Source: Actinomycetes bacterium
GTDB taxonomy: Bacteria; Actinomycetota; Acidimicrobiia; Acidimicrobiales; Acidimicrobiaceae
Direction: 5' to 3'
Length of the DNA stretch: 64,000 nt
NCBI GenBank assembly: GCA_021803345.1
Contig: JAJZLS010000088.1
Location: forward strand, 47,989 to 111,988
Shown: positions 1-64,000 of the stretch, in pieces
How positions within the stretch are numbered: the stretch's first letter is position 1
Layout of the letters: every line of letters starts with the position of its first letter
Position numbers and translations under genes: made by a program
Notes under the pieces: generated by a model
Seen by the model: the letters and a program-made list of their open reading frames with translations, nothing else
Databases searched by the model: none
What the model was told of the DNA's origin: nothing

Positions 1-108
1 AAAGAAGAGTTTGGGGTACCAACAAGGAGTATACCGAGATTTACCCGATGGGTTTTTTCTGACATGTTTTACCTTTTGCTGCTTGGACTTGTATTTGTTG
101 TATTGTAA
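1..108 (+). CDS. 3' end of a membrane protein gene (partial)
   Basis: Frame 1 is open from the window edge to a TAA at 106-108. The last 35 codons read as a short basic stretch followed by a strongly hydrophobic helix (FYLLLLGLVFVVL) that ends the protein, so this looks like the C-terminal membrane segment of a protein that begins outside the window. It is too short to assign to a family. It is convergent with the fabH-like gene on the other strand. Confidence 0.35.
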   Translation, partial: KEEFGVPTRSIPRFTRWVFSDMFYLLLLGLVFVVL

Positions 109-228
109 TTTGCTGGTCAATCGGCGATTGATTCTGGTGGTCCAGTTGGAGTGAATCTCTATTTATAAGCTTTGTCTTTGGCAATGTCAATTGCTGGTGA
201 AGATGCGACTTGTTGACAAGTTGTGCCG

Positions 229-1239
229 TCAGAAGTCAATTTCACTTCCGTTCCAACGGACAATTACGCTGCCCCAAGTAAGACCGGCTCCGAATCCGGA
301 CATCAATAACAGGTCCCCAGGGTGGAGTCTTCCCTGCTCGGCTGCTTCAGCTAGGGCAAGGGGTATGGATGCTGACGATATATTTCCAGTGCGGTCAATT
401 GTTATTATCGTACGATCGATAGGTATATTGATGCGCTCGCCAACTGCCTCAATAATTCTCAGGTTTGCCTGATGCGGAATGAACCAGTTAATCTGGTTTG
501 CATCCAGCCTAGCCCTGGCTAGAGCTTTTTTGGCGGATTCTGCAGTTGCCCTGACGGCACGTTTGAAAACTTCCCGTCCGTCCATGACCACAAAGCTATT
601 GTGGTTTCGATAGAGAAACTTTGAGGCGTAGCCGTCTGAACCCAGATCCCATGCGAGGATATCACTTTGAAACTCAACTTTATTGTTGGCCGATGCCGTG
701 CCGTCTCGATATGTATCTCTAATTATGCTCTCTTTTGATTCGACCAGACAGGCACCGGCTCCGTCTCCGAAAAGGATTGCGGTGCCGCGATCATTCTGAT
801 CGACGATTTTAGAAACGGTGTCAGAAGCAATGACTAGCACCCTGTCCATTCCGGTTGCAATAAATCCATTGGCTGCCACCAATGCATATATGAACCCGGA
901 GCAACCAGAATTCAAATCGAAAACCCCACACTCAAGGCTTAAGGCATCCTGTACGTAGGCGGCTGTAGCAGGTACCGGGGGATCTGGGGTGTTGGTAGAG
1001 ACTATTAGTACGTCAATCCGGGAAAGTATTTCACCAGATCGATCCGAGGCAGATTTAAGTGCCTGGGCTCCAGCTTGAATGGCAAGTTCAATTGTTGTTC
1101 CACCGATTCTACGCTCTTTGATTCCGGTTCGTTCTGTAATCCAGCTGTCGGAGGTGTCTAGCCTGGCCTCTAGATCAGAATTGGTAACGACTGTCTCGGG
1201 CAAAGCCATACCCCATCCTGTGATGGTGGAATTCTTCAT
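229..1239 (-). CDS. fabH: 3-oxoacyl-ACP synthase III (KAS III / FabH family)
   Basis: The 336-residue product has the length and layout of beta-ketoacyl-ACP synthase III, which condenses an acyl-CoA primer with malonyl-ACP to start fatty acid synthesis. The catalytic triad is visible: Cys113 in DLNSGCSGF, His256 in IPHQANLR (the ACP-docking motif) and Asn286 in GNISSASIP. The ATG is preceded by GAGG at good distance (GAGGTAGCTTATG). It stands alone, without fabD, acpP or fabF beside it. It could be the housekeeping enzyme or a paralogue for a special primer; sequence alone does not separate these. Confidence 0.9.
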   Translation of the reverse strand: MKNSTITGWGMALPETVVTNSDLEARLDTSDSWITERTGIKERRIGGTTIELAIQAGAQALKSASDRSGEILSRIDVLIVSTNTPDPPVPATAAYVQDALSLECGVFDLNSGCSGFIYALVAANGFIATGMDRVLVIASDTVSKIVDQNDRGTAILFGDGAGACLVESKESIIRDTYRDGTASANNKVEFQSDILAWDLGSDGYASKFLYRNHNSFVVMDGREVFKRAVRATAESAKKALARARLDANQINWFIPHQANLRIIEAVGERINIPIDRTIITIDRTGNISSASIPLALAEAAEQGRLHPGDLLLMSGFGAGLTWGSVIVRWNGSEIDF

Positions 1240-1595
1240 AAGCTACCTCGCCAATTAGTTAGTTCGGAAAGTTGTGAGCCTTGGATGTCAAGATTCACAA
1301 GAAATATCTTCGTCATAACATTCCCACTTCAAATCTCATAAAGTTGAATTTGCAGATAGGTCTTCACCTATTCAAGTAGATTGCTGTCTAATACAATTCT
1401 TCTACGACTTGCATTGTTATTCAACTTAATACAGGGATCTTGTGATGCTGGCACAGAAATTTTCCAGCTCGGTTCACCCGCTTTTGAATAATTCCGCTGT
1501 CTCAAGGTAAGTTTGGCGGCCTCAATTGGCCGAGTATGAGCCTAACTTTTTTCTGGTTATCGACTGGCTGAGTCTTTGCATTTGGAGAGGTTTTA
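1240..1595. other. intergenic region without a recognised gene
   Basis: These 356 bases lie between the fabH-like gene start and the stop of the MFS gene, both on the minus strand. I see no supported reading frame, tRNA or clear terminator. The part next to fabH presumably holds its promoter, but I could not pick out a convincing -35/-10 pair. Confidence 0.4.
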
Positions 1596-2798
1596 TTAAG
1601 AGGTTGGTTCACGATGTGGTTGAGCTAACGAGACTAATGCTCCCAGGGCCAGGACAATGGTCGAAAGTTCGAGTCCTAATTTTACTCCGGCAGGGCCATT
1701 GGAGAGTGCACCTGCCATTACAGGACCTAGGGACTGTCCGATAGCAAAGGAGATCGTCAATACTGCAATTGCCGATGTCCAGTGATGGGGAAGAAGCGTT
1801 TTACGCGCTACAGTTGTAACCGCAGTTACCACAGATAAGAATGTTCCTCCGAAAATTACTGCAGAACTAAAAACGAATAGCGGTTGGTTGGATATCAAAG
1901 GAAGCATGGAACCAATGGCTAGGACTCCCATGACAAGCGCTATTCCCTTACCTCCTTTTAAGAGTTCCAAAGGTTTGGACCAGGTAAAGCTAGCCAGGAT
2001 TGCCGATACTCCCAGGACAACCCAGAAGCTGGAAAGCTCCAGGGAATGGGCTCCTTGATTTTTTAGGTAGGCGATAATGAAAGTCATGTAGGCGATATAT
2101 CCGACTCCGAATAGGGCGTATGAACTTATTGCCGCCTTAAGTTTCGATTTTGCCCAATTGTCGTTGCCGATTGGTGCGGCTGGAAGTTCGCCTGAGGCAA
2201 TGGCTGCAGGTATGCACGCTAAGAGTCCACAGAAAGCAAGAACCCCTAATATTATCCAGCTCCAACGCCAAGCAGAAGCCGCAGGGAGGGATCCAACCAA
2301 ATTTGGGATTGCTATACCAGAGAGGGCGATACCGATTCCGCCTCCAGAAAAGTAGATTCCTAAAATTACAGCAGAATGGGTTTGTGACTTTCTTCTCCCT
2401 AATTCCGAAGCTAGACCAGCTCCGGTGATAAAAGTTACTGCTCCAGCGACTCCGGAGATAAGCCTAAATAGCGATAATAACAATAAATTTGAGGATATTG
2501 GCGTGGCTAAAATTGATGCGGTGGTTATGGAGGTTGCGTATATGAACGCTTTTCGTCCACCCAATTTTCGGTCTATCGGTGATGCTAGTATTGCCCCGAA
2601 GAGGTATCCTAGAGCGTTTAAGGTATTCATTACTCCAGCGGTAGTGAAAGACCACGAAAGAGCCGATTTCATATCTGGCAATACCAGTGCATATGCAAAT
2701 CGAGCTAGCCCCAGGGCAATGGCTGGCCCAAATGCGAGTCCAAGTGCTGTCAAGTATGTTTTGGTATGGTTATTTCTGGCTAAGTTTGATCGAACCAT
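1596..2798 (-). CDS. MFS transporter, YbfB/YjiJ-like
   Basis: A 400-residue integral membrane protein with about 12 hydrophobic segments. The first helix region (GPAIALGLARFAYALVLPDM) and the following SFTTAGVMNTLNALGYLFGA are typical of the YbfB/YjiJ branch of the major facilitator superfamily, whose substrates are mostly unknown. I chose the ATG at 2798 because AAAGGA lies just upstream; a TTG 10 codons earlier (2828) keeps the frame open but has no good ribosome binding site. The gene follows no obvious partner, so the substrate cannot be inferred. Confidence 0.8.
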   Translation of the reverse strand: MVRSNLARNNHTKTYLTALGLAFGPAIALGLARFAYALVLPDMKSALSWSFTTAGVMNTLNALGYLFGAILASPIDRKLGGRKAFIYATSITTASILATPISSNLLLLSLFRLISGVAGAVTFITGAGLASELGRRKSQTHSAVILGIYFSGGGIGIALSGIAIPNLVGSLPAASAWRWSWIILGVLAFCGLLACIPAAIASGELPAAPIGNDNWAKSKLKAAISSYALFGVGYIAYMTFIIAYLKNQGAHSLELSSFWVVLGVSAILASFTWSKPLELLKGGKGIALVMGVLAIGSMLPLISNQPLFVFSSAVIFGGTFLSVVTAVTTVARKTLLPHHWTSAIAVLTISFAIGQSLGPVMAGALSNGPAGVKLGLELSTIVLALGALVSLAQPHREPTS

Positions 2799-2894
2799 GA
2801 TTTCCTTTGATTGATCTAGGGAACCCAAAAGTTTCTGAATGGGATCGGGGTAATGCGTTCGATGATTTTCAACTATGAAAAATCTACCCTGTAG

Positions 2895-3398
2895 TCAAGG
2901 ATGGTTGGAGATCATTATAAGAAGATTCAGGTATTGGCAGTAGTTGGTTAGTGCGTACTTCTTTAGGGAGTCGAGAATCTCATCTGGGAATTTCGATAGG
3001 TTATCTAAAAATTGGTATACCTGATCCTTTTTTAGGCGAGTTCCGAAGTTGCGATTGAGAAACGGAAGTGTGCGGATTTTAGATACAGGATGAAGGATCC
3101 TGGCTATGACCAGATAGCGCAGAAGTGAGGGATTGGGAGATGATATTTGGATACGATCAACTAAGACACCAAGGACCAGATCTGCACCTTGGTGAAACTC
3201 ACCAACGGTTCTAAGACCTGTCACATCTTGATACCTGGGAAATTCAAGTTCCAACTGATTCTTATGCTTTAGCCTATGAACAGTTTCTTCTTCCAAACTC
3301 CGTTTTCCAGTTGCTTGTCCATGATTCGAACACGGACGGTTTCTTGTCATCTCGATTTGTTGATAGACACTTAAACTAATAATTGGTGAGGTACCCAT
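2895..3398 (-). pseudogene. IS1634-type transposase remnant
   Basis: The frame encodes 167 residues that match the N-terminal third of IS1634/IS4-like transposases. The best landmark is LLRYLVIARILHPVSKIRT followed by a helix ending VYQFLDNL, which corresponds to the family pattern 'LVIARI..P.SKL...(I/V)YR.LD.L'. The DDE catalytic core that should follow is missing, and the frame ends in unrelated residues, so this is a truncated, non-functional copy. It sits in a gene-poor stretch with another doubtful frame (3463-3759), as expected for a decayed insertion. Family assignment is from motif memory; a profile search would settle it. Confidence 0.6.
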
Positions 3399-3462
3399 AG
3401 GTACCCAAGAATTTAGAGAAGCAACTCATAAATATCCATGTCAGAGAGTTAATGCTGATGCC

Positions 3463-3759
3463 CTAAAGGTAGAAATCATGGTTTTTGGGTAAAGAACACT
3501 TGCCTGACTGTGACTTGGGTAATTCACGGTTTGCGAAGTTATAAATGCTTAGCGAATCTAAGATTTTTAGCAGAATTGTGCTTTTAAAAATCGTATCGAT
3601 TGATACCCATTTGAAAGATTCTAGGCCATGTAATTGAAATAAACAATTGTATTGCTTTTTGGCAATCGAATAGATTGGATTCATATTCAGATGGTGCGCA
3701 GCTGCGATAATCTTAGACCATAGGAGTTCAGCTGCTCCTCTTATTTGCCGGTATATCAA
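3463..3759 (-). CDS. doubtful small hypothetical protein
   Basis: A 98-codon frame starts with TTG three bases after the stop of the sigma factor gene. The product has no recognised motif and an irregular composition for a soluble protein. No ribosome binding site is visible. The close spacing to the sigma gene would suit translational coupling, for example of a small regulator, but the AT-rich, gene-poor surroundings and the neighbouring transposase remnant make a chance frame equally likely. Confidence 0.2.
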   Translation of the reverse strand: MIYRQIRGAAELLWSKIIAAAHHLNMNPIYSIAKKQYNCLFQLHGLESFKWVSIDTIFKSTILLKILDSLSIYNFANRELPKSQSGKCSLPKNHDFYL

Positions 3760-3762
3760 AAG

Positions 3763-4539
3763 TTATTGAATCTGGTTCTCGAGTTCTATTCTCAAGTTTC
3801 TGAGTCCTTGGTGAATTAATTGGGTGACGCGGGATCTGTCTATTCCCAAGGTCTCGGCGATCTCGCTCTTCTGAAATCCTTCTAGATAGTGCAGTACTAA
3901 GACTTGACGCTGGCGTTCTGTCAGTCTGAAAAGTGCAGACTTTACCATGTTCCTCATCGATGATAGGTCAGCAGCTTCACTTGGATCTGACGCAGCGGGC
4001 GTCGGTGAGTTGATCCTATCTTCGGTGATCATGGACAATGGAACCAAATAGCTTGAAGAGACGGTGATATCGTCAATTTCCAGGATTTCTTCTACCGAAG
4101 TTTCGAGATGAGCGGCTATTTCCTTTATCGTGGGTGTTCGATGGAGTTCGATTTCTAAGGATTCTCGAGCAATTTGATAAGTGCGGACTCTGGCTCGCAT
4201 TCTCTTAGGAAGAATGTCCTCTTGCCTGAGCTGATCGATGATGGCACCCTGGATTCGTATGGTAGCGTAGGTGGAAAACTTAAAGCCATTGGTGGGATCG
4301 TATCGTTCCACAGCGTTTATTAATCCCAACTGTCCGCTTGAACAAATCTCTTCGATCGACTGAAATGACCGCATACCTTTAGAGATTCGACTCCCAACTA
4401 ATCTAACCAGCGGCGCGTAAAATAATACAAGTCGATTTCTATTTGTAATTGATCGATTATTAAAATAATCAATCCAAAGTTGATCAGCTGTTACTTCTGT
4501 CGTGATCTTTTCGGCAGTAACATCATCTTCTATAAACAC
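3763..4539 (-). CDS. RNA polymerase sigma factor, FliA/WhiG-like (second copy)
   Basis: A sigma-70 family group 3 factor of about 258 residues. Region 2 is clear (LVRLVGSRISKG, GQLGLINAVERYDPTNGFKFSTYATIRIQGAIIDQLR), region 3 follows (PTIKEIAAHLETSVEEIL) and region 4 ends the protein with an HTH (LTERQRQVLVLHYLEGFQKSEIAETLGIDRSRVTQLI). The 'DQLRQEDILPKR' turn corresponds to the DELR..DW.PRS motif of FliA/WhiG but is altered. I prefer the GTG at 4539, which has AAGG and GGGAG upstream, over a TTG at 4581. It is distinct from the whiG gene beside rpsB. No anti-sigma factor or flagellar gene is adjacent, so its regulon is unknown. Confidence 0.8.
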   Translation of the reverse strand: MFIEDDVTAEKITTEVTADQLWIDYFNNRSITNRNRLVLFYAPLVRLVGSRISKGMRSFQSIEEICSSGQLGLINAVERYDPTNGFKFSTYATIRIQGAIIDQLRQEDILPKRMRARVRTYQIARESLEIELHRTPTIKEIAAHLETSVEEILEIDDITVSSSYLVPLSMITEDRINSPTPAASDPSEAADLSSMRNMVKSALFRLTERQRQVLVLHYLEGFQKSEIAETLGIDRSRVTQLIHQGLRNLRIELENQIQ

Positions 4540-4581
4540 GCTCCCAACCTTCTTATTCCCGCCAATAAAGAGATCATTCAA

Positions 4582-4929
4582 TATCTGCTATGACAATGTG
4601 GTCACCATCCATAATCGTCATAGTCTTAGCCTTATATGAATGTCTACTTAGAAAATACTCATAAAAGTATATCTTGGCTTCGGCGAAAATTCTCAGATAA
4701 GCAGGTTTGCCACATGTTGTGGTAGTGAAAACGTGGAAAATGTTAAAAAACTCTTATGGTGAGCTTATTTTTATCACTTTCAGTGAAAATTGTAAGTTAG
4801 TTCCAACCGTATGCCATGGTTTCCTTTCTATAGCGCTGGTACGGGGTTGGGGACTTATTTGAGAGCACGGATTAGAGATTTGCGGCCTTTTTGGTCATAG
4901 GCATACCTTTGAGGACTGCGGATAGAGCC
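4582..4929. other. AT-rich intergenic region, no gene seen
   Basis: About 350 AT-rich bases upstream of the second sigma gene. No supported coding frame or RNA gene is visible on either strand. It may contain the sigma gene's promoter and flanks of old insertions. Confidence 0.35.
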
Positions 4930-5205
4930 TCAATTTTGCCTCTGGCTGGCTAGGAAGGATTTGGTAGTGCTGTAGGGCTTGCTGTTGTTATTGTAGCTTT
5001 CACAAAGCAGCACCGTAGCTGGTGAATCCCCATTAGGAAACGTTGTAATAGATGGGTCGATGAGATAACTAAATTGAGGTTTCCCTAATTTAGTTATCGG
5101 CTTTAACTTTAAATCAAATTCCATGTCATTGTAACCGGTCACATTTATTCGATTCGAGATACAGCAACTCCGTTTGGTGTATCTAGTAAATTCTTCAGGT
5201 CTCAA
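4930..5205 (-). CDS. doubtful 91-residue hypothetical protein
   Basis: An open frame in the gene-poor region between the second sigma gene and the catabolic island. The segment TVLLCESYNNNSKPYSTT is faintly like the N-terminal 'V.LVESYR..GKP.QRT' segment of IS1634-type transposases, so it could be the 5' remnant of the same decayed family as 2895-3398, but the match is weak and an old chance frame is as likely. Confidence 0.2.
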   Translation of the reverse strand: MRPEEFTRYTKRSCCISNRINVTGYNDMEFDLKLKPITKLGKPQFSYLIDPSITTFPNGDSPATVLLCESYNNNSKPYSTTKSFLASQRQN

Positions 5206-5337
5206 CCGGGCTTCTGAAGGTTCTTTTAAACAGTGCTCTTTAGGAGCCTTCGAAGTTTAGCGTCTAGAGTTCTCATGCATCGGCCTCTCTTCGTTTGTTT
5301 AAAATTGTGTCACAAACAGACGACTAGGCAGCGATAA

Positions 5338-6165
5338 TCATGGGAAGGGAATTCCGCCTTTAATTTGTTTAGCAGCCCTTACATCCTCGGAATAGGCGCT
5401 TATAGCCTCGTAGGTAAGTTTGGCTACATTAACATAGGCATCCGCTGGTTCTTTATCCAACCCACCTGCTGCATAGCCAATCGCGGAAGTTACCATTCGG
5501 ATACGTCCGTCGAGCCACGGGCCCCCTCCAAATCCACCCAGCACTGGAATGCTCACAGCTTTTGCGACTGCTGCACCAACAATCGGTCCGGAATTTGTGA
5601 AATTTAGCAGGGAGGCGCCGGCCTTTTCAAGCATTTGCGCCTCTTTAATAAGTTCTTCAGTCATCTCAACCGGAACCTGGGACGCGGCCGATGGAGTGGT
5701 GCTGTATTCAAGCCCATATTTTAGAGCAGTTTGCGGTGTTATCCCGAACTGGGCGAATACCGGGATTCCCGCTCGGTTGATAGCGGTTACTGCCTCTGGA
5801 AAATCAGATGCACCATCAAGCTTTACTATGTCGACTCCGGCCTCCTTTACCAACCGGATCGCTGCCTCGACTGCACAATCCACACCTTGTTGAAGCGGGC
5901 CATAAGGAAAGTCACAGCTCAAAATCGCCCTTTTGACTCCTCGACGGACAGCCTGAGCCACCACAAGTATTTGCTCCATGGTGATTTCAAGAGGATGAGG
6001 TTGTCCCCATAAATTGATTCCCACCGTGTCGCCTACTGAAACAAGATCCACTCCGGCTCTATCTACGATGCGGGCGATCTGGTAGTCCCATGCCACAACA
6101 CCGACAATTTTCTTGCCTTCGCTCTTCATAACCTGCAGTGATGGAATCGTGACTTTTTGATCCAT
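5338..6165 (-). CDS. PanB-like (ketopantoate hydroxymethyltransferase fold) protein of a catabolic operon
   Basis: A 275-residue protein with the PanB / PEP-mutase TIM-barrel pattern: VSVGDTVG (Asp46) and SCDFPYG (Asp85) match the metal ligands, VKLDGA has Asp117 where PanB has Glu, and FGITPQT matches the GHLGLTPQ loop without its His. The catalytic Glu of PanB (LECVP) is replaced: the aligned stretch is NFTNSGP around residues 188-193. The protein is therefore unlikely to make ketopantoate. It is the last gene of the minus-strand aromatic operon, 34 bases after the 168-residue protein, with AAGGA before the ATG. A carbon-carbon lyase or related step on a keto acid from the pathway is a reasonable guess, nothing more. 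Confidence 0.75.
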   Translation of the reverse strand: MDQKVTIPSLQVMKSEGKKIVGVVAWDYQIARIVDRAGVDLVSVGDTVGINLWGQPHPLEITMEQILVVAQAVRRGVKRAILSCDFPYGPLQQGVDCAVEAAIRLVKEAGVDIVKLDGASDFPEAVTAINRAGIPVFAQFGITPQTALKYGLEYSTTPSAASQVPVEMTEELIKEAQMLEKAGASLLNFTNSGPIVGAAVAKAVSIPVLGGFGGGPWLDGRIRMVTSAIGYAAGGLDKEPADAYVNVAKLTYEAISAYSEDVRAAKQIKGGIPFP

Positions 6166-6199
6166 TTAGATCCTTTCGAGTGTTGAAATAATCTAAGCT

Positions 6200-6706
6200 T
6201 CACGCCCGAATAGCAGTAAGTAGGTATTCTAGGTCGTTTTTATCGGCTGAAATTATCAGAATTCTTGCATGTGGCCTGAGCGCGGCAACTGTTGAATCTG
6301 CGTTAGTGGATGCGATGATCCCGGCGGTCATAATTCCCCGGACGGTGCATGCAGCTGCAATAGTGTTAGCCGCTGCCGCTCCGGTATCTTGGGTTGCCAC
6401 CATTACCACCACATCGACTGAATCGAGTTCCTGGTTCAGAGGAATGGTTTCGCCGTCGAAGGACCTAAGGGTTACTTCAACCGAGCTGCCGATATAGCTG
6501 TCACAGGATGGGGAGGTATCTAATGCGAAAAAATGAGCCGATTGCCATTGTTGGGAAGCAGCCTTACGTACAATTTCTTCAGCACCCTTGTCAAGCGCGA
6601 TTACCCGCGCACCCCTGGTAGGGACGAGCGGGTAATCAATCCTGTATCGGCTTTCTGATCTAGCAGTTGCCCTTTGGGAATTACTTAGTAACGATTGACC
6701 GTACAT
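6200..6706 (-). CDS. unrecognised 168-residue protein of the catabolic operon
   Basis: I do not recognise this protein. It is soluble, with alternating beta strands and helices: VDVVVMVATQDTGAAAANTIA has a Rossmann-like strand-glycine-helix turn, TVRGIMTAGIIAS and HARILIISADKNDLEYLLTAI look like two further strand-helix units. The start lies only a few bases after the stop of the Rieske oxygenase gene and the stop lies 34 bases before the PanB-like gene, so it is co-transcribed and probably acts in the same pathway. No metal-binding or catalytic signature is evident. It could be a small regulatory or accessory subunit of either neighbour. Confidence 0.7.
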   Translation of the reverse strand: MYGQSLLSNSQRATARSESRYRIDYPLVPTRGARVIALDKGAEEIVRKAASQQWQSAHFFALDTSPSCDSYIGSSVEVTLRSFDGETIPLNQELDSVDVVVMVATQDTGAAAANTIAAACTVRGIMTAGIIASTNADSTVAALRPHARILIISADKNDLEYLLTAIRA

Positions 6707-6711
6707 ATTTT

Positions 6712-7998
6712 CTAAACTGATGCTTGACGAACGCCAGGTTGAACGCTGAGTTCAACTTTTAGCGCCTCGTTGAAGGCCTGGTCTTTCGGAAGCACCACTG
6801 AAGCTGAGCGAACCCTATGATGAGCCGGGTTGACTCCGGGTGGAATTGTTCCATTCTCAGCTAAATCTAGAGCAGCTTGACGGAGCTTTGCTCGTGCTTT
6901 GACGATTCCAATGTCCGTCGTGGTTAGTCTTTCCTTAGTGCGGTCGACGATGGGGCCCATGCTTTCCTGAAGTGACGCGTCCTGAAGGGCAATGCCAGCG
7001 ACTCCAGAGAATGTTTCGTGACGTTTTTGAGCTTCCCGGTCCATCAAGTAGTCATTGCTCTTGTTTCGCACTGGGATATATGTACCTGGGATGTTCTCGC
7101 TGTGGACTCCATGACCGTCCTTCATGGCTTGCAACTCTGTTTCGGTAAGAGGCCGCACCGGATGATAGTCGTAAGTAAATACCCAACAATTTTCGTCATC
7201 GACTGGCACCCAGAAGTGACCGTGGACTGGATGATCTCCTCGTGGGGGCACCATTGTAAAGCTTGGCATTATCCAGGGTGTAACCCGCCAATAGTAATGA
7301 CCTTCCTCAGCGTTTCTTCTGGCGGCAATAAACAGTCCACCATCGGCATCGGCTACCTCAAAAAAGGGCTTGAGATCCTTTAAGTTGTACTCGTTACCTT
7401 TAGCTCCCTTGAAAAGCGGGTCATTGTGCAGCCCACTTGAATGAAGAAATGATACATGGCTAGAGTCGATTCCACCCTCTAATGCCTGGAGCCAATTTGA
7501 TTCCTGGAATCTCTTAGATGTAAAAGTTTGGTTTGCTGGCACATGTAGCCATTCAAAATCGGGTAATGGCGGGGTCTTTTCTGGATCACCCATGTAAGTC
7601 CATAGTACGTCACCCAGCTGAACCAGCGGGTAAGAGCGCAGCTTCACGTTTTGACAGAAAGTGCTATTTGATGGTTCTGATGGAACTTCAACGCACTGAC
7701 CGGTAACGTCATATTTCCATCCGTGATATGCGCATCGCAGTCCAGACTCTTCATTGCGGCCGAACCACAAGGATACTCCGCGATGGGCGCAGAATTCGTC
7801 AATTAATCCAAGCCTGTCCTCTGAATCTCGAAAGGCTATAAGTCGCTCAGAAAGAAGTTTTACTCTTACTGGCGGACAGTCTTTTTCTGGCAGTTCTTCT
7901 GCCAACAGAGCTGGGATCCAATATTGTCTAAAAAGGTTGCCCATTTTGGTGTCTGGTCCTGTTTGTGTCAGGAACTCATTAACCTCTGCTCGAAGCAT
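6712..7998 (-). CDS. Rieske non-heme iron oxygenase, phthalate 4,5-dioxygenase-like oxygenase subunit
   Basis: A 428-residue aromatic-ring-hydroxylating oxygenase. The Rieske [2Fe-2S] ligands are Cys70-x-His72 and Cys89-x2-His92 (CAHRG and CAYHGWK), and the mononuclear iron motif is D178-x2-H181-x4-H186 (GGIDSSHVSFLH). The opening (MLRAEVNEFLTQTGPDTKMG) and the CPPVRVKLLSERLIAFRD stretch resemble the single-component oxygenases of the phthalate 4,5-dioxygenase (Pht3/OphA2) group. Such enzymes need a ferredoxin-type reductase, which is not encoded in this window. Neighbouring LigJ-, LigK- and Pht5-like genes support an aromatic di- or tricarboxylic acid as substrate. The exact substrate is inference. 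An extended -10 and an inverted repeat lie just upstream. Confidence 0.88.
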   Translation of the reverse strand: MLRAEVNEFLTQTGPDTKMGNLFRQYWIPALLAEELPEKDCPPVRVKLLSERLIAFRDSEDRLGLIDEFCAHRGVSLWFGRNEESGLRCAYHGWKYDVTGQCVEVPSEPSNSTFCQNVKLRSYPLVQLGDVLWTYMGDPEKTPPLPDFEWLHVPANQTFTSKRFQESNWLQALEGGIDSSHVSFLHSSGLHNDPLFKGAKGNEYNLKDLKPFFEVADADGGLFIAARRNAEEGHYYWRVTPWIMPSFTMVPPRGDHPVHGHFWVPVDDENCWVFTYDYHPVRPLTETELQAMKDGHGVHSENIPGTYIPVRNKSNDYLMDREAQKRHETFSGVAGIALQDASLQESMGPIVDRTKERLTTTDIGIVKARAKLRQAALDLAENGTIPPGVNPAHHRVRSASVVLPKDQAFNEALKVELSVQPGVRQASV

Positions 7999-8072
7999 TT
8001 TTATTTCCTTTCGCCGATCGGTTCGGTAAGAACGGTCTTTAGGAGTGATGACTTTTTTGAAACTTTGTAATG

Positions 8073-8100
8073 ATTATACCATTAACCTAGAAATGGTTAA
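8073..8100 (-). promoter_or_regulatory. candidate promoter and operator for the Rieske oxygenase gene
   Basis: Read on the minus strand, TTAACC-ATTTCTA-GGTTAA forms a symmetric 6-bp inverted repeat with a 7-base centre, followed at once by TGGTATAAT, an extended -10 hexamer (TATAAT at 8078-8073). The repeat occupies the -35/spacer region, where a repressor or an activator could act. The transcript would start about 70 bases upstream of the oxygenase start codon. The -35 itself is weak (GTTAAC). This makes a separate promoter for the last three genes of the unit plausible. Confidence 0.4.
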
Positions 8101-8200
8101 CAGTTGAGTAAGGTTTGACAGATTAATTAGTTGCAGTACTGTTAGAACTGGTTTTCAGCCGTCCATTTCAGTGGTTTTAGGAGCGTAAAGGCAGAGCTGA

Positions 8201-9226
8201 TCATCGGTTCTGGCTTTTGAGTCTGGCGTCAAGCCTTGGATAGACCTTTCTGGCATTTAGTTCGAAGATCTTTTTGGCCTTATCACGAGGGAGATTAAGG
8301 GCGTCGACGTACAGCTTGGTGTCATCCCAATATTGGCCTGTTTCGGGATTTTTAACATGCGGAACAGCACCCAACATTTCTGATGCAAACAGAATGTTGT
8401 CTGCAGAGACCACCTCAGTTAGGAGATTGATGCCAGGCTGATGGTACACGCATGTGTCGAAGTATACATTGCCCATGACGTGAGTATCGAGGTCTGGTCT
8501 TTTCAGCCTCTCAGAAAGACCTCGGTACCTTCCCCAGTGGTAGGGGACCGCTCCACCACCATGAGGGATGATAAATCGAAGCGTTGGAAATCTCGAGAAC
8601 AGATCGCCCTCAATGAACTGCATGAAGGCAGAGGTATCTGCATTTAAGTAGTGAGCCCCGAGTGCATGAAAGTTGGGATTGCAGGACCCAGAGACGTGTA
8701 TCATGGCTGGTACATCCAATTCCACCATTTTCTCGTAAAGTGGGTACCAGTATTCATCGGTGAGAGGTTTCGAAGTCCAGTAACCTCCAGATGGATCCGG
8801 ATTTAGGTTACATCCTACGAAACCCATTTGCTCGACCGCCCGCGCCAGCTCGGCTACCGAATTATCAAGCGATCCATTTGGTGTCTGCGGTAGTTGACAA
8901 ACACCGGCGAAGTTATCGGGGAATAGGCTCACTACCCGATAAATCAGATCATTGTTGGTACGGGCCCAAGCAACTGCAGTATCGGGGTCCTCAACGTGAT
9001 GAGCCATAGCTGACGCTTTTGGTGAAAATATCATCAAATCACTACCGCGTTGCTTTAGCACCGCCAGTTGATTCAGTTCTATGCTCTCCCGGATGGCATC
9101 ATCACTAATGGTGGCTATTGCCGGCTGCGCTAACGCCGGATTTTTGAGCCTTTCTAATTGCTGATCCCGAAAAATCTGCAATTCTGAAGGGGCTGTGGTG
9201 TAGTGCCCATGACAATCGATGATCAT
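8201..9226 (-). CDS. ligJ: 4-oxalomesaconate hydratase, LigJ-type amidohydrolase
   Basis: A 341-residue amidohydrolase-superfamily protein that matches LigJ from end to end by motif: IDCHGHYTTAP at the start (His6, His8), NLNPDPSGGYWTS, MIHVSGSCN with His177, HYLNADTSAFMQ, IPHGGGAVPYHWGR with His222 and LFASEMLGAV with Glu283, corresponding to the zinc ligands and active-site residues of LigJ. LigJ hydrates 4-oxalomesaconate to 4-carboxy-4-hydroxy-2-oxoadipate in the protocatechuate 4,5-cleavage and gallate routes. The next enzyme, the LigK-type aldolase, is encoded immediately upstream in the same unit, 31 bases away. Confidence 0.9.
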   Translation of the reverse strand: MIIDCHGHYTTAPSELQIFRDQQLERLKNPALAQPAIATISDDAIRESIELNQLAVLKQRGSDLMIFSPKASAMAHHVEDPDTAVAWARTNNDLIYRVVSLFPDNFAGVCQLPQTPNGSLDNSVAELARAVEQMGFVGCNLNPDPSGGYWTSKPLTDEYWYPLYEKMVELDVPAMIHVSGSCNPNFHALGAHYLNADTSAFMQFIEGDLFSRFPTLRFIIPHGGGAVPYHWGRYRGLSERLKRPDLDTHVMGNVYFDTCVYHQPGINLLTEVVSADNILFASEMLGAVPHVKNPETGQYWDDTKLYVDALNLPRDKAKKIFELNARKVYPRLDARLKSQNR

Positions 9227-9257
9227 TTTAACATTCCTGTTCGCCGAGGATTAAATC

Positions 9258-9947
9258 TTATTCTGCAGCTGGTTCATCTATGTATACGAGCCCTTCGCTC
9301 TTGAGCTTGTCTCTCATGTTGTGAAAGTCAAGTCCAAGTTCGCCAGCCTGGTAGCGGGCCCGTGATACCGCCTCTTTTTCTTCCCTTGAAGCGGAAGCCT
9401 TTAACACCTGTGCCGCAGTCTTCCTGGGAACTACCACCACTCCATCGTCATCGGCAACTACTACATCGCCTGGATTGACTATCTGTCCACCGCATACTAT
9501 CGGGACATTTACCGAACCAAGTGTTTCTTTAACGGTACCCGTAGCGCAAATGTAGCGGGACCATACTGGAAATCCCATTGCCTCAAGTTCGGCCACGTCC
9601 CGGCATCCCGCGTCTATCACCAGTCCTCGAACTCCGTGCGCTTTCGCGGAGGTAGCCAACAGTTCGCCGAAATACCCTGCATCGGATGGCGATGTGGGTG
9701 CAACCACTAAAATATCGCCCTCATTGCACCACTCAATTGCGACATGTATCATCCAGTTGTCGGCTGGAGGAACACTCACAGTTATAGCGCTTCCTGAGAT
9801 TCGGGACCCTTTGTAAATTGGGTTAATTTGAGCCGCTAGAAGCCCAGTTCTTCCCTGCGCTTCATGAATTGTTGCTACTCCGAAATTGGAGAGCTGATTC
9901 ACAGTCTCTGAGTCAGCTCTTGGAATATTTTGAACCACTACCGGCAT
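9258..9947 (-). CDS. ligK: 4-carboxy-4-hydroxy-2-oxoadipate aldolase, LigK/ProA (RraA-like) type
   Basis: A 229-residue RraA-fold protein with the class II pyruvate aldolase features of the HMG/CHA aldolase family: [14 protein letters not shown] near the N-terminus, [29 protein letters not shown], then Arg116-Asp117 (GCRDVAEL) as the pyruvate- and metal-binding pair, and [16 protein letters not shown]. The enzyme splits 4-carboxy-4-hydroxy-2-oxoadipate to pyruvate and oxaloacetate, directly after LigJ. Its ATG overlaps the stop of the upstream alcohol dehydrogenase gene (TAATG), with GAGGAG as ribosome binding site, so the two are translationally coupled. RraA proper, the RNase E regulator, is shorter, and the catabolic setting argues against it. 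Confidence 0.9.
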
Positions 9948-11068
9948 TACTGCTCCTCTTTATCGAGCCACGGCATCAATGAAACATGAATAACGTCTGG
10001 TTCGCCGCCGCCAATCGCCTTGATTGCCCTGTCCACATCTTTTAGACCAAATCTATGAGTTGTGAGTAAATCAAGCGGAAATCTCTTTGACGCCAGTTGT
10101 GCTAGAGCAAGTTCGCATGCCACATAGCTGTGTCCTCTGGCGCTTTTGATGGTTATAGCTTTTTCTGTCAATTTCTTTAGAGGGAAATCTGGAAATCCAG
10201 CCAGTTCACCCTGAACTAGCAGAGTTCCACCTCGACGCTTTAGCGCATCAATTCCAAGGAAGATCGGTGTTACACCCGCACCTGAAGTGCAGTCCAGAAC
10301 GACGTCCACCCCTTGACCTTTGGTGATTTCCATGATCCTTGAAAGCGCATCCTCGCTTTGTACGTCGATCACGTAATCGGCGCCCAAAACTTTAGCCAGA
10401 TCTAACCGTGCTTTGTCTCGTGTGGTTCCGGTAACGATTACCAGAGAGGCCCCAGCCTGCTTGCAAGCCACTGCTTGAGACAGCCCCTGTTGGCCTGGAC
10501 CCTGAATAAGCACGGTCGAGTTATATCCGACTCCGGCGTCCAGAAGAGCCCATTGGATCCCATTGGACATTGGGGTCACAAGGCCGGCCAGTTCTGCAGA
10601 CACCCCGTCGGGAACTTTGTGAATCACCGCATTCCAGGGAAGGTACATATATTCGGCAAATCCACCCCAAAGGTGATAGGGATTTTCCGCTGAAGTGTAA
10701 CCATACCGACGGGCGTTGGTGTTGGTTCTCCAGTCCGTGTTTTCACAATGTCTGTATTCGCCAATATGGCACCATTGGCAGTTGAAACATCCAACGTAGT
10801 GTTCCACGAAGATACGGTCGCCGTTTTTGACGCCTTTTCTCTCCATGAACTCTTCGCTGGCGTTAGTTACAATTCCAATGTTCTCGTGTCCCATTATCAC
10901 GGGGCCCTCGATGGTGGGTTTTGCGTACAGTTTTACGTCGGTACCGCAAATTCCCGCAACTTCCACTTTCATGAGAGCGCTCCCTTCCGGCACCTCCGGC
11001 AGTGGGAATTCTCTGATTTCGGTCGTTCCGGGACCAGTACGAACAGCTGCTAATACGGTTTGATTCAT
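9947..11068 (-). CDS. zinc-dependent alcohol dehydrogenase (MDR family)
   Basis: A 373-residue medium-chain dehydrogenase. The catalytic zinc ligands Cys41 (AGICGTD) and His61-Glu62 (GHEN) and the structural zinc cysteines 94, 97, 100 and 108 ([16 protein letters not shown]) are all present. The nucleotide-binding turn is [12 protein letters not shown] instead of the usual GxGxxG. It is the first gene of the minus-strand catabolic unit and overlaps the aldolase gene. It could oxidise a hydroxyl or hemiacetal intermediate, for example in place of LigC (CHMS dehydrogenase) or a dihydrodiol dehydrogenase, but this is inference; the substrate is not readable from sequence. Confidence 0.85.
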
Positions 11069-11215
11069 TGATGATTCCTCACTGAATTTCCCAAGGGCTT
11101 AAGGTATTATGCTTAGACGCATTATAGATCACAGTACCCGATACTAGTCTTTTGAGGGTTGAGATTCCAACAGGTTTTACAGCGGCTTCCGTTCGGAAAA
11201 GAGGGGGTTTGTTTT
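11069..11215. promoter_or_regulatory. divergent promoter region of the catabolic island
   Basis: The 147 bases between the start of the alcohol dehydrogenase gene (minus) and the Pht5-like gene (plus) must hold promoters for both units. AT-rich segments such as GGTATTATGC and CATTATAG could be -10 elements. I see no copy of the TTAACC repeat found upstream of the Rieske gene, and no regulator gene lies in the island. Confidence 0.4.
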
Positions 11216-12163
11216 ATGGAAAAAAAGATTCTCAAGACGGTTACCCGAACTCAAGGGAACAATCAGGCGATTAAGGACGGATCAGTCAAGCCTAAGAACT
11301 TCGAGTTTGATTTTGAAGAAGTGCCAATTCTTGTCCAAGCATTTAGAAGAATGGTGCGGAACCTTGAATTCGATGTCTGTGAAATGGCTATAACCACATA
11401 TTTATGCGCAAAGGAGCACGGCAAGAAATTTACAGCACTTCCAATCTTTTTGGTTAGAGGTTTCCACCAAGAGGCAATTTTTGTCAACGCTGAGTCAAAT
11501 ATTAAATCTCCTCAGGATCTCCAGGGTGGAAAAATTGGTGTCAATCGCGGCTATACAGTTACGACCGGTGTCTGGGCAAGGGGTATCCTCGGAGAAAGCT
11601 ATGGAGTGGATCTTAACTCTATAACCTGGGTGCTTTCTGGCGATGAACACGTCGCCGAGTACAAGGCCCCGTCCAATGTCACTTCCATGGGAAAGGACAC
11701 GACTCTGGAAGAGATGTTGATAAATGGTGAAATTGATGCTGCCATAGGCATAGAGAGTTCAAACCCAATCATCAAGCCATTGATAGATGATGCAACCGAA
11801 GTTGGATTCAAATCACTCCAGGAAACCGGGTTGTACCCAATTAATCATCTTGTAGTTGTAAAAGACCAATTAATTGCCGATTATCCTGACCTGGCTGAAG
11901 ATGTGTTTGGTGCTTTCGCAAAGGCAAAGCAGATGTATGTTGAAAAGCTTCGTGCCGGCGATATACCCCAGCCAAATAAGACAGATCAGATGTACCGCCG
12001 AGTGATGGAAGTGACCGGCGCTGATCCGCTTCCTTATGGGATCGAACCAAATCGATTTAATATTGAGAAACTTATTGACTACGCCATGGGTCAGTCAATA
12101 ATAACCAGGCGCCCGTCCATAGAGGAGGTATTTGTGCCTTCCACCCTTAACCTGACGGCGTAG
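11216..12163 (+). CDS. 4,5-dihydroxyphthalate decarboxylase (Pht5)-like, periplasmic-binding-protein fold
   Basis: The product (315 residues from the ATG at 11216, GAGGGGG upstream; a TTG at 11159 would add 19 residues) has the type II periplasmic binding protein fold but no signal peptide. It matches Pht5 in order: FEFDFEEV, AFRRMVRNLEFDVCEMAITTYL, NRGYTVTTGVWARGIL, GVDLNSITWVLSGDEHVAEY, LEEMLINGEIDAAIG, LYPINHLVVVKDQL. Pht5 removes one carboxyl group of 4,5-dihydroxyphthalate to give protocatechuate. Together with the Rieske oxygenase and LigJ/LigK homologues this supports a phthalate-type pathway. Automated pipelines may call it an ABC transporter binding protein, but no permease or ATPase gene is near. 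Confidence 0.8.
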   Translation: MEKKILKTVTRTQGNNQAIKDGSVKPKNFEFDFEEVPILVQAFRRMVRNLEFDVCEMAITTYLCAKEHGKKFTALPIFLVRGFHQEAIFVNAESNIKSPQDLQGGKIGVNRGYTVTTGVWARGILGESYGVDLNSITWVLSGDEHVAEYKAPSNVTSMGKDTTLEEMLINGEIDAAIGIESSNPIIKPLIDDATEVGFKSLQETGLYPINHLVVVKDQLIADYPDLAEDVFGAFAKAKQMYVEKLRAGDIPQPNKTDQMYRRVMEVTGADPLPYGIEPNRFNIEKLIDYAMGQSIITRRPSIEEVFVPSTLNLTA

Positions 12164-12172
12164 TAAACAACC

Positions 12173-12643
12173 ATGGTGATCAATGTTCCCACCAGCATAG
12201 CTATAGCAGCTGATCATAATGGGGTGCCTCTCAAGGCGCATTTGACCGAATTCCTTATCTCCCAGGGATGCCGGGTGGTCGATCTTGGAACCAATAGCGA
12301 TGAGGTGGTGGACTATCCATACTTCTGTTATCGCTTGGCTAAACGGGTGTTATCCGGTGAGGTCGATCGTGGAGTGATGATAGGTGGCAGCGGGCAGGGG
12401 GAAACGATAGCCTTGAACAAAATCCGCGGAGTGCGTGCAGGGCTTTGTAACTCTTTGTTTGACGCCGAGATATCGAGTGGGAACAACAACGCCAATATCT
12501 TGGTATTAGCCGGGAAAGTACTCTCGTCGGATTTTGCAGAGGAAATCTTGACACTTTGGCTTAACACGCCATTTAGGGGTGGAGTTCATCAGAAAAGATT
12601 AGATCTGATATCAATGCTTGAGGCGGGCAAGGAACTTAACTAA
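12173..12643 (+). CDS. RpiB/LacAB-type sugar-phosphate isomerase in the catabolic unit
   Basis: A 156-residue protein of the ribose-5-phosphate isomerase B family: IAADHNGVPLKAHL at the N-terminus and GGSGQGETIALNKIRGVRAG as the phosphate-binding and catalytic loop, with Glu in the position used by actinobacterial RpiB instead of Cys. In the segment SSGNNNANILVLAG, the His of the usual HNNAN is Asn. The gene starts 9 bases after the Pht5-like gene and ends 106 bases before the alpha/beta-hydrolase gene. Family enzymes interconvert aldose and ketose phosphates through an enediol; in this setting a role in keto-enol isomerisation of a pathway intermediate is possible but unproven. Confidence 0.8.
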   Translation: MVINVPTSIAIAADHNGVPLKAHLTEFLISQGCRVVDLGTNSDEVVDYPYFCYRLAKRVLSGEVDRGVMIGGSGQGETIALNKIRGVRAGLCNSLFDAEISSGNNNANILVLAGKVLSSDFAEEILTLWLNTPFRGGVHQKRLDLISMLEAGKELN

Positions 12644-12749
12644 GCAGTTTGGTTTGTCTGATGGTTGTCAATGGCGGCCGTCGCCAGATTCAGCTCTGGT
12701 CATTTTGTAAAGCGGACAGATCGTCGGGATTGAATGGTGGAGGCTTTTA

Positions 12750-13604
12750 ATGGATACTATAGTCATCGCTGGAATAAAAACTAGGTATGAGGTATCCGGA
12801 TCCGGTCCGCCGCTTTTGATGTATTCGCCTGGCGGGTTCGATTCGTCGCTTGAGAACTGGAGTTCTTTCAGTATCTATAGGAGGCTGAACCTTATACAAC
12901 ATCTAAGCGAACGCTATACCTGTATTACTTTTGACAGGCGTGAATCAGGAAAGTCGGGTGGACGCATAGAGATTATTACCTGGAGTGACTACGTGGCTCA
13001 AGGTAGTGGGTTACTTGATTATCTAGGGATTGACAGGGCTCACCTTATGGGCGGATGCGTTGGGTGTTCATCTGTAGCCCAATTTGCAGTCACCTACCCT
13101 GAGCGGGTGATGAGCATGGTGATGTTTTCACCAGCCGGTGGTCCAAAGTATAGGATCAATCAGCATGCCAGGTTGAACCGTCACGCCGCTTTTGTGGCTG
13201 AAAACAGTCTTGCGGCTGTTGTGGAGCTTGCCCTCAGCCACGAAAAGGGGTTTTCGCAAGATCCCAGGATTGGACCCTGGGCAAGTGTGATCCGGACTGA
13301 CCCCTCCTTTGCTTCCAGTTATGCTTCTTTAGACCTGGAAAGTTATCAGACCGTTGTGGCAGGAATGACTAGGACGTTGTTTGATAAAGATACGGTGCCT
13401 GGCCCACAACCCGAGCAAATAATGAGTCTTGCTATTCCTTCATTGATAGTTCCAGGTCAGGATAGTTCGCACGCTCCGTCTGCCGCCCGATACCTTGAGG
13501 AATGCCTTTCTGGATCACAATACTGGGATATGCCGGTGGCAGATCAAACTGAGGAGACGGTAAATCCCAGAATTCTTGAGTTTTTGGATTCGCTTCAGCA
13601 GTAG
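12750..13604 (+). CDS. alpha/beta-hydrolase-fold protein with a Cys nucleophile
   Basis: A 284-residue alpha/beta-hydrolase with the usual core: oxyanion loop SPGGF (residues 26-30), FDRRESGKSGG (62-71) and nucleophile elbow G101-G-C103-V-G105. The nucleophile is thus Cys, as in dienelactone hydrolase, rather than Ser. Asp238 (VPGQD) occupies the acid position. The usual catalytic His near residue 265 is absent: the segment reads MPVADQTEETVN. His241 is the only nearby His. It may hydrolyse a lactone or thioester slowly, or have another function. GGAGG precedes the ATG. As last gene of the plus-strand catabolic unit, it could replace a lactonase such as LigI; this is inference. Confidence 0.8.
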   Translation: MDTIVIAGIKTRYEVSGSGPPLLMYSPGGFDSSLENWSSFSIYRRLNLIQHLSERYTCITFDRRESGKSGGRIEIITWSDYVAQGSGLLDYLGIDRAHLMGGCVGCSSVAQFAVTYPERVMSMVMFSPAGGPKYRINQHARLNRHAAFVAENSLAAVVELALSHEKGFSQDPRIGPWASVIRTDPSFASSYASLDLESYQTVVAGMTRTLFDKDTVPGPQPEQIMSLAIPSLIVPGQDSSHAPSAARYLEECLSGSQYWDMPVADQTEETVNPRILEFLDSLQQ

Positions 13605-13691
13605 ATAGCGGAATCTTGCTTAATTTTGATGAAAATTAGTCCAAGCTGAAAAGCCTGCGATAATGAAATCTTCCTGGGTAGATTGACTTTC

Positions 13692-15272
13692 CTAGCTAAC
13701 CTGGTCCAATTTCCAGGTGGGATTTTGGGACGCAACGTGATCTAGCCAATAGGAGCTTTCAAACAGTGCCATTAGTGTTCCATCACCTCTTGCAAAAACC
13801 CTAGCTCCGTTGATACTGTCGAGTTTTTCTGCGGTCGCTTCGTCGGTTACTCGTGCAACTTTATAGATACTTGGTGACAAAAGGACTTCCGCTCCAAATT
13901 CGTACTGAATGCGGTGAGCGAATACTTCAAACTGCATCTGTCCGACTGCGGCTAAAACGATTGGAAGTTCATCTTTTTTATCCCTTAAAACCTGGATTAC
14001 TCCCTCGCGCTCAAGCTGATGCAGCCCACTGCGAAATTGCTTGTGCTTGCTGGTGTCTCGCGTCTGGACAGTGGAGAAAATTTCAGGTACAAAGGAAGCG
14101 AATGGAGGGAAAGTGACTGGGCTCGATTGGTAGAGCGTATCGCCGATCTGCAACTCGCTCGCATTGACCAGCCCGACTACGTCACCCGGGTAGGCCTTAT
14201 CTATGGTGTCTCGATCCGATCCAAATACAGAGGTTGCGTACTTTGTCGAAAAGGATTTACCGGTTCTGCCATGGATCAGCGGCATCCCGCGGTTGAATTC
14301 TCCCGAACAGACTCTTACAAAAGCCAGATGATCCCTATGGGAAGGGTCCATGTTGGCTTGGATTTTGAACACAAAACCGGAAAAAGGTTCTTCGAGTGAT
14401 CTTGGTGAGCCTTCGGTGTCGCTCCTGGCGCCAGGCGGCGGCGCTAAGTCAACAATCGCGTCAAGTAGGTGCCTTACCCCAAAGTTTGTAAGTGCCGAGC
14501 CAACAAACAGGGGTGTTGTTTCGCCCGCCAGGAACGACTTGATATCTAAATTGGCTCCTATCTCATCCAGTAGGTGACATTCATATTTTGCACTTTCCCA
14601 GTCGTCACCGATTCTTTGAGAGGCGGTATCTTCGTCGAGTATTTCCTCACTAGCCATATTTAAACCACGGATACTTCTAGTGAAATTGATAAAGGTCCCG
14701 TCTCTGCGGTCAATAACTCCTTTAAAATTGCCGGGTATCCCTACTGGCCACGTGACTGGCGTAGGTTTGAGGTTGATCTGCCGTTCTATCTGATCGAGCA
14801 ATTCCAGCGGATCCCGGCCCGGCCTGTCGAATTTGTTGATAAATGTTATTATCGGCAAGGATTGGGCTCTACAGACTTCGAATAGTTTCAAAGTTTGGGT
14901 TTCAATGCCTTTTGCCGCATCGAGCACCATGATTGCTGCATCCACAGCGGATAGGACTCTATAGGTATCTTCGGAAAAGTCGCGGTGCCCGGGGGTGTCG
15001 AGGAGGTTGAATATGTGTTCACGATATTTAAATTGCAAAACTGTAGACGTGACTGAAATTCCACGCTGTTGCTCGAGGGCCATCCAATCTGAGGTGGCTT
15101 TACGTCGTCCCGCCCGAGCTTTTACCGCACCTGCTTCTGCTACCGCTCCGGCGTATAACAGAAATTTTTCAGTAAGAGTGGTTTTACCGGCATCGGGATG
15201 GCTAATGATGGCAAATGTTCGGCGTCGGTTGGCTTCTATGGATTCTTTTCTCGCGGGACTCGCAGTGTTCAC
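13692..15272 (-). CDS. prfC: peptide chain release factor 3 (RF3)
   Basis: A 526-residue translational GTPase with the full RF3 layout. G1 is SHPDAGKTTLTEK, the switch I region holds RGISVTSTV, G3 is DTPGH, and G4 is NKFDRPGRDP. The C-terminal domain has QRDTSKHKQFRSGLHQL-like sequence (TRDTSKHKQF) and AVGQMQFEVFAHR, which distinguish RF3 from EF-G. It recycles RF1 and RF2 after peptide release. The start is a GTG. It converges with the hydrolase gene and diverges from amt. RF3 is not universal in bacteria, so its presence is a usable lineage marker. Confidence 0.95.
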   Translation of the reverse strand: MNTASPARKESIEANRRRTFAIISHPDAGKTTLTEKFLLYAGAVAEAGAVKARAGRRKATSDWMALEQQRGISVTSTVLQFKYREHIFNLLDTPGHRDFSEDTYRVLSAVDAAIMVLDAAKGIETQTLKLFEVCRAQSLPIITFINKFDRPGRDPLELLDQIERQINLKPTPVTWPVGIPGNFKGVIDRRDGTFINFTRSIRGLNMASEEILDEDTASQRIGDDWESAKYECHLLDEIGANLDIKSFLAGETTPLFVGSALTNFGVRHLLDAIVDLAPPPGARSDTEGSPRSLEEPFSGFVFKIQANMDPSHRDHLAFVRVCSGEFNRGMPLIHGRTGKSFSTKYATSVFGSDRDTIDKAYPGDVVGLVNASELQIGDTLYQSSPVTFPPFASFVPEIFSTVQTRDTSKHKQFRSGLHQLEREGVIQVLRDKKDELPIVLAAVGQMQFEVFAHRIQYEFGAEVLLSPSIYKVARVTDEATAEKLDSINGARVFARGDGTLMALFESSYWLDHVASQNPTWKLDQVS

Positions 15273-15606
15273 CGTTAAATAGTACCCTTTCGAATTGTTT
15301 TAGTCGCCAAGGTCCAGGACTTCTAGACCAGGGTAAGCGATACGCTACGTTAAGGTCAAAGCTTGCGTTCCGGAAATCTCCGGGTTGGAAGGCTGGGCGT
15401 CTTCCAACCTGCTAACTAAGGACAGAAAATGAAGATTTCGAGCGGGTCGATTTGAATGAATTTGCAAAGCGTCACTGATTTGGTGTTTCGGAGGTTGGGT
15501 GGGTGGCCGAATCCTTTAGTTTGTAGCTTGGCAATTAATTGTCTACCGGTTAGGGCTCAAAATGAATCGGTAGATGGGGACCGTTGTTAGTCGAAAGGCT
15601 TTTCTA
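15273..15606. other. divergent intergenic region between prfC and amt
   Basis: These 334 bases separate two divergent genes and must hold both promoters. The only distinct structure I see is the 9-bp inverted repeat at 15383-15409, listed separately. No coding frame is supported. Confidence 0.4.
15383..15409. repeat. perfect 9-bp inverted repeat in the amt/prfC leader
   Basis: GGTTGGAAG (15383-15391) and CTTCCAACC (15401-15409) flank a 9-base centre. An RNA transcribed from either strand would form a stable hairpin. No T-run follows on the plus strand, so it is not a classic terminator. It lies about 200 bases ahead of amt and about 110 bases ahead of prfC and may be a leader structure or an operator. 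Confidence 0.5.
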
Positions 15607-16884
15607 ATGCACATTAATAGTGGGGATACTGCTTGGGTATTGGTGTCGAGTGCCCTGGTCCTATTTATGACGCCCGGATTGGCGTTTTTTTACGGGGGAA
15701 TGGTTCGTTCCAAGAATGTTCTTGCCATGTTGGCACAAAATTACGTGACAATGGGAATAGTCAGCATTATTTGGGTCTTTGTAACCTATAGTCTCGCCTT
15801 TGGGCCCGACTGGGGAGGCTATGGAATAATAGGTACCTTGCACTTCTTTGGCCTGGCCCATATAAATCAGGCGGTTCCCGGTTTTGCCGGTTCTAAGGCG
15901 CAATCCATACCGCCGATTGTGTTTGTGATCTTCCAAATGATGTTTGCAATCATAACGCCTGCAATTATCACGGGATCCACAGCTGATCGACTTAAGCTGA
16001 GCGCGTTCATCGTTTTTATCTGTATATGGTCGGTGCTGGTGTATGCACCGATTGCCCACTGGGTCTTTTCACCTAACGGATGGTTGGCAAAGATGGGGGT
16101 TGAAGATTTCGCAGGCGGTTCAGTGGTAGAAATGAACTGCGGTATTGCTGGAGTAGCGGTAGCTGCCGTAGTTGGGCGACGAAAAGGCTGGCCTCACGAG
16201 TCAATGACCCCGCATAATGTCCCTTTGGCTCTTCTTGGCGGTGGGATACTTTGGTTTGGGTGGTTTGGCTTCAATGCTGGCTCAGCTCTTGGAGCTAACG
16301 TCCTGGCCGCAAATGCATTCATCAATACAAATACTGCTGGAGCTGCGGCGCTTTTGGCGTGGATGATAGGAGAAAAGATCCGCACCGGCAAGGCAACCAC
16401 TCTGGGAGGGATTTCAGGAGCTGTGGCTGGACTGGTGGCTATTACTCCCGCATGCGGCTTCGTGAATCTTTGGGGTGCTTTAGCCATAGGCGTGGTAGCT
16501 GGCTTTGTCTGCGAGGCCGCAGTCCATCTGAAGTTCAAGTTCAAAGTTGATGATTCATTGGACGTAGGTGGGGTTCACCTGGTGGGAGGGATTGTAGGAA
16601 CCCTGCTAATTGGCCTTTTCGGCTCGAGGGCAATCAATGGAGTAAATGGGCTGCTTCTTGGGGGGAATATCGGTTTGCTGCTTCATCAGGCGCTGGCTGT
16701 TTTGGTGACCGTGGTTTATGGATTTACGATGACTTGGATAATAGCGAAAGTTATTCATAAAACTATGGGAATGCGGGTAACCGAGAACCAGGAAAATGTA
16801 GGTTTGGACCTCTCTCTGCATGCAGAACGGGCTTATGAATTTGGTGCAAGTCTGGGTGTAATGATCGATTCAAAAAACCAGTGA
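15607..16884 (+). CDS. amt: ammonium transporter (Amt family)
   Basis: A 425-residue membrane protein with 11 predicted helices. It begins INSGDTAWVLVSSALVLFMTPGLAFFYGGMVRSKNVL, the hallmark of Amt channels. The later segments DFAGGSVVEMNCGIAG, LGGGILWFGWFGFNAGSAL and VGGVHLVGGIVGTLL carry the expected pore residues, including the His of the first twin-His position region (HLVGG). The ATG at 15607 has AAAGG eight bases upstream; an ATG at 15574 would add 11 residues. No glnK or glnD gene follows, unlike many amt loci, so control by PII would be in trans. Confidence 0.93.
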   Translation: MHINSGDTAWVLVSSALVLFMTPGLAFFYGGMVRSKNVLAMLAQNYVTMGIVSIIWVFVTYSLAFGPDWGGYGIIGTLHFFGLAHINQAVPGFAGSKAQSIPPIVFVIFQMMFAIITPAIITGSTADRLKLSAFIVFICIWSVLVYAPIAHWVFSPNGWLAKMGVEDFAGGSVVEMNCGIAGVAVAAVVGRRKGWPHESMTPHNVPLALLGGGILWFGWFGFNAGSALGANVLAANAFINTNTAGAAALLAWMIGEKIRTGKATTLGGISGAVAGLVAITPACGFVNLWGALAIGVVAGFVCEAAVHLKFKFKVDDSLDVGGVHLVGGIVGTLLIGLFGSRAINGVNGLLLGGNIGLLLHQALAVLVTVVYGFTMTWIIAKVIHKTMGMRVTENQENVGLDLSLHAERAYEFGASLGVMIDSKNQ

Positions 16885-17470
16885 CTGGGTTATTTTTAAA
16901 CCCGGGATCCCGCCACTGAACGAAACCCAGTCGCCATTTCCGGTTGGCTGGGTGCATAGAATATAGCAGCAGGTTATTGATTTAAAGTTCCAGCCCTAAA
17001 TCTGTTATTAGCAAAGGAGCTTGGGGTTTCTTATTTGGGACTGAGCTACAGATTTGATACAGCGATTAGCTGGAATTTCTTTAGCCTGGCACATAAATGA
17101 ACAAGATATATTTTATGGAAGTTATTTTCGAAAAACTGTGACTCAGAGATCTTTAGCGTGTGTTTAGTTGTTTAAACTGACGCGGGATACGCTCTTTTAT
17201 TAACTTATAGACTTATGTCTTCCATATGATATGGGTATAGACAAGTCGCGAACTTATTGGGAAAAGTGATATTTATTGTTAATAAATTCCACGATATAAA
17301 TAAAAAAGTGCTTTTGAATCAGGGACATAATATGGGAATTAATGGTCCGAGTCCAATAAAGTAACAGCAAAGGCGCTGGTGGTGAACGAATTAGAGATTC
17401 CATGTCACAGTTTGATCAAATTTCACGATATCTAGATATGTAATGTTGGAATTCGAGAAAGGTGTTGAAA
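16885..17470. other. 586-base AT-rich region with no gene seen
   Basis: This is the longest non-coding stretch in the right-hand part of the accessory arm and is richer in A and T than its neighbours. CTGGGTT at 16885-16891 can pair with AACCCAG at 16924-16930, perhaps a transcript end for amt. A perfect 12-bp palindrome ATATCTAGATAT lies at 17428-17439, about 30 bases before the YggT gene. I found no supported coding frame or RNA gene. Confidence 0.4.
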
Positions 17471-17857
17471 ATGGATAGACCTGCACAGGAAGTTCATGAA
17501 ACTACGACTCGAATGGGGAACACCACTCAAACAACTCAAGAGGTTTTTGAACCGCAGCGGACCCGTTCTAAGGGCCAGATTATTGCTGCCCGGATCGTCT
17601 GGTATTTGGCAGGGATTTTGTTGGCACTGCTGGCAATACGATTTGTTCTTGCCCTTCTAGGGGCTAATCCGGCAAATAGTTTTGCCAATTTTATCTATAA
17701 CGTCACCAGTCCGTTTGTTCGGCCATTTGTAACCCTGTTTGGTTATTCGATTCGGTACGGAGTGGCCAGGGTGGAACCTTTCACCCTCATCGCAATGATT
17801 ATTTATTTCCTGGTAGCTTTGGGCATAGCTAAATTAATCACCATTACTCGGGATTAG
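17471..17857 (+). CDS. YggT-family membrane protein
   Basis: A 128-residue protein with a hydrophilic, Thr-rich N-terminus of about 40 residues, then two or three membrane helices (AARIVWYLAGILLALLAIRF, TLIAMIIYFLVALGIAKLI). Between them lies FIYNVTSPFVRPFVTLFG, which matches the YggT signature 'T.P...P.R'. YggT proteins are small membrane proteins linked to cell division or ion homeostasis without a settled role. Here the gene stands alone; in many Gram-positives it is near sepF and divIVA. AAGG eight bases before the ATG decides the start over the GTG at 17462. A strong terminator follows. Confidence 0.75.
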   Translation: MDRPAQEVHETTTRMGNTTQTTQEVFEPQRTRSKGQIIAARIVWYLAGILLALLAIRFVLALLGANPANSFANFIYNVTSPFVRPFVTLFGYSIRYGVARVEPFTLIAMIIYFLVALGIAKLITITRD

Positions 17858-18203
17858 TTTTTCGCCCAGTGGGTTAGCTGATTTTGTTTAAATCCATGCT
17901 CCAGGGTTGTAAGGTAAGCGAGAACTCCTAATGTTATAAAACTACTAGAACTCTTGTTTTTTTGAACCTTTGAGGGCCGCAGACCACCTTGTCGAGGGTG
18001 GGTTGCGGCCTGTTTCTTTCAAAGTTCACGGCTTCCAGCTTTTGTTAGACCCCTTAGCCTTTGGGAAGAAACTATTAGCCGACAATCCCAAGACAGCTTG
18101 ATACCTGCCAGCTCGTTAGAGATACTTGGTGCAAGTAGCCCTAAGCAACCTCATAGGGGAGAATCATTTAGACGTTGCAACTTGCAACCCGGGAGCGTGC
18201 AAT
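17858..18203. other. intergenic region between convergent genes, with terminator
   Basis: This 346-base gap separates the YggT gene (plus) from the end of the FUSC gene (minus). Apart from the terminator at 17975-18020 I see no supported element. Confidence 0.4.
17975..18020 (+). terminator. rho-independent terminator after the YggT gene
   Basis: GGCCGCA (17975-17981) pairs with TGCGGCC (18004-18010), with CCACC/GGTGG pairing inside the loop, and is followed by TGTTTCTTTC on the plus strand. The stem is long and GC-rich, in an otherwise AT-rich gap. Confidence 0.75.
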
Positions 18204-20435
18204 TCAGATTCTATCTAAATCGAGACTCTTTACAGGGATTTCCAGGTGAGTGGCCATTGAGGCAAGAGCGCCATCAAGAAGTGTAAGGTCCCGGAGCACG
18301 AGATCTATTTTGGTCAGGGCATTCGGAGTCGACATTATTCCAAGTTTTGATTTGGACGCATGCACTAGGGACGAGATCCTGGTATAGGGGAAGCGTTGAT
18401 TTGAGTGTGTTTCAGTCAAGGTGGAAATTGACGACTGCAACTGATTTTGGATTGTTTCCAGTTTGGTGATCGATTCTTCAGGGAGCCGTGATGGTCTCTT
18501 GACATCTGCAACCAGCGATTTAGCATAATTTCTGATAGCGGTGGCAATGGAAAGGAGTTCGGTGACATCCCGATTTAATGCTCCTAGCATCGACCACGAT
18601 AAGGGACTGACAGTTGATATCAGACTGAGATAATCAGCGTCCACTTCCCTTGACCATCCGAGAAGTTCGTTTTCGTTTTCGGAGTCCTTGAGATAGTGCA
18701 TGCTGGCCAGAACCAAGCTTGATAGGTCCATTAGGAATTTTTTTCGTGCAGCAATGATAACCCTTTTTGGACTCAGGGGAATAACAAAGATAGCCGTTAG
18801 CGCAGCTACCAGGGCTCCAGCCGCGGTCTCGATAATACGTTCCACCAGAAGCGAATTTGAGAACTCGCCAAGCTGAACGAACAGAATCGATATTGAAATC
18901 GTGACCGCGATGGCAAGGAAGGTATAGTTTATCCTGGCCAGGTATGTACCTAGGAACATCGCAACAAGAATGACAGCTAAATCAACTATCGGTTGAGCTC
19001 CAACTGCACCAGCAATTATTGATCCAGCTATTACCCCGAGCACCGTTCCGAGAAGGCGATAGACACTTTTCCTTATCTGTTCCCCAGTGTTATTGACACC
19101 AGTAAAGCAGAGTAATGCGGAAAGAGATGCCCAATAGAATCGTTGCGGATCGAGGGCATATCCAATTCCGGTTGCAAGTCCGGTGGCTACTGTAATTTGG
19201 ATTGCGGCTCTAAGTTCTGGGGCGAGGCCGAATCTGGGCGTATTTTGGTCAGAAGAAGGTTCAAGAGACGCTGCTGCACTGATTTGAGAGGACCCGGGAA
19301 GTTGCCCGAGACGCAACTGAGTGATGTGAGTCATTTCTGACTTTTCGCCTAGCTCGTCCGTTCTGTAGGCATTTCTAAAGTATTCCCACTCGATTACTGC
19401 ATTGTTGAGGTTTATCAGTGAGTCGGACAGCCTGCCAAGGATTATATGCGCGATTTCTTGATCGTTTGGAATGAACGTTCGCCATCTGGACAATTCATCT
19501 CCAATTTGATGGGAGAATCTTTCAGTTTTTGACTCCGGTATGGCGCGAATGTAGTCGGCAATATTTCGGGTTACGAGCGAAGGTAAGTGGAGTTTGCCAA
19601 TCGCATCACAGAATCTTGCCAAATTAGTGAGTGACAGTTCGAGGTCAAAGAGGGATTGGCGCATTTGGGGACTGACATCCTGCCGTCTGGACATGTATGC
19701 CTCAATGATCAGAGCTGTTTCGTTTAATTGGATTAAAGTCTTTTTCAGCTTTAGCGATGAGCGCTCGTCTCCTGAAAGCGCATCAATGGCAAGCTCAGCG
19801 ACCAATCTTGCCCTGGAAGTATATGACCTTATCGCTTGCTTCAATGAGTAGCGTGCCTGAAAATGCACAAATGGAATCCGCATCAGCAAGATCGCACCAA
19901 TAGCCACCAGTACTTCTAACGAAAACCACCAAAATGCTCCAAGGCTGAATTGTAAACTTAAGAAGTAGCCAAAGAATCCACCCACGTACATCATGATTCC
20001 CACGCTGCTGCCCCTGGGACCGTATTTTCGGAATAATGTTCCAATGCCTAGCAGTAATGGAGATAGTGCCAAGTCAATGTCTCGATGATTGCCAAGCAGC
20101 AAGGCAAGCAGTGCTGTTGCTAGAAGCGGCGCTGCCGGTATGAGAGTGGCAATAAAAGTACCTTTGATTTCAGACTCATCAAAAGAAAATCCCAGAAGCA
20201 GTCCCAGCATTCCTCCCACCAGCAATGCGAGTATTAGAACTTCGTGGTGAAGGGCAATCTGGGCCTGATTTGAATTTCTTGAAATCGTACTGCCTAAAGC
20301 GCCGGTGGTGGTAACAAGTATCCACTCGGCTAGCATTGCCAGACCCATGGAGGCAATAGATATACAGGTAGACCAAAGACGGTTAAATGCAGGATCAGAA
20401 CTTGTTACGTTATCAATCCATGCTGGTTTTCTCAT
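18204..20435 (-). CDS. FUSC-family inner membrane protein (aromatic acid exporter-like)
   Basis: A 743-residue protein with two blocks of about five to six membrane helices (roughly residues 20-175 and 410-555), each followed by a soluble helical region; this duplicated layout is typical of the FUSC/AaeB family. The second block holds the family-like stretch ALDPQRFYWASLSALLCFTG and later SIYRLLGTVLGV-type sequence (KSVYRLLGTVLGVIAGSII). Some members export aromatic acids such as p-hydroxybenzoate. The aromatic catabolic island lies 5 kb away, so a link is possible, but most actinobacterial members are uncharacterised. It starts with ATG and is divergent from xerC. Confidence 0.8.
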   Translation of the reverse strand: MRKPAWIDNVTSSDPAFNRLWSTCISIASMGLAMLAEWILVTTTGALGSTISRNSNQAQIALHHEVLILALLVGGMLGLLLGFSFDESEIKGTFIATLIPAAPLLATALLALLLGNHRDIDLALSPLLLGIGTLFRKYGPRGSSVGIMMYVGGFFGYFLSLQFSLGAFWWFSLEVLVAIGAILLMRIPFVHFQARYSLKQAIRSYTSRARLVAELAIDALSGDERSSLKLKKTLIQLNETALIIEAYMSRRQDVSPQMRQSLFDLELSLTNLARFCDAIGKLHLPSLVTRNIADYIRAIPESKTERFSHQIGDELSRWRTFIPNDQEIAHIILGRLSDSLINLNNAVIEWEYFRNAYRTDELGEKSEMTHITQLRLGQLPGSSQISAAASLEPSSDQNTPRFGLAPELRAAIQITVATGLATGIGYALDPQRFYWASLSALLCFTGVNNTGEQIRKSVYRLLGTVLGVIAGSIIAGAVGAQPIVDLAVILVAMFLGTYLARINYTFLAIAVTISISILFVQLGEFSNSLLVERIIETAAGALVAALTAIFVIPLSPKRVIIAARKKFLMDLSSLVLASMHYLKDSENENELLGWSREVDADYLSLISTVSPLSWSMLGALNRDVTELLSIATAIRNYAKSLVADVKRPSRLPEESITKLETIQNQLQSSISTLTETHSNQRFPYTRISSLVHASKSKLGIMSTPNALTKIDLVLRDLTLLDGALASMATHLEIPVKSLDLDRI

Positions 20436-20641
20436 GTCCTCAGTTTAAGTTCCGGAGGTGTTGTTGTTTTACTAAAACCAATATTTGAATATTTTGAGGT
20501 TTTGACGGAATTTGGGCAAAGGTAGAGGCGTACACCTGGTTTGCTGAGCGAGATAATTTCGACCATCAGAAAATTCGTAAGCCAAAATTGGAGGATGCTC
20601 AATACTGGGGTCAACTCCCTGTTGTGATGTAGTCTTGGATT

Positions 20642-21535
20642 ATGAGCTGGGAAATCGATGACTATATTTACTCATCTGCGAGACTTGCCGACAGTACAAA
20701 GGCTGTATATCTTGCCGATTTGGAGGCATTTGTTCAATTTTGCAGTGAAGCAGGTATCGACAGTCCTGTGCGAGTTGACCGGCGCCTATTGCGGGCTTAT
20801 ATGTCGATGCTGGTTGCCGCGAGAAATTCGAGAAGAACCGTCACCCGGAAGCTGTCGGCATTGCGAGGATATTTCAACTATTTGGTCAAAATTGGAATCC
20901 TGGACCAAAGCCCTGCGCAGGGCATTAAAATTGGTAGCATAGATTCGAAGCTTCCTAAGGTATTGTCCCGGCCCGAGATTGACAAACTGATCAGCAGCCA
21001 AAAGGTTCCAGGAAATCTTGAGTATATTGAGCTCCGAGATAGGGCAATATGCGAGCTTTTATACGGAAGCGGACTTCGGGTTGGAGAGCTAGTTGGACTG
21101 GATCTGGACGATATCGACTTGATCAAAGGGTCAGTTACAGTGATGGGCAAAGGTCAGAAACAGCGTATTGTTCCAATGAACAAGATTTGCACCGAGGCCA
21201 TCAGTGTCTATATAAAGCACGGAAGGCCGGTAATGATTGAGAAACTTGGAACGAAGTTTAGCGGGCCATCAGACGCGCTTTTTTATAACAGAGTAGGTCT
21301 TCGAATCGGCACGCGTGATGTCAGGCGGATACTCGATCTGAGGAGCAGCTCTCCAGTTAATCCGCATGCTCTACGTCATTCATTTGCTACCCACCTTTTG
21401 GACGGCGGGGCAGATTTGAGGGTGATACAGGAACTGTTAGGTCATTCTCGGATAACTTCCACGCAAGTCTATACCCAGGTGAGCAAGGATCGGCTAATTA
21501 GTGTTCACCAAGAGACACACCCGAGGGGAAGATAA
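20642..21535 (+). CDS. xerC: tyrosine recombinase XerC
   Basis: A 297-residue site-specific recombinase with the full catalytic set: Arg146 (GSGLRVGEL), Lys170 (GKGQKQR), His242-x2-Arg245 (HALRHSFATHLL), His268 (LLGHSR) and the nucleophile Tyr277 (STQVYTQV). The N-terminal SAM-like core-binding domain covers about residues 1-95. It resolves chromosome dimers at dif with a partner, or acts alone if the organism is single-Xer. Its TAA overlaps the ATG of whiG (TAATG), so the two are coupled, as is common in actinobacteria where xerC and whiG lie upstream of rpsB. Confidence 0.93.
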   Translation: MSWEIDDYIYSSARLADSTKAVYLADLEAFVQFCSEAGIDSPVRVDRRLLRAYMSMLVAARNSRRTVTRKLSALRGYFNYLVKIGILDQSPAQGIKIGSIDSKLPKVLSRPEIDKLISSQKVPGNLEYIELRDRAICELLYGSGLRVGELVGLDLDDIDLIKGSVTVMGKGQKQRIVPMNKICTEAISVYIKHGRPVMIEKLGTKFSGPSDALFYNRVGLRIGTRDVRRILDLRSSSPVNPHALRHSFATHLLDGGADLRVIQELLGHSRITSTQVYTQVSKDRLISVHQETHPRGR

Positions 21536-22305
21536 TGACCATAGCAGAGAGTTCCAGCGCCACTGGACTGTGGGCCAGATATCTCAGTGAACGGTCTCAG
21601 AATTTTCGAGATGAACTGGTTATTTTTTACTCGCCCTTGGTGAAATATGTGGCTGGGCGTCTTGGCTCTGGCTTGCCAAAGCATGTTGAAAATGCCGATC
21701 TTGTGAGTTACGGCATGTTCGGACTCATTCAGGCGATCGAGAGGTTTGATCCCACAAGGGGTTATAAATTTGAAAGCTATGCAATTGCTAGAATCCGGGG
21801 CTCGATTCTTGATGAGCTGAGGGCCATTGATTGGGTGCCAAGGTCGGTTAGATCCATGGCCAAGGATGTGGAACGGGCATATGCACGCTTAGAATTCAGG
21901 CTCGGGGCAACTCCGAGCGATGCTGAAGTGGCACGAGAGGTTGGAATCAGCGAGAGCGACCTGATGAAGATTTTTTCTCAAATCAGTTATACGTCAGTGG
22001 TGGCCCTTGACAAAGTTTTGCCAGCCCTTGAGGGCAATCCTGGTTCGTTTTACGATCGTTTGGATGGTGAACGGCTCCAACCTTCGGTGGAACTTGATCA
22101 AAAGGAGTCACAGCTGATCCTTCGTCAAGCAATACGTACACTCGGTAACCGGGAAAAAACTGTGTTGGCTCTTTATTATTATGAGAATTTGACTATGGCT
22201 GAAATAGGTGCCATTTTGCAGTTGAGCGAGGGTCGAGTTTGTCAAATTCATACCAAGGCTGTGATGCAACTGAAGGCCAAGTTGACTAAGGCTGACTGGA
22301 ACTAG
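21535..22305 (+). CDS. whiG: RNA polymerase sigma factor WhiG/FliA
   Basis: A 256-residue sigma factor. Region 2 reads LVKYVAGRLGSGLP, then NADLVSYGMFGLIQAIERFDPTRG. The stretch SILDELRAIDWVPRSVRS is the FliA/WhiG signature. Region 4 ends with LTMAEIGAILQLSEGRVCQI. In Streptomyces WhiG starts sporulation; in motile actinobacteria the homologue drives flagellar genes. Here no flagellar genes are near, and position next to rpsB fits whiG. It overlaps xerC by one base at the start. The window encodes a second, more divergent factor of the same group at 3763-4539. Confidence 0.92.
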   Translation: MTIAESSSATGLWARYLSERSQNFRDELVIFYSPLVKYVAGRLGSGLPKHVENADLVSYGMFGLIQAIERFDPTRGYKFESYAIARIRGSILDELRAIDWVPRSVRSMAKDVERAYARLEFRLGATPSDAEVAREVGISESDLMKIFSQISYTSVVALDKVLPALEGNPGSFYDRLDGERLQPSVELDQKESQLILRQAIRTLGNREKTVLALYYYENLTMAEIGAILQLSEGRVCQIHTKAVMQLKAKLTKADWN

Positions 22306-22505
22306 CAGTCTCCACGCTTAGCTAGGGTTGTTTCCATGCAGTTTCTTGATTAATTGTTGTTCATACTTCTTTCATTTGCTCGGGAGCTGAGTCACTTCCT
22401 GCTAGGCTAAGCCGTGCTATTTTTCAATAAATTTCATACTTTCGGAACCCCTCGGTCGTCTTGGGACGTCTAGCCGGAAGTTTTGACTAACCGATGGGAG
22501 GAAAT

Positions 22506-23351
22506 ATGGCTTCGGAGCCAGTAGTTACTATGAGTCAGCTGTTAGAGGCGGGTGTTCATTTCGGTCATCAAACTCGACGATGGAACCCGAAAATGAAGAG
22601 GTTCATACATGGCGAGCGCAATGGCATCTATGTAATCGACCTTAAGCAAACTCTCGAAAGAATCGAAGTCGCCTACAAGTTTATAAGAGATCTGTCCGCC
22701 AAGGGTGGAACTGTGATGTTTGTGGGTACCAAGAAGCAGACACAGGATCCTGTCGCAAAGTATGCTCAAATGGCGAACATGCCGTACGTAAACGAGCGCT
22801 GGCTTGGTGGTATGCTTACCAACTTTGCAACGATCGCCGGGCGAGTAAAAAAGATGCAGGAATACGAAAGAATGAAGGCTGCAGGCGATTTTGAGAATAT
22901 GCCAAAGAAGGAAGCGCTAATTCTTTCACGTGAGCTCGAAAAACTACAGAGGAACCTGGGCGGACTACGGGAGATGACCAGGCTTCCGGATGCGATCTTT
23001 ATTATTGATACCAAAAAAGAACATATCGCTGTAACCGAAGCAAATAAGTTGGGAATTCCGATCGTTGCTGTGGTGGACACCAACTGTGATCCAGACGTGA
23101 TCGATTATGTGATTCCTGGTAATGATGACGCGATCCGTTCTGGGGATCTAATGTGCAGGATTGTATACGACGCGGTGCAGGAAGGCCGTTACATCCAGCG
23201 ACTGCGAAATCCTCAAGCTGCTGTCAGTATCGAAAACGAGGCCAAAAAAGCAGCTCAACAGGCTGAAGCTCGTCGCCAAGCCGCTTTGGAGGCACAAGCG
23301 AGAGAAGCGCGTTTGGCAAATCCCGCAAACGAGCTTGAGAGCAACAGCTAA
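22506..23351 (+). CDS. rpsB: 30S ribosomal protein S2
   Basis: A 281-residue S2 protein with [19 protein letters not shown] at the N-terminus, the IDLKQTLE and VGTKKQTQ segments, [24 protein letters not shown] and [12 protein letters not shown]. The C-terminus has an Ala/Glu/Arg-rich coiled tail longer than in E. coli. The ATG at 22506 is preceded by GGGAGG; an ATG four codons upstream lies inside the ribosome binding site region and is unlikely to be used. About 200 bases of leader separate it from whiG and probably contain its promoter. Confidence 0.96.
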
Positions 23352-23472
23352 AAAATAGGCAGCTTATAATTTCTAGGTAGTAAAGATTAGCGAGCTTTAG
23401 ACCTTGAATTGAATGAAACCGAAGTTTGCGATTTGATTACGCGAGAAATATGGATTGGAAGGAATTGTTCAA

Positions 23473-24270
23473 ATGGCGATAACCGCTAGCGATGTTCAAG
23501 CGCTAAGGAAATCAACCGGTGCTGGAATGATGGACGCCAAGAAAGCGCTGGAAGAAGCCGGTGGAGACCAGGAAGCAGCTGCAAAGTTGCTACGAGAGCG
23601 TGGCCTAGCAGGTGCTGCAAAGAGGGAAGATCGAGAGAATTCTCAGGGTGCAGTCACCCTGCTGGTTGCAGGTAACCACTTGAGCGGAGCGATAGTTGAG
23701 TTAAAGTGCGAGACAGACTTTGTGGCCAAAAGCAAGGAATTTGTTGATCTGGCAGACAGAATATGTCGGGTGGTGGCTGATGGATCGGAAAGTTCTGCAG
23801 AGTCGTTTACTGCTGAAATAGAAGCTTTGAAGGTTACCCTGAAAGAAAACATTGCGTTGGGACGTGTCGTCAAGTACTCTTGCCAACCTCCTGGTGTCAT
23901 CGATGGTTATCTTCATGTTCAGTCGGAGCGTGGAGTTCAGGCAGTTTTAGTGGAACTCGATAGTGGATCGGTGGAACTTGCTCATGATATAGCTGTACAC
24001 ATTGGTTTTGCCCGTCCCACTTATCTGAGCCGGGACCAAGTGCCTTCAGAGATCGTTGAGTCGGAGCGTAAGACGCTTGAGACGATTTCTCGGAACGAGG
24101 GAAAACCCGAAGCGGCGCTACCCAAGATTATCGAAGGCCGAATGAATGGATTCTTCAAGCAGGTATGCCTTGTTGAACAGGATTATGCAAAGGATGAGAA
24201 GCAGTCGGTAGCGCAGGTTCTTGGTAAATCCAAGATCGTAAGGTTTGCCCAAGTTATCGTCGGAGCCTAA
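23473..24270 (+). CDS. tsf: elongation factor Ts
   Basis: A 265-residue EF-Ts that recycles EF-Tu-GDP. The UBA-like start ITASDVQALRKSTGAGMMDAKKAL and the first core domain with LKCETDFVAKSKEFVDLA are diagnostic. The ATG at 23473 follows GGAAGGAA at good distance; an ATG six codons upstream is in frame but poorly placed. It follows rpsB by 121 bases and its stop lies one base before the chosen start of pyrH. Confidence 0.95.
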   Translation: MAITASDVQALRKSTGAGMMDAKKALEEAGGDQEAAAKLLRERGLAGAAKREDRENSQGAVTLLVAGNHLSGAIVELKCETDFVAKSKEFVDLADRICRVVADGSESSAESFTAEIEALKVTLKENIALGRVVKYSCQPPGVIDGYLHVQSERGVQAVLVELDSGSVELAHDIAVHIGFARPTYLSRDQVPSEIVESERKTLETISRNEGKPEAALPKIIEGRMNGFFKQVCLVEQDYAKDEKQSVAQVLGKSKIVRFAQVIVGA

Positions 24271-24271
24271 G

Positions 24272-25030
24272 TTGTCCTACTCTGAGGTGCTGAACAAAGC
24301 TAGGGATTCCAAGCCGCGCTGGAAGCGGATTGTGTTGAAGTTGTCGGGAGAAGCGTTAGCCAGTTCAGCATCAGACGAAGTTGTCGATGCTCAGGTTTTA
24401 GATCAACTTGCCACAGAGATTGTCGCTGCAAAACAGCTTCTTGGGGTCGAAATGACCATAGTCGTTGGTGGTGGCAACATTTGGCGGGGTACGACCGGAG
24501 TTGGATCGACTTTAGAGCGGGCTACCTCTGATCATATGGGTATGTTGGCGACCGCAATAAACGCGCTTGCGCTGCAAAGTGCTATTGAGCGCAAGGGCCA
24601 GGCGGTGAGAGTCCAGACAGCCATTCAGATGGCTGAGCTTGCAGAACCTTATATAAGGCGTAGGGCAATCAGACACCTTGAAAAAGGACGTGTGGTGATC
24701 TTTGCCGCAGGTACTGGGAGCCCCTATTTCACGACAGACACTGCGGCTGCGCTTAGAGGCGCTGAAATTGGCGCGGATGCCATTTTGAAGGGTACCCACT
24801 CAGGGATCGATGGGATTTACAGCTCAGATCCGAAGATTGATGTGACCGCTACCAGGTTCGATGACGTAAGCTTCATGGATGTAGTGGCAAAAGAACTTAA
24901 AGTTATGGATTTGACTGCAATAACATTTTGTAAAGATAATAATTTACCCATACTAGTGTTCGATATCATGACCCCTGGAAATATATTGCGTGCGTTGATT
25001 GGAGAACAGTTAGGTACCTTGGTGAGCTAA
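24272..25030 (+). CDS. pyrH: UMP kinase
   Basis: A 252-residue amino-acid-kinase-fold protein that phosphorylates UMP. Motifs are KRIVLKLSGEALA, VVGGGNIWRG, ERATSDHMGMLATAINALALQ, GTGSPYFTTDTAAALRG and SDPKIDVTAT. I place the start at a TTG (24272), with GGAG six bases upstream inside the end of tsf; a TTG at 24245 would overlap tsf by 26 bases. The stop overlaps the frr start (TAATG). Confidence 0.94.
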   Translation: MSYSEVLNKARDSKPRWKRIVLKLSGEALASSASDEVVDAQVLDQLATEIVAAKQLLGVEMTIVVGGGNIWRGTTGVGSTLERATSDHMGMLATAINALALQSAIERKGQAVRVQTAIQMAELAEPYIRRRAIRHLEKGRVVIFAAGTGSPYFTTDTAAALRGAEIGADAILKGTHSGIDGIYSSDPKIDVTATRFDDVSFMDVVAKELKVMDLTAITFCKDNNLPILVFDIMTPGNILRALIGEQLGTLVS

Positions 25031-25599
25031 TGGATCAATCAATAATTAACGATAATTATGAGGCAACAAAAGACAAAATGGCTAAGGCTATAGCCCATGC
25101 TCAAGCTGATTTTGCTACGGTGAGAACTGGAAGGGCTTCTCCGGTACTTGTCGAGCGATTACCTGTTGACTACTACGGGTCGAGCGTCCCGTTGCAGCAG
25201 ATTGCTGGCATATCAGTGCCCGAAGCTAGAGTTCTCGTGATATCACCCTATGACAAGTCTGCACTAGGAGCGATCGAGAAAGCGATTCAGAGTTCAGATC
25301 TGGGAATTAATCCGTCCAATGACGGCTCCATCATTCGGTTGACTTTTCCCACGCTGAATGAACAGCGCCGCAAAGAACTTGTAAAGGTTGTGAGAGCAAA
25401 GGCGGAAGAGGCCAAAGTGTCTGTTCGCAACCTAAGGCGCGCGGCCCGACACGAACTGGAGATAGCGCAAAAGGATGGCAGCATAACTACTGATGACCTC
25501 GATCGGGCCGAAAAGGATTTAGATAAATTGACGTCTGGATATATAACTGAGCTTGATACGATGCTTGCCACTAAAGAAAAAGAGCTTTTAGAAGTTTAG
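25030..25599 (+). CDS. frr: ribosome recycling factor
   Basis: A 189-residue RRF of standard length, acting with EF-G to split post-termination ribosomes. Family segments are RTGRASPVLVERLPVDYYG, PLQQIAGISVPEAR, LGINPSNDGSIIRLTFPTL and RRKELVKVVRAKAEEAKVSVRN. Its ATG overlaps the pyrH stop, indicating translational coupling. Confidence 0.96.
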   Translation: MDQSIINDNYEATKDKMAKAIAHAQADFATVRTGRASPVLVERLPVDYYGSSVPLQQIAGISVPEARVLVISPYDKSALGAIEKAIQSSDLGINPSNDGSIIRLTFPTLNEQRRKELVKVVRAKAEEAKVSVRNLRRAARHELEIAQKDGSITTDDLDRAEKDLDKLTSGYITELDTMLATKEKELLEV

Positions 25600-25638
25600 G
25601 CAAGATTTTGTGCAACACTCTTGAGGGCCGGAGGATTT

Positions 25639-27186
25639 ATGACTAACAATGGTGGGCAAGTCGATCCGGAATCGGGTGAGAACGGCAACTATGTTGACTT
25701 TAGTTTTAAGCCCCCTGGATCAGAGGCAGGAGATGCTCTAGGATTCGAGCTCCCACCTTGGACTGATCCGCCAACCGGGGAGATACCACGGGTTCTATCT
25801 GAACTAGATGGCGACAGTGGTGTTTCTAAGTTGCGTTATTCGCCACCAGGTTATTCGCTCGGGATTACATCTGACGATGGAACAAGTGCAGGTTCTGTAA
25901 ATGGCAAAGAGCTAACCCCGGATAGCGGGGATTCCTCCACCAATTCGGTCCATATTTCCCCAAATGTTCCCATTCATAAAAGAAAAAGCGGTTCCAGACA
26001 ATTCCTTCGCAGTGGCTCGTCCAGGGAAGGAATCAGTCATTTAGACCGTAATCCGATAACATGGAAGGCTAAAGGTAGCATTTCAGGAGATGTATCGAGT
26101 GATGGGGACCTTCAGAGTGAATTTGCCAGTGCTGAGGAGATAGCACTGCCAATTCGACGTTTTAACATCCCATCTTTTAGGTTACGGTTTGCTCAGGTTG
26201 ACAGCTCAATAAAGGATCGCCATGGTGGCGTTAGAAAAGGGAACGAGCAGGAGCAAGTAAAAGCTGCCAGTACTGCTGACGAATCAGCGTATATTCCATC
26301 AGACTTTGCTTCACGCAAAGAGAAGATTCTTAGAACTCGGCCAGAGAGGCGTATACCTGAAGTGAAGGAAAGGCATCTACCGATTTCTCGGATCGGCACG
26401 GGAATTGGCCTGGGGTTGGTCGTTCTTTTAGCCTTCCACTTTGGCACTGTGACCGCACTTGGCGTGGTGGTTATTGCCATTACTTTGGCGCTTATCGAAT
26501 TCTATGACACTGTGAGATTAGCAGGATTTCGTCCGGCTTCTCTTCTCGGCATTGCGGCAGTTATATCACTTCTAGTTACCACTTATTTGAAGGGCACGGG
26601 TGGGATTCCACTCGTATTTGCATTTTTGGTAGTTGCTTCGATGTTGTGGTATCTGTTCGGAGTTATCAAAGGTGAGCCCACTCTGAATATCTCTATCACC
26701 TATCTGGGGGTTATATGGATCGGTGGCCTCGGATCTTTCGCCGCCTTGTTATTGCGCCCTCAGGATTTTCCTCATGCAAACGGTATCGCATTCTTACTTG
26801 GGGCGATCATAGTTACAGTTGCCGACGATACCGTTGCCTACTTTTTTGGCTCAGTTTTCGGCAGCCATAAACTTGCTGTTGAGATAAGTCCGTCGAAGTC
26901 TTGGGAAGGCCTTATCGCGGGGTCATGTGCTTCGGTAATAGTGGGTGCTTTGGTTGTGCCAATGATTGCGCCGTGGACTCCCTCCAGCGGGTTAGTTTTG
27001 GGAATCGTGGTGGCTGTGATATCCCCGCTTGGGGACTTATCTGAATCTATGATTAAGAGGGATCTGCGTATAAAGGACATGGGAAAGCTGTTACCTGGAC
27101 ATGGTGGTATGCTTGATAGGATCGATGGTTTATTATTTGTCCTACCAGCGGTATATTACCTTTTGAAAGTCTTGCATATCAGTTAG
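25639..27186 (+). CDS. cdsA: phosphatidate cytidylyltransferase with a long disordered N-terminal extension
   Basis: The C-terminal half (from about residue 250) is a membrane-bound CDP-diacylglycerol synthase with about eight helices and the CTP-transferase signature: SPSKSWEGLIAG, then GDLSESMIKRDLRIKDMGKL and LPGHGGMLDRIDG near residues 465-497. The N-terminal 245 residues are hydrophilic, rich in Ser, Gly, Asp and Pro, and probably disordered; residues 39-50 (PPWTDPPTGEIP) are a compact motif. The total of 515 residues is about twice the usual length. The ATG at 25639 has GGAGG just upstream. The product feeds phospholipid synthesis, used by PgsA encoded at 54417. Confidence 0.93.
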   Translation: MTNNGGQVDPESGENGNYVDFSFKPPGSEAGDALGFELPPWTDPPTGEIPRVLSELDGDSGVSKLRYSPPGYSLGITSDDGTSAGSVNGKELTPDSGDSSTNSVHISPNVPIHKRKSGSRQFLRSGSSREGISHLDRNPITWKAKGSISGDVSSDGDLQSEFASAEEIALPIRRFNIPSFRLRFAQVDSSIKDRHGGVRKGNEQEQVKAASTADESAYIPSDFASRKEKILRTRPERRIPEVKERHLPISRIGTGIGLGLVVLLAFHFGTVTALGVVVIAITLALIEFYDTVRLAGFRPASLLGIAAVISLLVTTYLKGTGGIPLVFAFLVVASMLWYLFGVIKGEPTLNISITYLGVIWIGGLGSFAALLLRPQDFPHANGIAFLLGAIIVTVADDTVAYFFGSVFGSHKLAVEISPSKSWEGLIAGSCASVIVGALVVPMIAPWTPSSGLVLGIVVAVISPLGDLSESMIKRDLRIKDMGKLLPGHGGMLDRIDGLLFVLPAVYYLLKVLHIS

Positions 27187-27209
27187 ACGCCATGTTACTG
27201 GAGTGAATT

Positions 27210-28370
27210 TTGGTTCAAGTAAGTATTGCAGGGTCAACTGGTTCGGTAGGAACTCAGGCATTAGATGTAATAAGTGCCAACAGCGATCAATTTGAAGTGG
27301 TCGCGCTTTTAGCCAATTCAAATGTAGATCTATTGGTGGAGCAAGCCAATCAATTTAGGCCAAAATTTATTGGTATTTTTGATGAAAAGTACGTTCCTCA
27401 GCTACGAGAAGGGCTCGGTTATTCTCCGGAAATTGTGACGGGATCAGAGGCTTCGGCTGGGATTGCGGAATTAGGTCAGGTAGTGCTAAATGCCGTAGTA
27501 GGCTTTGCCGGATTACCGGTGACTCTTTCAACACTACAGAGCGGCAAGCGTTTGGCGCTTGCAAACAAGGAGTCGTTAGTAGCTGCCGGTGAATTAGTTT
27601 CTAAAGTAAGGGCCAAATCCGGGAGCGAGATTATTCCGGTCGATTCAGAGCACTCTGCCATTCATCAAGCTTTGCGATCTGGAAATCACAGCGGTGACGA
27701 AGTGTCAAGGTTGATTCTCACTGCTTCTGGTGGCCCTTTTAGGCTTTGGGATTGGGCTGATCTTGAGAGCGTCACCTTAGAAGACGCGTTGGCACATCCA
27801 ACCTGGTCAATGGGGCAGAAAATAAGTGTGGATTCTTCTACGTTGATGAATAAGGGACTAGAGGTAATTGAGGCCCAGCAGCTATTTGCAGTTGATTACG
27901 ATCGCATAGATGTGGTTGTGCATCCCCAGTCTTTAGTCCACTCAATGGTTGAATTTAGAGATGGATCGGCTATAGCGCAAATTTCTGGACCGGATATGAG
28001 GCTGCCAATAGGTTATGCTCTAAGTTATCCAGACAGATTAACTTACAGCTTTGCGGCACTGGACTGGGGTCAAGTTAGGACCCTACAGTTCGAGCCACCC
28101 GATCATCAAAAGTTTCCTTCACTGCATCTTGCATATCAGGTTGGGAAACGTGGAGGAGCAGCCCCAACCTGGCTTAACGCAGCAAATGAAATTGCGGTGC
28201 GCTCTTTTATAGAACACAAAATCAGGTGGATAGAGATTTTTGAAACGGTTCGGGCCAGCTTGGAGCAGTACCAGGATACCGTTTTAGATTCAATAGAGGA
28301 TGTTTTGGAAATTGACTTTACAGCACGGCGGGTAACTGAGCAATTAGTTCGAGAAAGGGGAAATAATTGA
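27210..28370 (+). CDS. dxr: 1-deoxy-D-xylulose-5-phosphate reductoisomerase
   Basis: A 386-residue DXR, the second enzyme of the MEP isoprenoid pathway. It shows the NADPH-binding GSTGSVGTQALDV, LANKESLVAAGEL, PVDSEHSAIHQAL with the metal-binding Asp and Glu, LTASGGPFR, HPTWSMGQKISVDSSTLMNKGLEVIEA and VHPQSLVHSMVEF. The start is TTG (27210) with GGAG six bases upstream. Its TGA overlaps the TTG start of rseP. Confidence 0.95.
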   Translation: MVQVSIAGSTGSVGTQALDVISANSDQFEVVALLANSNVDLLVEQANQFRPKFIGIFDEKYVPQLREGLGYSPEIVTGSEASAGIAELGQVVLNAVVGFAGLPVTLSTLQSGKRLALANKESLVAAGELVSKVRAKSGSEIIPVDSEHSAIHQALRSGNHSGDEVSRLILTASGGPFRLWDWADLESVTLEDALAHPTWSMGQKISVDSSTLMNKGLEVIEAQQLFAVDYDRIDVVVHPQSLVHSMVEFRDGSAIAQISGPDMRLPIGYALSYPDRLTYSFAALDWGQVRTLQFEPPDHQKFPSLHLAYQVGKRGGAAPTWLNAANEIAVRSFIEHKIRWIEIFETVRASLEQYQDTVLDSIEDVLEIDFTARRVTEQLVRERGNN

Positions 28371-29680
28371 ATTCGCGCCACGATCAGTCGGAAAATACGA
28401 CTACCGAGGCCTCAGACCTTTCAGCTGCCCGGAATGGACAAGGGCGCTCGGTCATCCGGTTGATTCTTGTCGTGTTCGCGATCGTGGTGGTTGGTTTATA
28501 TACCAACACCATTGGAACCATCGCTGTAGTCGCCGCCTTGGTGGCGATGATTATGATCCATGAACTTGGCCATTTTATAACCGCCAAAATGTCAGGGATG
28601 AAAGTTACTGAGTACTTTTTGGGATTTGGTCCTAAGTTGTGGTCAATTCGAAAAGGTGAGACCGAATACGGGGTTAAAGCAATTCCTGCGGGTGGTTATG
28701 TGAGAATCATCGGAATGAATTCGCTTGAAACTGTGGATCCACAAGATGAACCTAGGACCTACCGTCAGGGAAAGTTCTACCAAAGGGTGATCGTTACCTC
28801 CGCTGGTTCGGTTATGCACTTTGTGATGGCTTTTTTACTGCTTTGGTCGTTGTTTAGCTTTATAGGGATTCCTAATAATTCGAAAGTTGAAATCGCTGCC
28901 GTAAGCAAATTTGACAACAGCGTAGCTCCTGCGGCAAAAGCGGGTCTTCAGCCCGGAGACATTATAGATTCTGCCAACGGCAAGAAAATTACAAGCTCCT
29001 CCCAACTTGCACAAATTATCTCCCATTCGGTTGGTAAGGAAGTTACTTTGGTGGTTACCAGGAACGGGACGACCGCAACAAAACATGTTGTGCCAGCTAA
29101 CGCTAATAACGTGACAGTCTCAGGGCAGCCAATAGTTCCGAAGTCCTCCAAGCCGACGGGAATCATCGGGGTTGAGCTAGTCTCGCCAATTCAAAAGATG
29201 AATCCAATTAGCGCAATAGGAGCTTCAGCCACCAATATGTGGAGCTACTCTTTGAAAACTATCGGAGCGCTGGTCAGCCACTTCTCACCTCATGGAATTT
29301 CGAGCTATGTTCACCAACTTCAGAATCCATCAACTCAAATCAACTCTCCGGGAGCTTCTTCCAGGTTTGAATCACCAGTAGGTATTGTCAGGTTGGCATC
29401 TCAGGCGGTTCGGTCAGGTATCGGTTCGGTAATTTCGCTTCTGTTCTCAATAAACATATTTGTGGGAATATTCAATCTAATACCGTTGCTTCCATTAGAT
29501 GGTGGACATATTGCCATTGCAATTTATGAGCGGATTCGTTCGACTAAGCAGAAGCGGTATCAGGTAGACATCATGAAATTGATGCCTGTAACTTATTTCG
29601 TCCTGACGGTTATTATCTTGCTCGGCGTGACCGCTCTGTACTTGGATATAACTCATCCACTTTCAAATCCTTTCGGATAA
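28367..29680 (+). CDS. rseP: RseP-type intramembrane zinc metalloprotease (site-2 protease)
   Basis: A 437-residue polytopic protein with the HExxH zinc motif in the first conserved helix (MIHELGHFITAKMSG), a PDZ domain at about residues 180-240 (AGLQPGDIIDSANGKKI) and the third ligand motif FNLIPLLPLDGGH near the C-terminus. Such proteases release anti-sigma or other membrane regulators by intramembrane cleavage. About 35 hydrophilic residues precede the first helix. The TTG start overlaps the dxr stop by three bases. The position between dxr and ispG is the conserved actinobacterial one. Confidence 0.92.
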   Translation: MNSRHDQSENTTTEASDLSAARNGQGRSVIRLILVVFAIVVVGLYTNTIGTIAVVAALVAMIMIHELGHFITAKMSGMKVTEYFLGFGPKLWSIRKGETEYGVKAIPAGGYVRIIGMNSLETVDPQDEPRTYRQGKFYQRVIVTSAGSVMHFVMAFLLLWSLFSFIGIPNNSKVEIAAVSKFDNSVAPAAKAGLQPGDIIDSANGKKITSSSQLAQIISHSVGKEVTLVVTRNGTTATKHVVPANANNVTVSGQPIVPKSSKPTGIIGVELVSPIQKMNPISAIGASATNMWSYSLKTIGALVSHFSPHGISSYVHQLQNPSTQINSPGASSRFESPVGIVRLASQAVRSGIGSVISLLFSINIFVGIFNLIPLLPLDGGHIAIAIYERIRSTKQKRYQVDIMKLMPVTYFVLTVIILLGVTALYLDITHPLSNPFG

Positions 29681-29708
29681 GCGGGCGGCGATACGAGTGT
29701 TCATTACA

Positions 29709-29737
29709 TTGTCGATGTGTCAAAGCGAAAATAAAAT
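29709..29737 (+). promoter_or_regulatory. candidate promoter of ispG
   Basis: TTGTCG (29709-29714) and TAAAAT (29732-29737) are spaced by 17 bases in the 100-base gap between rseP and ispG. Both hexamers differ from consensus in one or two bases. Prediction by eye only. Confidence 0.35.
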
Positions 29738-29780
29738 TGTGTCTAACGGATGAGAAATGTATCTTGGAAGGTCGATCTAA

Positions 29781-31022
29781 ATGAGTAGACAAACTGGTTT
29801 TTCAAAGCCCCGAAGATTATCAAGGAAGATAATGGTTGGAAGTGTTCCAGTCGGTGGCGGATCTCCAATATCTGTCCAGTCGATGACCACCACTAAGACT
29901 TCGGATGTAGAAGGCACACTTTCTCAGATCTACTCACTTTATGGAGCTGGCGCCGATATCGTCCGCTGCACCTGCAATGATGCTGACGCGGCAGAGGGAT
30001 TAGCTCGAATAGTGCCCAGGTCGCCTGTGCCAATTGTAGCCGACATTCATTTCCACTATGAAATGGCCCTTGCGGCGCTCGAAGCCGGAGTTGCCTGTCT
30101 TCGATTAAATCCAGGTAATCTTCGAAAGCCCGAGGAGATAAAACTTGTAGCCCGGGAGGCTAAAAGCAGAGGAGTCCCAATTCGAATTGGAGTAAACGCT
30201 GGTTCATTGCACCCGGATTTATATAAAAAGTACGGCACAGCTACTCCAGAGGCGCTGGTTGAGTCTGCGTTATATGAACTCTCACTTTTTAGGGAAGTGG
30301 ATTTTGACGACGTCAAGATTTCCGTAAAAGCATCTAACGTTCCACTGATGATCGAAGCCTACCGCATGTTGGCTGAAGTAACCGACGCACCTCTGCACCT
30401 GGGTGTTACCGAGGCCGGTCCTCCTCCAGCGGGATTGATAAAGGGAACAGCTGGCATAGCTACACTTTTAGCGGAAGGGATCGGCGACACGCTTCGCTAT
30501 TCTCTCACTGCTGATCCGGTAGAGGAAGCAAAGGCCGGTCGGCAGTTGCTCGAGGCACTAGGGCTGCGTGAGCGTCAAGGTTTGGATTTGATCGCCTGTC
30601 CCAGCTGTGGCAGAACCGAAATAGACGTGATAAAAGTTGCCAGCGAGGTCCAGAAGGAGATGGAGAAGCTAAATCTTCCTATACAGGTGGCAGTGATGGG
30701 ATGTGTGGTAAACGGCCCAGGCGAGGCTCGTGAGGCAGATTTGGGAATTGCGGCAGGTAAGCATAAAGGCCACTTGTTTATCAAAGGGAAAATCGTAAGA
30801 GTAGTACCGGAGCAGGACATGGTCTCTGAACTTATACGGGAAGCACAGAGGCTGGTGGATGAGGGCGTGGAAGCACGCTTGGCTGCCGCAGACGAAAGTG
30901 CAGCCCGTGAAGCGGAACTCGACAGGGCTGAACTATTGGCCAGCAAAGGCGCCGATGCTAATAATTCGGAGACAAAGGTGGAGTTGATTCGAAAGCGGCT
31001 GGCAAATAAAGAAGATGCTTAG
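29781..31022 (+). CDS. ispG: 4-hydroxy-3-methylbut-2-en-1-yl diphosphate synthase (IspG/GcpE)
   Basis: A 413-residue MEP-pathway iron-sulfur enzyme. VGGGSPISVQSMTTTKTSD opens the TIM barrel; the [4Fe-4S] cysteines are in LIACPSCGRTEID and VMGCVVNGPGEA. The C-terminus carries about 60 extra charged, Ala/Glu-rich residues that look helical and are not part of the classic E. coli enzyme. It works downstream of Dxr, encoded two genes earlier. A possible own promoter lies in the gap after rseP. Confidence 0.95.
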   Translation: MSRQTGFSKPRRLSRKIMVGSVPVGGGSPISVQSMTTTKTSDVEGTLSQIYSLYGAGADIVRCTCNDADAAEGLARIVPRSPVPIVADIHFHYEMALAALEAGVACLRLNPGNLRKPEEIKLVAREAKSRGVPIRIGVNAGSLHPDLYKKYGTATPEALVESALYELSLFREVDFDDVKISVKASNVPLMIEAYRMLAEVTDAPLHLGVTEAGPPPAGLIKGTAGIATLLAEGIGDTLRYSLTADPVEEAKAGRQLLEALGLRERQGLDLIACPSCGRTEIDVIKVASEVQKEMEKLNLPIQVAVMGCVVNGPGEAREADLGIAAGKHKGHLFIKGKIVRVVPEQDMVSELIREAQRLVDEGVEARLAAADESAAREAELDRAELLASKGADANNSETKVELIRKRLANKEDA

Positions 31023-31039
31023 TCATAACGGTTTGGCAT

Positions 31040-31074
31040 GGAACTTTGGAAAAGCTTTTTAGTTTTCCAGTTCC
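31040..31074. repeat. long hairpin between ispG and proS
   Basis: GGAACT-TT-GGAAAA (31040-31053) pairs with TTTTCC-AGTTCC (31063-31074), giving 12 base pairs with a two-base bulge. It sits 30 bases before the proS start. No T-run follows on the plus strand, so it may be a processing or translation control element rather than a terminator. Confidence 0.45.
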
Positions 31075-31104
31075 CCCCGATCGAAAAGCAAATATCCTTT
31101 ACCC

Positions 31105-32811
31105 ATGCGAATGACGAGATTAGCGACAAAAACCCAGAGAGAGGCTCCTGCGGATGCTGAGGCGGAATCCCATCAGCTACTGGTTAGAGCTGGCTACATA
31201 AGGCGATTGGCTTCCGGAGTATATAGTTTTCTTCCGCTCGGTTTGAAGGTTCTTGCCAAATTGAATCAGATCGTCAGGGAGGAACTCGACAGTGCAGGTG
31301 CCCAGGAAGTTATGCTTTCGGCGCTTCACCCGGTGGAGCTATGGGAGCAAACTGGCCGCATCGAAACTATGAGTGATGTTCTGATGCGGGTGGAGGCCAA
31401 AGGGGGAAGCTTTGTTCTGGGACCGACACATGAAGAAGCGGTGATTGCAACGATCGCCCCGGATCTGGAGTCCTACAGAGATCTGCCGGTAACTGTCTAT
31501 CAGATTCAAACCAAATTTCGTGATGAGGCGAGACCGAGATTTGGACTCATGAGGACTCGTGAATTTGTCATGGCCGACGGCTATTCATTTGATGCAAGTG
31601 CGGAAGGGATGAAAGCTTCCTATCAGCAGATGTATGAAGCTTATTTACGCATATTTGATCGATTGCAGCTGCCATATGTGCCGGTTGAAGCTGATTCAGG
31701 TGCGATTGGAGGCGACGTAAACCACGAGTTTATGGTTCCTTCTCCAATTGGTGAGGACTATTTTGCACACTGTGAAAGTTGCGGATATGCAGCGAACATC
31801 GAAGCCGCCAGAAGAGGTCCACAGCGAGAGGCTGAAATTGGTGAGGTGGAGCCCATGTCAGTTGTTTCCACTCCGGAGACCTCATCGATTCAAGAACTGG
31901 TTAGATTCTTTCGTTCTCGCGGAGAAAATTTTGAAGAGAATAATTTCTTAAAATCCATAGCTTGTAAAGATGCAGCCGATGAGATTACCATCATCTTAAT
32001 TCCAGGGGATCGGGAAGCAAGGATTCCCAAAGGGCTTGCTCCGCTTGCGAACTCTGATTTCGACTCATTCTCATTTTTATTCAAAGGCTATATAGGACCC
32101 ATGCAGATGCAGGAACAAGGGGTTAAAGTCGTAGCCGACTTTTCGGTGCTGGAATCTCAAAGCTGGATAACTGGGGCTAACCTGGATGGGCATCACGTTA
32201 TAAATGCCCAGCCGGACAGGGACTTTATCGTCGACGAACTTGGCTCGTTCGTGGTAGTCCAGAATGGAGATCCCTGCCCGAGTTGTGGGTCAGACCTGAA
32301 ACTGATTCGCTCAGTTGAGGCGGGACACACTTTTCAACTCGGACTCGCGTACTCCAGTAAGATTCCTGGCGCAACATTCAAAGCTGAAAATGGTCTAGAT
32401 GAGAAGTTTTGGATGGGCTGTTACGGAATCGGTATGAGTAGGCTACCTGCTGTGTTGGCAGAACATTTTCATGATTCTTCTGGTTTAATGTGGCCGGCTT
32501 CGGTGGCTCCATTTCAGGTTGAGATCTTGACCATATCCCCCGGAAAATTTCCGGAGGTCGTAGCTTATTGCGATTCCATTTATCGCCAGCTCCTCGAACT
32601 CAAAGTCGAGGTTCTTTATGATGACCGCGATATCGCACCCGGGGTTAAGTTTGCAGATGCCGATTTGCTGGGGATTCCCAAGATAGTCACAATTGGTCAA
32701 CGAGGTCTTTCAGCGGGAATGGTTGAAGTTAAGGATCGTCTGAGCGGGGAACGAATTGAGGTTGAGGCAAATCTGCTGGTGGAGCATCTTAGAGCTAATG
32801 GAGTGCAATAG
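31105..32811 (+). CDS. proS: prolyl-tRNA synthetase (bacterial type)
   Basis: A 568-residue class II synthetase of the bacterial form with an editing insertion. Motif 2 region reads TKFRDEARPRFGLMRTREFVMADGYSF; the insertion domain is at about residues 225-400, and motif 3 is GCYGIGMSRLPAVLAE. The C-terminal anticodon-binding domain follows (VEVLYDDRDIAPGVKFADADLLGIP). The ATG at 31105 sits directly after the hairpin region. Its position after ispG is conserved among actinobacteria. Confidence 0.95.
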   Translation: MRMTRLATKTQREAPADAEAESHQLLVRAGYIRRLASGVYSFLPLGLKVLAKLNQIVREELDSAGAQEVMLSALHPVELWEQTGRIETMSDVLMRVEAKGGSFVLGPTHEEAVIATIAPDLESYRDLPVTVYQIQTKFRDEARPRFGLMRTREFVMADGYSFDASAEGMKASYQQMYEAYLRIFDRLQLPYVPVEADSGAIGGDVNHEFMVPSPIGEDYFAHCESCGYAANIEAARRGPQREAEIGEVEPMSVVSTPETSSIQELVRFFRSRGENFEENNFLKSIACKDAADEITIILIPGDREARIPKGLAPLANSDFDSFSFLFKGYIGPMQMQEQGVKVVADFSVLESQSWITGANLDGHHVINAQPDRDFIVDELGSFVVVQNGDPCPSCGSDLKLIRSVEAGHTFQLGLAYSSKIPGATFKAENGLDEKFWMGCYGIGMSRLPAVLAEHFHDSSGLMWPASVAPFQVEILTISPGKFPEVVAYCDSIYRQLLELKVEVLYDDRDIAPGVKFADADLLGIPKIVTIGQRGLSAGMVEVKDRLSGERIEVEANLLVEHLRANGVQ

Positions 32812-33010
32812 TTTTAATATCATCCTTTTAATATCATCCATGGATGGATTTTAGGCCATTGGTATAAGAGGATCCCCTCGATTTGTCCCTTTAGGGGAGA
32901 TCATAAAATTGTTGCTTCCCACAACCGGAATTTCCACCTATACTTAATAAAAAGCTTTTAACAGTCGTTCAGACTGAGTTCAAGAGTTTGGTTGGATTAG
33001 CTATTTTGAG

Positions 33011-33038
33011 AGCGTGGGCATTTTGCCCGCGCTTTTGT
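33011..33038 (+). terminator. terminator-like hairpin (putative attenuator) ahead of rimP-nusA
   Basis: AGCGTGGGC (33011-33019) pairs with GCCCGCGCT (33025-33033, one G-U pair), followed by TTTTGT. It lies about 40 bases before the rimP ribosome binding site, in the leader of the rimP-nusA-infB operon. In several bacteria this leader terminates transcription in a NusA-dependent way, giving feedback on nusA; that role here is inference. Confidence 0.65.
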
Positions 33039-33077
33039 ATCTCTGGAAGATATGCAGAGGTTAAGGAGGTGGATTAT

Positions 33078-33638
33078 ATGGCATTCGACATCGAAGAGAA
33101 GGTGAGATCACTTGCGGAAGGCGCACTCAAAGAGAGTGGTTTGGAACTGTTAGATATTGAGTTTAAAGCTGGTTCGCTACGAATAACCCTAGACAGCTTG
33201 GATTCGATGGATCTGGACAGAATTGCGGAAGCCTCCACTTTGATATCGAAACTTATTGATGCTTCCAATGATTTTGATGCACTCGGTTCTTTTACCTTGG
33301 AAGTTTCCAGTCCGGGGGTGGAACGAACCCTACGAACAGAGCAGCACTTTCAGCGGTTCATTGGTTCCAAGGCGGCTTTTAAGACCAAGCCTGATACAGT
33401 TGTCCCGCGACGATTTCAGGGTGTTATCCAGGGGGCAAGTGATGGAGTCGTGACGGTTGCTCTTGAGGACTCGGCAATTTCGGAGCTCAAAGTTCTTCAG
33501 ATTAGGATTGACCAGTTAGAAAGAGCCAGGACCGTATTCGAGTGGGGAGCAAGCAAGCCCAAAGCAGGATCGAAGTCAAATGGAAACAAAAAAGCTGTGA
33601 AACCGAATTCAACAATTAACGAGATAGCGAAGGATTGA
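33078..33638 (+). CDS. rimP: ribosome maturation factor RimP
   Basis: A 186-residue protein needed for 30S assembly. It has GLELLDIEFKAGSLRITLDS and FTLEVSSPGVERTLRTEQHFQRFIG, the two most conserved RimP stretches. AAGGAGG precedes the ATG at 33078; a longer frame to 32988 would run through the attenuator hairpin and has no ribosome binding site. The C-terminal 25 residues are basic and likely flexible. nusA follows eight bases later. Confidence 0.93.
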   Translation: MAFDIEEKVRSLAEGALKESGLELLDIEFKAGSLRITLDSLDSMDLDRIAEASTLISKLIDASNDFDALGSFTLEVSSPGVERTLRTEQHFQRFIGSKAAFKTKPDTVVPRRFQGVIQGASDGVVTVALEDSAISELKVLQIRIDQLERARTVFEWGASKPKAGSKSNGNKKAVKPNSTINEIAKD

Positions 33639-33646
33639 GGGCAAAG

Positions 33647-34756
33647 ATGGCCAAGACTAATTTTGACTTTCTAGAGGCGCTTCAAATGATAGCCAACGAC
33701 AAAGGCATCGCTGTAGACACTTTGTTGGATTCATTGGCTAATGCACTGGTAGCTGCGTACAAGAGAAGGCCTGGTGCAGCTGAAGAAGCTGTAGTGACCA
33801 TTGATACTGATACCGGAGAGATACGAGTTTTCGGTCAGGAGTTGGATGACGACGGAAACGTGATCCGGGAATGGGACGATACACCCAACGACTTTGGCAG
33901 GATTGCTGCCCAAACCGCCAAGCAGGTAATGCTGCAACGGATAAGGGAAGCTGAGCGTGATCTTAAGTATGAAGAATACGTAGGTCGAGAGGGCGACATC
34001 GTAACCGGAATAATTCAGCAAAGCGATAATCGTTACACTCTTTTAGACCTTGGCAAGGTTGAAGCACTTTTGCCGCAGCAGGAGCAAGTGCCTTATGAGC
34101 GATATGAGCATGGAGCCAGGGTAAAGGCCTATATAGTCGAGGTGCGCAAGACGAACAAGGGACCTCAGATCGTGGTTTCGAGGACACATCCAGGCTTGAT
34201 AAAGCGGCTATTTGAGTTGGAAGTTCCTGAGATAAATTCCGGCATTGTCGAGATCAAAGCGGCCGCGCGCGAACCTGGCCACAGAACCAAGATTGCAGTA
34301 TGGTCCAATGATCCCAACGTGGATCCGGTTGGAGCTTGCGTTGGGGCCAGAGGAGCCAGGGTGCGCATGATCACTAATGAACTCAGGGGCGAAAAGGTAG
34401 ACATTGTGCCATTTTCTGAGGATCCGGCCGAGTTTGTGCAGCGGGCTCTACAGCCGGCAAAGGTACGGGAAGTTCGATTGGATGAGGAAAGCGGCTCAGC
34501 TGTGGTGATAGTGGATGACTATCAGCTGTCCCTTGCAATCGGTAAAGAGGGCCAGAACGCGCGTCTTGCGGCGCGACTCACAGGTTGGAGGATTGATATC
34601 AAATCAGAGAGTGAGATTGCTGCCGAAGAGAGTGGATCGGATCAGGAATGGGCCGAAGGGGAATGGGTCGATGATGGTTCCGGCGAGCTTGTATGGCACT
34701 CTGCCGAAGGTGGCGATGAAATTAACGCTTCAGAATACGGAATTGATCAGGAGTAG
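33647..34756 (+). CDS. nusA: transcription termination/antitermination factor NusA
   Basis: A 369-residue NusA: N-terminal RNA polymerase-binding domain (residues 1-125), S1 domain (GREGDIVTGIIQQSDNRYTLLDLG, about 110-180), then KH1 and KH2 (DPVGACVGARGARVRMI and LAIGKEGQNARLAARLTGW). A short acidic tail of about 45 residues ends the protein. The C-terminal AR repeats of E. coli NusA are absent, as in most Gram-positives. The ATG is preceded by GAGGG overlapping the rimP stop. Confidence 0.95.
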   Translation: MAKTNFDFLEALQMIANDKGIAVDTLLDSLANALVAAYKRRPGAAEEAVVTIDTDTGEIRVFGQELDDDGNVIREWDDTPNDFGRIAAQTAKQVMLQRIREAERDLKYEEYVGREGDIVTGIIQQSDNRYTLLDLGKVEALLPQQEQVPYERYEHGARVKAYIVEVRKTNKGPQIVVSRTHPGLIKRLFELEVPEINSGIVEIKAAAREPGHRTKIAVWSNDPNVDPVGACVGARGARVRMITNELRGEKVDIVPFSEDPAEFVQRALQPAKVREVRLDEESGSAVVIVDDYQLSLAIGKEGQNARLAARLTGWRIDIKSESEIAAEESGSDQEWAEGEWVDDGSGELVWHSAEGGDEINASEYGIDQE

Positions 34757-34767
34757 ACATATTCTGC

Positions 34768-35025
34768 ATGCCCTATCGTACCTGCGTGGGTTGTAAAGCG
34801 AGAAAGCCAGTGGGAGAAATGGTGCGACTGTGCCTGGACCGTCAGAATCAGTTGTTTATATCTGTGTCATCCAGTGGAAGAGGTGTCTGGCTGTGCAAGT
34901 GCACGGAATGCTTCGATAAGGCATCCGGCAAGGGAAAGATAGAGCGCGCTTTAAAAGTGAATGGAGTTTCAGGGCTTGAAAAGCAATTGTCAAGCATATA
35001 TGACAGATTAATCCATCTAGGATAG
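34768..35025 (+). CDS. ylxR: YlxR-family RNA-binding protein
   Basis: An 85-residue YlxR (DUF448) protein with the defining RTCVGCKARKP at the start and GRGVWLCKC in the centre. It lies between nusA and infB, its standard place. YlxR binds RNA, and in some bacteria it acts on transcription or on RNase P. Here it may carry two extra cysteines (CKCTEC) compared with the usual form. Confidence 0.9.
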   Translation: MPYRTCVGCKARKPVGEMVRLCLDRQNQLFISVSSSGRGVWLCKCTECFDKASGKGKIERALKVNGVSGLEKQLSSIYDRLIHLG

Positions 35026-35164
35026 ATGTTCGGTAGAATTGAATGTTTGAGTTTCAGGTGTAGGTTTCCGCACGTCTATATTACTGAACGAGGGTGTGCA
35101 AATTCCTTGCCGAGTATCAAATATTGGCTTTTATAGAAGGCCTAGGAGAGGACTGAGTTAGCAG

Positions 35165-38100
35165 TTGGCTAAGAGAATAAGGGTTTATGAGCTGGCTAAA
35201 GAGCTGGGACTGACCAATAAGGAGGCATTGGACCTTTGCGTTTCGCTTGGAATAGGCGTAAAAAGCCATTCATCGAGCATAGAGGATGCGCAGGCCGATA
35301 GAGCGCGGCGTAAAGCTGAGCGTGAGGGTTTGGTACGCTCTGAACAGCCACGCGAAGAGCCATCTCCACAGCCTAAGGCAGCTTCAGAACAGCCGAAGTC
35401 TTCGAGTTCAGCGGCTTCTCGCACTATCTCCTCGTCTTCTAGAGGTGGATCAGCTCCCCGCTCCGACGCACAAAGCGATACCCAGCCCCGAGAGCCTCAA
35501 CAGGGTGGAAAATCGATACCCGGTGACCATGGGCGTGAGAACTTTGGTCATCAAAAGGGAGCAAATCAACTATCTTCCAGGGTGGAATCCAATTCGCCGG
35601 GTTCAGAAAGTTCCTCAGGATCAACAGAGCGCCACAACGTCCAAGCTAGCCGCAGTTCTGATAGAGCTACCGGGCAGCCGGAAAAAAAGGGTCAAGGCGA
35701 TGAAGACAGGGCCTCCGGAAACCGACAGAATGAGGTTCCTGGAGGACAAAGACAACCATCTTCCTCCTCTTCACCCCAGGCGTCTCACCGACCAGCTTCA
35801 GATGGTGTACGGAAGTCTTCGCGTCCTCCTACATCATCTACGGGTAAACCTATTCCTCCACCTCCTGGTGGTCCACCAAGGTCGTTCTCCGGTAAACCTA
35901 TTCCTCCACCTCCTGGAGCGTCTAGAAATGCCCCACAGCAGCGCGCCTCAGACGGGGACAGGGCGCGCCCAAATCAACAAAGGGGCCAAGGAAGAGAATT
36001 CCAGCCACGTCAAGGTCAGGGTGGAGCAGAACGGAATAACTTTACGCCTAGACAAGGTGGCGGTGGATTCCCTCCCCGTCAGGGTCAAGGACAAGGCGGA
36101 GGACAACGTCCTGCCGGAAGTGGACCCAGAACCGGTGGCCAAGGAAGAGAATTCCAGCCACGTCAAGGTCAGGGTGGAGCAGAACGGAATAACTTTACGC
36201 CTAGACAAGGTGGCGGTGGATTCCCTCCCCGTCAGGGTCAAGGACAAGGCGGAGGTTTTGGCAACAGGACTGCAGGAGCAGGAGGAAGTGCGGGCCCATC
36301 TCGTCAGGGTGGCGGATATGCTACTCGGCCCAGCGCAGCTACTCCACCCCCGTCGGTTCCGAGGGGTGCTCCCGGTAGAGGAAGGGCTCCACAGAAACAA
36401 TCTAAAAAAAGGCGTCGTCGTAATGTAGAAGAGTTGGAGCCCACGCAGCTCACTGCATACGTCGCCTCCAATGCACCTGTGCCCGAAGGTGAGATAATCA
36501 TCGAGAGGGGTAGCTCTGCTCAGGAAGTGGGTCCTAAATTTAATCGAACTGCGGGCGATGTAGTAAGGTTCTTATTTTTGCAAGGCGAGGCAGTAACCGC
36601 AACGCAGTCCCTGTCTGACGACATGATTGAATTATTTGCTGCTGAGCTGGGGGCTACTGTAAAGCTCGTTGATGCCGGGCAGGAGCAGGAAGCTGAGCTG
36701 CAGGCTAAATATTTCGATGACACCGATGAGGACAGTCTTTACGAGTTGGTGCCGAGACCTCCGATTGTCACCGTTATGGGACACGTGGACCATGGTAAGA
36801 CAAAGTTACTCGACCGGATTAGAGAAGCAAATGTCGTCGCTGGCGAAGCAGGTGGGATTACTCAACATATTGGTGCTTATAAAGTTGAAGTAAACGGTCG
36901 CTATGTTACGTTTATTGACACCCCGGGTCACGAAGCATTCACGGCTATGAGGGCTCGTGGTGCCGAGGTCACCGATATAGTTGTTTTGGTTGTAGCGGCA
37001 GATGATGGAGTTATGCCGCAGACGATCGAAGCAATCAACCACGCCAAAGCTGCTGATGTGCCAATTGTGGTGGCAATAAATAAAATCGATAGGGAGAATG
37101 CCGACCCAACCCGAGTTCAGCAGCAGTTATCCGAGCTTGGCCTTGTCCCAGAGGCCTGGGGCGGTGACACAATAATGGTGGAGATTTCTGCACTTCAGAA
37201 CATTGGAATCAGTGATCTTTTAGAGCAACTGGCTGTGTTGGCAGAGATCATGGAGTTGTCGTCAACACCTGAAGGAAGGGCCCGAGGCGTTGTATTGGAG
37301 GCAAATCTTGATATAGGACGTGGTCCGGTAGCTACCGTTATAGTTTTGCGAGGCACACTGCGCATTGGCGATCCCGTAGTAGCCGGCCCAGCCTGGGGTC
37401 GAGTGAAGGCGTTGATTGATTACAACGGGAAAAATGTCACCGAGGCTGGACCAGCGATGCCAGTGCAGGTTCTGGGATTCTCTGAGGTTCCTTCCGCTGG
37501 TGATGAATTCAGAAGCACCGTGGATCTATCTACCTCCCGGACTATTGGTGAGGCCAGAGAGCAGCGTATGCGAATGGCTGGATATGCTAATCTTGCCGCC
37601 GCTACCCCTGGGGCAAAACTTGAAGATCTTTTTGAACAGATCCAACGGGGTGAAACGGCAACTCTGAACCTGATTGTGAAGGCAGATGTTCAAGGTTCTC
37701 TCGAAGCTATCGTTGAGTCGCTTAAGAAGCTTGAGCGTCCCGAAGTAAAGCTGGCTTTCATACACAGAGCCGTTGGAGGGGTTACTGAGAACGATGTAGT
37801 TCTGGCGACCGCATCTAACGCAACGATTATAGCTTTCAACGTTCGTCCGGACAGGCGTGCCAGGGATCTAGCGGAATCTCAGGATGTCGAGATTAGAACA
37901 TATGAAATTATCTACAAGGTGATTGAAGATATTGAATCAGCCATGGTGGGTATGCTAGCGCCTGAGTATGAAGAAGTTGTAACCGGTGATGCCGAAGTGA
38001 GAGAGGTTTTCAAGGTTCCGAGAATTGGCGCTGTAGCAGGTTGTTACGTTCTCAACGGTGTTATAACAAGAGGGTCAAAGGTCCGCTTCTTGCGCGACGG

Positions 38101-38266
38101 TGTGGTTATCTGGAAGGGAACGGTGACTTCATTGCGTCGGTTCAAGGATGATGCTCGAGAGGTTCAATCTGGATTTGAATGCGGAATTGGACTATCGGAC
38201 TTCCAGGATCTGAGACCTGGTGACATAATTGAAACTTTTGAGGAACGCGAGATACCAAGGACATAA
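35165..38266 (+). CDS. infB: translation initiation factor IF-2
   Basis: A 1033-residue IF-2. The IF2_N domain opens ([20 protein letters not shown]), then a long disordered linker (about residues 60-415) rich in Gly, Gln, Arg, Pro and Ser, a second IF2_N domain, and the G domain with [12 protein letters not shown] (G1, about residue 538), DTPGHEAF and NKID. Domains II, III and C2 follow. The linker holds a 119-bp perfectly repeated segment with 153-bp period and two GKPIPPPPG motifs, listed separately. The start is TTG; the ribosome binding site (GGAGAGGA) is about 12 bases away. A 28-bp palindrome spans its stop codon. Confidence 0.95.
35843..35916 (+). repeat. 26-bp in-frame repeat in infB (GKPIPPPPG)
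   Basis: The same 26 bases occur at 35843-35868 and 35891-35916, 48 bases (16 codons) apart, and encode GKPIPPPPG twice in the IF-2 linker. Confidence 0.85.
35984..36255 (+). repeat. 119-bp perfect direct repeat within infB
   Basis: Bases 35984-36102 and 36137-36255 are identical. The period is 153 bases, that is 51 codons, so the reading frame is kept and the Gly/Gln/Arg-rich linker of IF-2 is lengthened. Identity also at third codon positions implies a recent duplication or ongoing conversion. Confidence 0.92.
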
Positions 38267-38287
38267 CCAGTTATAACTGGTTATGTC
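38260..38287. repeat. 28-bp perfect palindrome across the infB stop codon
   Basis: GACATAACCAGTTA (38260-38273) is followed immediately by its exact reverse complement TAACTGGTTATGTC (38274-38287). The infB stop codon TAA (38264-38266) is inside the left arm, and rbfA starts 23 bases after the right arm. As RNA it could form a stem of about 12 pairs; as DNA it could be a dimeric protein's operator. Confidence 0.9.
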
Positions 38288-38310
38288 TGAATAAAGGTGG
38301 GATTACTAAG

Positions 38311-38691
38311 ATGTCGGTTTCTCGGAGAAGCAATAAGAGGAATGCGCCAAATTATCCGAGGGTTGCCAGGGTAAACGAACTTCTAAGGGAGATTGTTGCC
38401 GAGGCCATCGAGAGAATTGCAGACGAAGATAATTTTTTGGAGCTAATTACTGTCACTGCTGTGGAGACTGAGCCGAATCTTTCCTCGGCCACTGTATTTA
38501 TTTCAAATTTGAGTGACAGTCATTTGAGTTCGCTTGAGAAGCTGAGAACAAAGATTCAGGGTCAAATAGCGTCCCAAGTTCACCTAAAGAGAACACCGCA
38601 ACTTCGTTTTGTCCAAGATGGTGGTGTGGCGAACGGTGATCGGATTGAGGAAATTCTCCGAAGGATCACCCCTCATAAGTATGATTTGTAA
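38311..38691 (+). CDS. rbfA: ribosome-binding factor A
   Basis: A 126-residue KH-fold protein for 16S rRNA 5' end maturation in cold or normal conditions. The start RVNELLREIVAEAIERIAD and the later KLRTKIQGQIASQVHLKRTPQLRF are typical. It follows infB by 44 bases, separated by the palindrome, and truB starts 16 bases after its stop. Confidence 0.92.
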   Translation: MSVSRRSNKRNAPNYPRVARVNELLREIVAEAIERIADEDNFLELITVTAVETEPNLSSATVFISNLSDSHLSSLEKLRTKIQGQIASQVHLKRTPQLRFVQDGGVANGDRIEEILRRITPHKYDL

Positions 38692-38707
38692 GTTTGAGGA
38701 TCAGAAC

Positions 38708-39601
38708 ATGGAAGTGATGCCTCAACGGGGAGTACTTCTAATCGATAAGCCGGCGGGAATGACCTCTCACGATGTTGTGGCAAGGGTAAGAAGGGTTTTT
38801 GGCCTAAGAAGAGTTGGGCACGCTGGAACGCTTGACCCGGAAGCAACTGGACTTTTAATTGTGGCGATTGGTAATATAACTCGGCTAATCGATTTATATC
38901 AGGAGAAGCCCAAATCTTATGTGGGTGAAGTGGTTTTTGGGACTGAAACCGACAGCTATGACTCCACTGGTAAAGTTGTGGCGCGTTATGATATGCCGGC
39001 AGTGACCGAAGAACTGCTGGACAGCGTGGTGGACAGGTTCCGCGGCGACATACTTCAATATCCACCCATTGTTTCAGCTCTAAAAGTTAAAGGTAAGCGT
39101 CTTTACCAATATCATAGAGATTCGGAAGATGTTGTGATCAAGGCCCGAAAGGTTCATGTCAGTAGCTTTGGGTATCGGGTCATAGATTCGGCTACGATTC
39201 AAATAAGCGTGGTTTGCGGTCCAGGAACCTATATACGCTCGATAGCCCATGATTTGGGCGTGGCGCTAGGTGGTGGTGCCTATCTGCGTAATCTCAGAAG
39301 GGTCAGCTCCGGTGACTTTAGCGTAGAGCAGGCTGTATCCTTGGAAAATATCCAACCTTCGACGGTACTTGCTCCTATCGACGCCTTCATAGGAATCGAT
39401 ACGATAGGAATTTCTGGAGAACAATTGGCGAAGGTGAAAAACGGGATGAAAGTTGAATTTGATAGTGGTCTCGGTGACGAGGTTATAGTTTTCGACAAGA
39501 CCAGGGGTGAATTGACAATGTGGGAGCAGGTTGTCGGTCTTTATAAGCGGGAATCAGGGCAAATCTATAAGGCGGGCGTTATCTTGCCGCTCATCAACTA
39601 G
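38708..39601 (+). CDS. truB: tRNA pseudouridine-55 synthase
   Basis: A 297-residue TruB with GVLLIDKPAGMTSHDVV, the catalytic Asp in GHAGTLDPEATGLL, YVGEVVFGTETDSYD and CGPGTYIRSIAHDLG. It makes pseudouridine 55 in the T loop of tRNAs. I take the ATG at 38708 with GAGGA upstream; an upstream in-frame ATG at 38609 would overlap rbfA by 83 bases. The C-terminal PUA-like part is present. Confidence 0.94.
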   Translation: MEVMPQRGVLLIDKPAGMTSHDVVARVRRVFGLRRVGHAGTLDPEATGLLIVAIGNITRLIDLYQEKPKSYVGEVVFGTETDSYDSTGKVVARYDMPAVTEELLDSVVDRFRGDILQYPPIVSALKVKGKRLYQYHRDSEDVVIKARKVHVSSFGYRVIDSATIQISVVCGPGTYIRSIAHDLGVALGGGAYLRNLRRVSSGDFSVEQAVSLENIQPSTVLAPIDAFIGIDTIGISGEQLAKVKNGMKVEFDSGLGDEVIVFDKTRGELTMWEQVVGLYKRESGQIYKAGVILPLIN

Positions 39602-39612
39602 GTTTTCCGTTG

Positions 39613-40566
39613 ATGAAGCTTTATTACGATTCGAGTGACGTTAGTTTTCCAGCTGGTACCGCGGTGACGATTGGCGCCTACGACGGCGTACATATTGGAC
39701 ACAGGTATTTAATTTCAAAGACGATTGAGATTTCCAAGGAGATTGGAGCGGAGTCGGTTGTAGTGACTTTTGATCGTCATCCGGCTAAAGTGGTTCGCCC
39801 TGAGTCTGCCCCTTTATTACTTAGTGATTTGGGCCAGAAGCTTGAGCTTTTGGAGGAAACTGGAGTAGACGCGGTTTGCGTGATTGAGTTTGACGCCAAT
39901 AGGGCAATGGAAGGCCCAGTGGAGTTTGTTGAGAAATTCCTAGTTGGAAAGCTAAACGTTAAATATGTTGTAGTAGGAAGCGATTTTCATTTTGGCCACA
40001 ATCGCCAAGGCAATGTCGATCTACTTAGCGCACTTGGCAGGAGTCTAAATTTCGAGGTGTTTGGAGCGCCGCTCAAAACCGCCTCTGAAAATCAAAGTGA
40101 AAACGTTTCGTCCACCCTAATTCGTCGGCTGGTTTCCTCTGGGGACATGGATCGAGCTAGGCAGCACTTGGGAAGAAGATTTGAACTCAGGGGCGTGGTG
40201 GTACCCGGGGATCAGCGAGGCAGCACCGAGCTCGGGTTTCCAACGGCGAATGTTTCATTTAGTGACGAGATGGTTACCCCGCCCGACGGAGTATATGCCG
40301 GTTGGGTTGTGTTCCCCGACGGAAGTAGATTTAACAGTGCAATTTCGCTAGGAACTAGACCGACTTACTATCCCAGGGGCGGCGCCCGTTTACTTGAGGC
40401 TTTTATCTTGGGTTTCGAGGGGGATCTATATCAGAGAACGTTGCGGATAGTGTTCGGTAAAAAGATTCGTGATCAGGAGAGGTTTAGTACCACCGACGAG
40501 CTCCAGGAAAAGATATCGGAAGATATTAAGCTGGTTTCCAGCTTCTGCGAATCAAATAGCTTGTAA
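39613..40566 (+). CDS. ribF: bifunctional riboflavin kinase / FAD synthetase
   Basis: A 317-residue RibF. The N-terminal nucleotidyltransferase domain has TIGAYDGVHIGHR and VVGSDFHFGHNRQGN; the C-terminal kinase domain has LGFPTANV (here STELGFPTANVSF) and the PDGVYAG motif. It makes FMN and FAD from riboflavin. A TTG codon precedes the ATG in frame. The context truB-ribF-rpsO is conserved. Confidence 0.94.
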   Translation: MKLYYDSSDVSFPAGTAVTIGAYDGVHIGHRYLISKTIEISKEIGAESVVVTFDRHPAKVVRPESAPLLLSDLGQKLELLEETGVDAVCVIEFDANRAMEGPVEFVEKFLVGKLNVKYVVVGSDFHFGHNRQGNVDLLSALGRSLNFEVFGAPLKTASENQSENVSSTLIRRLVSSGDMDRARQHLGRRFELRGVVVPGDQRGSTELGFPTANVSFSDEMVTPPDGVYAGWVVFPDGSRFNSAISLGTRPTYYPRGGARLLEAFILGFEGDLYQRTLRIVFGKKIRDQERFSTTDELQEKISEDIKLVSSFCESNSL

Positions 40567-40668
40567 AGCTGGGTAACCCGGCTAGTATCTTTATGCTTGA
40601 TTACAAGCGGACGTTATGAGCAGATCCAGTCGGATACTCTCACATAGGTCTACAGGATAAAGGTTTAA

Positions 40669-40926
40669 ATGCAAGATAAAGAAGCAATTATTTCGGAATA
40701 TCGGCTTCACGATTCGGACACTGGATCACCGGAGGTTCAGATAGCTCTACTTACGAATCGCATTTCTCATCTGACCGAGCACCTAAAGGTGCACAAGGGT
40801 GATCATCATACTCGCCATGGGTTGATGAAGCTGATTGGACACCGCCGTAGGTTGCTTGATTATGTAAGAGATCAGGATGTTGAGCGCTACCGCTCACTGA
40901 TCGGCAGGTTAGGAATTCGAAGGTAG
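40669..40926 (+). CDS. rpsO: 30S ribosomal protein S15
   Basis: An 85-residue S15 with the signature [23 protein letters not shown] and the KDHHTR-type [24 protein letters not shown]. It is slightly shorter at the N-terminus than the usual 89 residues. It lies in front of pnp, its standard place. Confidence 0.95.
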
Positions 40927-40946
40927 TAATTCTGATGGATTTTCGA

Positions 40947-40983
40947 CTATGACCCACCTCCGTTACTGGGGTGTGGGTCATAG
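40947..40983. repeat. perfect 11-bp inverted repeat after rpsO
   Basis: CTATGACCCAC (40947-40957) pairs with GTGGGTCATAG (40973-40983) around a 15-base centre, 20 bases after the rpsO stop. There is no U-run after it, so it may protect the rpsO 3' end or be a bidirectional stop signal rather than a classic terminator. Confidence 0.6.
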
Positions 40984-41098
40984 AAGTTTATAGACGTGAA
41001 TTTATCGGATAGTATAGACAAAGGGTCATTCTTGATTCCTTAATGTTCAAGCTAAGACTTGGCAGGTAAACAATAAAAGCTAAGGCGATTTAGGTACC

Positions 41099-41150
41099 CA
41101 GCTGCCAGTCGCTAGCTCCCAAGAAATTGGTGGTTAGCGACTGGGAGTTG
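41099..41150 (+). promoter_or_regulatory. long leader hairpin upstream of pnp
   Basis: CCAGTCGCTA (41105-41114) pairs with TAGCGACTGG (41135-41144). Pairing extends outward past a single G-G mismatch for about five more pairs (41099-41103 with 41146-41150). The hairpin ends about 30 bases before the pnp start. In E. coli, RNase III cuts a comparable pnp leader stem and PNPase then represses itself; the same scheme here is inference. Confidence 0.6.
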
Positions 41151-41181
41151 CCAAGGTCGCCGCTAATTAATAAGGAGACAA

Positions 41182-43626
41182 ATGGCTGAGGCCGTTGTCG
41201 TATCGTCTCAAATCAGCGAGACAGACAAGATTCTTTCGTTTGAAACAGGCAAGCTTGCCTTGCAGGCAGATGGCGCAGTAGTGGGGAGAATTGGCGACAC
41301 CATGGTGTTAGCCACAGCAACTGCTTCAAAGACGGTTAAAGAGGGAATCGATTTTTTCCCTTTGACCGTCGATATTGAAGAACGGATGTATGCAGTTGGG
41401 CGCATTCCCGGTTCATTTTTCCGCAGGGAAGGTAGGGCGACAGATGCCGCTACCTTAACATCTCGGTTGATTGACCGTCCAATACGACCCTGCTTTGCAG
41501 ATGACTTTCGTAATGAAGTGCACATAGTCGGTACGATTTTAGGTGCAGATCTTTTGAACCCTCATGACGTACTGGCAATCAATGCAGCTTCGGCAGCACT
41601 AATGATTTCGGGGATCCCGTTCCAGGGACCAATTGGCGCAGTTCGAATCGCCTATGATTCAGAGGGTAAGTGGATTCCACATCCTACATATCAAGATGGT
41701 GATTCGGCCAGCTTTGAACTAGTTGTGGCCGGAAGAGAAAACTCAGAGGGCTCCGATATTGCAATCATCATGGTGGAAGCCGGAGGAACCGAATCCAGTT
41801 GGGAGAATTATCAATCAGGTGCTCCCTTGGTGACCGAAGCGGTAATTGCTGAGGGACTTGAGTTTTCAAAGAAGTGGATCAAAGAGTCCATCGAGTTACA
41901 GAGAGAACTCGTCAAGCAGTCAGGTTCTAAGCCGCCGCTTGAGTATGTGCCGCAGATCGACTACAGCGCAGAGATTTTTGAAGCAGTCAAAGAAGTCGGA
42001 ACTGATGCTTTAGTCCAGGCTAATGCGGTACTAGGTAAATCAGACAGGGATGCCAGTCTGGCGGAAGCATCAGCTATGATCCGTGAGAAGTTGGCCGATC
42101 GATTTGAAGGTCTAGAGAATCAGGTAAAGAATGCTATCAAGGCATACACCAAGTATCTGGTTCGTAGGCGCATTGTAGAAGACGGGATCCGGATTGACGG
42201 ACGGGATCTGGTTACCATTCGACCGCTATCGGCCGAAGTTGGTCTGATCCCGACAGCTCACGGGACTGGGCTTTTCAATAGAGGTGAAACACAGGCCCTT
42301 ACTTTTTGTACGCTGGGCATGCCAAAAATGAATCAGATGCTGGATTCTATATCCACAGATGAATTCAAGAGGTACATGCATCATTATAATTTCCCACCAT
42401 TTTCAACTGGTGAAGTTGGGTTTATGAGGGGACCAAAGCGGCGTGAGATCGGACATGGTCTTCTAGGTGAGCGAGCCCTTCTTCCGGTAATTCCCCCTCA
42501 TGAGGAGTTTCCCTACACGTTGCGTGTTGTTTCTGAGGTGCTCAGTTCAAATGGTTCAACCTCCATGGCGTCCGTATGCGGATCGACGTTGTCATTGATG
42601 GATGCCGGCGTTCCGATCAAGGCCCCTGTTGCTGGAATCGCTATGGGATTGATTTACGAGGGCGATAAGTACGTTACTTTGACCGATATCCTTGGTGCTG
42701 AGGATGCTTTTGGTGACATGGACTTCAAGGTAGCCGGTACCTCTGAATTTGTCACAGCATTACAGTTGGATACCAAAATTGATGGCATCCCCGCTGAAGT
42801 ATTAGCGCAGGCGCTGCAGCAGGCGAAAGTGGCGCGGATGCAGGTTCTCGAGGTCATGCGCAAGGTGATCGCTGTTCCAAGGGATTCCGTGAAAGGCAAT
42901 GCTCCTAAGATCATCTCAATTGAAATACCCCTTGACAAAATTGGGGAGATCATAGGACCAAAGGGTAAGAACATAAACTCTATGCAACAGGAGACTGGAG
43001 CCGAAATCGCGATTGATGATGACGGGACGGTAGGTCTGGTCACCATTGGAGCAAAAGACTCTGGAGCGGTGGAGGAGGCCAGAAGACGAATCCTTGAGAT
43101 TCTGGATCCTCCGAAAGCTGAAATAGGTATGCACTATAGCGGCAAAGTGGTGTCGATCGCCAAATTTGGAGCGTTCATAAATATCCTTCCTGGTCGAGAC
43201 GGCTTGCTTCATATATCCAAACTTGGTGCTGGCAAGAGGGTCGAAAGAGTCGAAGACTATTTAGAAATGGGTCAGGACCTGATGGTCAGGGTCGATGATG
43301 TCGATCCTTCAGGCAAAATCTCGCTTTCTCTGGTTGGTGCGGGGGGAGACGAAAGCGCTTCAGCCCCTAAGACGTCGGAGACCACAACGGCAGATGCGGT
43401 TGAGTTTGAACAATCCGGAGGATCGGAACGGACGAAGCCGGAAAGTGAAGCGAAGAGCTCTCCAGCTTCCTCGGTAGTCTCTTTCGAGGCCCATTTTGAC
43501 GAGGAACTTCGCTCTGAATACGGAGATCTTGGTCCGGGTCCATCTCCTTCGCCAAGGTCGTCTGATCGCGAAGGTGGACACGGAAAAGGTCCCAGGCGAA
43601 GTGGTCGACGAGATGGTCGTCGCTAG
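41182..43626 (+). CDS. pnp: polyribonucleotide nucleotidyltransferase (PNPase)
   Basis: An 814-residue PNPase: first RNase PH domain (residues about 15-145), helical domain, second RNase PH domain (about 330-460, GTGLFNRGETQAL), KH domain near 573-640 (IIGPKGKNINSMQQETGA) and S1 domain near 646-720 (GKVVSIAKFGAFI). A tail of about 95 residues, rich in Ser, Glu and finally Gly/Arg (GRRDGRR), extends beyond the usual length. It degrades RNA from the 3' end with phosphate and may act with RNase J, encoded 3 kb downstream. Confidence 0.95.
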   Translation: MAEAVVVSSQISETDKILSFETGKLALQADGAVVGRIGDTMVLATATASKTVKEGIDFFPLTVDIEERMYAVGRIPGSFFRREGRATDAATLTSRLIDRPIRPCFADDFRNEVHIVGTILGADLLNPHDVLAINAASAALMISGIPFQGPIGAVRIAYDSEGKWIPHPTYQDGDSASFELVVAGRENSEGSDIAIIMVEAGGTESSWENYQSGAPLVTEAVIAEGLEFSKKWIKESIELQRELVKQSGSKPPLEYVPQIDYSAEIFEAVKEVGTDALVQANAVLGKSDRDASLAEASAMIREKLADRFEGLENQVKNAIKAYTKYLVRRRIVEDGIRIDGRDLVTIRPLSAEVGLIPTAHGTGLFNRGETQALTFCTLGMPKMNQMLDSISTDEFKRYMHHYNFPPFSTGEVGFMRGPKRREIGHGLLGERALLPVIPPHEEFPYTLRVVSEVLSSNGSTSMASVCGSTLSLMDAGVPIKAPVAGIAMGLIYEGDKYVTLTDILGAEDAFGDMDFKVAGTSEFVTALQLDTKIDGIPAEVLAQALQQAKVARMQVLEVMRKVIAVPRDSVKGNAPKIISIEIPLDKIGEIIGPKGKNINSMQQETGAEIAIDDDGTVGLVTIGAKDSGAVEEARRRILEILDPPKAEIGMHYSGKVVSIAKFGAFINILPGRDGLLHISKLGAGKRVERVEDYLEMGQDLMVRVDDVDPSGKISLSLVGAGGDESASAPKTSETTTADAVEFEQSGGSERTKPESEAKSSPASSVVSFEAHFDEELRSEYGDLGPGPSPSPRSSDREGGHGKGPRRSGRRDGRR

Positions 43627-43635
43627 GTAGCTTGC

Positions 43636-44871
43636 TTGACGCGGGTTTCAAAACTTGATAGCGGACTCACCATTGTGTCCGCCGAAATGCCATACTCTGC
43701 TTCGGTATCAATTGGAGTGTTTGTCAAGGTTGGCTCGAGAGATGAATCGGGGAGTCAGTATGGGGCCTCACATTTTTTGGAGCATTTGATATTCAAAGGC
43801 ACCGAGTCTCTGTCGGCAAGAGATTTGGCAGTGGTAGTTGACTCTTTTGGTGGTGAAATGAATGCATTTACCACCAAAGAGACGACTTCTTTCCAACTCC
43901 GTTTGCTTGATGAAGCGGTCGAGATTGGAATTGACATATTGGGCCAGATACTGACTGCACCAGCCCTACGGCCACTTGATATTGACTCTGAGCGGAGTGT
44001 AATCCTCGAGGAGATCGCAATGGCATCTGACGAACCAGCAGATCTGGTACAAGAGATGTTGGCTTCGGTTATTTACAACGGCCACCCTTTAGGAAGGGAA
44101 GTGCTGGGATCCCGAGAGAGCATTATCTCAATGGATAGGGCCACTATAGATAAATTTTTTACAGCATACTATGGTCCACCTAATATGGTGGTTGCTGCAG
44201 CAGGTCATGTGAACCATGACTTACTGATAGAAAAATTTCAGGCTATGTTTACTTCCTTGCAAGGTGATAAATCTCTACATCGAGTGCAGCCTGTTCCTAA
44301 ATTTGGTCCAGCGAAGATAATTGAGCGGGATATCGAACAGGTGCATATTGCGTTGGGGTTCCGAGGTATCAGTCGCAGCGATCCTAGGTGGTGGGAACTG
44401 GCCATTTTGGATCAGTTGTTGGGCGGCGGAATCTCATCTAGGCTATTTCAAGTAGTTCGCGAAGACCACGGATTGTGCTATTCGATTTATTCCGATCATG
44501 TCGCTTTTGGAGATTCAGGCTACATGGAGGTTTATTTTGCCACCACCCCAGGTCAAGTCGACAGTTCATTGCGGTTGATAGATTTGGTTGTCAAAGATTT
44601 GGTCTCCCGAGGAGTAACCGAGGAAGAGTTGGCAGTAGCAAAACGATATTTACGGGCTCAGCTGTTGCTTAGTATGGACGATTCGGGTTCCGTCATGTCT
44701 CAGATCGGGTCGAGATTGATATGGGACCGGGAACCAAACTCTGTCGCAGAGATGCTGGCGGAAATAGAAAGTGTGTCTCGAGCCGGTGTCAATCATCTGG
44801 CTGAGGAGCTGTTGGAGTCTGATATGCAAATTTGTGTGGTTGGGCCTATTGGAAGTGATCATCTAGTTTAG
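43636..44871 (+). CDS. M16-family zinc peptidase
   Basis: A 411-residue pitrilysin-family peptidase with the inverted zinc motif HxxEH (ASHFLEHLIFKGT) near residue 50 and the distal Glu in SERSVILEEI. The C-terminal inactive-like domain follows with GGGISSRLFQVVREDHGLCYSI. It resembles the processing-peptidase-like protein regularly found after pnp in actinobacteria; its substrate is unknown. The start is TTG nine bases after the pnp stop, and the ribosome binding site is weak. Confidence 0.9.
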   Translation: MTRVSKLDSGLTIVSAEMPYSASVSIGVFVKVGSRDESGSQYGASHFLEHLIFKGTESLSARDLAVVVDSFGGEMNAFTTKETTSFQLRLLDEAVEIGIDILGQILTAPALRPLDIDSERSVILEEIAMASDEPADLVQEMLASVIYNGHPLGREVLGSRESIISMDRATIDKFFTAYYGPPNMVVAAAGHVNHDLLIEKFQAMFTSLQGDKSLHRVQPVPKFGPAKIIERDIEQVHIALGFRGISRSDPRWWELAILDQLLGGGISSRLFQVVREDHGLCYSIYSDHVAFGDSGYMEVYFATTPGQVDSSLRLIDLVVKDLVSRGVTEEELAVAKRYLRAQLLLSMDDSGSVMSQIGSRLIWDREPNSVAEMLAEIESVSRAGVNHLAEELLESDMQICVVGPIGSDHLV

Positions 44872-44881
44872 AGGGGGCAGC

Positions 44882-45733
44882 ATGCGAGTTGGTGTATTTG
44901 GCGCTGGAGGACAAATGGGAGGAACTGTTTGTCGTGCTGTGGCCAGCGATATAGAACTCGAATTAGTCGCAGCTATAGACCCAAGGCTGTCCGGGATTGA
45001 CCTGTCCCAAGTGACAGGCATTACCGGGACCGGCCTGGCAATTAGTGGTTCAAAGGAGCACCTCTTGGCTGTCGGAGCTGAAGTAGCAGTTGATTTTACT
45101 TCAGCTGACGTCGCTTATGAGAACATGATCTGGTGTGCCGAGAATAACGTACACGGGGTTGTGGGTACCACCGGGTTTACTGGTCAACAAATCGGAGAAC
45201 TCAAAGCGGCCTTTGAGGAATCTGAGGCTAATTGCATTGTTGCGCCCAATTTTGCTATTGGTGCCATTCTGATGATGCGATTTTCGGAGATGGCTTCTCT
45301 ATTTTTCGATACAGTTGACGTGATCGAATATCATCACGATTCTAAAGTTGATGCCCCAAGTGGGACTGCGATGGAGACTGCGAAGAGAATTTCCTCATAT
45401 CGAAACAGCAGAGAGAGGCCATTTGCTGCAGACCCTACCAAGAAATTGGTTCTCGAAGGTGCTAGGGGCGGCAAGTATGAGCAGGGTTTGAACGTGCATT
45501 CATTGCGGGTAAGAGGGATGGTGGCTCACCAGGAGGTTATATTTGGAACTTTGGGTCAGACGTTGACTATCAGGCATGACTCTTATGACAGGACCTCTTT
45601 TATGCCTGGAGTCTTATTGGCAATAAAATCTGTGTCTGGCGCTTCTGGATTTATGTATGGGATGGATTCGCTTATAGACGCCAAACTTGGACTAGGCGGT
45701 CATGGTGAAGGTGGTGATGAAATTGACTCCTGA
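44882..45733 (+). CDS. dapB: 4-hydroxy-tetrahydrodipicolinate reductase
   Basis: A 283-residue DapB with the NAD(P)H-binding GVFGAGGQMGGTV, VGTTGFT, APNFAIGAILMM and the active-site EYHHDSKVDAPSGTAME. It acts in lysine and diaminopimelate synthesis after DapA, encoded next. AGGGGG precedes the ATG. Its end overlaps the start of dapA. Confidence 0.95.
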   Translation: MRVGVFGAGGQMGGTVCRAVASDIELELVAAIDPRLSGIDLSQVTGITGTGLAISGSKEHLLAVGAEVAVDFTSADVAYENMIWCAENNVHGVVGTTGFTGQQIGELKAAFEESEANCIVAPNFAIGAILMMRFSEMASLFFDTVDVIEYHHDSKVDAPSGTAMETAKRISSYRNSRERPFAADPTKKLVLEGARGGKYEQGLNVHSLRVRGMVAHQEVIFGTLGQTLTIRHDSYDRTSFMPGVLLAIKSVSGASGFMYGMDSLIDAKLGLGGHGEGGDEIDS

Positions 45734-46676
45734 TAGTTCGAGCCGATTTGGAAGAGTGCTTACAGCAATGGCTACATCGTTTGATGAAAGCGGTGAGGTG
45801 GACCTAACGGGAACCGTCCGATTGGCAAAATGGCTTGTAGAAAATGGTACAGAGGCCCTGATTGTGACAGGGACTACTGGTGAGGCACCTACTCTTACTG
45901 ATGACGAAAAGATCTCTTTATGGGAGGCAGTAGCCAACGCGGTTACGGTGCCAGTAATTGCTGGATCGGGTTCAAATGACACTTTGCATTCGATTCACAT
46001 GACAAAGATGGCAAAAGAAGTCGGCGCAGCCGGAGCTCTGATCGTGACTCCATATTACAACAGGCCTCCTCAATCAGGCATTCTCGCCCACTTTGAAGTA
46101 GTTGCAAAGGCTTCAGATCTTCCGGTGATTATTTATGACATTCCTATTAGAACCGGCAGAAAAGTGGAACATCAGACATTGCTTGAGTTGATTGGAAGAT
46201 GTTCAAATGTGGTTGGTTTGAAAGATGCAAGCGGAGATCCTGGCAACACTGCTAAATTGGTTCCCGATTTGCCTGACTACTTCGAATTGTATTCTGGTGA
46301 TGATGGTTTAACTTTGCCACTTTTGGCGATTGGGGCGGTCGGCGTAATCGGGGTCGCTACTCATTGGGCAGCATTTGCATTTCAAGAGATGATCACCAGC
46401 TTTTTCGCAGGAGAATCGAAGCGCGCTGGGGAGATAAATAGAATTCTTATGCCCTCCTATGAATTTGAATCGAGGCCTGATGCTCCTAATCCGATGCCAG
46501 CCAAGGTTATGCTCAACACTTTAAACCTGAATGTTGGTGAAGCTAGGTTGCCGCTTGGCAAAGCGCCAGAATATTTGTCTCGGCTTGCTCAGGAGGTTCT
46601 TGACCGAACCAATATTGAGCTCAAGCACCTCGGGATAAAAACAGTAACCGCCTATGAGGGTTCAAATGTCAAGTGA
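45717..46676 (+). CDS. dapA: 4-hydroxy-tetrahydrodipicolinate synthase
   Basis: A 319-residue class I aldolase. Motifs are ALIVTGTTGEAPTLTDDE, APYYNRP-type TPYYNRPPQSG, YDIPIRTGRK and the Schiff-base Lys in VVGLKDASGDP. It condenses pyruvate with aspartate semialdehyde. The ATG at 45717 has AAGG upstream and lies within dapB (17-base overlap); an ATG at 45702 would add five residues. The stop overlaps rnj. Confidence 0.94.
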   Translation: MKLTPDSSSRFGRVLTAMATSFDESGEVDLTGTVRLAKWLVENGTEALIVTGTTGEAPTLTDDEKISLWEAVANAVTVPVIAGSGSNDTLHSIHMTKMAKEVGAAGALIVTPYYNRPPQSGILAHFEVVAKASDLPVIIYDIPIRTGRKVEHQTLLELIGRCSNVVGLKDASGDPGNTAKLVPDLPDYFELYSGDDGLTLPLLAIGAVGVIGVATHWAAFAFQEMITSFFAGESKRAGEINRILMPSYEFESRPDAPNPMPAKVMLNTLNLNVGEARLPLGKAPEYLSRLAQEVLDRTNIELKHLGIKTVTAYEGSNVK

Positions 46677-48333
46677 AGTAAAGGTTGTTTTTCTTGGTGG
46701 CTTGGGCGAGATCGGTAGAAATTGCGCCATAATTGAGCAAGATGGGAAAATGGTCATTTTGGATTGCGGCCTTATGTTCCCAAATGCTGATATGCCAGGA
46801 GTTGATCTCGTTCTACCCGATCTCAGCTACATCAAGAAGAATTCATCCAAACTAGTGGGGTGTGTTCTCACTCATGGACACGAAGATCATACGGGAGCTC
46901 TTTCGTTCTTGCTAAGGGATCTCGATATAACTCTGCCGCTATACGGTTCAGCACTTTCACTGGGTTTAGCACGGAATAGGATAGACGAGGCTGGAATGCT
47001 TGACAGATGTCAGCTGAATGTGGTTGAGGATCTGGAGATTCGTGAGATTGGCCCATTTAAGGTCGAGTTCATTCCGGTCGCCCATTCCGTTCCACACAGC
47101 TTTGCTTTGGCATTTTATACCTCACAAGGGGTAATTCTTCACTCGGGGGACTTCAAGCTGGATCTCAGCCCGGTTGACGGCAGAACTACTGATCTTGGCA
47201 GGATTGGTGCAATTGCCTCGAATCATAAGATTCGTTTGCTGCTGTCGGATTCTACCAATGCCGAAGAACTGGGTAGGTCGGAATCTGAATCCGAGGTTGG
47301 TAAGACTCTGACTCGTCTTTTCAGCTTGAATTCAGAAAAGCGGATAGTGGTGACTTGCTTTGCCTCTCATATACACAGGATCCAGCAAGTTGCAAATGTA
47401 GCCATTTCATCCGGGCGAAGAATATTCACCCTCGGAAGGTCAATGGGTAAGAACATTGCCCTGGCCCGGTCATTGGGACTCTTGTATATCCCTGATGATT
47501 TCCTGTTTGATATTGAACATGTGTCAAAGTATCCCGCCAGTGAAGTTTGCATTCTTTCAACCGGTTCACAAGGCGAGCCAATGAGCGCATTGACGCTAAT
47601 GGCATCGGGAGAAAACAAATGGCTCAAGCTTGAACAAGAGGACATGGTTATAATATCAGCAGATGTAATCCCTGGAAACGAGACCGCGGTTGGAAAAGTT
47701 ATTGACGGGCTTTACAGGAGAGGCGCAGCAGTGGTTCATGCCGGGGTTGATAAAGTTCATACGTCGGGTCATGCTAAGGCCGACGAGTTGAAGCTGCTAC
47801 TTTCGATTGCAGACCCTGAATATTTCATACCAGTCCATGGTGAGTTTAGGCATCTGTTTAACCACACCATGATTGCCAGAGACATGGGGGTAACTTCCAA
47901 CAATATTCTTCTTTGTGAAGACGGCGACGTAGTAGTACTTTCTGACGAAGGTATTGATTTTGCTGGTGAGGTTCCAGCTGGTTATCTTTATGTCGATGGA
48001 GTGGTAGGTGATGTGAACCGAGGAGTCCTCAGAGATCGCAAGGTTTTGTCAGAAGAAGGCGTAATCGTAGTTGTTGTGACGGTTGAAATTCAATCGGGTG
48101 AGGTTGTAACTGGACCTGAGATCATCACCAGAGGGTGGATTCACGCTGACGAAGCGGAGGGAATACTAGAAGAAGCAAAAGCTGAAGTAAGGAGATCCAT
48201 TTCTGATGCTGCGTCTCAAGATGCACTTGATCTGGATACTTTGCGGCGCCATGTACGCTCAGCTCTTGCCAAATATGTGAATAAGCAAACCAGGCGCAGA
48301 CCGATGATAGTCCCGGTCGTTTTGGAAGCGTAG
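46666..48333 (+). CDS. rnj: ribonuclease J
   Basis: A 555-residue metallo-beta-lactamase/beta-CASP ribonuclease. Zinc motif LTHGHEDHTGALSF, VAHSVPHSF, HSGDFKLD, and the C-terminal beta-CASP motifs STGSQGEP and HTSGHAKADELKLLL plus PVHGEFRHL are present. It has both 5' exonuclease and endonuclease activity in family members and matures rRNA and mRNA. GAGG lies ahead of the ATG at 46666, inside dapA. A 21-bp AT-rich palindrome follows the stop. Confidence 0.94.
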   Translation: MSSEVKVVFLGGLGEIGRNCAIIEQDGKMVILDCGLMFPNADMPGVDLVLPDLSYIKKNSSKLVGCVLTHGHEDHTGALSFLLRDLDITLPLYGSALSLGLARNRIDEAGMLDRCQLNVVEDLEIREIGPFKVEFIPVAHSVPHSFALAFYTSQGVILHSGDFKLDLSPVDGRTTDLGRIGAIASNHKIRLLLSDSTNAEELGRSESESEVGKTLTRLFSLNSEKRIVVTCFASHIHRIQQVANVAISSGRRIFTLGRSMGKNIALARSLGLLYIPDDFLFDIEHVSKYPASEVCILSTGSQGEPMSALTLMASGENKWLKLEQEDMVIISADVIPGNETAVGKVIDGLYRRGAAVVHAGVDKVHTSGHAKADELKLLLSIADPEYFIPVHGEFRHLFNHTMIARDMGVTSNNILLCEDGDVVVLSDEGIDFAGEVPAGYLYVDGVVGDVNRGVLRDRKVLSEEGVIVVVVTVEIQSGEVVTGPEIITRGWIHADEAEGILEEAKAEVRRSISDAASQDALDLDTLRRHVRSALAKYVNKQTRRRPMIVPVVLEA

Positions 48334-48355
48334 ATTATCCTCAATTCGATAAATT

Positions 48356-48376
48356 TATGTAATTATTAATTACATA
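48356..48376. repeat. 21-bp AT-rich inverted repeat between rnj and ftsK
   Basis: TATGTAATTA (48356-48365), one T, then TAATTACATA (48367-48376): a perfect inverted repeat with a single centre base. It lies 22 bases after the rnj stop and 57 bases before ftsK. The AT-rich, loop-free form suits a protein-binding site better than a terminator. Confidence 0.7.
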
Positions 48377-48433
48377 CTGGTAATTTAGTTACTAGATTCG
48401 TATATGCGACGATAATTACTGGCTAGGTTCAAA

Positions 48434-50860
48434 TTGGTGAGTCAAAAGGTTACAAGGACAACGAGGAGCAGTGCAACGACTGGTTCCCGGCATTCAAAAG
48501 CATCTTCCAAAAAGCGAACGGCAGGGCCCAGGAAATCTGCCCACAGCAGAGTTTCGCAGAATAAGACTCTGTTTGAGCACGTTACCTCATTGGATGATGC
48601 GTTTCGGGGAGTGCTCTATCTGTTTGTCTCTGTGGTGCTTGTAATATCGCTGTTGACATCATTCTTTGGTCCCTTGGGTAAAGATTTGGCGATTTTATCC
48701 GGTTCAATCTTTGGAATTGGGATCTATCTCGGACTGGCAGCGTTATTTCTTTGTGGTTTGGCTCTGGTACTTCCCGACAAGATTTCATTTGCTCGCCATA
48801 GGGGTTTGATAGGTTTTTTCGCAACCGTGTCTCTTGCATCGATACAGGGTGATCTCTATCAGACATTCAGTGGGCCAAAGATTCGGGTCAAAGGTGGAAT
48901 CTTTGGATACAGCATCGGTCACTATCTAAGTTTAGTTGCTGGCCGTTTTGGTGGTTTATTGATTCTGACTTTCGCGCTGGTTTTTCTGGTTTTAGCATTT
49001 TTTAGAATTGGGCCTCAGGCGGCAATCGTAGCAGTAGTGAGCCGGATCCGTAAATTTGTTGAAACCGGTGAAAGTGGCGAGGGATTCGATGAGTTAGGGA
49101 TAGAGGATATTTCTGTTGAAGCTCATCAACAGCCCAATCAACCTGCCTCACGCCGATCGCGCAACCCAAGGGTGTCTGATGCTGCTGAGATATTAGGCAT
49201 ACCGGAAGATAAGAGTGATTTGATACTTTCAGGTATGGTTTCGTCCTCGCCTGGAGCTTCTGATTCTAATCTGCTCAAGAACTCAAAAACTAAGGTACCC
49301 AGTTCCGACACGGTTGAAATGAATTTGGAAAAGGTGGCTGGCAACTGGAAACTTCCCAGCCCCTCTTTGCTTAAGCGTGGTGCAGTCAAGAATCTTGATA
49401 AAGACGAATTGACTATGCGCGGGAAAATTCTCCAGAATTCTTTGGCGACTCACGGGGTGCAGACAAAGTTGGTCGGAATGACTGTCGGACCAACGGTTAC
49501 ACGGTATGAACTGGAGCTTGGCGAAGGTGTCAAAGTGGCAAAGATAACCGCCTTGAATAAAGACATAGCCTATGCTATGGCCGCAGCCGATGTGAGGATA
49601 CTTGCGCCAATTCCAGGGAGGTCGGCTATTGGAGTTGAGGTCCCCAACCAAAACCGGCAGATCGTGAGCCTGGGTGATGTGCTGAATTCCCAGGAGGCAG
49701 TGGTAGCCATCCATCCCCTGGAGGTGGCATTGGGCCGCGATATTGCCGGGCGAGCGGTAATGGCAAACTTGGCTGAGATGCCCCACGTATTGATTGCAGG
49801 AGCGACAGGATCCGGTAAATCCTCCTGCATTAACTCCATTATCACCTCAATCCTTATGAGAGCGACTCCGGATGAAGTGCGGATGATCCTGATCGATCCC
49901 AAGAGGGTTGAGTTGGGTCAGTACAATGGCCTTCCCCATCTGTTGACACAAGTGGTGATAAATCCGAAAAAGGCAGCCAATGCGCTCTCATGGGCAGTTA
50001 AGGAAATGGAACGAAGATATGACCTGCTTTCTGAAGTTGGAGTAAGGGATATCACTGGCTATAACCAGATGATCGAGTCACTGGCGCAGGAGATGAGCCA
50101 GAACCCAGTAGGGTCAAGTTCTCCGGTCGATCAGATACTTGATGACTCCCCGTTATTCACTGGAAACAACGGAGGTACTCTTGAAAAGCTGCCATTCATA
50201 ATTGTAGTGGTTGATGAGCTGAATGACTTAATGATGGTTGCAGCCCGTGATGTGGAAGAGTCAATATGTAGAATTGCCCAGATGGCTCGAGCGGTCGGAA
50301 TCCATCTTCTCATAGCGACTCAGCGTCCCTCGGTGGATGTCATAACTGGAGTTATTAAAGCAAATGTGCCTTCTCGGATGGCATTTTCGGTTTCCTCACT
50401 TGCTGATTCCAGAGTCATTCTTGATCAGCCAGGTGCTGAACGCCTAGTCGGAAAAGGCGACATGCTGCTTCTTAATGCATCGTCTAATGTACCTCGAAGA
50501 ATTCAAGCCCCCTGGGTTTCGGAAGCGGAAGTGCGGGCTGTTGTAGGTCACTGGCTACGGTCTTCTAAGCCTCAGTACGTAGATGGGGTGGAAGGATCCG
50601 ATTCCCAAGGGGAGTTTGGTTTTGACGGGGATGATTCGGACGAATTGTTGGATCAGGCAATCGAGCTGGTTGTGTCGTCACAGCTCGGCTCAACCTCTAT
50701 GTTACAGCGGAAGCTGAGGGTGGGTTTTGCTCGAGCCGGTCGGATCATGGATTTACTTGAATCGCGGGGGATTGTCGGTCCTTCCGAAGGTTCTAAACCC
50801 CGTGTTGTGCTGATGAGCAAGGAAGAATTGGAGAACCACAGGGAAGAAGGTTATTTCTAA
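48434..50860 (+). CDS. ftsK: DNA translocase FtsK/SpoIIIE
   Basis: An 808-residue translocase. A basic Ser/Thr-rich N-terminus of about 55 residues precedes four membrane helices (about residues 60-200), a linker, and the motor: Walker A GATGSGKSSCIN, Walker B IIVVVDELNDLM, LLIATQRPSVDVITGVIKANVPSRMAFSVSS. The C-terminal gamma winged helix (STSMLQRKLRVGFARAGRIMDLLE) would read KOPS-like sequences. It pumps DNA through the closing septum and activates Xer recombination. The start is TTG (48434) or the next codon, GTG. Confidence 0.94.
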   Translation: MVSQKVTRTTRSSATTGSRHSKASSKKRTAGPRKSAHSRVSQNKTLFEHVTSLDDAFRGVLYLFVSVVLVISLLTSFFGPLGKDLAILSGSIFGIGIYLGLAALFLCGLALVLPDKISFARHRGLIGFFATVSLASIQGDLYQTFSGPKIRVKGGIFGYSIGHYLSLVAGRFGGLLILTFALVFLVLAFFRIGPQAAIVAVVSRIRKFVETGESGEGFDELGIEDISVEAHQQPNQPASRRSRNPRVSDAAEILGIPEDKSDLILSGMVSSSPGASDSNLLKNSKTKVPSSDTVEMNLEKVAGNWKLPSPSLLKRGAVKNLDKDELTMRGKILQNSLATHGVQTKLVGMTVGPTVTRYELELGEGVKVAKITALNKDIAYAMAAADVRILAPIPGRSAIGVEVPNQNRQIVSLGDVLNSQEAVVAIHPLEVALGRDIAGRAVMANLAEMPHVLIAGATGSGKSSCINSIITSILMRATPDEVRMILIDPKRVELGQYNGLPHLLTQVVINPKKAANALSWAVKEMERRYDLLSEVGVRDITGYNQMIESLAQEMSQNPVGSSSPVDQILDDSPLFTGNNGGTLEKLPFIIVVVDELNDLMMVAARDVEESICRIAQMARAVGIHLLIATQRPSVDVITGVIKANVPSRMAFSVSSLADSRVILDQPGAERLVGKGDMLLLNASSNVPRRIQAPWVSEAEVRAVVGHWLRSSKPQYVDGVEGSDSQGEFGFDGDDSDELLDQAIELVVSSQLGSTSMLQRKLRVGFARAGRIMDLLESRGIVGPSEGSKPRVVLMSKEELENHREEGYF

Positions 50861-50949
50861 TATCTTCTTCATCCATTTAGGTCTAGCTTGTTGTCTGAGT
50901 TTTTCGTCTCGAATTTTGCTGCCCATATATTTCTGGAGGTTTTAGGGTT

Positions 50950-52221
50950 ATGAAAAAAAATGATTCCTGGTTGAGCTCAACCTCGAATTCTTCCTACTAT
51001 AGGGGCAGCCGCAGGGGCGGGTCCACAAGGTCCGTGGCAAGATTTTCCCGACTGATAGCTCTGGTTGTAGTACTGTTAATTCTTGTTTCGATAGTACAGC
51101 TTCTTCGTTCAGTCCCATTGCCCAGGGCTTCGCAGACTCTCTCTGATGCTGTGATACCAGGTCAGAGACCGTCGTTGCCATGGCCCTCAAGTGGAGGTGC
51201 CGAAGTAGCAGTTCAAAATGTTGGGATTATTGGCTCGTTTAATCCCGATATCAAAATCCAGCTTGCTTCGGTTGCAAAGATAATTACCGCTTTGGTGATC
51301 GTAAAGGACCATCCCCTCTCATTGGGAAGTACCGGACCTTCGGTCACAATTACCTCCAAAGATGTAGCGAACTACCGGTATATGGTGAGCCAACAGGATT
51401 CGGTGATGGGTGTCGCGGTAGGAGAAACTCTCACCGAATATCAGATGTTGGAAGCATTGTTGATTCCATCTGCAGATAACATTGCTGTAAAGCTGGCTCA
51501 ATGGGATGCCGGCTCCACTTCAGCATTCGTGGCAAAAATGAATGCCTATGCCAAGTCAATTGGAATGAACAGCACAACCTTCAAAGATCCAGCCGGACTT
51601 AGTTCCGGTACCGTTGGCACAGCTCCGGATCAGGTCAAGGCGGGCTTGAAACTTCTGCAGAATCCAGTGCTGTCTCAGATCGTGGCCAAGCCACAAGCTA
51701 CTCTTCCCGTTGTTGGAGTTCAATTCAATGTCAATTACAACGTAGGTCACGATGGATTCGTTGGAATTAAGACCGGGTCAATCGGTTCTGCTGCAAATTT
51801 GGTCTTTGCGGCCACTGGGTCTTCGGGCTCAAAGGACCTGATTGTAGGTTCTGTAATGGGTCAGCAAGGTGTACAGCCACTCGCATCAGTGTTAAACCTA
51901 AGTCGAAATTTAGTCAACGCGGCTCGTAAAATTCCCACTCAGGAGCAGGTGCTGAAAAAAGGTCAGTTAGTGGGAACTATCAATGCGCCTGGAAATAAGC
52001 CGGTATCTGTTATTGCTACGCAAGGGGTCTCCTTTTTAGGGTGGCCGGGGCTCAAGGTAAATTACAAAGTGCGTTTTATAAAACTGCCAAGAAACATTGC
52101 AGCTGGTGCTAAGGTTGGAACACTCACTGTTTCGGTGGGTGCGCAGTCTCACACTGTTGAATTAGTCACTAGTTCTGCGGTGAAGGCTCCTTCGTTAGCT
52201 TGGCGACTTGAGAGGTTCTAA
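50950..52221 (+). CDS. D-alanyl-D-alanine carboxypeptidase (PBP5-like, S11 family)
   Basis: A 423-residue serine peptidase anchored by one N-terminal helix (about residues 33-52) after a basic cytoplasmic segment. Motifs: SxxK is S107-V-A-K110, KTG is K274-T-G276 (GIKTGS). The second motif reads S174-A-D-N (IPSADN), so the Asn of SxN is Asp or is shifted by one. It trims D-Ala from peptidoglycan stem peptides, a substrate supplied by the dap genes nearby. GGAGG lies about 10 bases before the ATG. Confidence 0.87.
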   Translation: MKKNDSWLSSTSNSSYYRGSRRGGSTRSVARFSRLIALVVVLLILVSIVQLLRSVPLPRASQTLSDAVIPGQRPSLPWPSSGGAEVAVQNVGIIGSFNPDIKIQLASVAKIITALVIVKDHPLSLGSTGPSVTITSKDVANYRYMVSQQDSVMGVAVGETLTEYQMLEALLIPSADNIAVKLAQWDAGSTSAFVAKMNAYAKSIGMNSTTFKDPAGLSSGTVGTAPDQVKAGLKLLQNPVLSQIVAKPQATLPVVGVQFNVNYNVGHDGFVGIKTGSIGSAANLVFAATGSSGSKDLIVGSVMGQQGVQPLASVLNLSRNLVNAARKIPTQEQVLKKGQLVGTINAPGNKPVSVIATQGVSFLGWPGLKVNYKVRFIKLPRNIAAGAKVGTLTVSVGAQSHTVELVTSSAVKAPSLAWRLERF

Positions 52222-52230
52222 GGAGCAACA

Positions 52231-53124
52231 GTGATTGCTAGGGTACCAGCTTCGACCGCAAATATTGGACCGGGATTTGATACCCTTGCTTTAGCAGTGT
52301 CGCTTTATCTTGAGGTGGAGTCGGAGCCGTCTACCAGTTTTCAGGTAACTGCTCATGGCTATGGTCACAATGGCCAGGTTGGGCAAGATCATTTGGGGGC
52401 CAGGGTTGCGGAATATGTGTTGGGGCACTCTAATGTTCACTTGACGGTCAGGTCGCAGATTCCATTGGGGCGCGGTCTTGGTTCGTCAGCTGCATTTGTT
52501 GCCGCATGCGCAGCAGCTCTGGAAGCTGAAGATCCATTTCAGGTCGCTTGTCATTTTGATGGTCACCCCGAGAATGCAGCAGCGTCTGTATTTGGCGGGT
52601 TTGTTACGGCAACGCGGATTGGGGATGGCTTTATAAGCACCAATTTGTTGCTAGATCCAGAGGTCGCTTTGGTGGCTGTGATTCCGGATCGTGAGTTGGC
52701 AACTAAATCTGCCCGGGGAGTATTGCCAGACAATATACCCTTTACCGATGCATCGTTTAATCTTGGGAGATTTGGACTATTAGTTGCTGGATTTGCTGAT
52801 ATTGACCATCTCAGACGGGAGGCCACCGAGGATCGTTTGCATCAAGATTACAGGAAGGCTCTTTTCCCTGAATCTTCCTTTTTGATTGAAGCTCTAATCG
52901 CTTCGGGATCGATTTGTGCCTGCTGGTCTGGTGCTGGACCCACGATGGTTGGATTTTGTCGAAAAGATGACAGAGAAGCGGTCGCATTGAAAGCAAATAC
53001 GTTGCTGTCGAGTAAAGAATCCGGGTATTCGGTAAAGGCGCTTGAGGTCGATAACCGGGGTTTGGTGACTTCAATGTCATACAGATCAGGTTTCGAACCG
53101 CTCGAGGTTGCTAGTTTGTTATAG
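52231..53124 (+). CDS. thrB: homoserine kinase
   Basis: A 297-residue GHMP kinase with VPASTANIGPGFDTLALAV at the start and the ATP loop PLGRGLGSSAAFVAA. GHPENAAASVFGG and a C-terminal CWSGAGPTMVGF complete the family pattern. It phosphorylates homoserine for threonine synthesis. The GTG start lies nine bases after the carboxypeptidase stop, and its stop directly abuts the rimO ATG. Position away from thrA/thrC is unusual but the family signature is clear. Confidence 0.92.
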   Translation: MIARVPASTANIGPGFDTLALAVSLYLEVESEPSTSFQVTAHGYGHNGQVGQDHLGARVAEYVLGHSNVHLTVRSQIPLGRGLGSSAAFVAACAAALEAEDPFQVACHFDGHPENAAASVFGGFVTATRIGDGFISTNLLLDPEVALVAVIPDRELATKSARGVLPDNIPFTDASFNLGRFGLLVAGFADIDHLRREATEDRLHQDYRKALFPESSFLIEALIASGSICACWSGAGPTMVGFCRKDDREAVALKANTLLSSKESGYSVKALEVDNRGLVTSMSYRSGFEPLEVASLL

Positions 53125-54414
53125 ATGACTGTTTCATTCTGGATTGAAACCCTCGGGTGCCCAAAAAATAGAGTTGATTCAGATAAACTTGCGGGAAGGC
53201 TTGGTACCTCCGGTCTTCGTCCGGCTGATAACTTTAAAGATGCTGATTTGGTAATTGTCAACACTTGTGCATTCATTGAAGCTGCCCGGATGGAGTCAAT
53301 CGAGACCATTCTTGAGCTTTCGGATCAGAAAAAGCCGAACGCTAAGGTTGTTATTACGGGTTGTATGGCTGAACGATACAGCGAAGAACTTGCTTCAGAA
53401 TTGCCAGAGGTGGATTTAGTCGCAGGATTTGGCCAGGAATTGCTGGATCCGGCGTGGTTTGAGCCAATTTCGGTTCCAGTTAAATTGTCAGTAAATTCGA
53501 ATCGGCCGGGCTCGAAATACGACTTCGATTTGCTCAACCTTTCCAGGCCACATGTTCAGACTCCTTGGGCATATGTAAAGATTGCCGAGGGCTGTAATAG
53601 AGCATGTGGGTTTTGTGCAATACCATCTTTTAGAGGAAAGCAACAATCTAGAACGATTGAGGCTATTGTTCAAGAGGTGGAGAGTCTGGACGTCAAAGAA
53701 GCGGTTCTGGTAGCTCAGGATTTAGCCTCATATGGCTCAGATCTTTATGGTTCTAAACTTCTTGCTGAATTGATTACAGCACTGAAGGATAAGGTTGATT
53801 GGCTAAGGCTTCTTTACATTTATCCTTCTGAACTTAATCAGGGATTAATCGAGGCCATTCTCAGCACTGGCATAGCCTATTTTGATCTTTCGTTGCAGCA
53901 CTCTTCCCGCCCACTTTTGGCCAGAATGAAAAGGTGGGGATCTGGAGAGAAGTTCCTTGAGAGAATAGAATATATTCGCTCCCTCGCTCCTGAAGCAGTA
54001 TTCCGATCCTCATTTATAATCGGTTATCCAGGAGAGACGGAAAAAGATCACGATAATTTGCTTCGGTTTATCAATGCTGCGGAGCTCGATTGGGCAGGTT
54101 TCTTTACCTTTTCAAATGAGGTTGGGACATATGCCAATCGTCTAGACGAAAAGGTCAATAGAGGGTTAATGATGGAAAGATTGGCTGAAGTGTCGGAGTT
54201 GCAAGACCAGATAACCGCAATGAAAAGAAGCAACAAAATTGGCACTGAAGTTCTTGCGTTAGTCGAGACTCAGGGAATTGCGAGATCTTACATGGAAGCG
54301 CCGGAAATTGATGGCGTTTTGAAGGTCGATCCGAACCTTCAGGTAGGCAGTTTTGTAAAAGTAAAGGTTACTGGTTCCGAAGGTCCGGACTTGTTGTGCG
54401 AAGTAGTGAGATAG
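53125..54414 (+). CDS. rimO: ribosomal protein S12 methylthiotransferase RimO
   Basis: A 429-residue radical SAM methylthiotransferase. The N-terminal UPF0004 domain has ETLGCPKNRVDSD and NTCAFIEAA; the SAM cluster is CNRACGFCAIP (Cys-x3-Cys-x2-Cys), followed by GKQQSR. ETLGCPKN and S/PSFRG separate RimO from MiaB, whose gene is at 57572. It modifies a conserved Asp of S12. A TRAM domain ends the protein. Confidence 0.93.
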   Translation: MTVSFWIETLGCPKNRVDSDKLAGRLGTSGLRPADNFKDADLVIVNTCAFIEAARMESIETILELSDQKKPNAKVVITGCMAERYSEELASELPEVDLVAGFGQELLDPAWFEPISVPVKLSVNSNRPGSKYDFDLLNLSRPHVQTPWAYVKIAEGCNRACGFCAIPSFRGKQQSRTIEAIVQEVESLDVKEAVLVAQDLASYGSDLYGSKLLAELITALKDKVDWLRLLYIYPSELNQGLIEAILSTGIAYFDLSLQHSSRPLLARMKRWGSGEKFLERIEYIRSLAPEAVFRSSFIIGYPGETEKDHDNLLRFINAAELDWAGFFTFSNEVGTYANRLDEKVNRGLMMERLAEVSELQDQITAMKRSNKIGTEVLALVETQGIARSYMEAPEIDGVLKVDPNLQVGSFVKVKVTGSEGPDLLCEVVR

Positions 54415-54416
54415 CA

Positions 54417-54974
54417 ATGTCTTTCAGTGGAACTTTCGGTCCAAGTGCTTTGGCAACGCCGTCTAATTTCATAACCTTGCTGAGGGTGATAATTACTCCA
54501 TTGCTGATGTACGATGTGGCCAAAAATGGTGCCACCTGGACAGCGTTTATCGTCTGGGTAGTACTTGCTTCAACTGACAAGCTAGATGGTTTTTTGGCAA
54601 GAAAGCAAGGTACGACTCGCTCGGGCGCGTTTTTAGACCCCTTGGCCGACAAATTAATGGTTTTTGGATTATTTGCTGTTTTAGTGGCAAAGAGTGAGAT
54701 TTGGTGGCTACCGGTAATAATTATGGCTGTGCGTGAGACTTGGATGTCCCTATATCGCTCTGTCCTTGGAAGAAGGGGTATCTCCGTGCCTGCCAGACCT
54801 CTTGGCAAAGCGAAGACCTTTGTACAAATAATCGCGATAGGACTTGCGTTGATTCCGGGTTTTTATGCGTTTGGTAGAAGCGAGATTGCTGCGCTAGTGT
54901 GGATTGCAACGGGTCTGGCCCTCGTAAGCGGGTATTTTTATTATGCCGATGGACATGTGCAAGGTTCCAACTAG
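54417..54974 (+). CDS. pgsA: CDP-diacylglycerol--glycerol-3-phosphate 3-phosphatidyltransferase
   Basis: A 185-residue CDP-alcohol phosphatidyltransferase with the full active-site motif D-x2-DG-x2-AR-x8-G-x3-D-x3-D (DKLDGFLARK ... GAFLDPLADK) and about five helices. It makes phosphatidylglycerophosphate from the CDP-diacylglycerol supplied by CdsA. A paralogue making another phospholipid cannot be excluded, but the rimO-pgsA-cinA-recA order is the standard one for pgsA. The ATG lies two bases after the rimO stop. Confidence 0.9.
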   Translation: MSFSGTFGPSALATPSNFITLLRVIITPLLMYDVAKNGATWTAFIVWVVLASTDKLDGFLARKQGTTRSGAFLDPLADKLMVFGLFAVLVAKSEIWWLPVIIMAVRETWMSLYRSVLGRRGISVPARPLGKAKTFVQIIAIGLALIPGFYAFGRSEIAALVWIATGLALVSGYFYYADGHVQGSN

Positions 54975-54989
54975 TCCAAGGAGTAGTTG

Positions 54990-56252
54990 ATGCAGGTTGA
55001 AATAGTGGCGATCGGCACTGAGCTGCTGTTGGGTCAGATAATAGATACAAACTCATCTGCAATTTCTCAAAGACTTGCTGAGGTTGGAATTGATTGTTTT
55101 TATCAAACCCGCGTGGGTGACAATTTGGAAAGGATTATCCGAGTCCTTGAGATCGCCCTCGATCGCAGTGATGCTGTAATTGCCTGTGGTGGCCTGGGGC
55201 CTACTCAGGATGATATAACACGGGATGCGCTAGCTAAGGTGATGGGAGTTCCTCTGATTCATGATATGGCTATAGAGGCAAAAATAAGAGCCATGTTTGA
55301 GTCCCGGGGACGGGTGATGAGTAGGAATAACATAAATCAGGCGATGGTCCCCGCTGGAGCGTCTCCAATTGAACAGATCAAGGGAACTGCACCGGGATTG
55401 ATTTGTCCCGTGGGGGATAAGGTAGTTTATGCGGTCCCAGGCGTTCCTTACGAGATGGAGGATATGATTCGCCGAGTCATAATTCCGGATTTGGTTCGCC
55501 GTTCTGGTGCCAAGGGAATCATCAAGTCTCGAACACTGCGTACATGGGGATTGTCGGAATCAGCTCTGTCAGAGTTGATTGGCCCAAGACTGGATCTTCT
55601 TGATCAGGGGGACGGGAATACCACGCTTGCTTTTCTTGCCTCCGGCATTGAAGGCATTAAGGTGCGAATCACCGCAAAGGCCGAAACCGAGCAATTAGTT
55701 GAGCGTCTTCTTGATCAGGAGGAGGCAGAACTTCGTAAGATCCTGGGTGGAATTGTATTTGGAGTGGATGACACCACTATTGAGTTGGCTGTGGCTGAAG
55801 AACTCAAGAGCAGGGGATTGACGCTAGCTTTGGCGGAGTCTTTAACCGGGGGATTGATTTCGGCTCGAATTGTGAATGTTCCAGGTGCATCCGAGTGGTA
55901 CCGCGGCTGTTTGGTGAGCTATGCATCTGAGCTAAAGCATGATCTTCTATCCGTGGACCATGGTCCAGTTGTATCTTCGGAAGCTGCAATTCAGATGGCT
56001 GTTGGCGTCAGGCGACTTTTAGGAAGTGACGTAGGACTTTCAATCACCGGTGTAGCTGGTCCTGAATCTCAAGATGGCAGGAGTGTCGGCACAGTATTTG
56101 TTGGGGCATCTTCCTCAGTGTTTGGGGATCAGTTTACAGAGCTTAAGCTGCCTGGGGATAGGGACAGGATTAGGCAGTTTGCAACTATATCGGCCTTGGA
56201 TTGGCTTCGAAGAATTCTCTCTGGGATTGTCCAGCCCTCGGGATTGCAATAA
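54990..56252 (+). CDS. cinA: CinA-family competence/damage-inducible protein
   Basis: A 420-residue protein with an N-terminal MoaB/MogA-like domain (AIGTELLLGQIIDTN, GGLGPTQDDITRDAL) and a C-terminal nicotinamide-nucleotide amidase domain (LAESLTGGLISARI, ITGVAGPES). It probably recycles NMN and related nucleotides. AAGGAG lies six bases before the ATG. It stands directly upstream of recA, as in many Gram-positives, but recA has its own promoter in the gap. Confidence 0.92.
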   Translation: MQVEIVAIGTELLLGQIIDTNSSAISQRLAEVGIDCFYQTRVGDNLERIIRVLEIALDRSDAVIACGGLGPTQDDITRDALAKVMGVPLIHDMAIEAKIRAMFESRGRVMSRNNINQAMVPAGASPIEQIKGTAPGLICPVGDKVVYAVPGVPYEMEDMIRRVIIPDLVRRSGAKGIIKSRTLRTWGLSESALSELIGPRLDLLDQGDGNTTLAFLASGIEGIKVRITAKAETEQLVERLLDQEEAELRKILGGIVFGVDDTTIELAVAEELKSRGLTLALAESLTGGLISARIVNVPGASEWYRGCLVSYASELKHDLLSVDHGPVVSSEAAIQMAVGVRRLLGSDVGLSITGVAGPESQDGRSVGTVFVGASSSVFGDQFTELKLPGDRDRIRQFATISALDWLRRILSGIVQPSGLQ

Positions 56253-56269
56253 TTATCTTTAAAAATAGA

Positions 56270-56298
56270 TTGCAATGTCGAACGTATGTTCGTATAAT
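56270..56298 (+). promoter_or_regulatory. recA SOS promoter with LexA box in the spacer
   Basis: TTGCAA (56270-56275) and a perfect TATAAT (56293-56298) are spaced by exactly 17 bases. The spacer contains CGAACGTATGTTCG (56279-56292), which matches the actinobacterial/Gram-positive LexA site CGAAC-N4-GTTCG. LexA bound here would cover the promoter, so recA should be derepressed after DNA damage. Confidence 0.88.
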
Positions 56299-56414
56299 CT
56301 CATATATGTTCACTAATTGGTCCCGGAGTGTCACAGCCGTTGTCTATGTTTTTGGTGGTCGCTTAATGAGATCCAGATCAATATTTGTGATGAAATTAGT
56401 AGTGAGTGGAAAGA

Positions 56415-57494
56415 ATGGTGAGTGAGTTGCCTAAGGATGAGATGACAGATCGCGGCAAGGCGTTGGACATTGCTTTAGGGCAGATCGAAAAGCAATTTGG
56501 CAAAGGGTCAATTATGAAAATGGGTGAGAATGCCCATATGAAGATTGAGTCTATATCGACAGGTGCGCTTTCGTTGGATCTCGCCTTAGGAGTCGGTGGA
56601 TTTCCACGAGGAAGGGTGATAGAGGTCTTTGGACCAGAGTCATCTGGAAAATCTACTCTTGCTATGCATGTAGTTGCCGAGGCTCAGCGTAATGGTGGTA
56701 TCTGTGCTTATATTGACGCCGAGCATGCCATGGATCCTGTTTATGCAAAGGCAATTGGAGTCGATATTGATGAGCTTCTGATTTCTCAGCCTGACAATGG
56801 CGAACAGGCGTTGGAGATTGCAGATATGTTGGTAAGGTCGGGAAGCTTGGATGTTTTAGTAGTTGACTCTGTGGCAGCGTTGACTCCAAGGGCTGAGATT
56901 GAAGGAGAGATGGGGGATTCTCATATCGGTCTTCAAGCTCGACTGATGTCTCAAGCTTTACGGAAATTGACCAGTAATTTGAACCGCTCACGAACTATAG
57001 CAATATTCATCAATCAGCTCAGGGAGAAGATTGGAGTAATGTACGGTTCCCCTGAGGTTACCCCCGGTGGACGTGCATTGAAGTTCTACTCTTCAGTAAG
57101 GATTGATATTCGTAAAATCGAAGCTATCAAGGATGGCGCTGAGATTGTAGGTAGCCGGACTAGGGCAAAGGTGGTAAAAAACAAGTGTGCACCACCATTT
57201 AGGCAGGCTGAGTTTGACATTATGTATGGAGTTGGTATATCGAGAGAAGGATCATTGCTTGATGTTGGGGTAGATCTTGGCATTGTGAAGAAATCCGGAT
57301 CGTGGTATACCTACGAGGGTGAGCAATTAGGCCAGGGGAGAGAGAAGGCTAAGGAGTTTATCGCTAGTAATCCGAGCGTGATGGCAGAGCTTGATTCAAA
57401 GATACGGGGAGCAGTAGGTATCAATCTTGATGTGGCAGAAGTTCTTGATGGTTTTTCAGAAGAGGATGATGAGCCAATTTTTATCGAAGAATAG
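56415..57494 (+). CDS. recA: recombinase RecA
   Basis: A 359-residue RecA with Walker [14 protein letters not shown], the IDAEHAMDP loop, [11 protein letters not shown] (Walker B), [14 protein letters not shown] and [22 protein letters not shown] (L2). It carries out strand exchange and triggers LexA self-cleavage. The acidic C-terminal tail ([11 protein letters not shown]) is present. I take the ATG at 56415; a GTG three codons earlier also has the frame open. A SOS promoter lies about 120 bases upstream. Confidence 0.97.
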
Positions 57495-57525
57495 CTGAAA
57501 TGGTTCATGAATTAATAGTGTTGTA

Positions 57526-57555
57526 AAGGGGCTCACGCTTTAGCGTGGGTCCCTT
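57526..57555 (+). terminator. 13-bp hairpin between recA and miaB
   Basis: AAGGGGCTCACGC (57526-57538) pairs fully (two G-U pairs) with GCGTGGGTCCCTT (57543-57555) across a four-base loop. No strong U-run follows. It may end most recA transcripts and allow some reading into miaB, whose GTG is 16 bases further on. Confidence 0.6.
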
Positions 57556-57571
57556 GCTAGTGTGGTAGATC

Positions 57572-59041
57572 GTGGGTAATAAATATTTTATAAGAACTTT
57601 TGGCTGTCAGATGAATGAGCACGATTCTGAGAGGATTGCCTCGGTGCTGGAATCGGACGGCTATGTGCATAGCGACAGTCAAGAAGATGCCGACGTGGTG
57701 GTATTCAACACTTGTTGCATCAGAGAGAATGCTGACAATAAATTTTATGGAAATCTCGGTCAAATTAAAGCGCAGAGAGATCGAAATCCAGAATTAAAGA
57801 TCATGGTGGCTGGATGTTTGGCCCAAAAGGATCGTGATGTAATACAAAAGCGTGCCCCTTGGGTGGATGTGGTTTTTGGCACCAATAACATTTCAAGGGC
57901 TACAGAGCTTTTAAAGCTTTCGAATGAAGCCGGTCAGGTTATTGAGATACTTGATGGCATAGAGTCTGATGAAGTTGAGTTTGCTTCCGCGCTGAATGCA
58001 GTTCGTGCGAGTAATTACCAGTCATGGGTTACAATTCAGATGGGTTGTGATAATAATTGTGCCTTTTGTATCGTACCTTCAGTCAGGGGTAAAGAGGTGT
58101 CCCGGGGCTTCAAGGCAATTATCGATGAGATTACTCAGCTGGCCCGGGAGGGAGTCAGTGAAGTGACACTGTTAGGGCAAAATGTGAATTCTTATGGACG
58201 CGATATAGCGCTCTCACTTCGGAGAGACAGCACCCTGGCCACCGAGATTGCCGGTCCTTATTGGCATCAAGATCGCAGAGCCAGGCCGTTGTTTGCCGAT
58301 CTTTTGCGCGAAGTGGGTGCGATTGAAGGCATTTCTAGAGTTAGGTTTACCTCTCCGCATCCCAAGGATTTACGTTCTGAGACGGTTGCTGCAATGGCTG
58401 AAGTTCCCAGTATTTGCGAACATCTCCATCTGCCACTGCAATCCGGGTCTAACAGGATTCTCTCTATCATGCATCGTGGCTATAGTGCGGAGAAATATCT
58501 GGAAAAACTGGAGATGGCTCGGCATGCTATTCCCGACCTGGCGGTTACCACTGACATAATTGTGGGCTTTCCGGGCGAGACTGAGGATGATTTTGAGCAG
58601 ACTCTTGAGGTTGTGGCTGCAGCCGAGTATGACAGTGCCTACACGTTCATATTTTCTCCAAGACCTGGAACTGAAGCTGCGGGAATGGTGAAAAACTATG
58701 TTTCGGAAGACGTAGTCGCAGAAAGATTTGAGCGTCTTAAGGCTGTAGTGGAGCGATCCGCTGAGCTAAAGCATGCCCAAAGGGTCGGTCGGGTCGAAGA
58801 AGTTCTAGTGGATGGACCGTCTAAGAAGAACTCAAGAATCTGGTCTGGTCGTACCCGTCAAAATAAGCTTGTTCACATATCAGTGGATAACTCTAAATAC
58901 GCAGATCAGGTGCCATTTTTGCCAGGAGCGTATGTGAAGGTACAAATTACTTCCGCGGCTGCTTATTTCTTGCGTGGGGAGTTTGTGGAGTTGCTGTCGA
59001 TGCCTAAAAGGAAGCGTATACTTGAGTTTACGATTGGTTAA
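57572..59041 (+). CDS. miaB: tRNA-2-methylthio-N6-dimethylallyladenosine synthase MiaB
   Basis: A 489-residue radical SAM methylthiotransferase. The N-terminal domain begins YFIRTFGCQMNEHDSERI with NTCCIRENAD; the SAM cluster is CDNNCAFCIVPSVRGKEVSR. A TRAM domain closes it. An insertion of about 25 residues after GQNVNSYGRDI, common in actinobacterial MiaB, lengthens it. It modifies A37 after the isopentenylation by MiaA, encoded at 60262. The start is GTG. Confidence 0.94.
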   Translation: MGNKYFIRTFGCQMNEHDSERIASVLESDGYVHSDSQEDADVVVFNTCCIRENADNKFYGNLGQIKAQRDRNPELKIMVAGCLAQKDRDVIQKRAPWVDVVFGTNNISRATELLKLSNEAGQVIEILDGIESDEVEFASALNAVRASNYQSWVTIQMGCDNNCAFCIVPSVRGKEVSRGFKAIIDEITQLAREGVSEVTLLGQNVNSYGRDIALSLRRDSTLATEIAGPYWHQDRRARPLFADLLREVGAIEGISRVRFTSPHPKDLRSETVAAMAEVPSICEHLHLPLQSGSNRILSIMHRGYSAEKYLEKLEMARHAIPDLAVTTDIIVGFPGETEDDFEQTLEVVAAAEYDSAYTFIFSPRPGTEAAGMVKNYVSEDVVAERFERLKAVVERSAELKHAQRVGRVEEVLVDGPSKKNSRIWSGRTRQNKLVHISVDNSKYADQVPFLPGAYVKVQITSAAAYFLRGEFVELLSMPKRKRILEFTIG

Positions 59042-59142
59042 AATTGCAAGTTGGTTTTCTAGATCAGCATTGGTCTGGTCTGATATCATATTTTGACTGA
59101 TTTTGTGTGTCGGGAATCAAGCAATTATTGGCGAGGGTGGAT

Positions 59143-59754
59143 ATGGCTGATTTAATGCAAGACTCGGTCAGCACTAATGAATTAACTGATCGAGGAGTTA
59201 AGAGTGAATTTTCAATAGTACCTACAAAACTAGTACCGTTTGCAGTCCTTGTTATTGTGGGACTTATCATAAGCATCGCATATAACTCACGATGGGCTTT
59301 GGATTTCTACCACGTTACCGGTGGAGGACTTTGGACTGCAATTGATCTGTTTGTTGGGTTTGTGGTGGGTCCGATAATGGGGAAAATGTCAGTTCCAGCT
59401 CGGATTGAATTTTCCTCTAAATTTATGCCAAAAATGTTGGTGATTATGCCGACTTTGGTGACAATGACTTTGGGAGCGGGATTTCAACTCGCTCGTCGAC
59501 TCGGGAACCTTTCATTAGGCGCGCCGGCTCATGGCTGGTTGGTCGCATCTTTTATTGTTGTTGGCGTGATGACCCTAGTTGCTTTGGGAGTTCTTGAACC
59601 TGCCAACATTGCGGTATTGGTGGAGTTGAAAAAGGAGCATCCAAACGGGGAGGTGATAGGTCGACTAATGAAGCGATTTATCTACACTGCCGGTATTACC
59701 GGGGCCATGCAGATTGCGACTCTTATTATTATGACTCGGGTGGCCACGCTATGA
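59143..59754 (+). CDS. integral membrane protein of unknown function
   Basis: A 203-residue protein with about four to five helices. After a 40-residue soluble N-terminus come VPFAVLVIVGLIISIAY, then YHVTGGGLWTAIDLFVGFVVG, MLVIMPTLVTMTLGAGF, LVASFIVVGVMTLVALGVL and a C-terminal helix. The YHVTGGGLW and GAGFQLARRLG segments recall DUF2269/CopD-like heme- or copper-associated membrane proteins, but I am not sure. GAGGG lies before the ATG at 59143. Its stop overlaps the next gene (ATGA), so the two proteins probably work together. It interrupts the usual miaB-miaA pair. Confidence 0.75.
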   Translation: MADLMQDSVSTNELTDRGVKSEFSIVPTKLVPFAVLVIVGLIISIAYNSRWALDFYHVTGGGLWTAIDLFVGFVVGPIMGKMSVPARIEFSSKFMPKMLVIMPTLVTMTLGAGFQLARRLGNLSLGAPAHGWLVASFIVVGVMTLVALGVLEPANIAVLVELKKEHPNGEVIGRLMKRFIYTAGITGAMQIATLIIMTRVATL

Positions 59755-60197
59755 CTACAGAGAGCTTGTCTGGAATTTCGTCTAATAGGCAACCTGTGAA
59801 GAGTTCGAAGATGCCCCCAGTCACTGAAGTTGGGGTCATAGCGTTGGGTTTGGTGGTAATCGGCGGTATTTACATGTCGTCTTATTACCCAAAGAGGTCG
59901 CCTATGGTTTTGCCCACCGTACTGGTTGTATTGGCACTAGCCTTGATCTGCTGGAACTTTATTTCGATTGTTCGTTCGAGCGACCTGCCTAAGTTTCCAT
60001 TTGTGAAGGTAGGTAAGTGGACTTTATTAGTGTATGTGGTCATTGCAGGTATGTTGGAATACGTATTTGTATATGACGGAACTGCAGGCACGCCACTTGT
60101 ATTGCTGAGCCTGATGTTGTTGGTTTTTGCGGTGGACGTTCCAACCATAGTGGCATTCACGGTGGCCAGATTTTACAGGAGTCCAAGTGTCAAGTAG
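59751..60197 (+). CDS. small integral membrane protein of unknown function
   Basis: A 148-residue protein with four predicted helices (GVIALGLVVIGGIYM, VLPTVLVVLALALICWNFISI, GKWTLLVYVVIAGMLEYVFVY, LVLLSLMLLVFAVDVPTIVAF). It overlaps the preceding membrane protein gene by four bases and lies 64 bases before miaA. I do not recognise a family. The pair may form a membrane complex. Confidence 0.7.
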   Translation: MTTESLSGISSNRQPVKSSKMPPVTEVGVIALGLVVIGGIYMSSYYPKRSPMVLPTVLVVLALALICWNFISIVRSSDLPKFPFVKVGKWTLLVYVVIAGMLEYVFVYDGTAGTPLVLLSLMLLVFAVDVPTIVAFTVARFYRSPSVK

Positions 60198-60261
60198 CGA
60201 ACATATTTTTATTGGCTTTACTCGTTAGCTTGGTTGTACATTTGATTTGTTCGAAGTTTAG

Positions 60262-61203
60262 GTGATTGAGATTTCCCTCCATCCGAAGCTGATTGCTTTG
60301 GTGGGTCCCACCGCGTCGGGCAAAACCGATTTGGCACTCGACATTGCAAAGAGGCTAGGGCACATCGAACTAGTGAGCATAGATTCGATGACTATTTATC
60401 GGTCGATGAATGTAGGCACCGCTAAACCGAATCTGTCGGATCTTGGCGGGTTACCGTATCATATGGTGGATTTGGCGTACCCATGGGAGACGTTCTCCAT
60501 GAGCCAGTTTCAGGAGCTGGCAAACTGGAAGATATCAGAGGTCAGGGAAAGGGGTAACCTACCTCTATTGGTAGGCGGAACCGGACTTTATTTGCAGGCT
60601 CTGATAGATGACTTCAAAATTCCAGCTCAGTGGCCAGATATCAGGGAGCGTCTTGAAATTGCCGCCAGTACTGACTGGGGATTGGCGCAACTGTTTCGAG
60701 AGTTATTAAATCTCGATCCCGTAGCGGCCTCGAAAATGGAGCCTACCAATGGCAGGAGAATAGTTCGTGCGCTTGAAGTCACCCTGGGGTCTGGAAAACC
60801 ATTTTCGCAGCATGGGCCGGGATTGTTTGTAAATTCATGCAGTCACCAAATGGACGCAGTAGGAATAGATCTACCCAGGGCTGAATTGTTTGCGAGAATT
60901 GAAACCCGGCTTGATGCCCAGCTGAGTGCCGGTTGGCTGGACGAGGTGGAAATGTTGTTGGGTAATGAAAATGGGATGTCCAGGACTGCCAAGCAGGCAC
61001 TGGGGTACAAGGAACTGATACAAGTCGTCCAGGGTGAATTAAGCCTAGATGAAGCGCGCAGCATGATTTTGGCTAGAACAAAACGTTTAGCTAAGAGACA
61101 GCTAGCATGGTTTAAAAGAGACCCAAGAATTATTTGGTTTAGCGAAATTGACCAGGCTCGGGCGGCATTGGAGTTGATTGTCGCTGAGAATGTTACGGTA
61201 TGA
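60262..61203 (+). CDS. miaA: tRNA dimethylallyltransferase MiaA
   Basis: A 313-residue transferase with the P-loop GPTASGKTDLALDIA, SIDSMTIYRSMNVGTAKP, GGTGLYLQALIDDF and RTKRLAKRQLAWFKRDPRI. It adds the dimethylallyl group to A37 of tRNAs, the substrate of MiaB. The GTG is preceded by a weak AGG. dapF follows. Confidence 0.93.
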   Translation: MIEISLHPKLIALVGPTASGKTDLALDIAKRLGHIELVSIDSMTIYRSMNVGTAKPNLSDLGGLPYHMVDLAYPWETFSMSQFQELANWKISEVRERGNLPLLVGGTGLYLQALIDDFKIPAQWPDIRERLEIAASTDWGLAQLFRELLNLDPVAASKMEPTNGRRIVRALEVTLGSGKPFSQHGPGLFVNSCSHQMDAVGIDLPRAELFARIETRLDAQLSAGWLDEVEMLLGNENGMSRTAKQALGYKELIQVVQGELSLDEARSMILARTKRLAKRQLAWFKRDPRIIWFSEIDQARAALELIVAENVTV

Positions 61204-61215
61204 GCTTCGTGAAGG

Positions 61216-62094
61216 TTGAATGGATGCCTGAAATTGGGAAATGAAATATTTGTATCAAAGCATCACGGTTTAGGTAATGATTTTTTAGTTTTGCTAGATA
61301 TGGCAGACAGGTTTAGATTTACTTCTCTAGAAATAAGAGCGTTGTTAGATAGGCGTATTGGGATAGGGTCGGATGGCTTTATCAGGGCATTCCCAGCCAG
61401 GCCCGATTCGCAGGCTGTAGCATCCATGGAACTTCATAATTCTGATGGTACCCGGGCTGAAATGAGTGGTAATGGCATTAGATGTTTGGCCCAGGCATTA
61501 ATTGATGCCGACATAGCTCCACATGGCGTATTTTCGATTGACACAGATGCTGGACTTATTGAAATCCAGAGTGGTTCAAGCGCTGGCGATACCATAGCTA
61601 CCGTCTCGGTTGGGATGGGGATGCCGCAAATTAAGGAAATTTCAGGCTTGAGACAACTTGGCCATCGGTTTAAGGGGGTGAGGGTCGATATCGGCAACCC
61701 CCATTTGGTATTGATTCCTGAGTTTGAATTGTCGGTCGAGGGCTTGAATGATCTGGATATCGCAAAATTGGGTCCTGAGCTGGAGTCCAAATTTCCAGGT
61801 GGAATGAACGTGGAATGGATACTGGTAATGCCGAATCGCAAGGACGTTCACCTTAGAGTTTGGGAGAGAGGGGCCGGAATAACTCAGGCTTGTGGAACTG
61901 GGACCACAGCAAGCAGTTTCGTGGCGAATCATCTGGGATTAGCGGAGGAACAGGTGACTGTTCATAATCCCGGAGGCGATCTCATGGTCAATATTGGTAA
62001 TGACCAGTGCTATCTTACTGGCCCAGCGCAGAAAGTAGGAGAGATCCAAGTATCCGCCAAACAACTAAGAGATATGGTTTTGTTAGTTAAGTGA
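61216..62094 (+). CDS. dapF: diaminopimelate epimerase
   Basis: A 292-residue epimerase with the two catalytic cysteines in GNGIRCLAQAL and ACGTGTTASSF. The opening KHHGLGNDFLVLLD and RIGIGSDGFI are typical. It converts LL- to meso-diaminopimelate for the cell wall, after DapA and DapB encoded upstream. The start is uncertain: TTG at 61216 has GAAGG directly against it; a TTG at 61234 would remove six residues and has a better placed GGA. The stop overlaps the hflX GTG. Confidence 0.92.
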   Translation: MNGCLKLGNEIFVSKHHGLGNDFLVLLDMADRFRFTSLEIRALLDRRIGIGSDGFIRAFPARPDSQAVASMELHNSDGTRAEMSGNGIRCLAQALIDADIAPHGVFSIDTDAGLIEIQSGSSAGDTIATVSVGMGMPQIKEISGLRQLGHRFKGVRVDIGNPHLVLIPEFELSVEGLNDLDIAKLGPELESKFPGGMNVEWILVMPNRKDVHLRVWERGAGITQACGTGTTASSFVANHLGLAEEQVTVHNPGGDLMVNIGNDQCYLTGPAQKVGEIQVSAKQLRDMVLLVK

Positions 62095-63353
62095 CACTAA
62101 TCGATCGTTCATTTAAAGAAAAGATCATCCTGGTTGGAGTCGTCTTTCCCCCATCGAGTTCAAGCGACGTCGAGCAGTCTCTTGATGAGCTTGCGCTACT
62201 AGTTGACACTGCGGGCGCTGAGGTTGTATCTCGGGTTATACAGCGACGAACTGAACCTGATCCGGCAACTTACATTGGTCGAGGTAAGGCAGAAGAACTG
62301 CATATGCTTTCTGAAACCCTTGACGTAGATACTGTGGTTTTTGATGACGAGCTGTCGCCAGCTCAGCAGAGGAACCTTGAGAAGATTCTAGGTCGAACGG
62401 CAATTGATCGGACTGCTGTTATTCTAGACATCTTTGCTCAAAATGCCTCTTCTATTGAAGGTAAGACACAGGTGGAATTGGCTCTTTTGAGCTACCGGTT
62501 ACCAAGATTACGCGGTAAAGGGAAGAGCCTTTCGCAGCAGGTGGGAAGGATTGGCACCAGAGGACCCGGGGAGACCAAGCTTGAGGAGGATCGACGGCGC
62601 TTGCTGGTTCGAATCTCTAAACTGAAGTCGGATTTGAAAGAACTCACCAGCAACCGGAGAGTACAGCGCCAGGCTCGACTGCGGTCTCGAATAGCCTCAG
62701 TTTCTCTGGTTGGCTACACAAACTCAGGAAAGTCGACATTGCTTAATGCATTGACAAATGCCGACGCGTTTGTGGCTAACAAACTGTTCGCTACCTTGGA
62801 TCCCAGGACCCGTCGGCTTGAGCTTCCTGGGGGAGAGCCGATCCTTTGTTCTGACACAGTTGGATTTGTCAAGAAGCTGCCGCATCAGCTGGTGGAAGCT
62901 TTCCGGTCTACTCTTGAGGTCGTAGCTGAGTCAGATCTTTTGTGTCATGTGGTGGACGCGTCGAGTCCGGATATAGATCGTCATCTAGATGCCGTTCACC
63001 TTGTCCTCGACGAAATTGGAGCGGGTGAGGTCGAAGAAATTCTGGTGATGAATAAGATCGACCGTCTCAGTGACACAGATTTAGAGGATTTGAAGTCGCG
63101 CTATCCTGATGCACTGTTACTTTCAGCACTTAGTCGAGTTGGCCTAAATGAATTACTTGAAGCGATAGCAGCTAAGTTGCGATCACTGAGCAAGCTTGTT
63201 GAACTGGAGATTCCGTACGAACGGGGAGATATAGTAGCACAGCTGCACCGTGAAGGTGAGGTGATATTTCAGCGGGAGTCAGATCGGGGTTATCGGATTC
63301 GTGCCCGCCTTGAAGGTCCTAGTCTTGCCATTTTCCGCCAGTATCTGGTTTAA
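62091..63353 (+). CDS. hflX: GTPase HflX
   Basis: A 420-residue HflX. The N-terminal domain has DPATYIGRGKAEEL and VVFDDELSPAQQRNLE, then IDRTAVILDIFAQNA and RIGTRGPGETKLEEDRRR. The G domain has SLVGYTNSGKSTLLNAL, DTVGFVKKLPHQLVEAF and NKIDRL. It splits stalled ribosomes in studied bacteria. GTG start with GTGA overlap to dapF. The stop codon is directly followed by the right end of an IS200/IS605-type remnant. Confidence 0.94.
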   Translation: MTLIDRSFKEKIILVGVVFPPSSSSDVEQSLDELALLVDTAGAEVVSRVIQRRTEPDPATYIGRGKAEELHMLSETLDVDTVVFDDELSPAQQRNLEKILGRTAIDRTAVILDIFAQNASSIEGKTQVELALLSYRLPRLRGKGKSLSQQVGRIGTRGPGETKLEEDRRRLLVRISKLKSDLKELTSNRRVQRQARLRSRIASVSLVGYTNSGKSTLLNALTNADAFVANKLFATLDPRTRRLELPGGEPILCSDTVGFVKKLPHQLVEAFRSTLEVVAESDLLCHVVDASSPDIDRHLDAVHLVLDEIGAGEVEEILVMNKIDRLSDTDLEDLKSRYPDALLLSALSRVGLNELLEAIAAKLRSLSKLVELEIPYERGDIVAQLHREGEVIFQRESDRGYRIRARLEGPSLAIFRQYLV

Positions 63354-63400
63354 CATCCTCCCCTCCGTTACTGAAGGAGATTCCTGAGAACCAGTTATGC
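63354..63400. mobile_element. right-end region of an IS200/IS605-type element
   Basis: Immediately after the hflX stop lies ATCCTCCCCTCCGTTACTGAAGGAG. On the minus strand this gives the CTCCTTCAGTAACGGAGGGG type hairpin (CTCC at 63363-63366 with GGAG at 63376-63379) found near the right ends of IS605-group elements downstream of tnpB. The element end is thus within a few bases of the hflX stop. The exact cut site cannot be read. Confidence 0.5.
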
Positions 63401-63889
63401 TCATGCCACTAGCCCTTCAGGTGGTTGACGCTTCACTGGGCCGCTGTGCTCAGCCCCTGTGGGCTTTTGCTGCAGTGTCCATCTGCGTCCTGTGACCCCC
63501 CAAAGGGGACCCAGTCCTGTGGTGAGAATGTTCTTTGCTGTGTTGATGTCTGCATTAGTGGTATGTCCACAGACGATGCAGCTAAAGACCGCTTGGCTCT
63601 TACGGTTGTCTTTAGCTACTTCTTCGCACTGGGGACAGGTTTGAGATGTGTGCTTAGGATTTATGGGTATAACAAGTACGGGAGAACTAACGTTAGCTGC
63701 TTTGTCCTCCAGTCTTTTTCTAAATAGCGACCAGGCTTGGGATCTATTCAGCCCTCTCTTCTGGGCTACGTTCTTATCTGGGTTGTCTTTGGTTCCCTTA
63801 GAAGAACGGGACATGTTCTCAACTTTTAGATCCTCTATGACAATCAGGTCATAACTACAGACCAATTCAGTAATAGTCTTTTCTACCCA
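63401..63889 (-). pseudogene. tnpB: TnpB remnant (IS200/IS605 group), 5' truncated
   Basis: The frame encodes the C-terminal part of TnpB, the RNA-guided nuclease of IS605 elements. RuvC-II is YDLIVIEDLKV; the zinc finger is CPQC ... CIVCG; RuvC-III is NADINTAKNIL. Homology can be read upstream of the first start codon, as far as WVEKTITELV (to about 63889), so the gene is cut rather than short. The N-terminal wedge domain and RuvC-I Asp, about half the protein, are missing. No tnpA is seen. The remainder to the window end does not resume it. Confidence 0.8.
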
Positions 63890-64000
63890 GCAGCTGAGAA
63901 GCCCTTGAGAGGGCTCGCCGTGAGGAGTGAAGATTCAGTACTGGCGCCGAATCCGGGTTTGTTGGTTTGAAACATTGCCTTGAGTCTTTCAAGATGAGAG
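63890..64000. other. short unassigned segment at the window end
   Basis: After the point where TnpB homology stops there is a small inverted repeat, AGCCCT-TGAG-AGGGCT (63900-63915), and then sequence with no recognised gene. It may be flanking DNA exposed by the truncation. Confidence 0.3.

What the first reader, a model, noticed from the sequence alone, without database searches (positions are those of the whole stretch)
5338..13604. A phthalate-type aromatic catabolic island joined to the oxalomesaconate branch, with several pathway enzymes missing or replaced
Seen: a Rieske oxygenase of the phthalate 4,5-dioxygenase type, a Pht5-like decarboxylase homologue, and LigJ- and LigK-type enzymes, in two divergent units. 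Known: Pht5 yields protocatechuate, and LigJ and LigK finish the protocatechuate 4,5-cleavage path to pyruvate and oxaloacetate. Not seen: LigAB ring-cleavage dioxygenase, LigC, LigI, the oxygenase reductase and the dihydrodiol dehydrogenase. In their place stand a Zn-alcohol dehydrogenase, an RpiB-like isomerase, a Cys-type alpha/beta-hydrolase fold, a PanB-like protein and an unknown protein. This could be an incomplete module completed elsewhere or a variant route with unrelated enzymes.
Basis: partly seen in the sequence, partly recalled or inferred. Interest (0 to 1): 0.7.

Follow-up and report, generated by a model that had tools for sequence, protein, structure and literature searches.

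The report
Oxalomesaconate catabolic cluster lacking LigAB
A set of eight or nine neighbouring genes, shared by many soil actinobacteria and some marine bacteria, looks like an undescribed way to break down an acid-rich aromatic compound: it ends like a known lignin-related pathway but its genes do not include that pathway's usual ring-opening enzyme.

Summary
The nine genes are real, at the stated coordinates, in two divergent units, and are not a chance neighbourhood. A genome scan with the PanB-like protein gave 59 loci at 49-80% identity. Among the 31 of at least 20 kb: ABH 30, ADH 30, DHPD 29, LigJ 28, Rieske 26, unknown protein 25, LigK 25, RpiB-like 11, LigB-like 1. LigJ and LigK are true relatives. 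The Rieske enzyme is nearest isophthalate dioxygenase; 53 of 53 sequences keep its two carboxylate-binding residues and have Arg for Phe249, hinting at a third anionic group on the substrate. LigAB is not a constant partner: 23 of 39 carrier genomes have no LigA match, 5 of 39 no LigB match. The PanB-like protein keeps the metal site but lost PanB's catalytic residues; the hydrolase-fold protein has Cys, and Gln where His is expected. Substrate and ring-opening step are unproven; host dioxygenases remain a serious rival. New variant of a known kind.

The parts
5338..6165 (-). PanB-like protein (Pantoate_transf fold) of a separate catabolic subfamily
   Evidence: Pfam PF02548 E 1.1e-59, below the NCBIfam panB cut-off (148.8 < 207.55); metal-site Asp46/Asp85 and Lys115 kept in 62 of 62, catalytic Glu/His/Glu replaced by Asp/Gln/Thr in 60, 60 and 59 of 62 while 13 of 13 ordinary PanBs keep them
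6200..6706 (-). 168-aa protein of unknown family, next to the Rieske oxygenase
   Evidence: no Pfam or NCBIfam match at E<=0.001; found in 25 of 31 long loci; 38-member alignment
6712..7998 (-). Rieske oxygenase, isophthalate-dioxygenase type, with Arg253 at IPDO position 249
   Evidence: 468.7 bits to 9ina; specificity residues compared
8201..9226 (-). LigJ, 4-oxalomesaconate hydratase
   Evidence: 490 bits to 6dxq over residues 1-339
9258..9947 (-). LigK, 4-carboxy-4-hydroxy-2-oxoadipate aldolase
   Evidence: TIGR02798 336.9 bits (cut-off 304.5), NF006731 360.7 (cut-off 179)
9947..11068 (-). zinc-type alcohol dehydrogenase; the step it serves is inferred
   Evidence: PF08240/PF00107; in 30 of 31 long loci
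11069..11215 (.). divergent intergenic region between the two units
11216..12163 (+). 4,5-dihydroxyphthalate-decarboxylase-like protein
   Evidence: 119.6 bits to 9jp7; one of seven such matches in this genome
12173..12643 (+). RpiB/LacAB-fold isomerase-like protein (optional member)
   Evidence: PF02502 E 1.3e-44, below TIGR01120 and TIGR02133 cut-offs; in 11 of 31 long loci
12750..13604 (+). alpha/beta-hydrolase-fold protein, Cys103 at the nucleophile, conserved Gln266 where the catalytic His is expected (by eye)
   Evidence: PF00561; 56- and 39-member alignments

Best explanation
This is a dedicated catabolic cluster for an isophthalate-type aromatic polycarboxylate that converges on 4-oxalomesaconate without a constant LigAB partner. 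SHOWN: a conserved gene set; LigJ and LigK homology; no constant LigA, LigB or intradiol partner across carriers; altered active-site residues in the PanB-like and hydrolase-fold proteins. INFERRED, in order: (1) the Rieske oxygenase, with ferredoxin and reductase encoded elsewhere in this genome, dihydroxylates a substrate with carboxylates at C1 and C3 and a third anionic group, perhaps near C6 (1,2,4-benzenetricarboxylate, trimellitate, is the simplest candidate); (2) the Zn-ADH dehydrogenates the dihydrodiol with loss of CO2, which from trimellitate would give 4,5-dihydroxyphthalate; (3) the DHPD-like protein decarboxylates; (4) the adjacent PanB-like/Cys-hydrolase pair does the ring-opening and hydrolytic steps that LigAB/LigC/LigI do elsewhere; (5) the RpiB-like protein, where present, tautomerises oxalomesaconate; (6) LigJ hydrates it and LigK cleaves the product to pyruvate and oxaloacetate. 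Steps 1 and 6 rest on homology plus residue checks; steps 2 to 5 are hypotheses.
For: Conservation: ABH 30, ADH 30, DHPD 29, LigJ 28, Rieske 26, LigK 25 of 31 long loci; PanB-like and ABH genes adjacent on one strand in 49 of 51 loci with ABH. Homologous loci add electron-transfer genes: FNR-type reductase (Pfam on its L119 relative) and a Rieske ferredoxin by eye in L031; 2Fe-2S ferredoxin and FAD reductase in L062, with relatives in 21 and 29 loci. Six of eight marine genomes keep a 60-64% identical Rieske gene away from the cluster. G632 has a separate LigA/LigB locus with its own LigJ (54%) and LigK (57%), so the cluster's pair is a second set. In L102 an HpcH/HpaI aldolase beside LigJ stands in for LigK. 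R234, H257 and V178 of IPDO kept in 53 of 53, Arg at 249 in 53 of 53; [quoted passage not shown] No LigA match in 23 of 39 carriers, including single-contig G315; no LigB match in 5 of 39, three of them isolates by record title.
Against: No protein of the cluster belongs to a known ring-cleaving family, and PanB-like enzymes are not known to open rings (recalled). 34 of 39 carriers do have some LigB-family gene and 10 of 11 tested some intradiol-type gene, the own genome included, so ring cleavage could be borrowed from the host. The genomes without LigA and LigB matches are drafts; single-contig G315 lacks LigA but has three LigB-family genes. Against trimellitate: in PMC12445078 V178 is described as blocking ortho- and para-substituted substrates, the widened enzyme was the double mutant V178A/F249H, and all 53 cluster enzymes keep Val there. 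L061 has no DHPD, ADH, LigK or LigJ, and L082 has only the ADH, within the stretch held; L100 and L101 have PanB-ABH without the isophthalate-type Rieske gene in the stretch held. The LigJ tree does not make cluster LigJs one clade; betaproteobacterial ones fall with canonical ones.
Confidence: 0.45

Rival explanations
1. The cluster supplies a catechol-type acid (protocatechuate or gallate) and the ring is opened by whichever housekeeping dioxygenase the host has: LigAB in some, PcaGH in others. ADH, hydrolase fold and RpiB-like protein then replace LigC, LigI and LigU/GalD.
For: G619, G623, G239, G315 and the own genome have two adjacent intradiol-type matches and no over-cut-off LigA; G620 (weak intradiol match only) and G632 (none) have LigA and LigB. 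Intradiol cleavage of gallate to 2-pyrone-4,6-dicarboxylate is known (recalled).
Against: Protocatechuate cleaved by PcaGH goes to beta-ketoadipate (recalled), leaving LigJ/LigK without a role. G618 has no LigA or LigB match and one weaker intradiol match (6.5e-19). G632 has its own lig locus yet keeps a second LigJ/LigK in the cluster.
Confidence: 0.3
2. The substrate is a nitrogen heteroaromatic isostere of isophthalate (for example pyridine-2,4-dicarboxylate), ring opening is hydrolytic at C-N, and 2-pyridone-4,6-dicarboxylate-type chemistry gives oxalomesaconate plus ammonia, so no ring-cleaving dioxygenase is needed.
For: The carbon skeleton of pyridine-2,4-dicarboxylate maps onto oxalomesaconate (inference); hydrolase-fold enzymes serve in N-heterocycle pathways (recalled); a NadC-like ORF (by eye) lies on the same contig within some 25 kb of the Rieske gene in marine carriers.
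Against: No amidase, deaminase or molybdenum hydroxylase match among the nine proteins; a DHPD-type decarboxylase would be unexplained.
Confidence: 0.13
3. An incomplete or decaying phthalate module beside unrelated genes.
For: Reductase, ferredoxin and ring-cleavage genes are absent from the nine.
Against: All nine ORFs are open and most of the set recurs across phyla.
Confidence: 0.03

Closest known systems
Protocatechuate/gallate 4,5-cleavage (lig, gal) clusters
   Same: LigJ and LigK
   Different: No LigA, LigB, LigC, LigI or oxalomesaconate tautomerase among the nine. Annotated plasmid loci with a related LigJ have a tautomerase and LigK (L194, L196), FldA and FldZ (L197), LigA/LigB or a protocatechuate 4,5-dioxygenase subunit (L196, L197); L195 shows only a second amidohydrolase; L198 carries no annotation
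Isophthalate catabolic genes iphA2CBA1 of Comamonas
   Same: Oxygenase about 50% identical to IPDO with its carboxylate-binding residues kept
   Different: Arg instead of Phe at position 249; a Zn-ADH rather than the iph dehydrogenase; no reductase among the nine; extra LigJ, LigK, PanB-like, hydrolase fold and unknown protein
Phthalate 4,5-dioxygenase pathway (pht)
   Same: A Pht5/DHPD-like protein
   Different: Oxygenase nearest to isophthalate dioxygenase; no Pht4-type dehydrogenase and no reductase among the nine
Ketopantoate hydroxymethyltransferase (PanB)
   Same: Fold family and metal-site aspartates
   Different: Positions of catalytic Glu114, His136, Glu181 (E. coli numbering and roles recalled) replaced in 59-60 of 62; below the panB cut-off

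Membership tests
Protocatechuate 4,5-cleavage (lig) pathway cluster | LigAB-type ring-cleavage dioxygenase | tested here: not met
   none among the nine; LigB-like gene by tblastn in 1 of 31 long loci; LigA match in 16 of 39 carrier genomes
Protocatechuate 4,5-cleavage (lig) pathway cluster | LigJ and LigK | tested here: met
Protocatechuate 4,5-cleavage (lig) pathway cluster | LigC, LigI and oxalomesaconate tautomerase | tested here: not met
   no such match among the nine proteins
Phthalate 4,5-dioxygenase (pht) cluster | Pht3-type oxygenase | tested here: not met
   nearest solved relative is isophthalate dioxygenase, 468.7 bits, against 338.6 for the putative phthalate enzyme 7fhr; by best match only, no tree
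Phthalate 4,5-dioxygenase (pht) cluster | Pht5 decarboxylase activity | tested here: inconclusive
   119.6 bits to 9jp7; activity not testable here; seven such matches in the genome
Isophthalate dioxygenase (IPDO) | R234, H257 and V178 of the substrate pocket | tested here: met
   53 of 53 sequences
Isophthalate dioxygenase (IPDO) | F249 of the substrate pocket | tested here: not met
   Arg in 53 of 53
PanB (ketopantoate hydroxymethyltransferase) | catalytic Glu/His/Glu and curated score cut-off | tested here: not met
Ribose-5-phosphate isomerase B | equivalog cut-offs TIGR01120, TIGR02133 | tested here: not met
   127.5 < 138.65 and 117.5 < 168.2 bits; the subfamily models TIGR00689 and PRK05571 are passed
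LigK_PcmE equivalog TIGR02798 | score over cut-off | tested here: met
   336.9 against 304.5

The most novel reading that the evidence does not exclude
The PanB-fold protein and the Cys/Gln hydrolase-fold protein form a new ring-opening pair that makes oxalomesaconate from an aromatic or dearomatised polycarboxylate without any known ring-cleavage dioxygenase: a recruited ketopantoate-transferase fold doing C-C bond cleavage in aromatic catabolism.
Probability: 0.15. Interest if true: 0.85.

Novelty: new variant of a known kind. Interest (0 to 1): 0.57.

Why it matters
The cluster is widespread by record titles (Mycolicibacterium, Nonomuraea, Pseudonocardia, Arthrobacter, Microbacterium, Nocardioides, Streptomyces, marine Litorivicinaceae and others). 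Its single genes are likely to be named pantothenate, ribose-phosphate and phthalate genes by automatic annotation, which would hide a whole catabolic route. It predicts a substrate class (benzene polycarboxylates), a PanB-fold family without PanB's catalytic residues, and a hydrolase-fold family without the usual His, all testable. It would also warn against inferring LigAB-type protocatechuate cleavage from the presence of LigJ/LigK alone.

Tried and rejected
Viral contigs searched with LigJ: no match. Plasmid records searched with the PanB-like protein at E<=1e-40: no match, although the genome scan found it on a Mycolicibacterium frederiksbergense record titled plasmid (L074). Literature: nine searches were answered; their listings showed no description of this cluster, which covers only the held open-access library and the terms used. 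The methanesulfonate paper PMC4433239 has a PanB-annotated gene near msm genes (passages read); other context, not followed. The review PMC13040137 was searched for six terms: no occurrence of oxalomesaconate or trimellit-. Gallate/syringate, homarine and vitamin B6 routes were considered from memory and dropped for lack of fitting genes. The 168-aa protein has only a sub-significant profile match to FtsZ (E 0.11); not used. The small gene after the Rieske gene in four marine loci gave no blastp match to the 168-aa protein at E<=1e-6, so I claim no homology. The LigJ tree was built to test co-inheritance and did not resolve the split of cluster and canonical LigJ (support 85/64, midpoint root). 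RpiB-like proteins keep the Glu of the GG(S/T)GxGE motif in all 21 rows shown but vary at the usual His; too variable to build on.
Full report
Observation. All nine genes are present at 5338-13604. Six run leftward (ADH, LigK, LigJ, Rieske, 168-aa unknown, PanB-like) and three rightward (DHPD-like, RpiB-like, hydrolase fold). By eye from the ORF translations the flanks are other genes: a sigma-factor-like ORF at 3763-4581 and a release-factor-like ORF at 13692-15272.

Conservation. In a 247-genome class sample the DHPD-like protein matched 5 genomes at E<=0.001, own included; the own genome alone has seven matches. Genome G239, of another family, holds LigJ, LigK, ADH, DHPD, hydrolase fold, PanB-like, Rieske, a small gene after the Rieske gene, and in addition an FNR-type reductase and, by eye, a Rieske ferredoxin (locus L031). 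In a 396-genome phylum sample the PanB-like protein at E<=1e-50 was found in 5 genomes, own included. The one genome-contig scan gave 72 loci, 13 of them ordinary PanBs at 28-36% identity. Of the remaining 59 (49-80%), 31 are at least 20 kb long; gene counts there: ABH 30, ADH 30, DHPD 29, LigJ 28, Rieske 26, unknown 25, LigK 25, RpiB-like 11, LigB-like (tblastn with the own genome's four LigB proteins) 1; in all 59: ABH 51, ADH 46, DHPD 45, LigJ 44, Rieske 43, unknown 42, LigK 38, RpiB-like 19, LigB-like 1 (the unknown was sought with both the window's and the L031 protein). The PanB-like and ABH genes are adjacent on one strand in 49 of the 51 loci with ABH, which suggests consecutive steps. 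Exceptions: L061 has Rieske, unknown, PanB-like and ABH but no DHPD, ADH, LigK or LigJ in its 20.8 kb; L082 has PanB-like and ADH only; betaproteobacterial L100 and L101 lack the isophthalate-type Rieske gene in the stretch held. Most proteobacterial carriers are MAGs (titles).

Accessory genes. Actinobacterial loci add a GntR-type regulator (by eye), a 2Fe-2S ferredoxin and a FAD reductase. Marine gammaproteobacterial loci add a cupin, an EutA-family protein, an FNR-type reductase and a CobW-type protein. In the four marine loci read there (L163, L165, L167, L169) it is followed by a 170-174-aa gene, which gave no blastp match to the 168-aa protein at E<=1e-6, and preceded by a ferredoxin-like gene and an amidohydrolase.

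Is LigAB the missing partner? Own genome: four LigB-family genes. None passes an NCBIfam cut-off for protocatechuate or gallate dioxygenase; one has a sub-threshold LigA-like neighbour (C76:22727, 24.8 bits against 25.3). One Reductase_C match and seven Fer2 matches could supply electrons. Across 39 cluster-bearing genomes (40 asked, L070 not held) 34 have a LigB-family match, in G239 only a partial one at 5e-8, and 5 none: G618, G619 and G623, isolates by their record titles, and the marine MAGs G627 and G629. 16 have a LigA match (15 over cut-off) and 23 none, among them single-contig G315, which has three LigB-family matches. Intradiol family: 10 of 11 tested, several weak, none in G632; adjacent pairs in G000, G239, G315, G619 and G623. 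So no single ring-cleavage family is constant. In G632 a LigA/LigB locus exists apart from the cluster, with LigJ 54% and LigK 57% identical to the window's, so the cluster's pair is a second set. Drafts can miss genes, and some ring-cleavage gene is common; this speaks against a constant LigAB partner but does not exclude host dioxygenases that differ from host to host.

Altered enzymes. PanB-like: Asp46, Asp85 and Lys115 are kept in 62 of 62, but the positions of E. coli Glu114, His136 and Glu181 (numbering and roles recalled) read Asp in 60, Gln in 60 and Thr in 59 of 62, against Glu/His/Glu in 13 of 13 ordinary PanBs. Hydrolase fold: Cys103 at the nucleophile and Gln266 where the catalytic His usually stands (judged by eye from the C-terminal region) are conserved in at least 97% of 56 sequences and invariant in 39, with His145, Asp238 and His241. 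In L102, an HpcH/HpaI aldolase lies beside LigJ and LigK is missing, as expected if an aldolase is what the step needs.

Substrate. IPDO binds the C1 and C3 carboxylates by R234 and H257; [quoted passage not shown] In 53 of 53 cluster oxygenases R234, H257 and V178 are kept and position 249 is Arg; position 294 is Val in 46 and Ile in 7 (9INA letters copied, numbering offset of 23 consistent at all five residues). From the paper's docking poses, position 249 seems to face C6 of the isophthalate frame; a substrate using all three anchors would be 1,2,4-benzenetricarboxylate. Attack at C3-C4 with dehydrogenative loss of CO2 would then give 4,5-dihydroxyphthalate, the substrate of the decarboxylase family that the cluster also encodes. 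Against it: V178, which the paper says blocks ortho and para substituents and which had to become Ala in the widened mutant, is kept in all 53. A smaller or differently placed anionic group is therefore possible. This is inference, not proof.

Mechanism and limits. I propose Rieske, ADH, DHPD, PanB-like/hydrolase fold, RpiB-like where present, LigJ, LigK. The ring-opening step is the gap. Either the PanB-like/hydrolase pair does it, or a host dioxygenase does (rival 1), or the ring is opened hydrolytically because the substrate is a pyridine (rival 2). The LigJ tree does not support a single cluster clade: betaproteobacterial cluster LigJs fall with canonical LigJs, which suggests separate recruitment.

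Literature. The nine answered searches of the open-access library listed no description of this cluster; subscription papers and preprints are not covered.

Verdict. A real, conserved and, as far as these searches show, undescribed variant of the oxalomesaconate-forming catabolic pathways; worth an experiment.

Noticed in passing
G000:C53:1-23987 (L005, L006): A contig with three ring-hydroxylating-dioxygenase-like genes, two LigB-family genes and several hydrolase-fold genes; with 17 Rieske-domain matches in 2.65 Mb the organism looks like a specialised aromatic degrader.
   Followed up: partly
G000:C76:21897-22954 (L008): A LigB-family gene followed by a sub-threshold LigA-like gene and an alcohol dehydrogenase 33% identical to the window's ADH: a distant two-subunit extradiol dioxygenase of unknown substrate.
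   Followed up: partly
whole own genome: Seven DHPD/Pht5-like matches in one genome, one of them beside an amidohydrolase-like and a FAD-monooxygenase-like gene (L035), suggesting a diversified family.
   Followed up: no
L096, L098, L094, L061, L072, L075, L080, L092: A cupin protein paired with an EutA-family protein recurs beside this cluster in marine Gammaproteobacteria and some Actinomycetota; function unknown.
   Followed up: no
L070:423-7116: Nocardioides agariphilus carries, next to the cluster, a second set with LigK-, LigJ-, Rieske- and ADH-like genes (38-40% identity) that does include a LigB-like gene (30%).
   Followed up: no
L094:12637-12969 and L102:8520-8822: Small proteins of about 100 aa ending in GCSCC or GCDCC occur in proteobacterial carriers that also have a CobW-type gene, perhaps a metal-handling pair for one of the cluster's metalloenzymes.
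   Followed up: no
L116 and L082: A contig titled Klebsiella pneumoniae MAG (L116) shares its gene order with a Betaproteobacteria MAG (L082) around a PanB-like gene; the Klebsiella label looks like a binning error. Both carry the PanB-like gene outside the full cluster.
   Followed up: no
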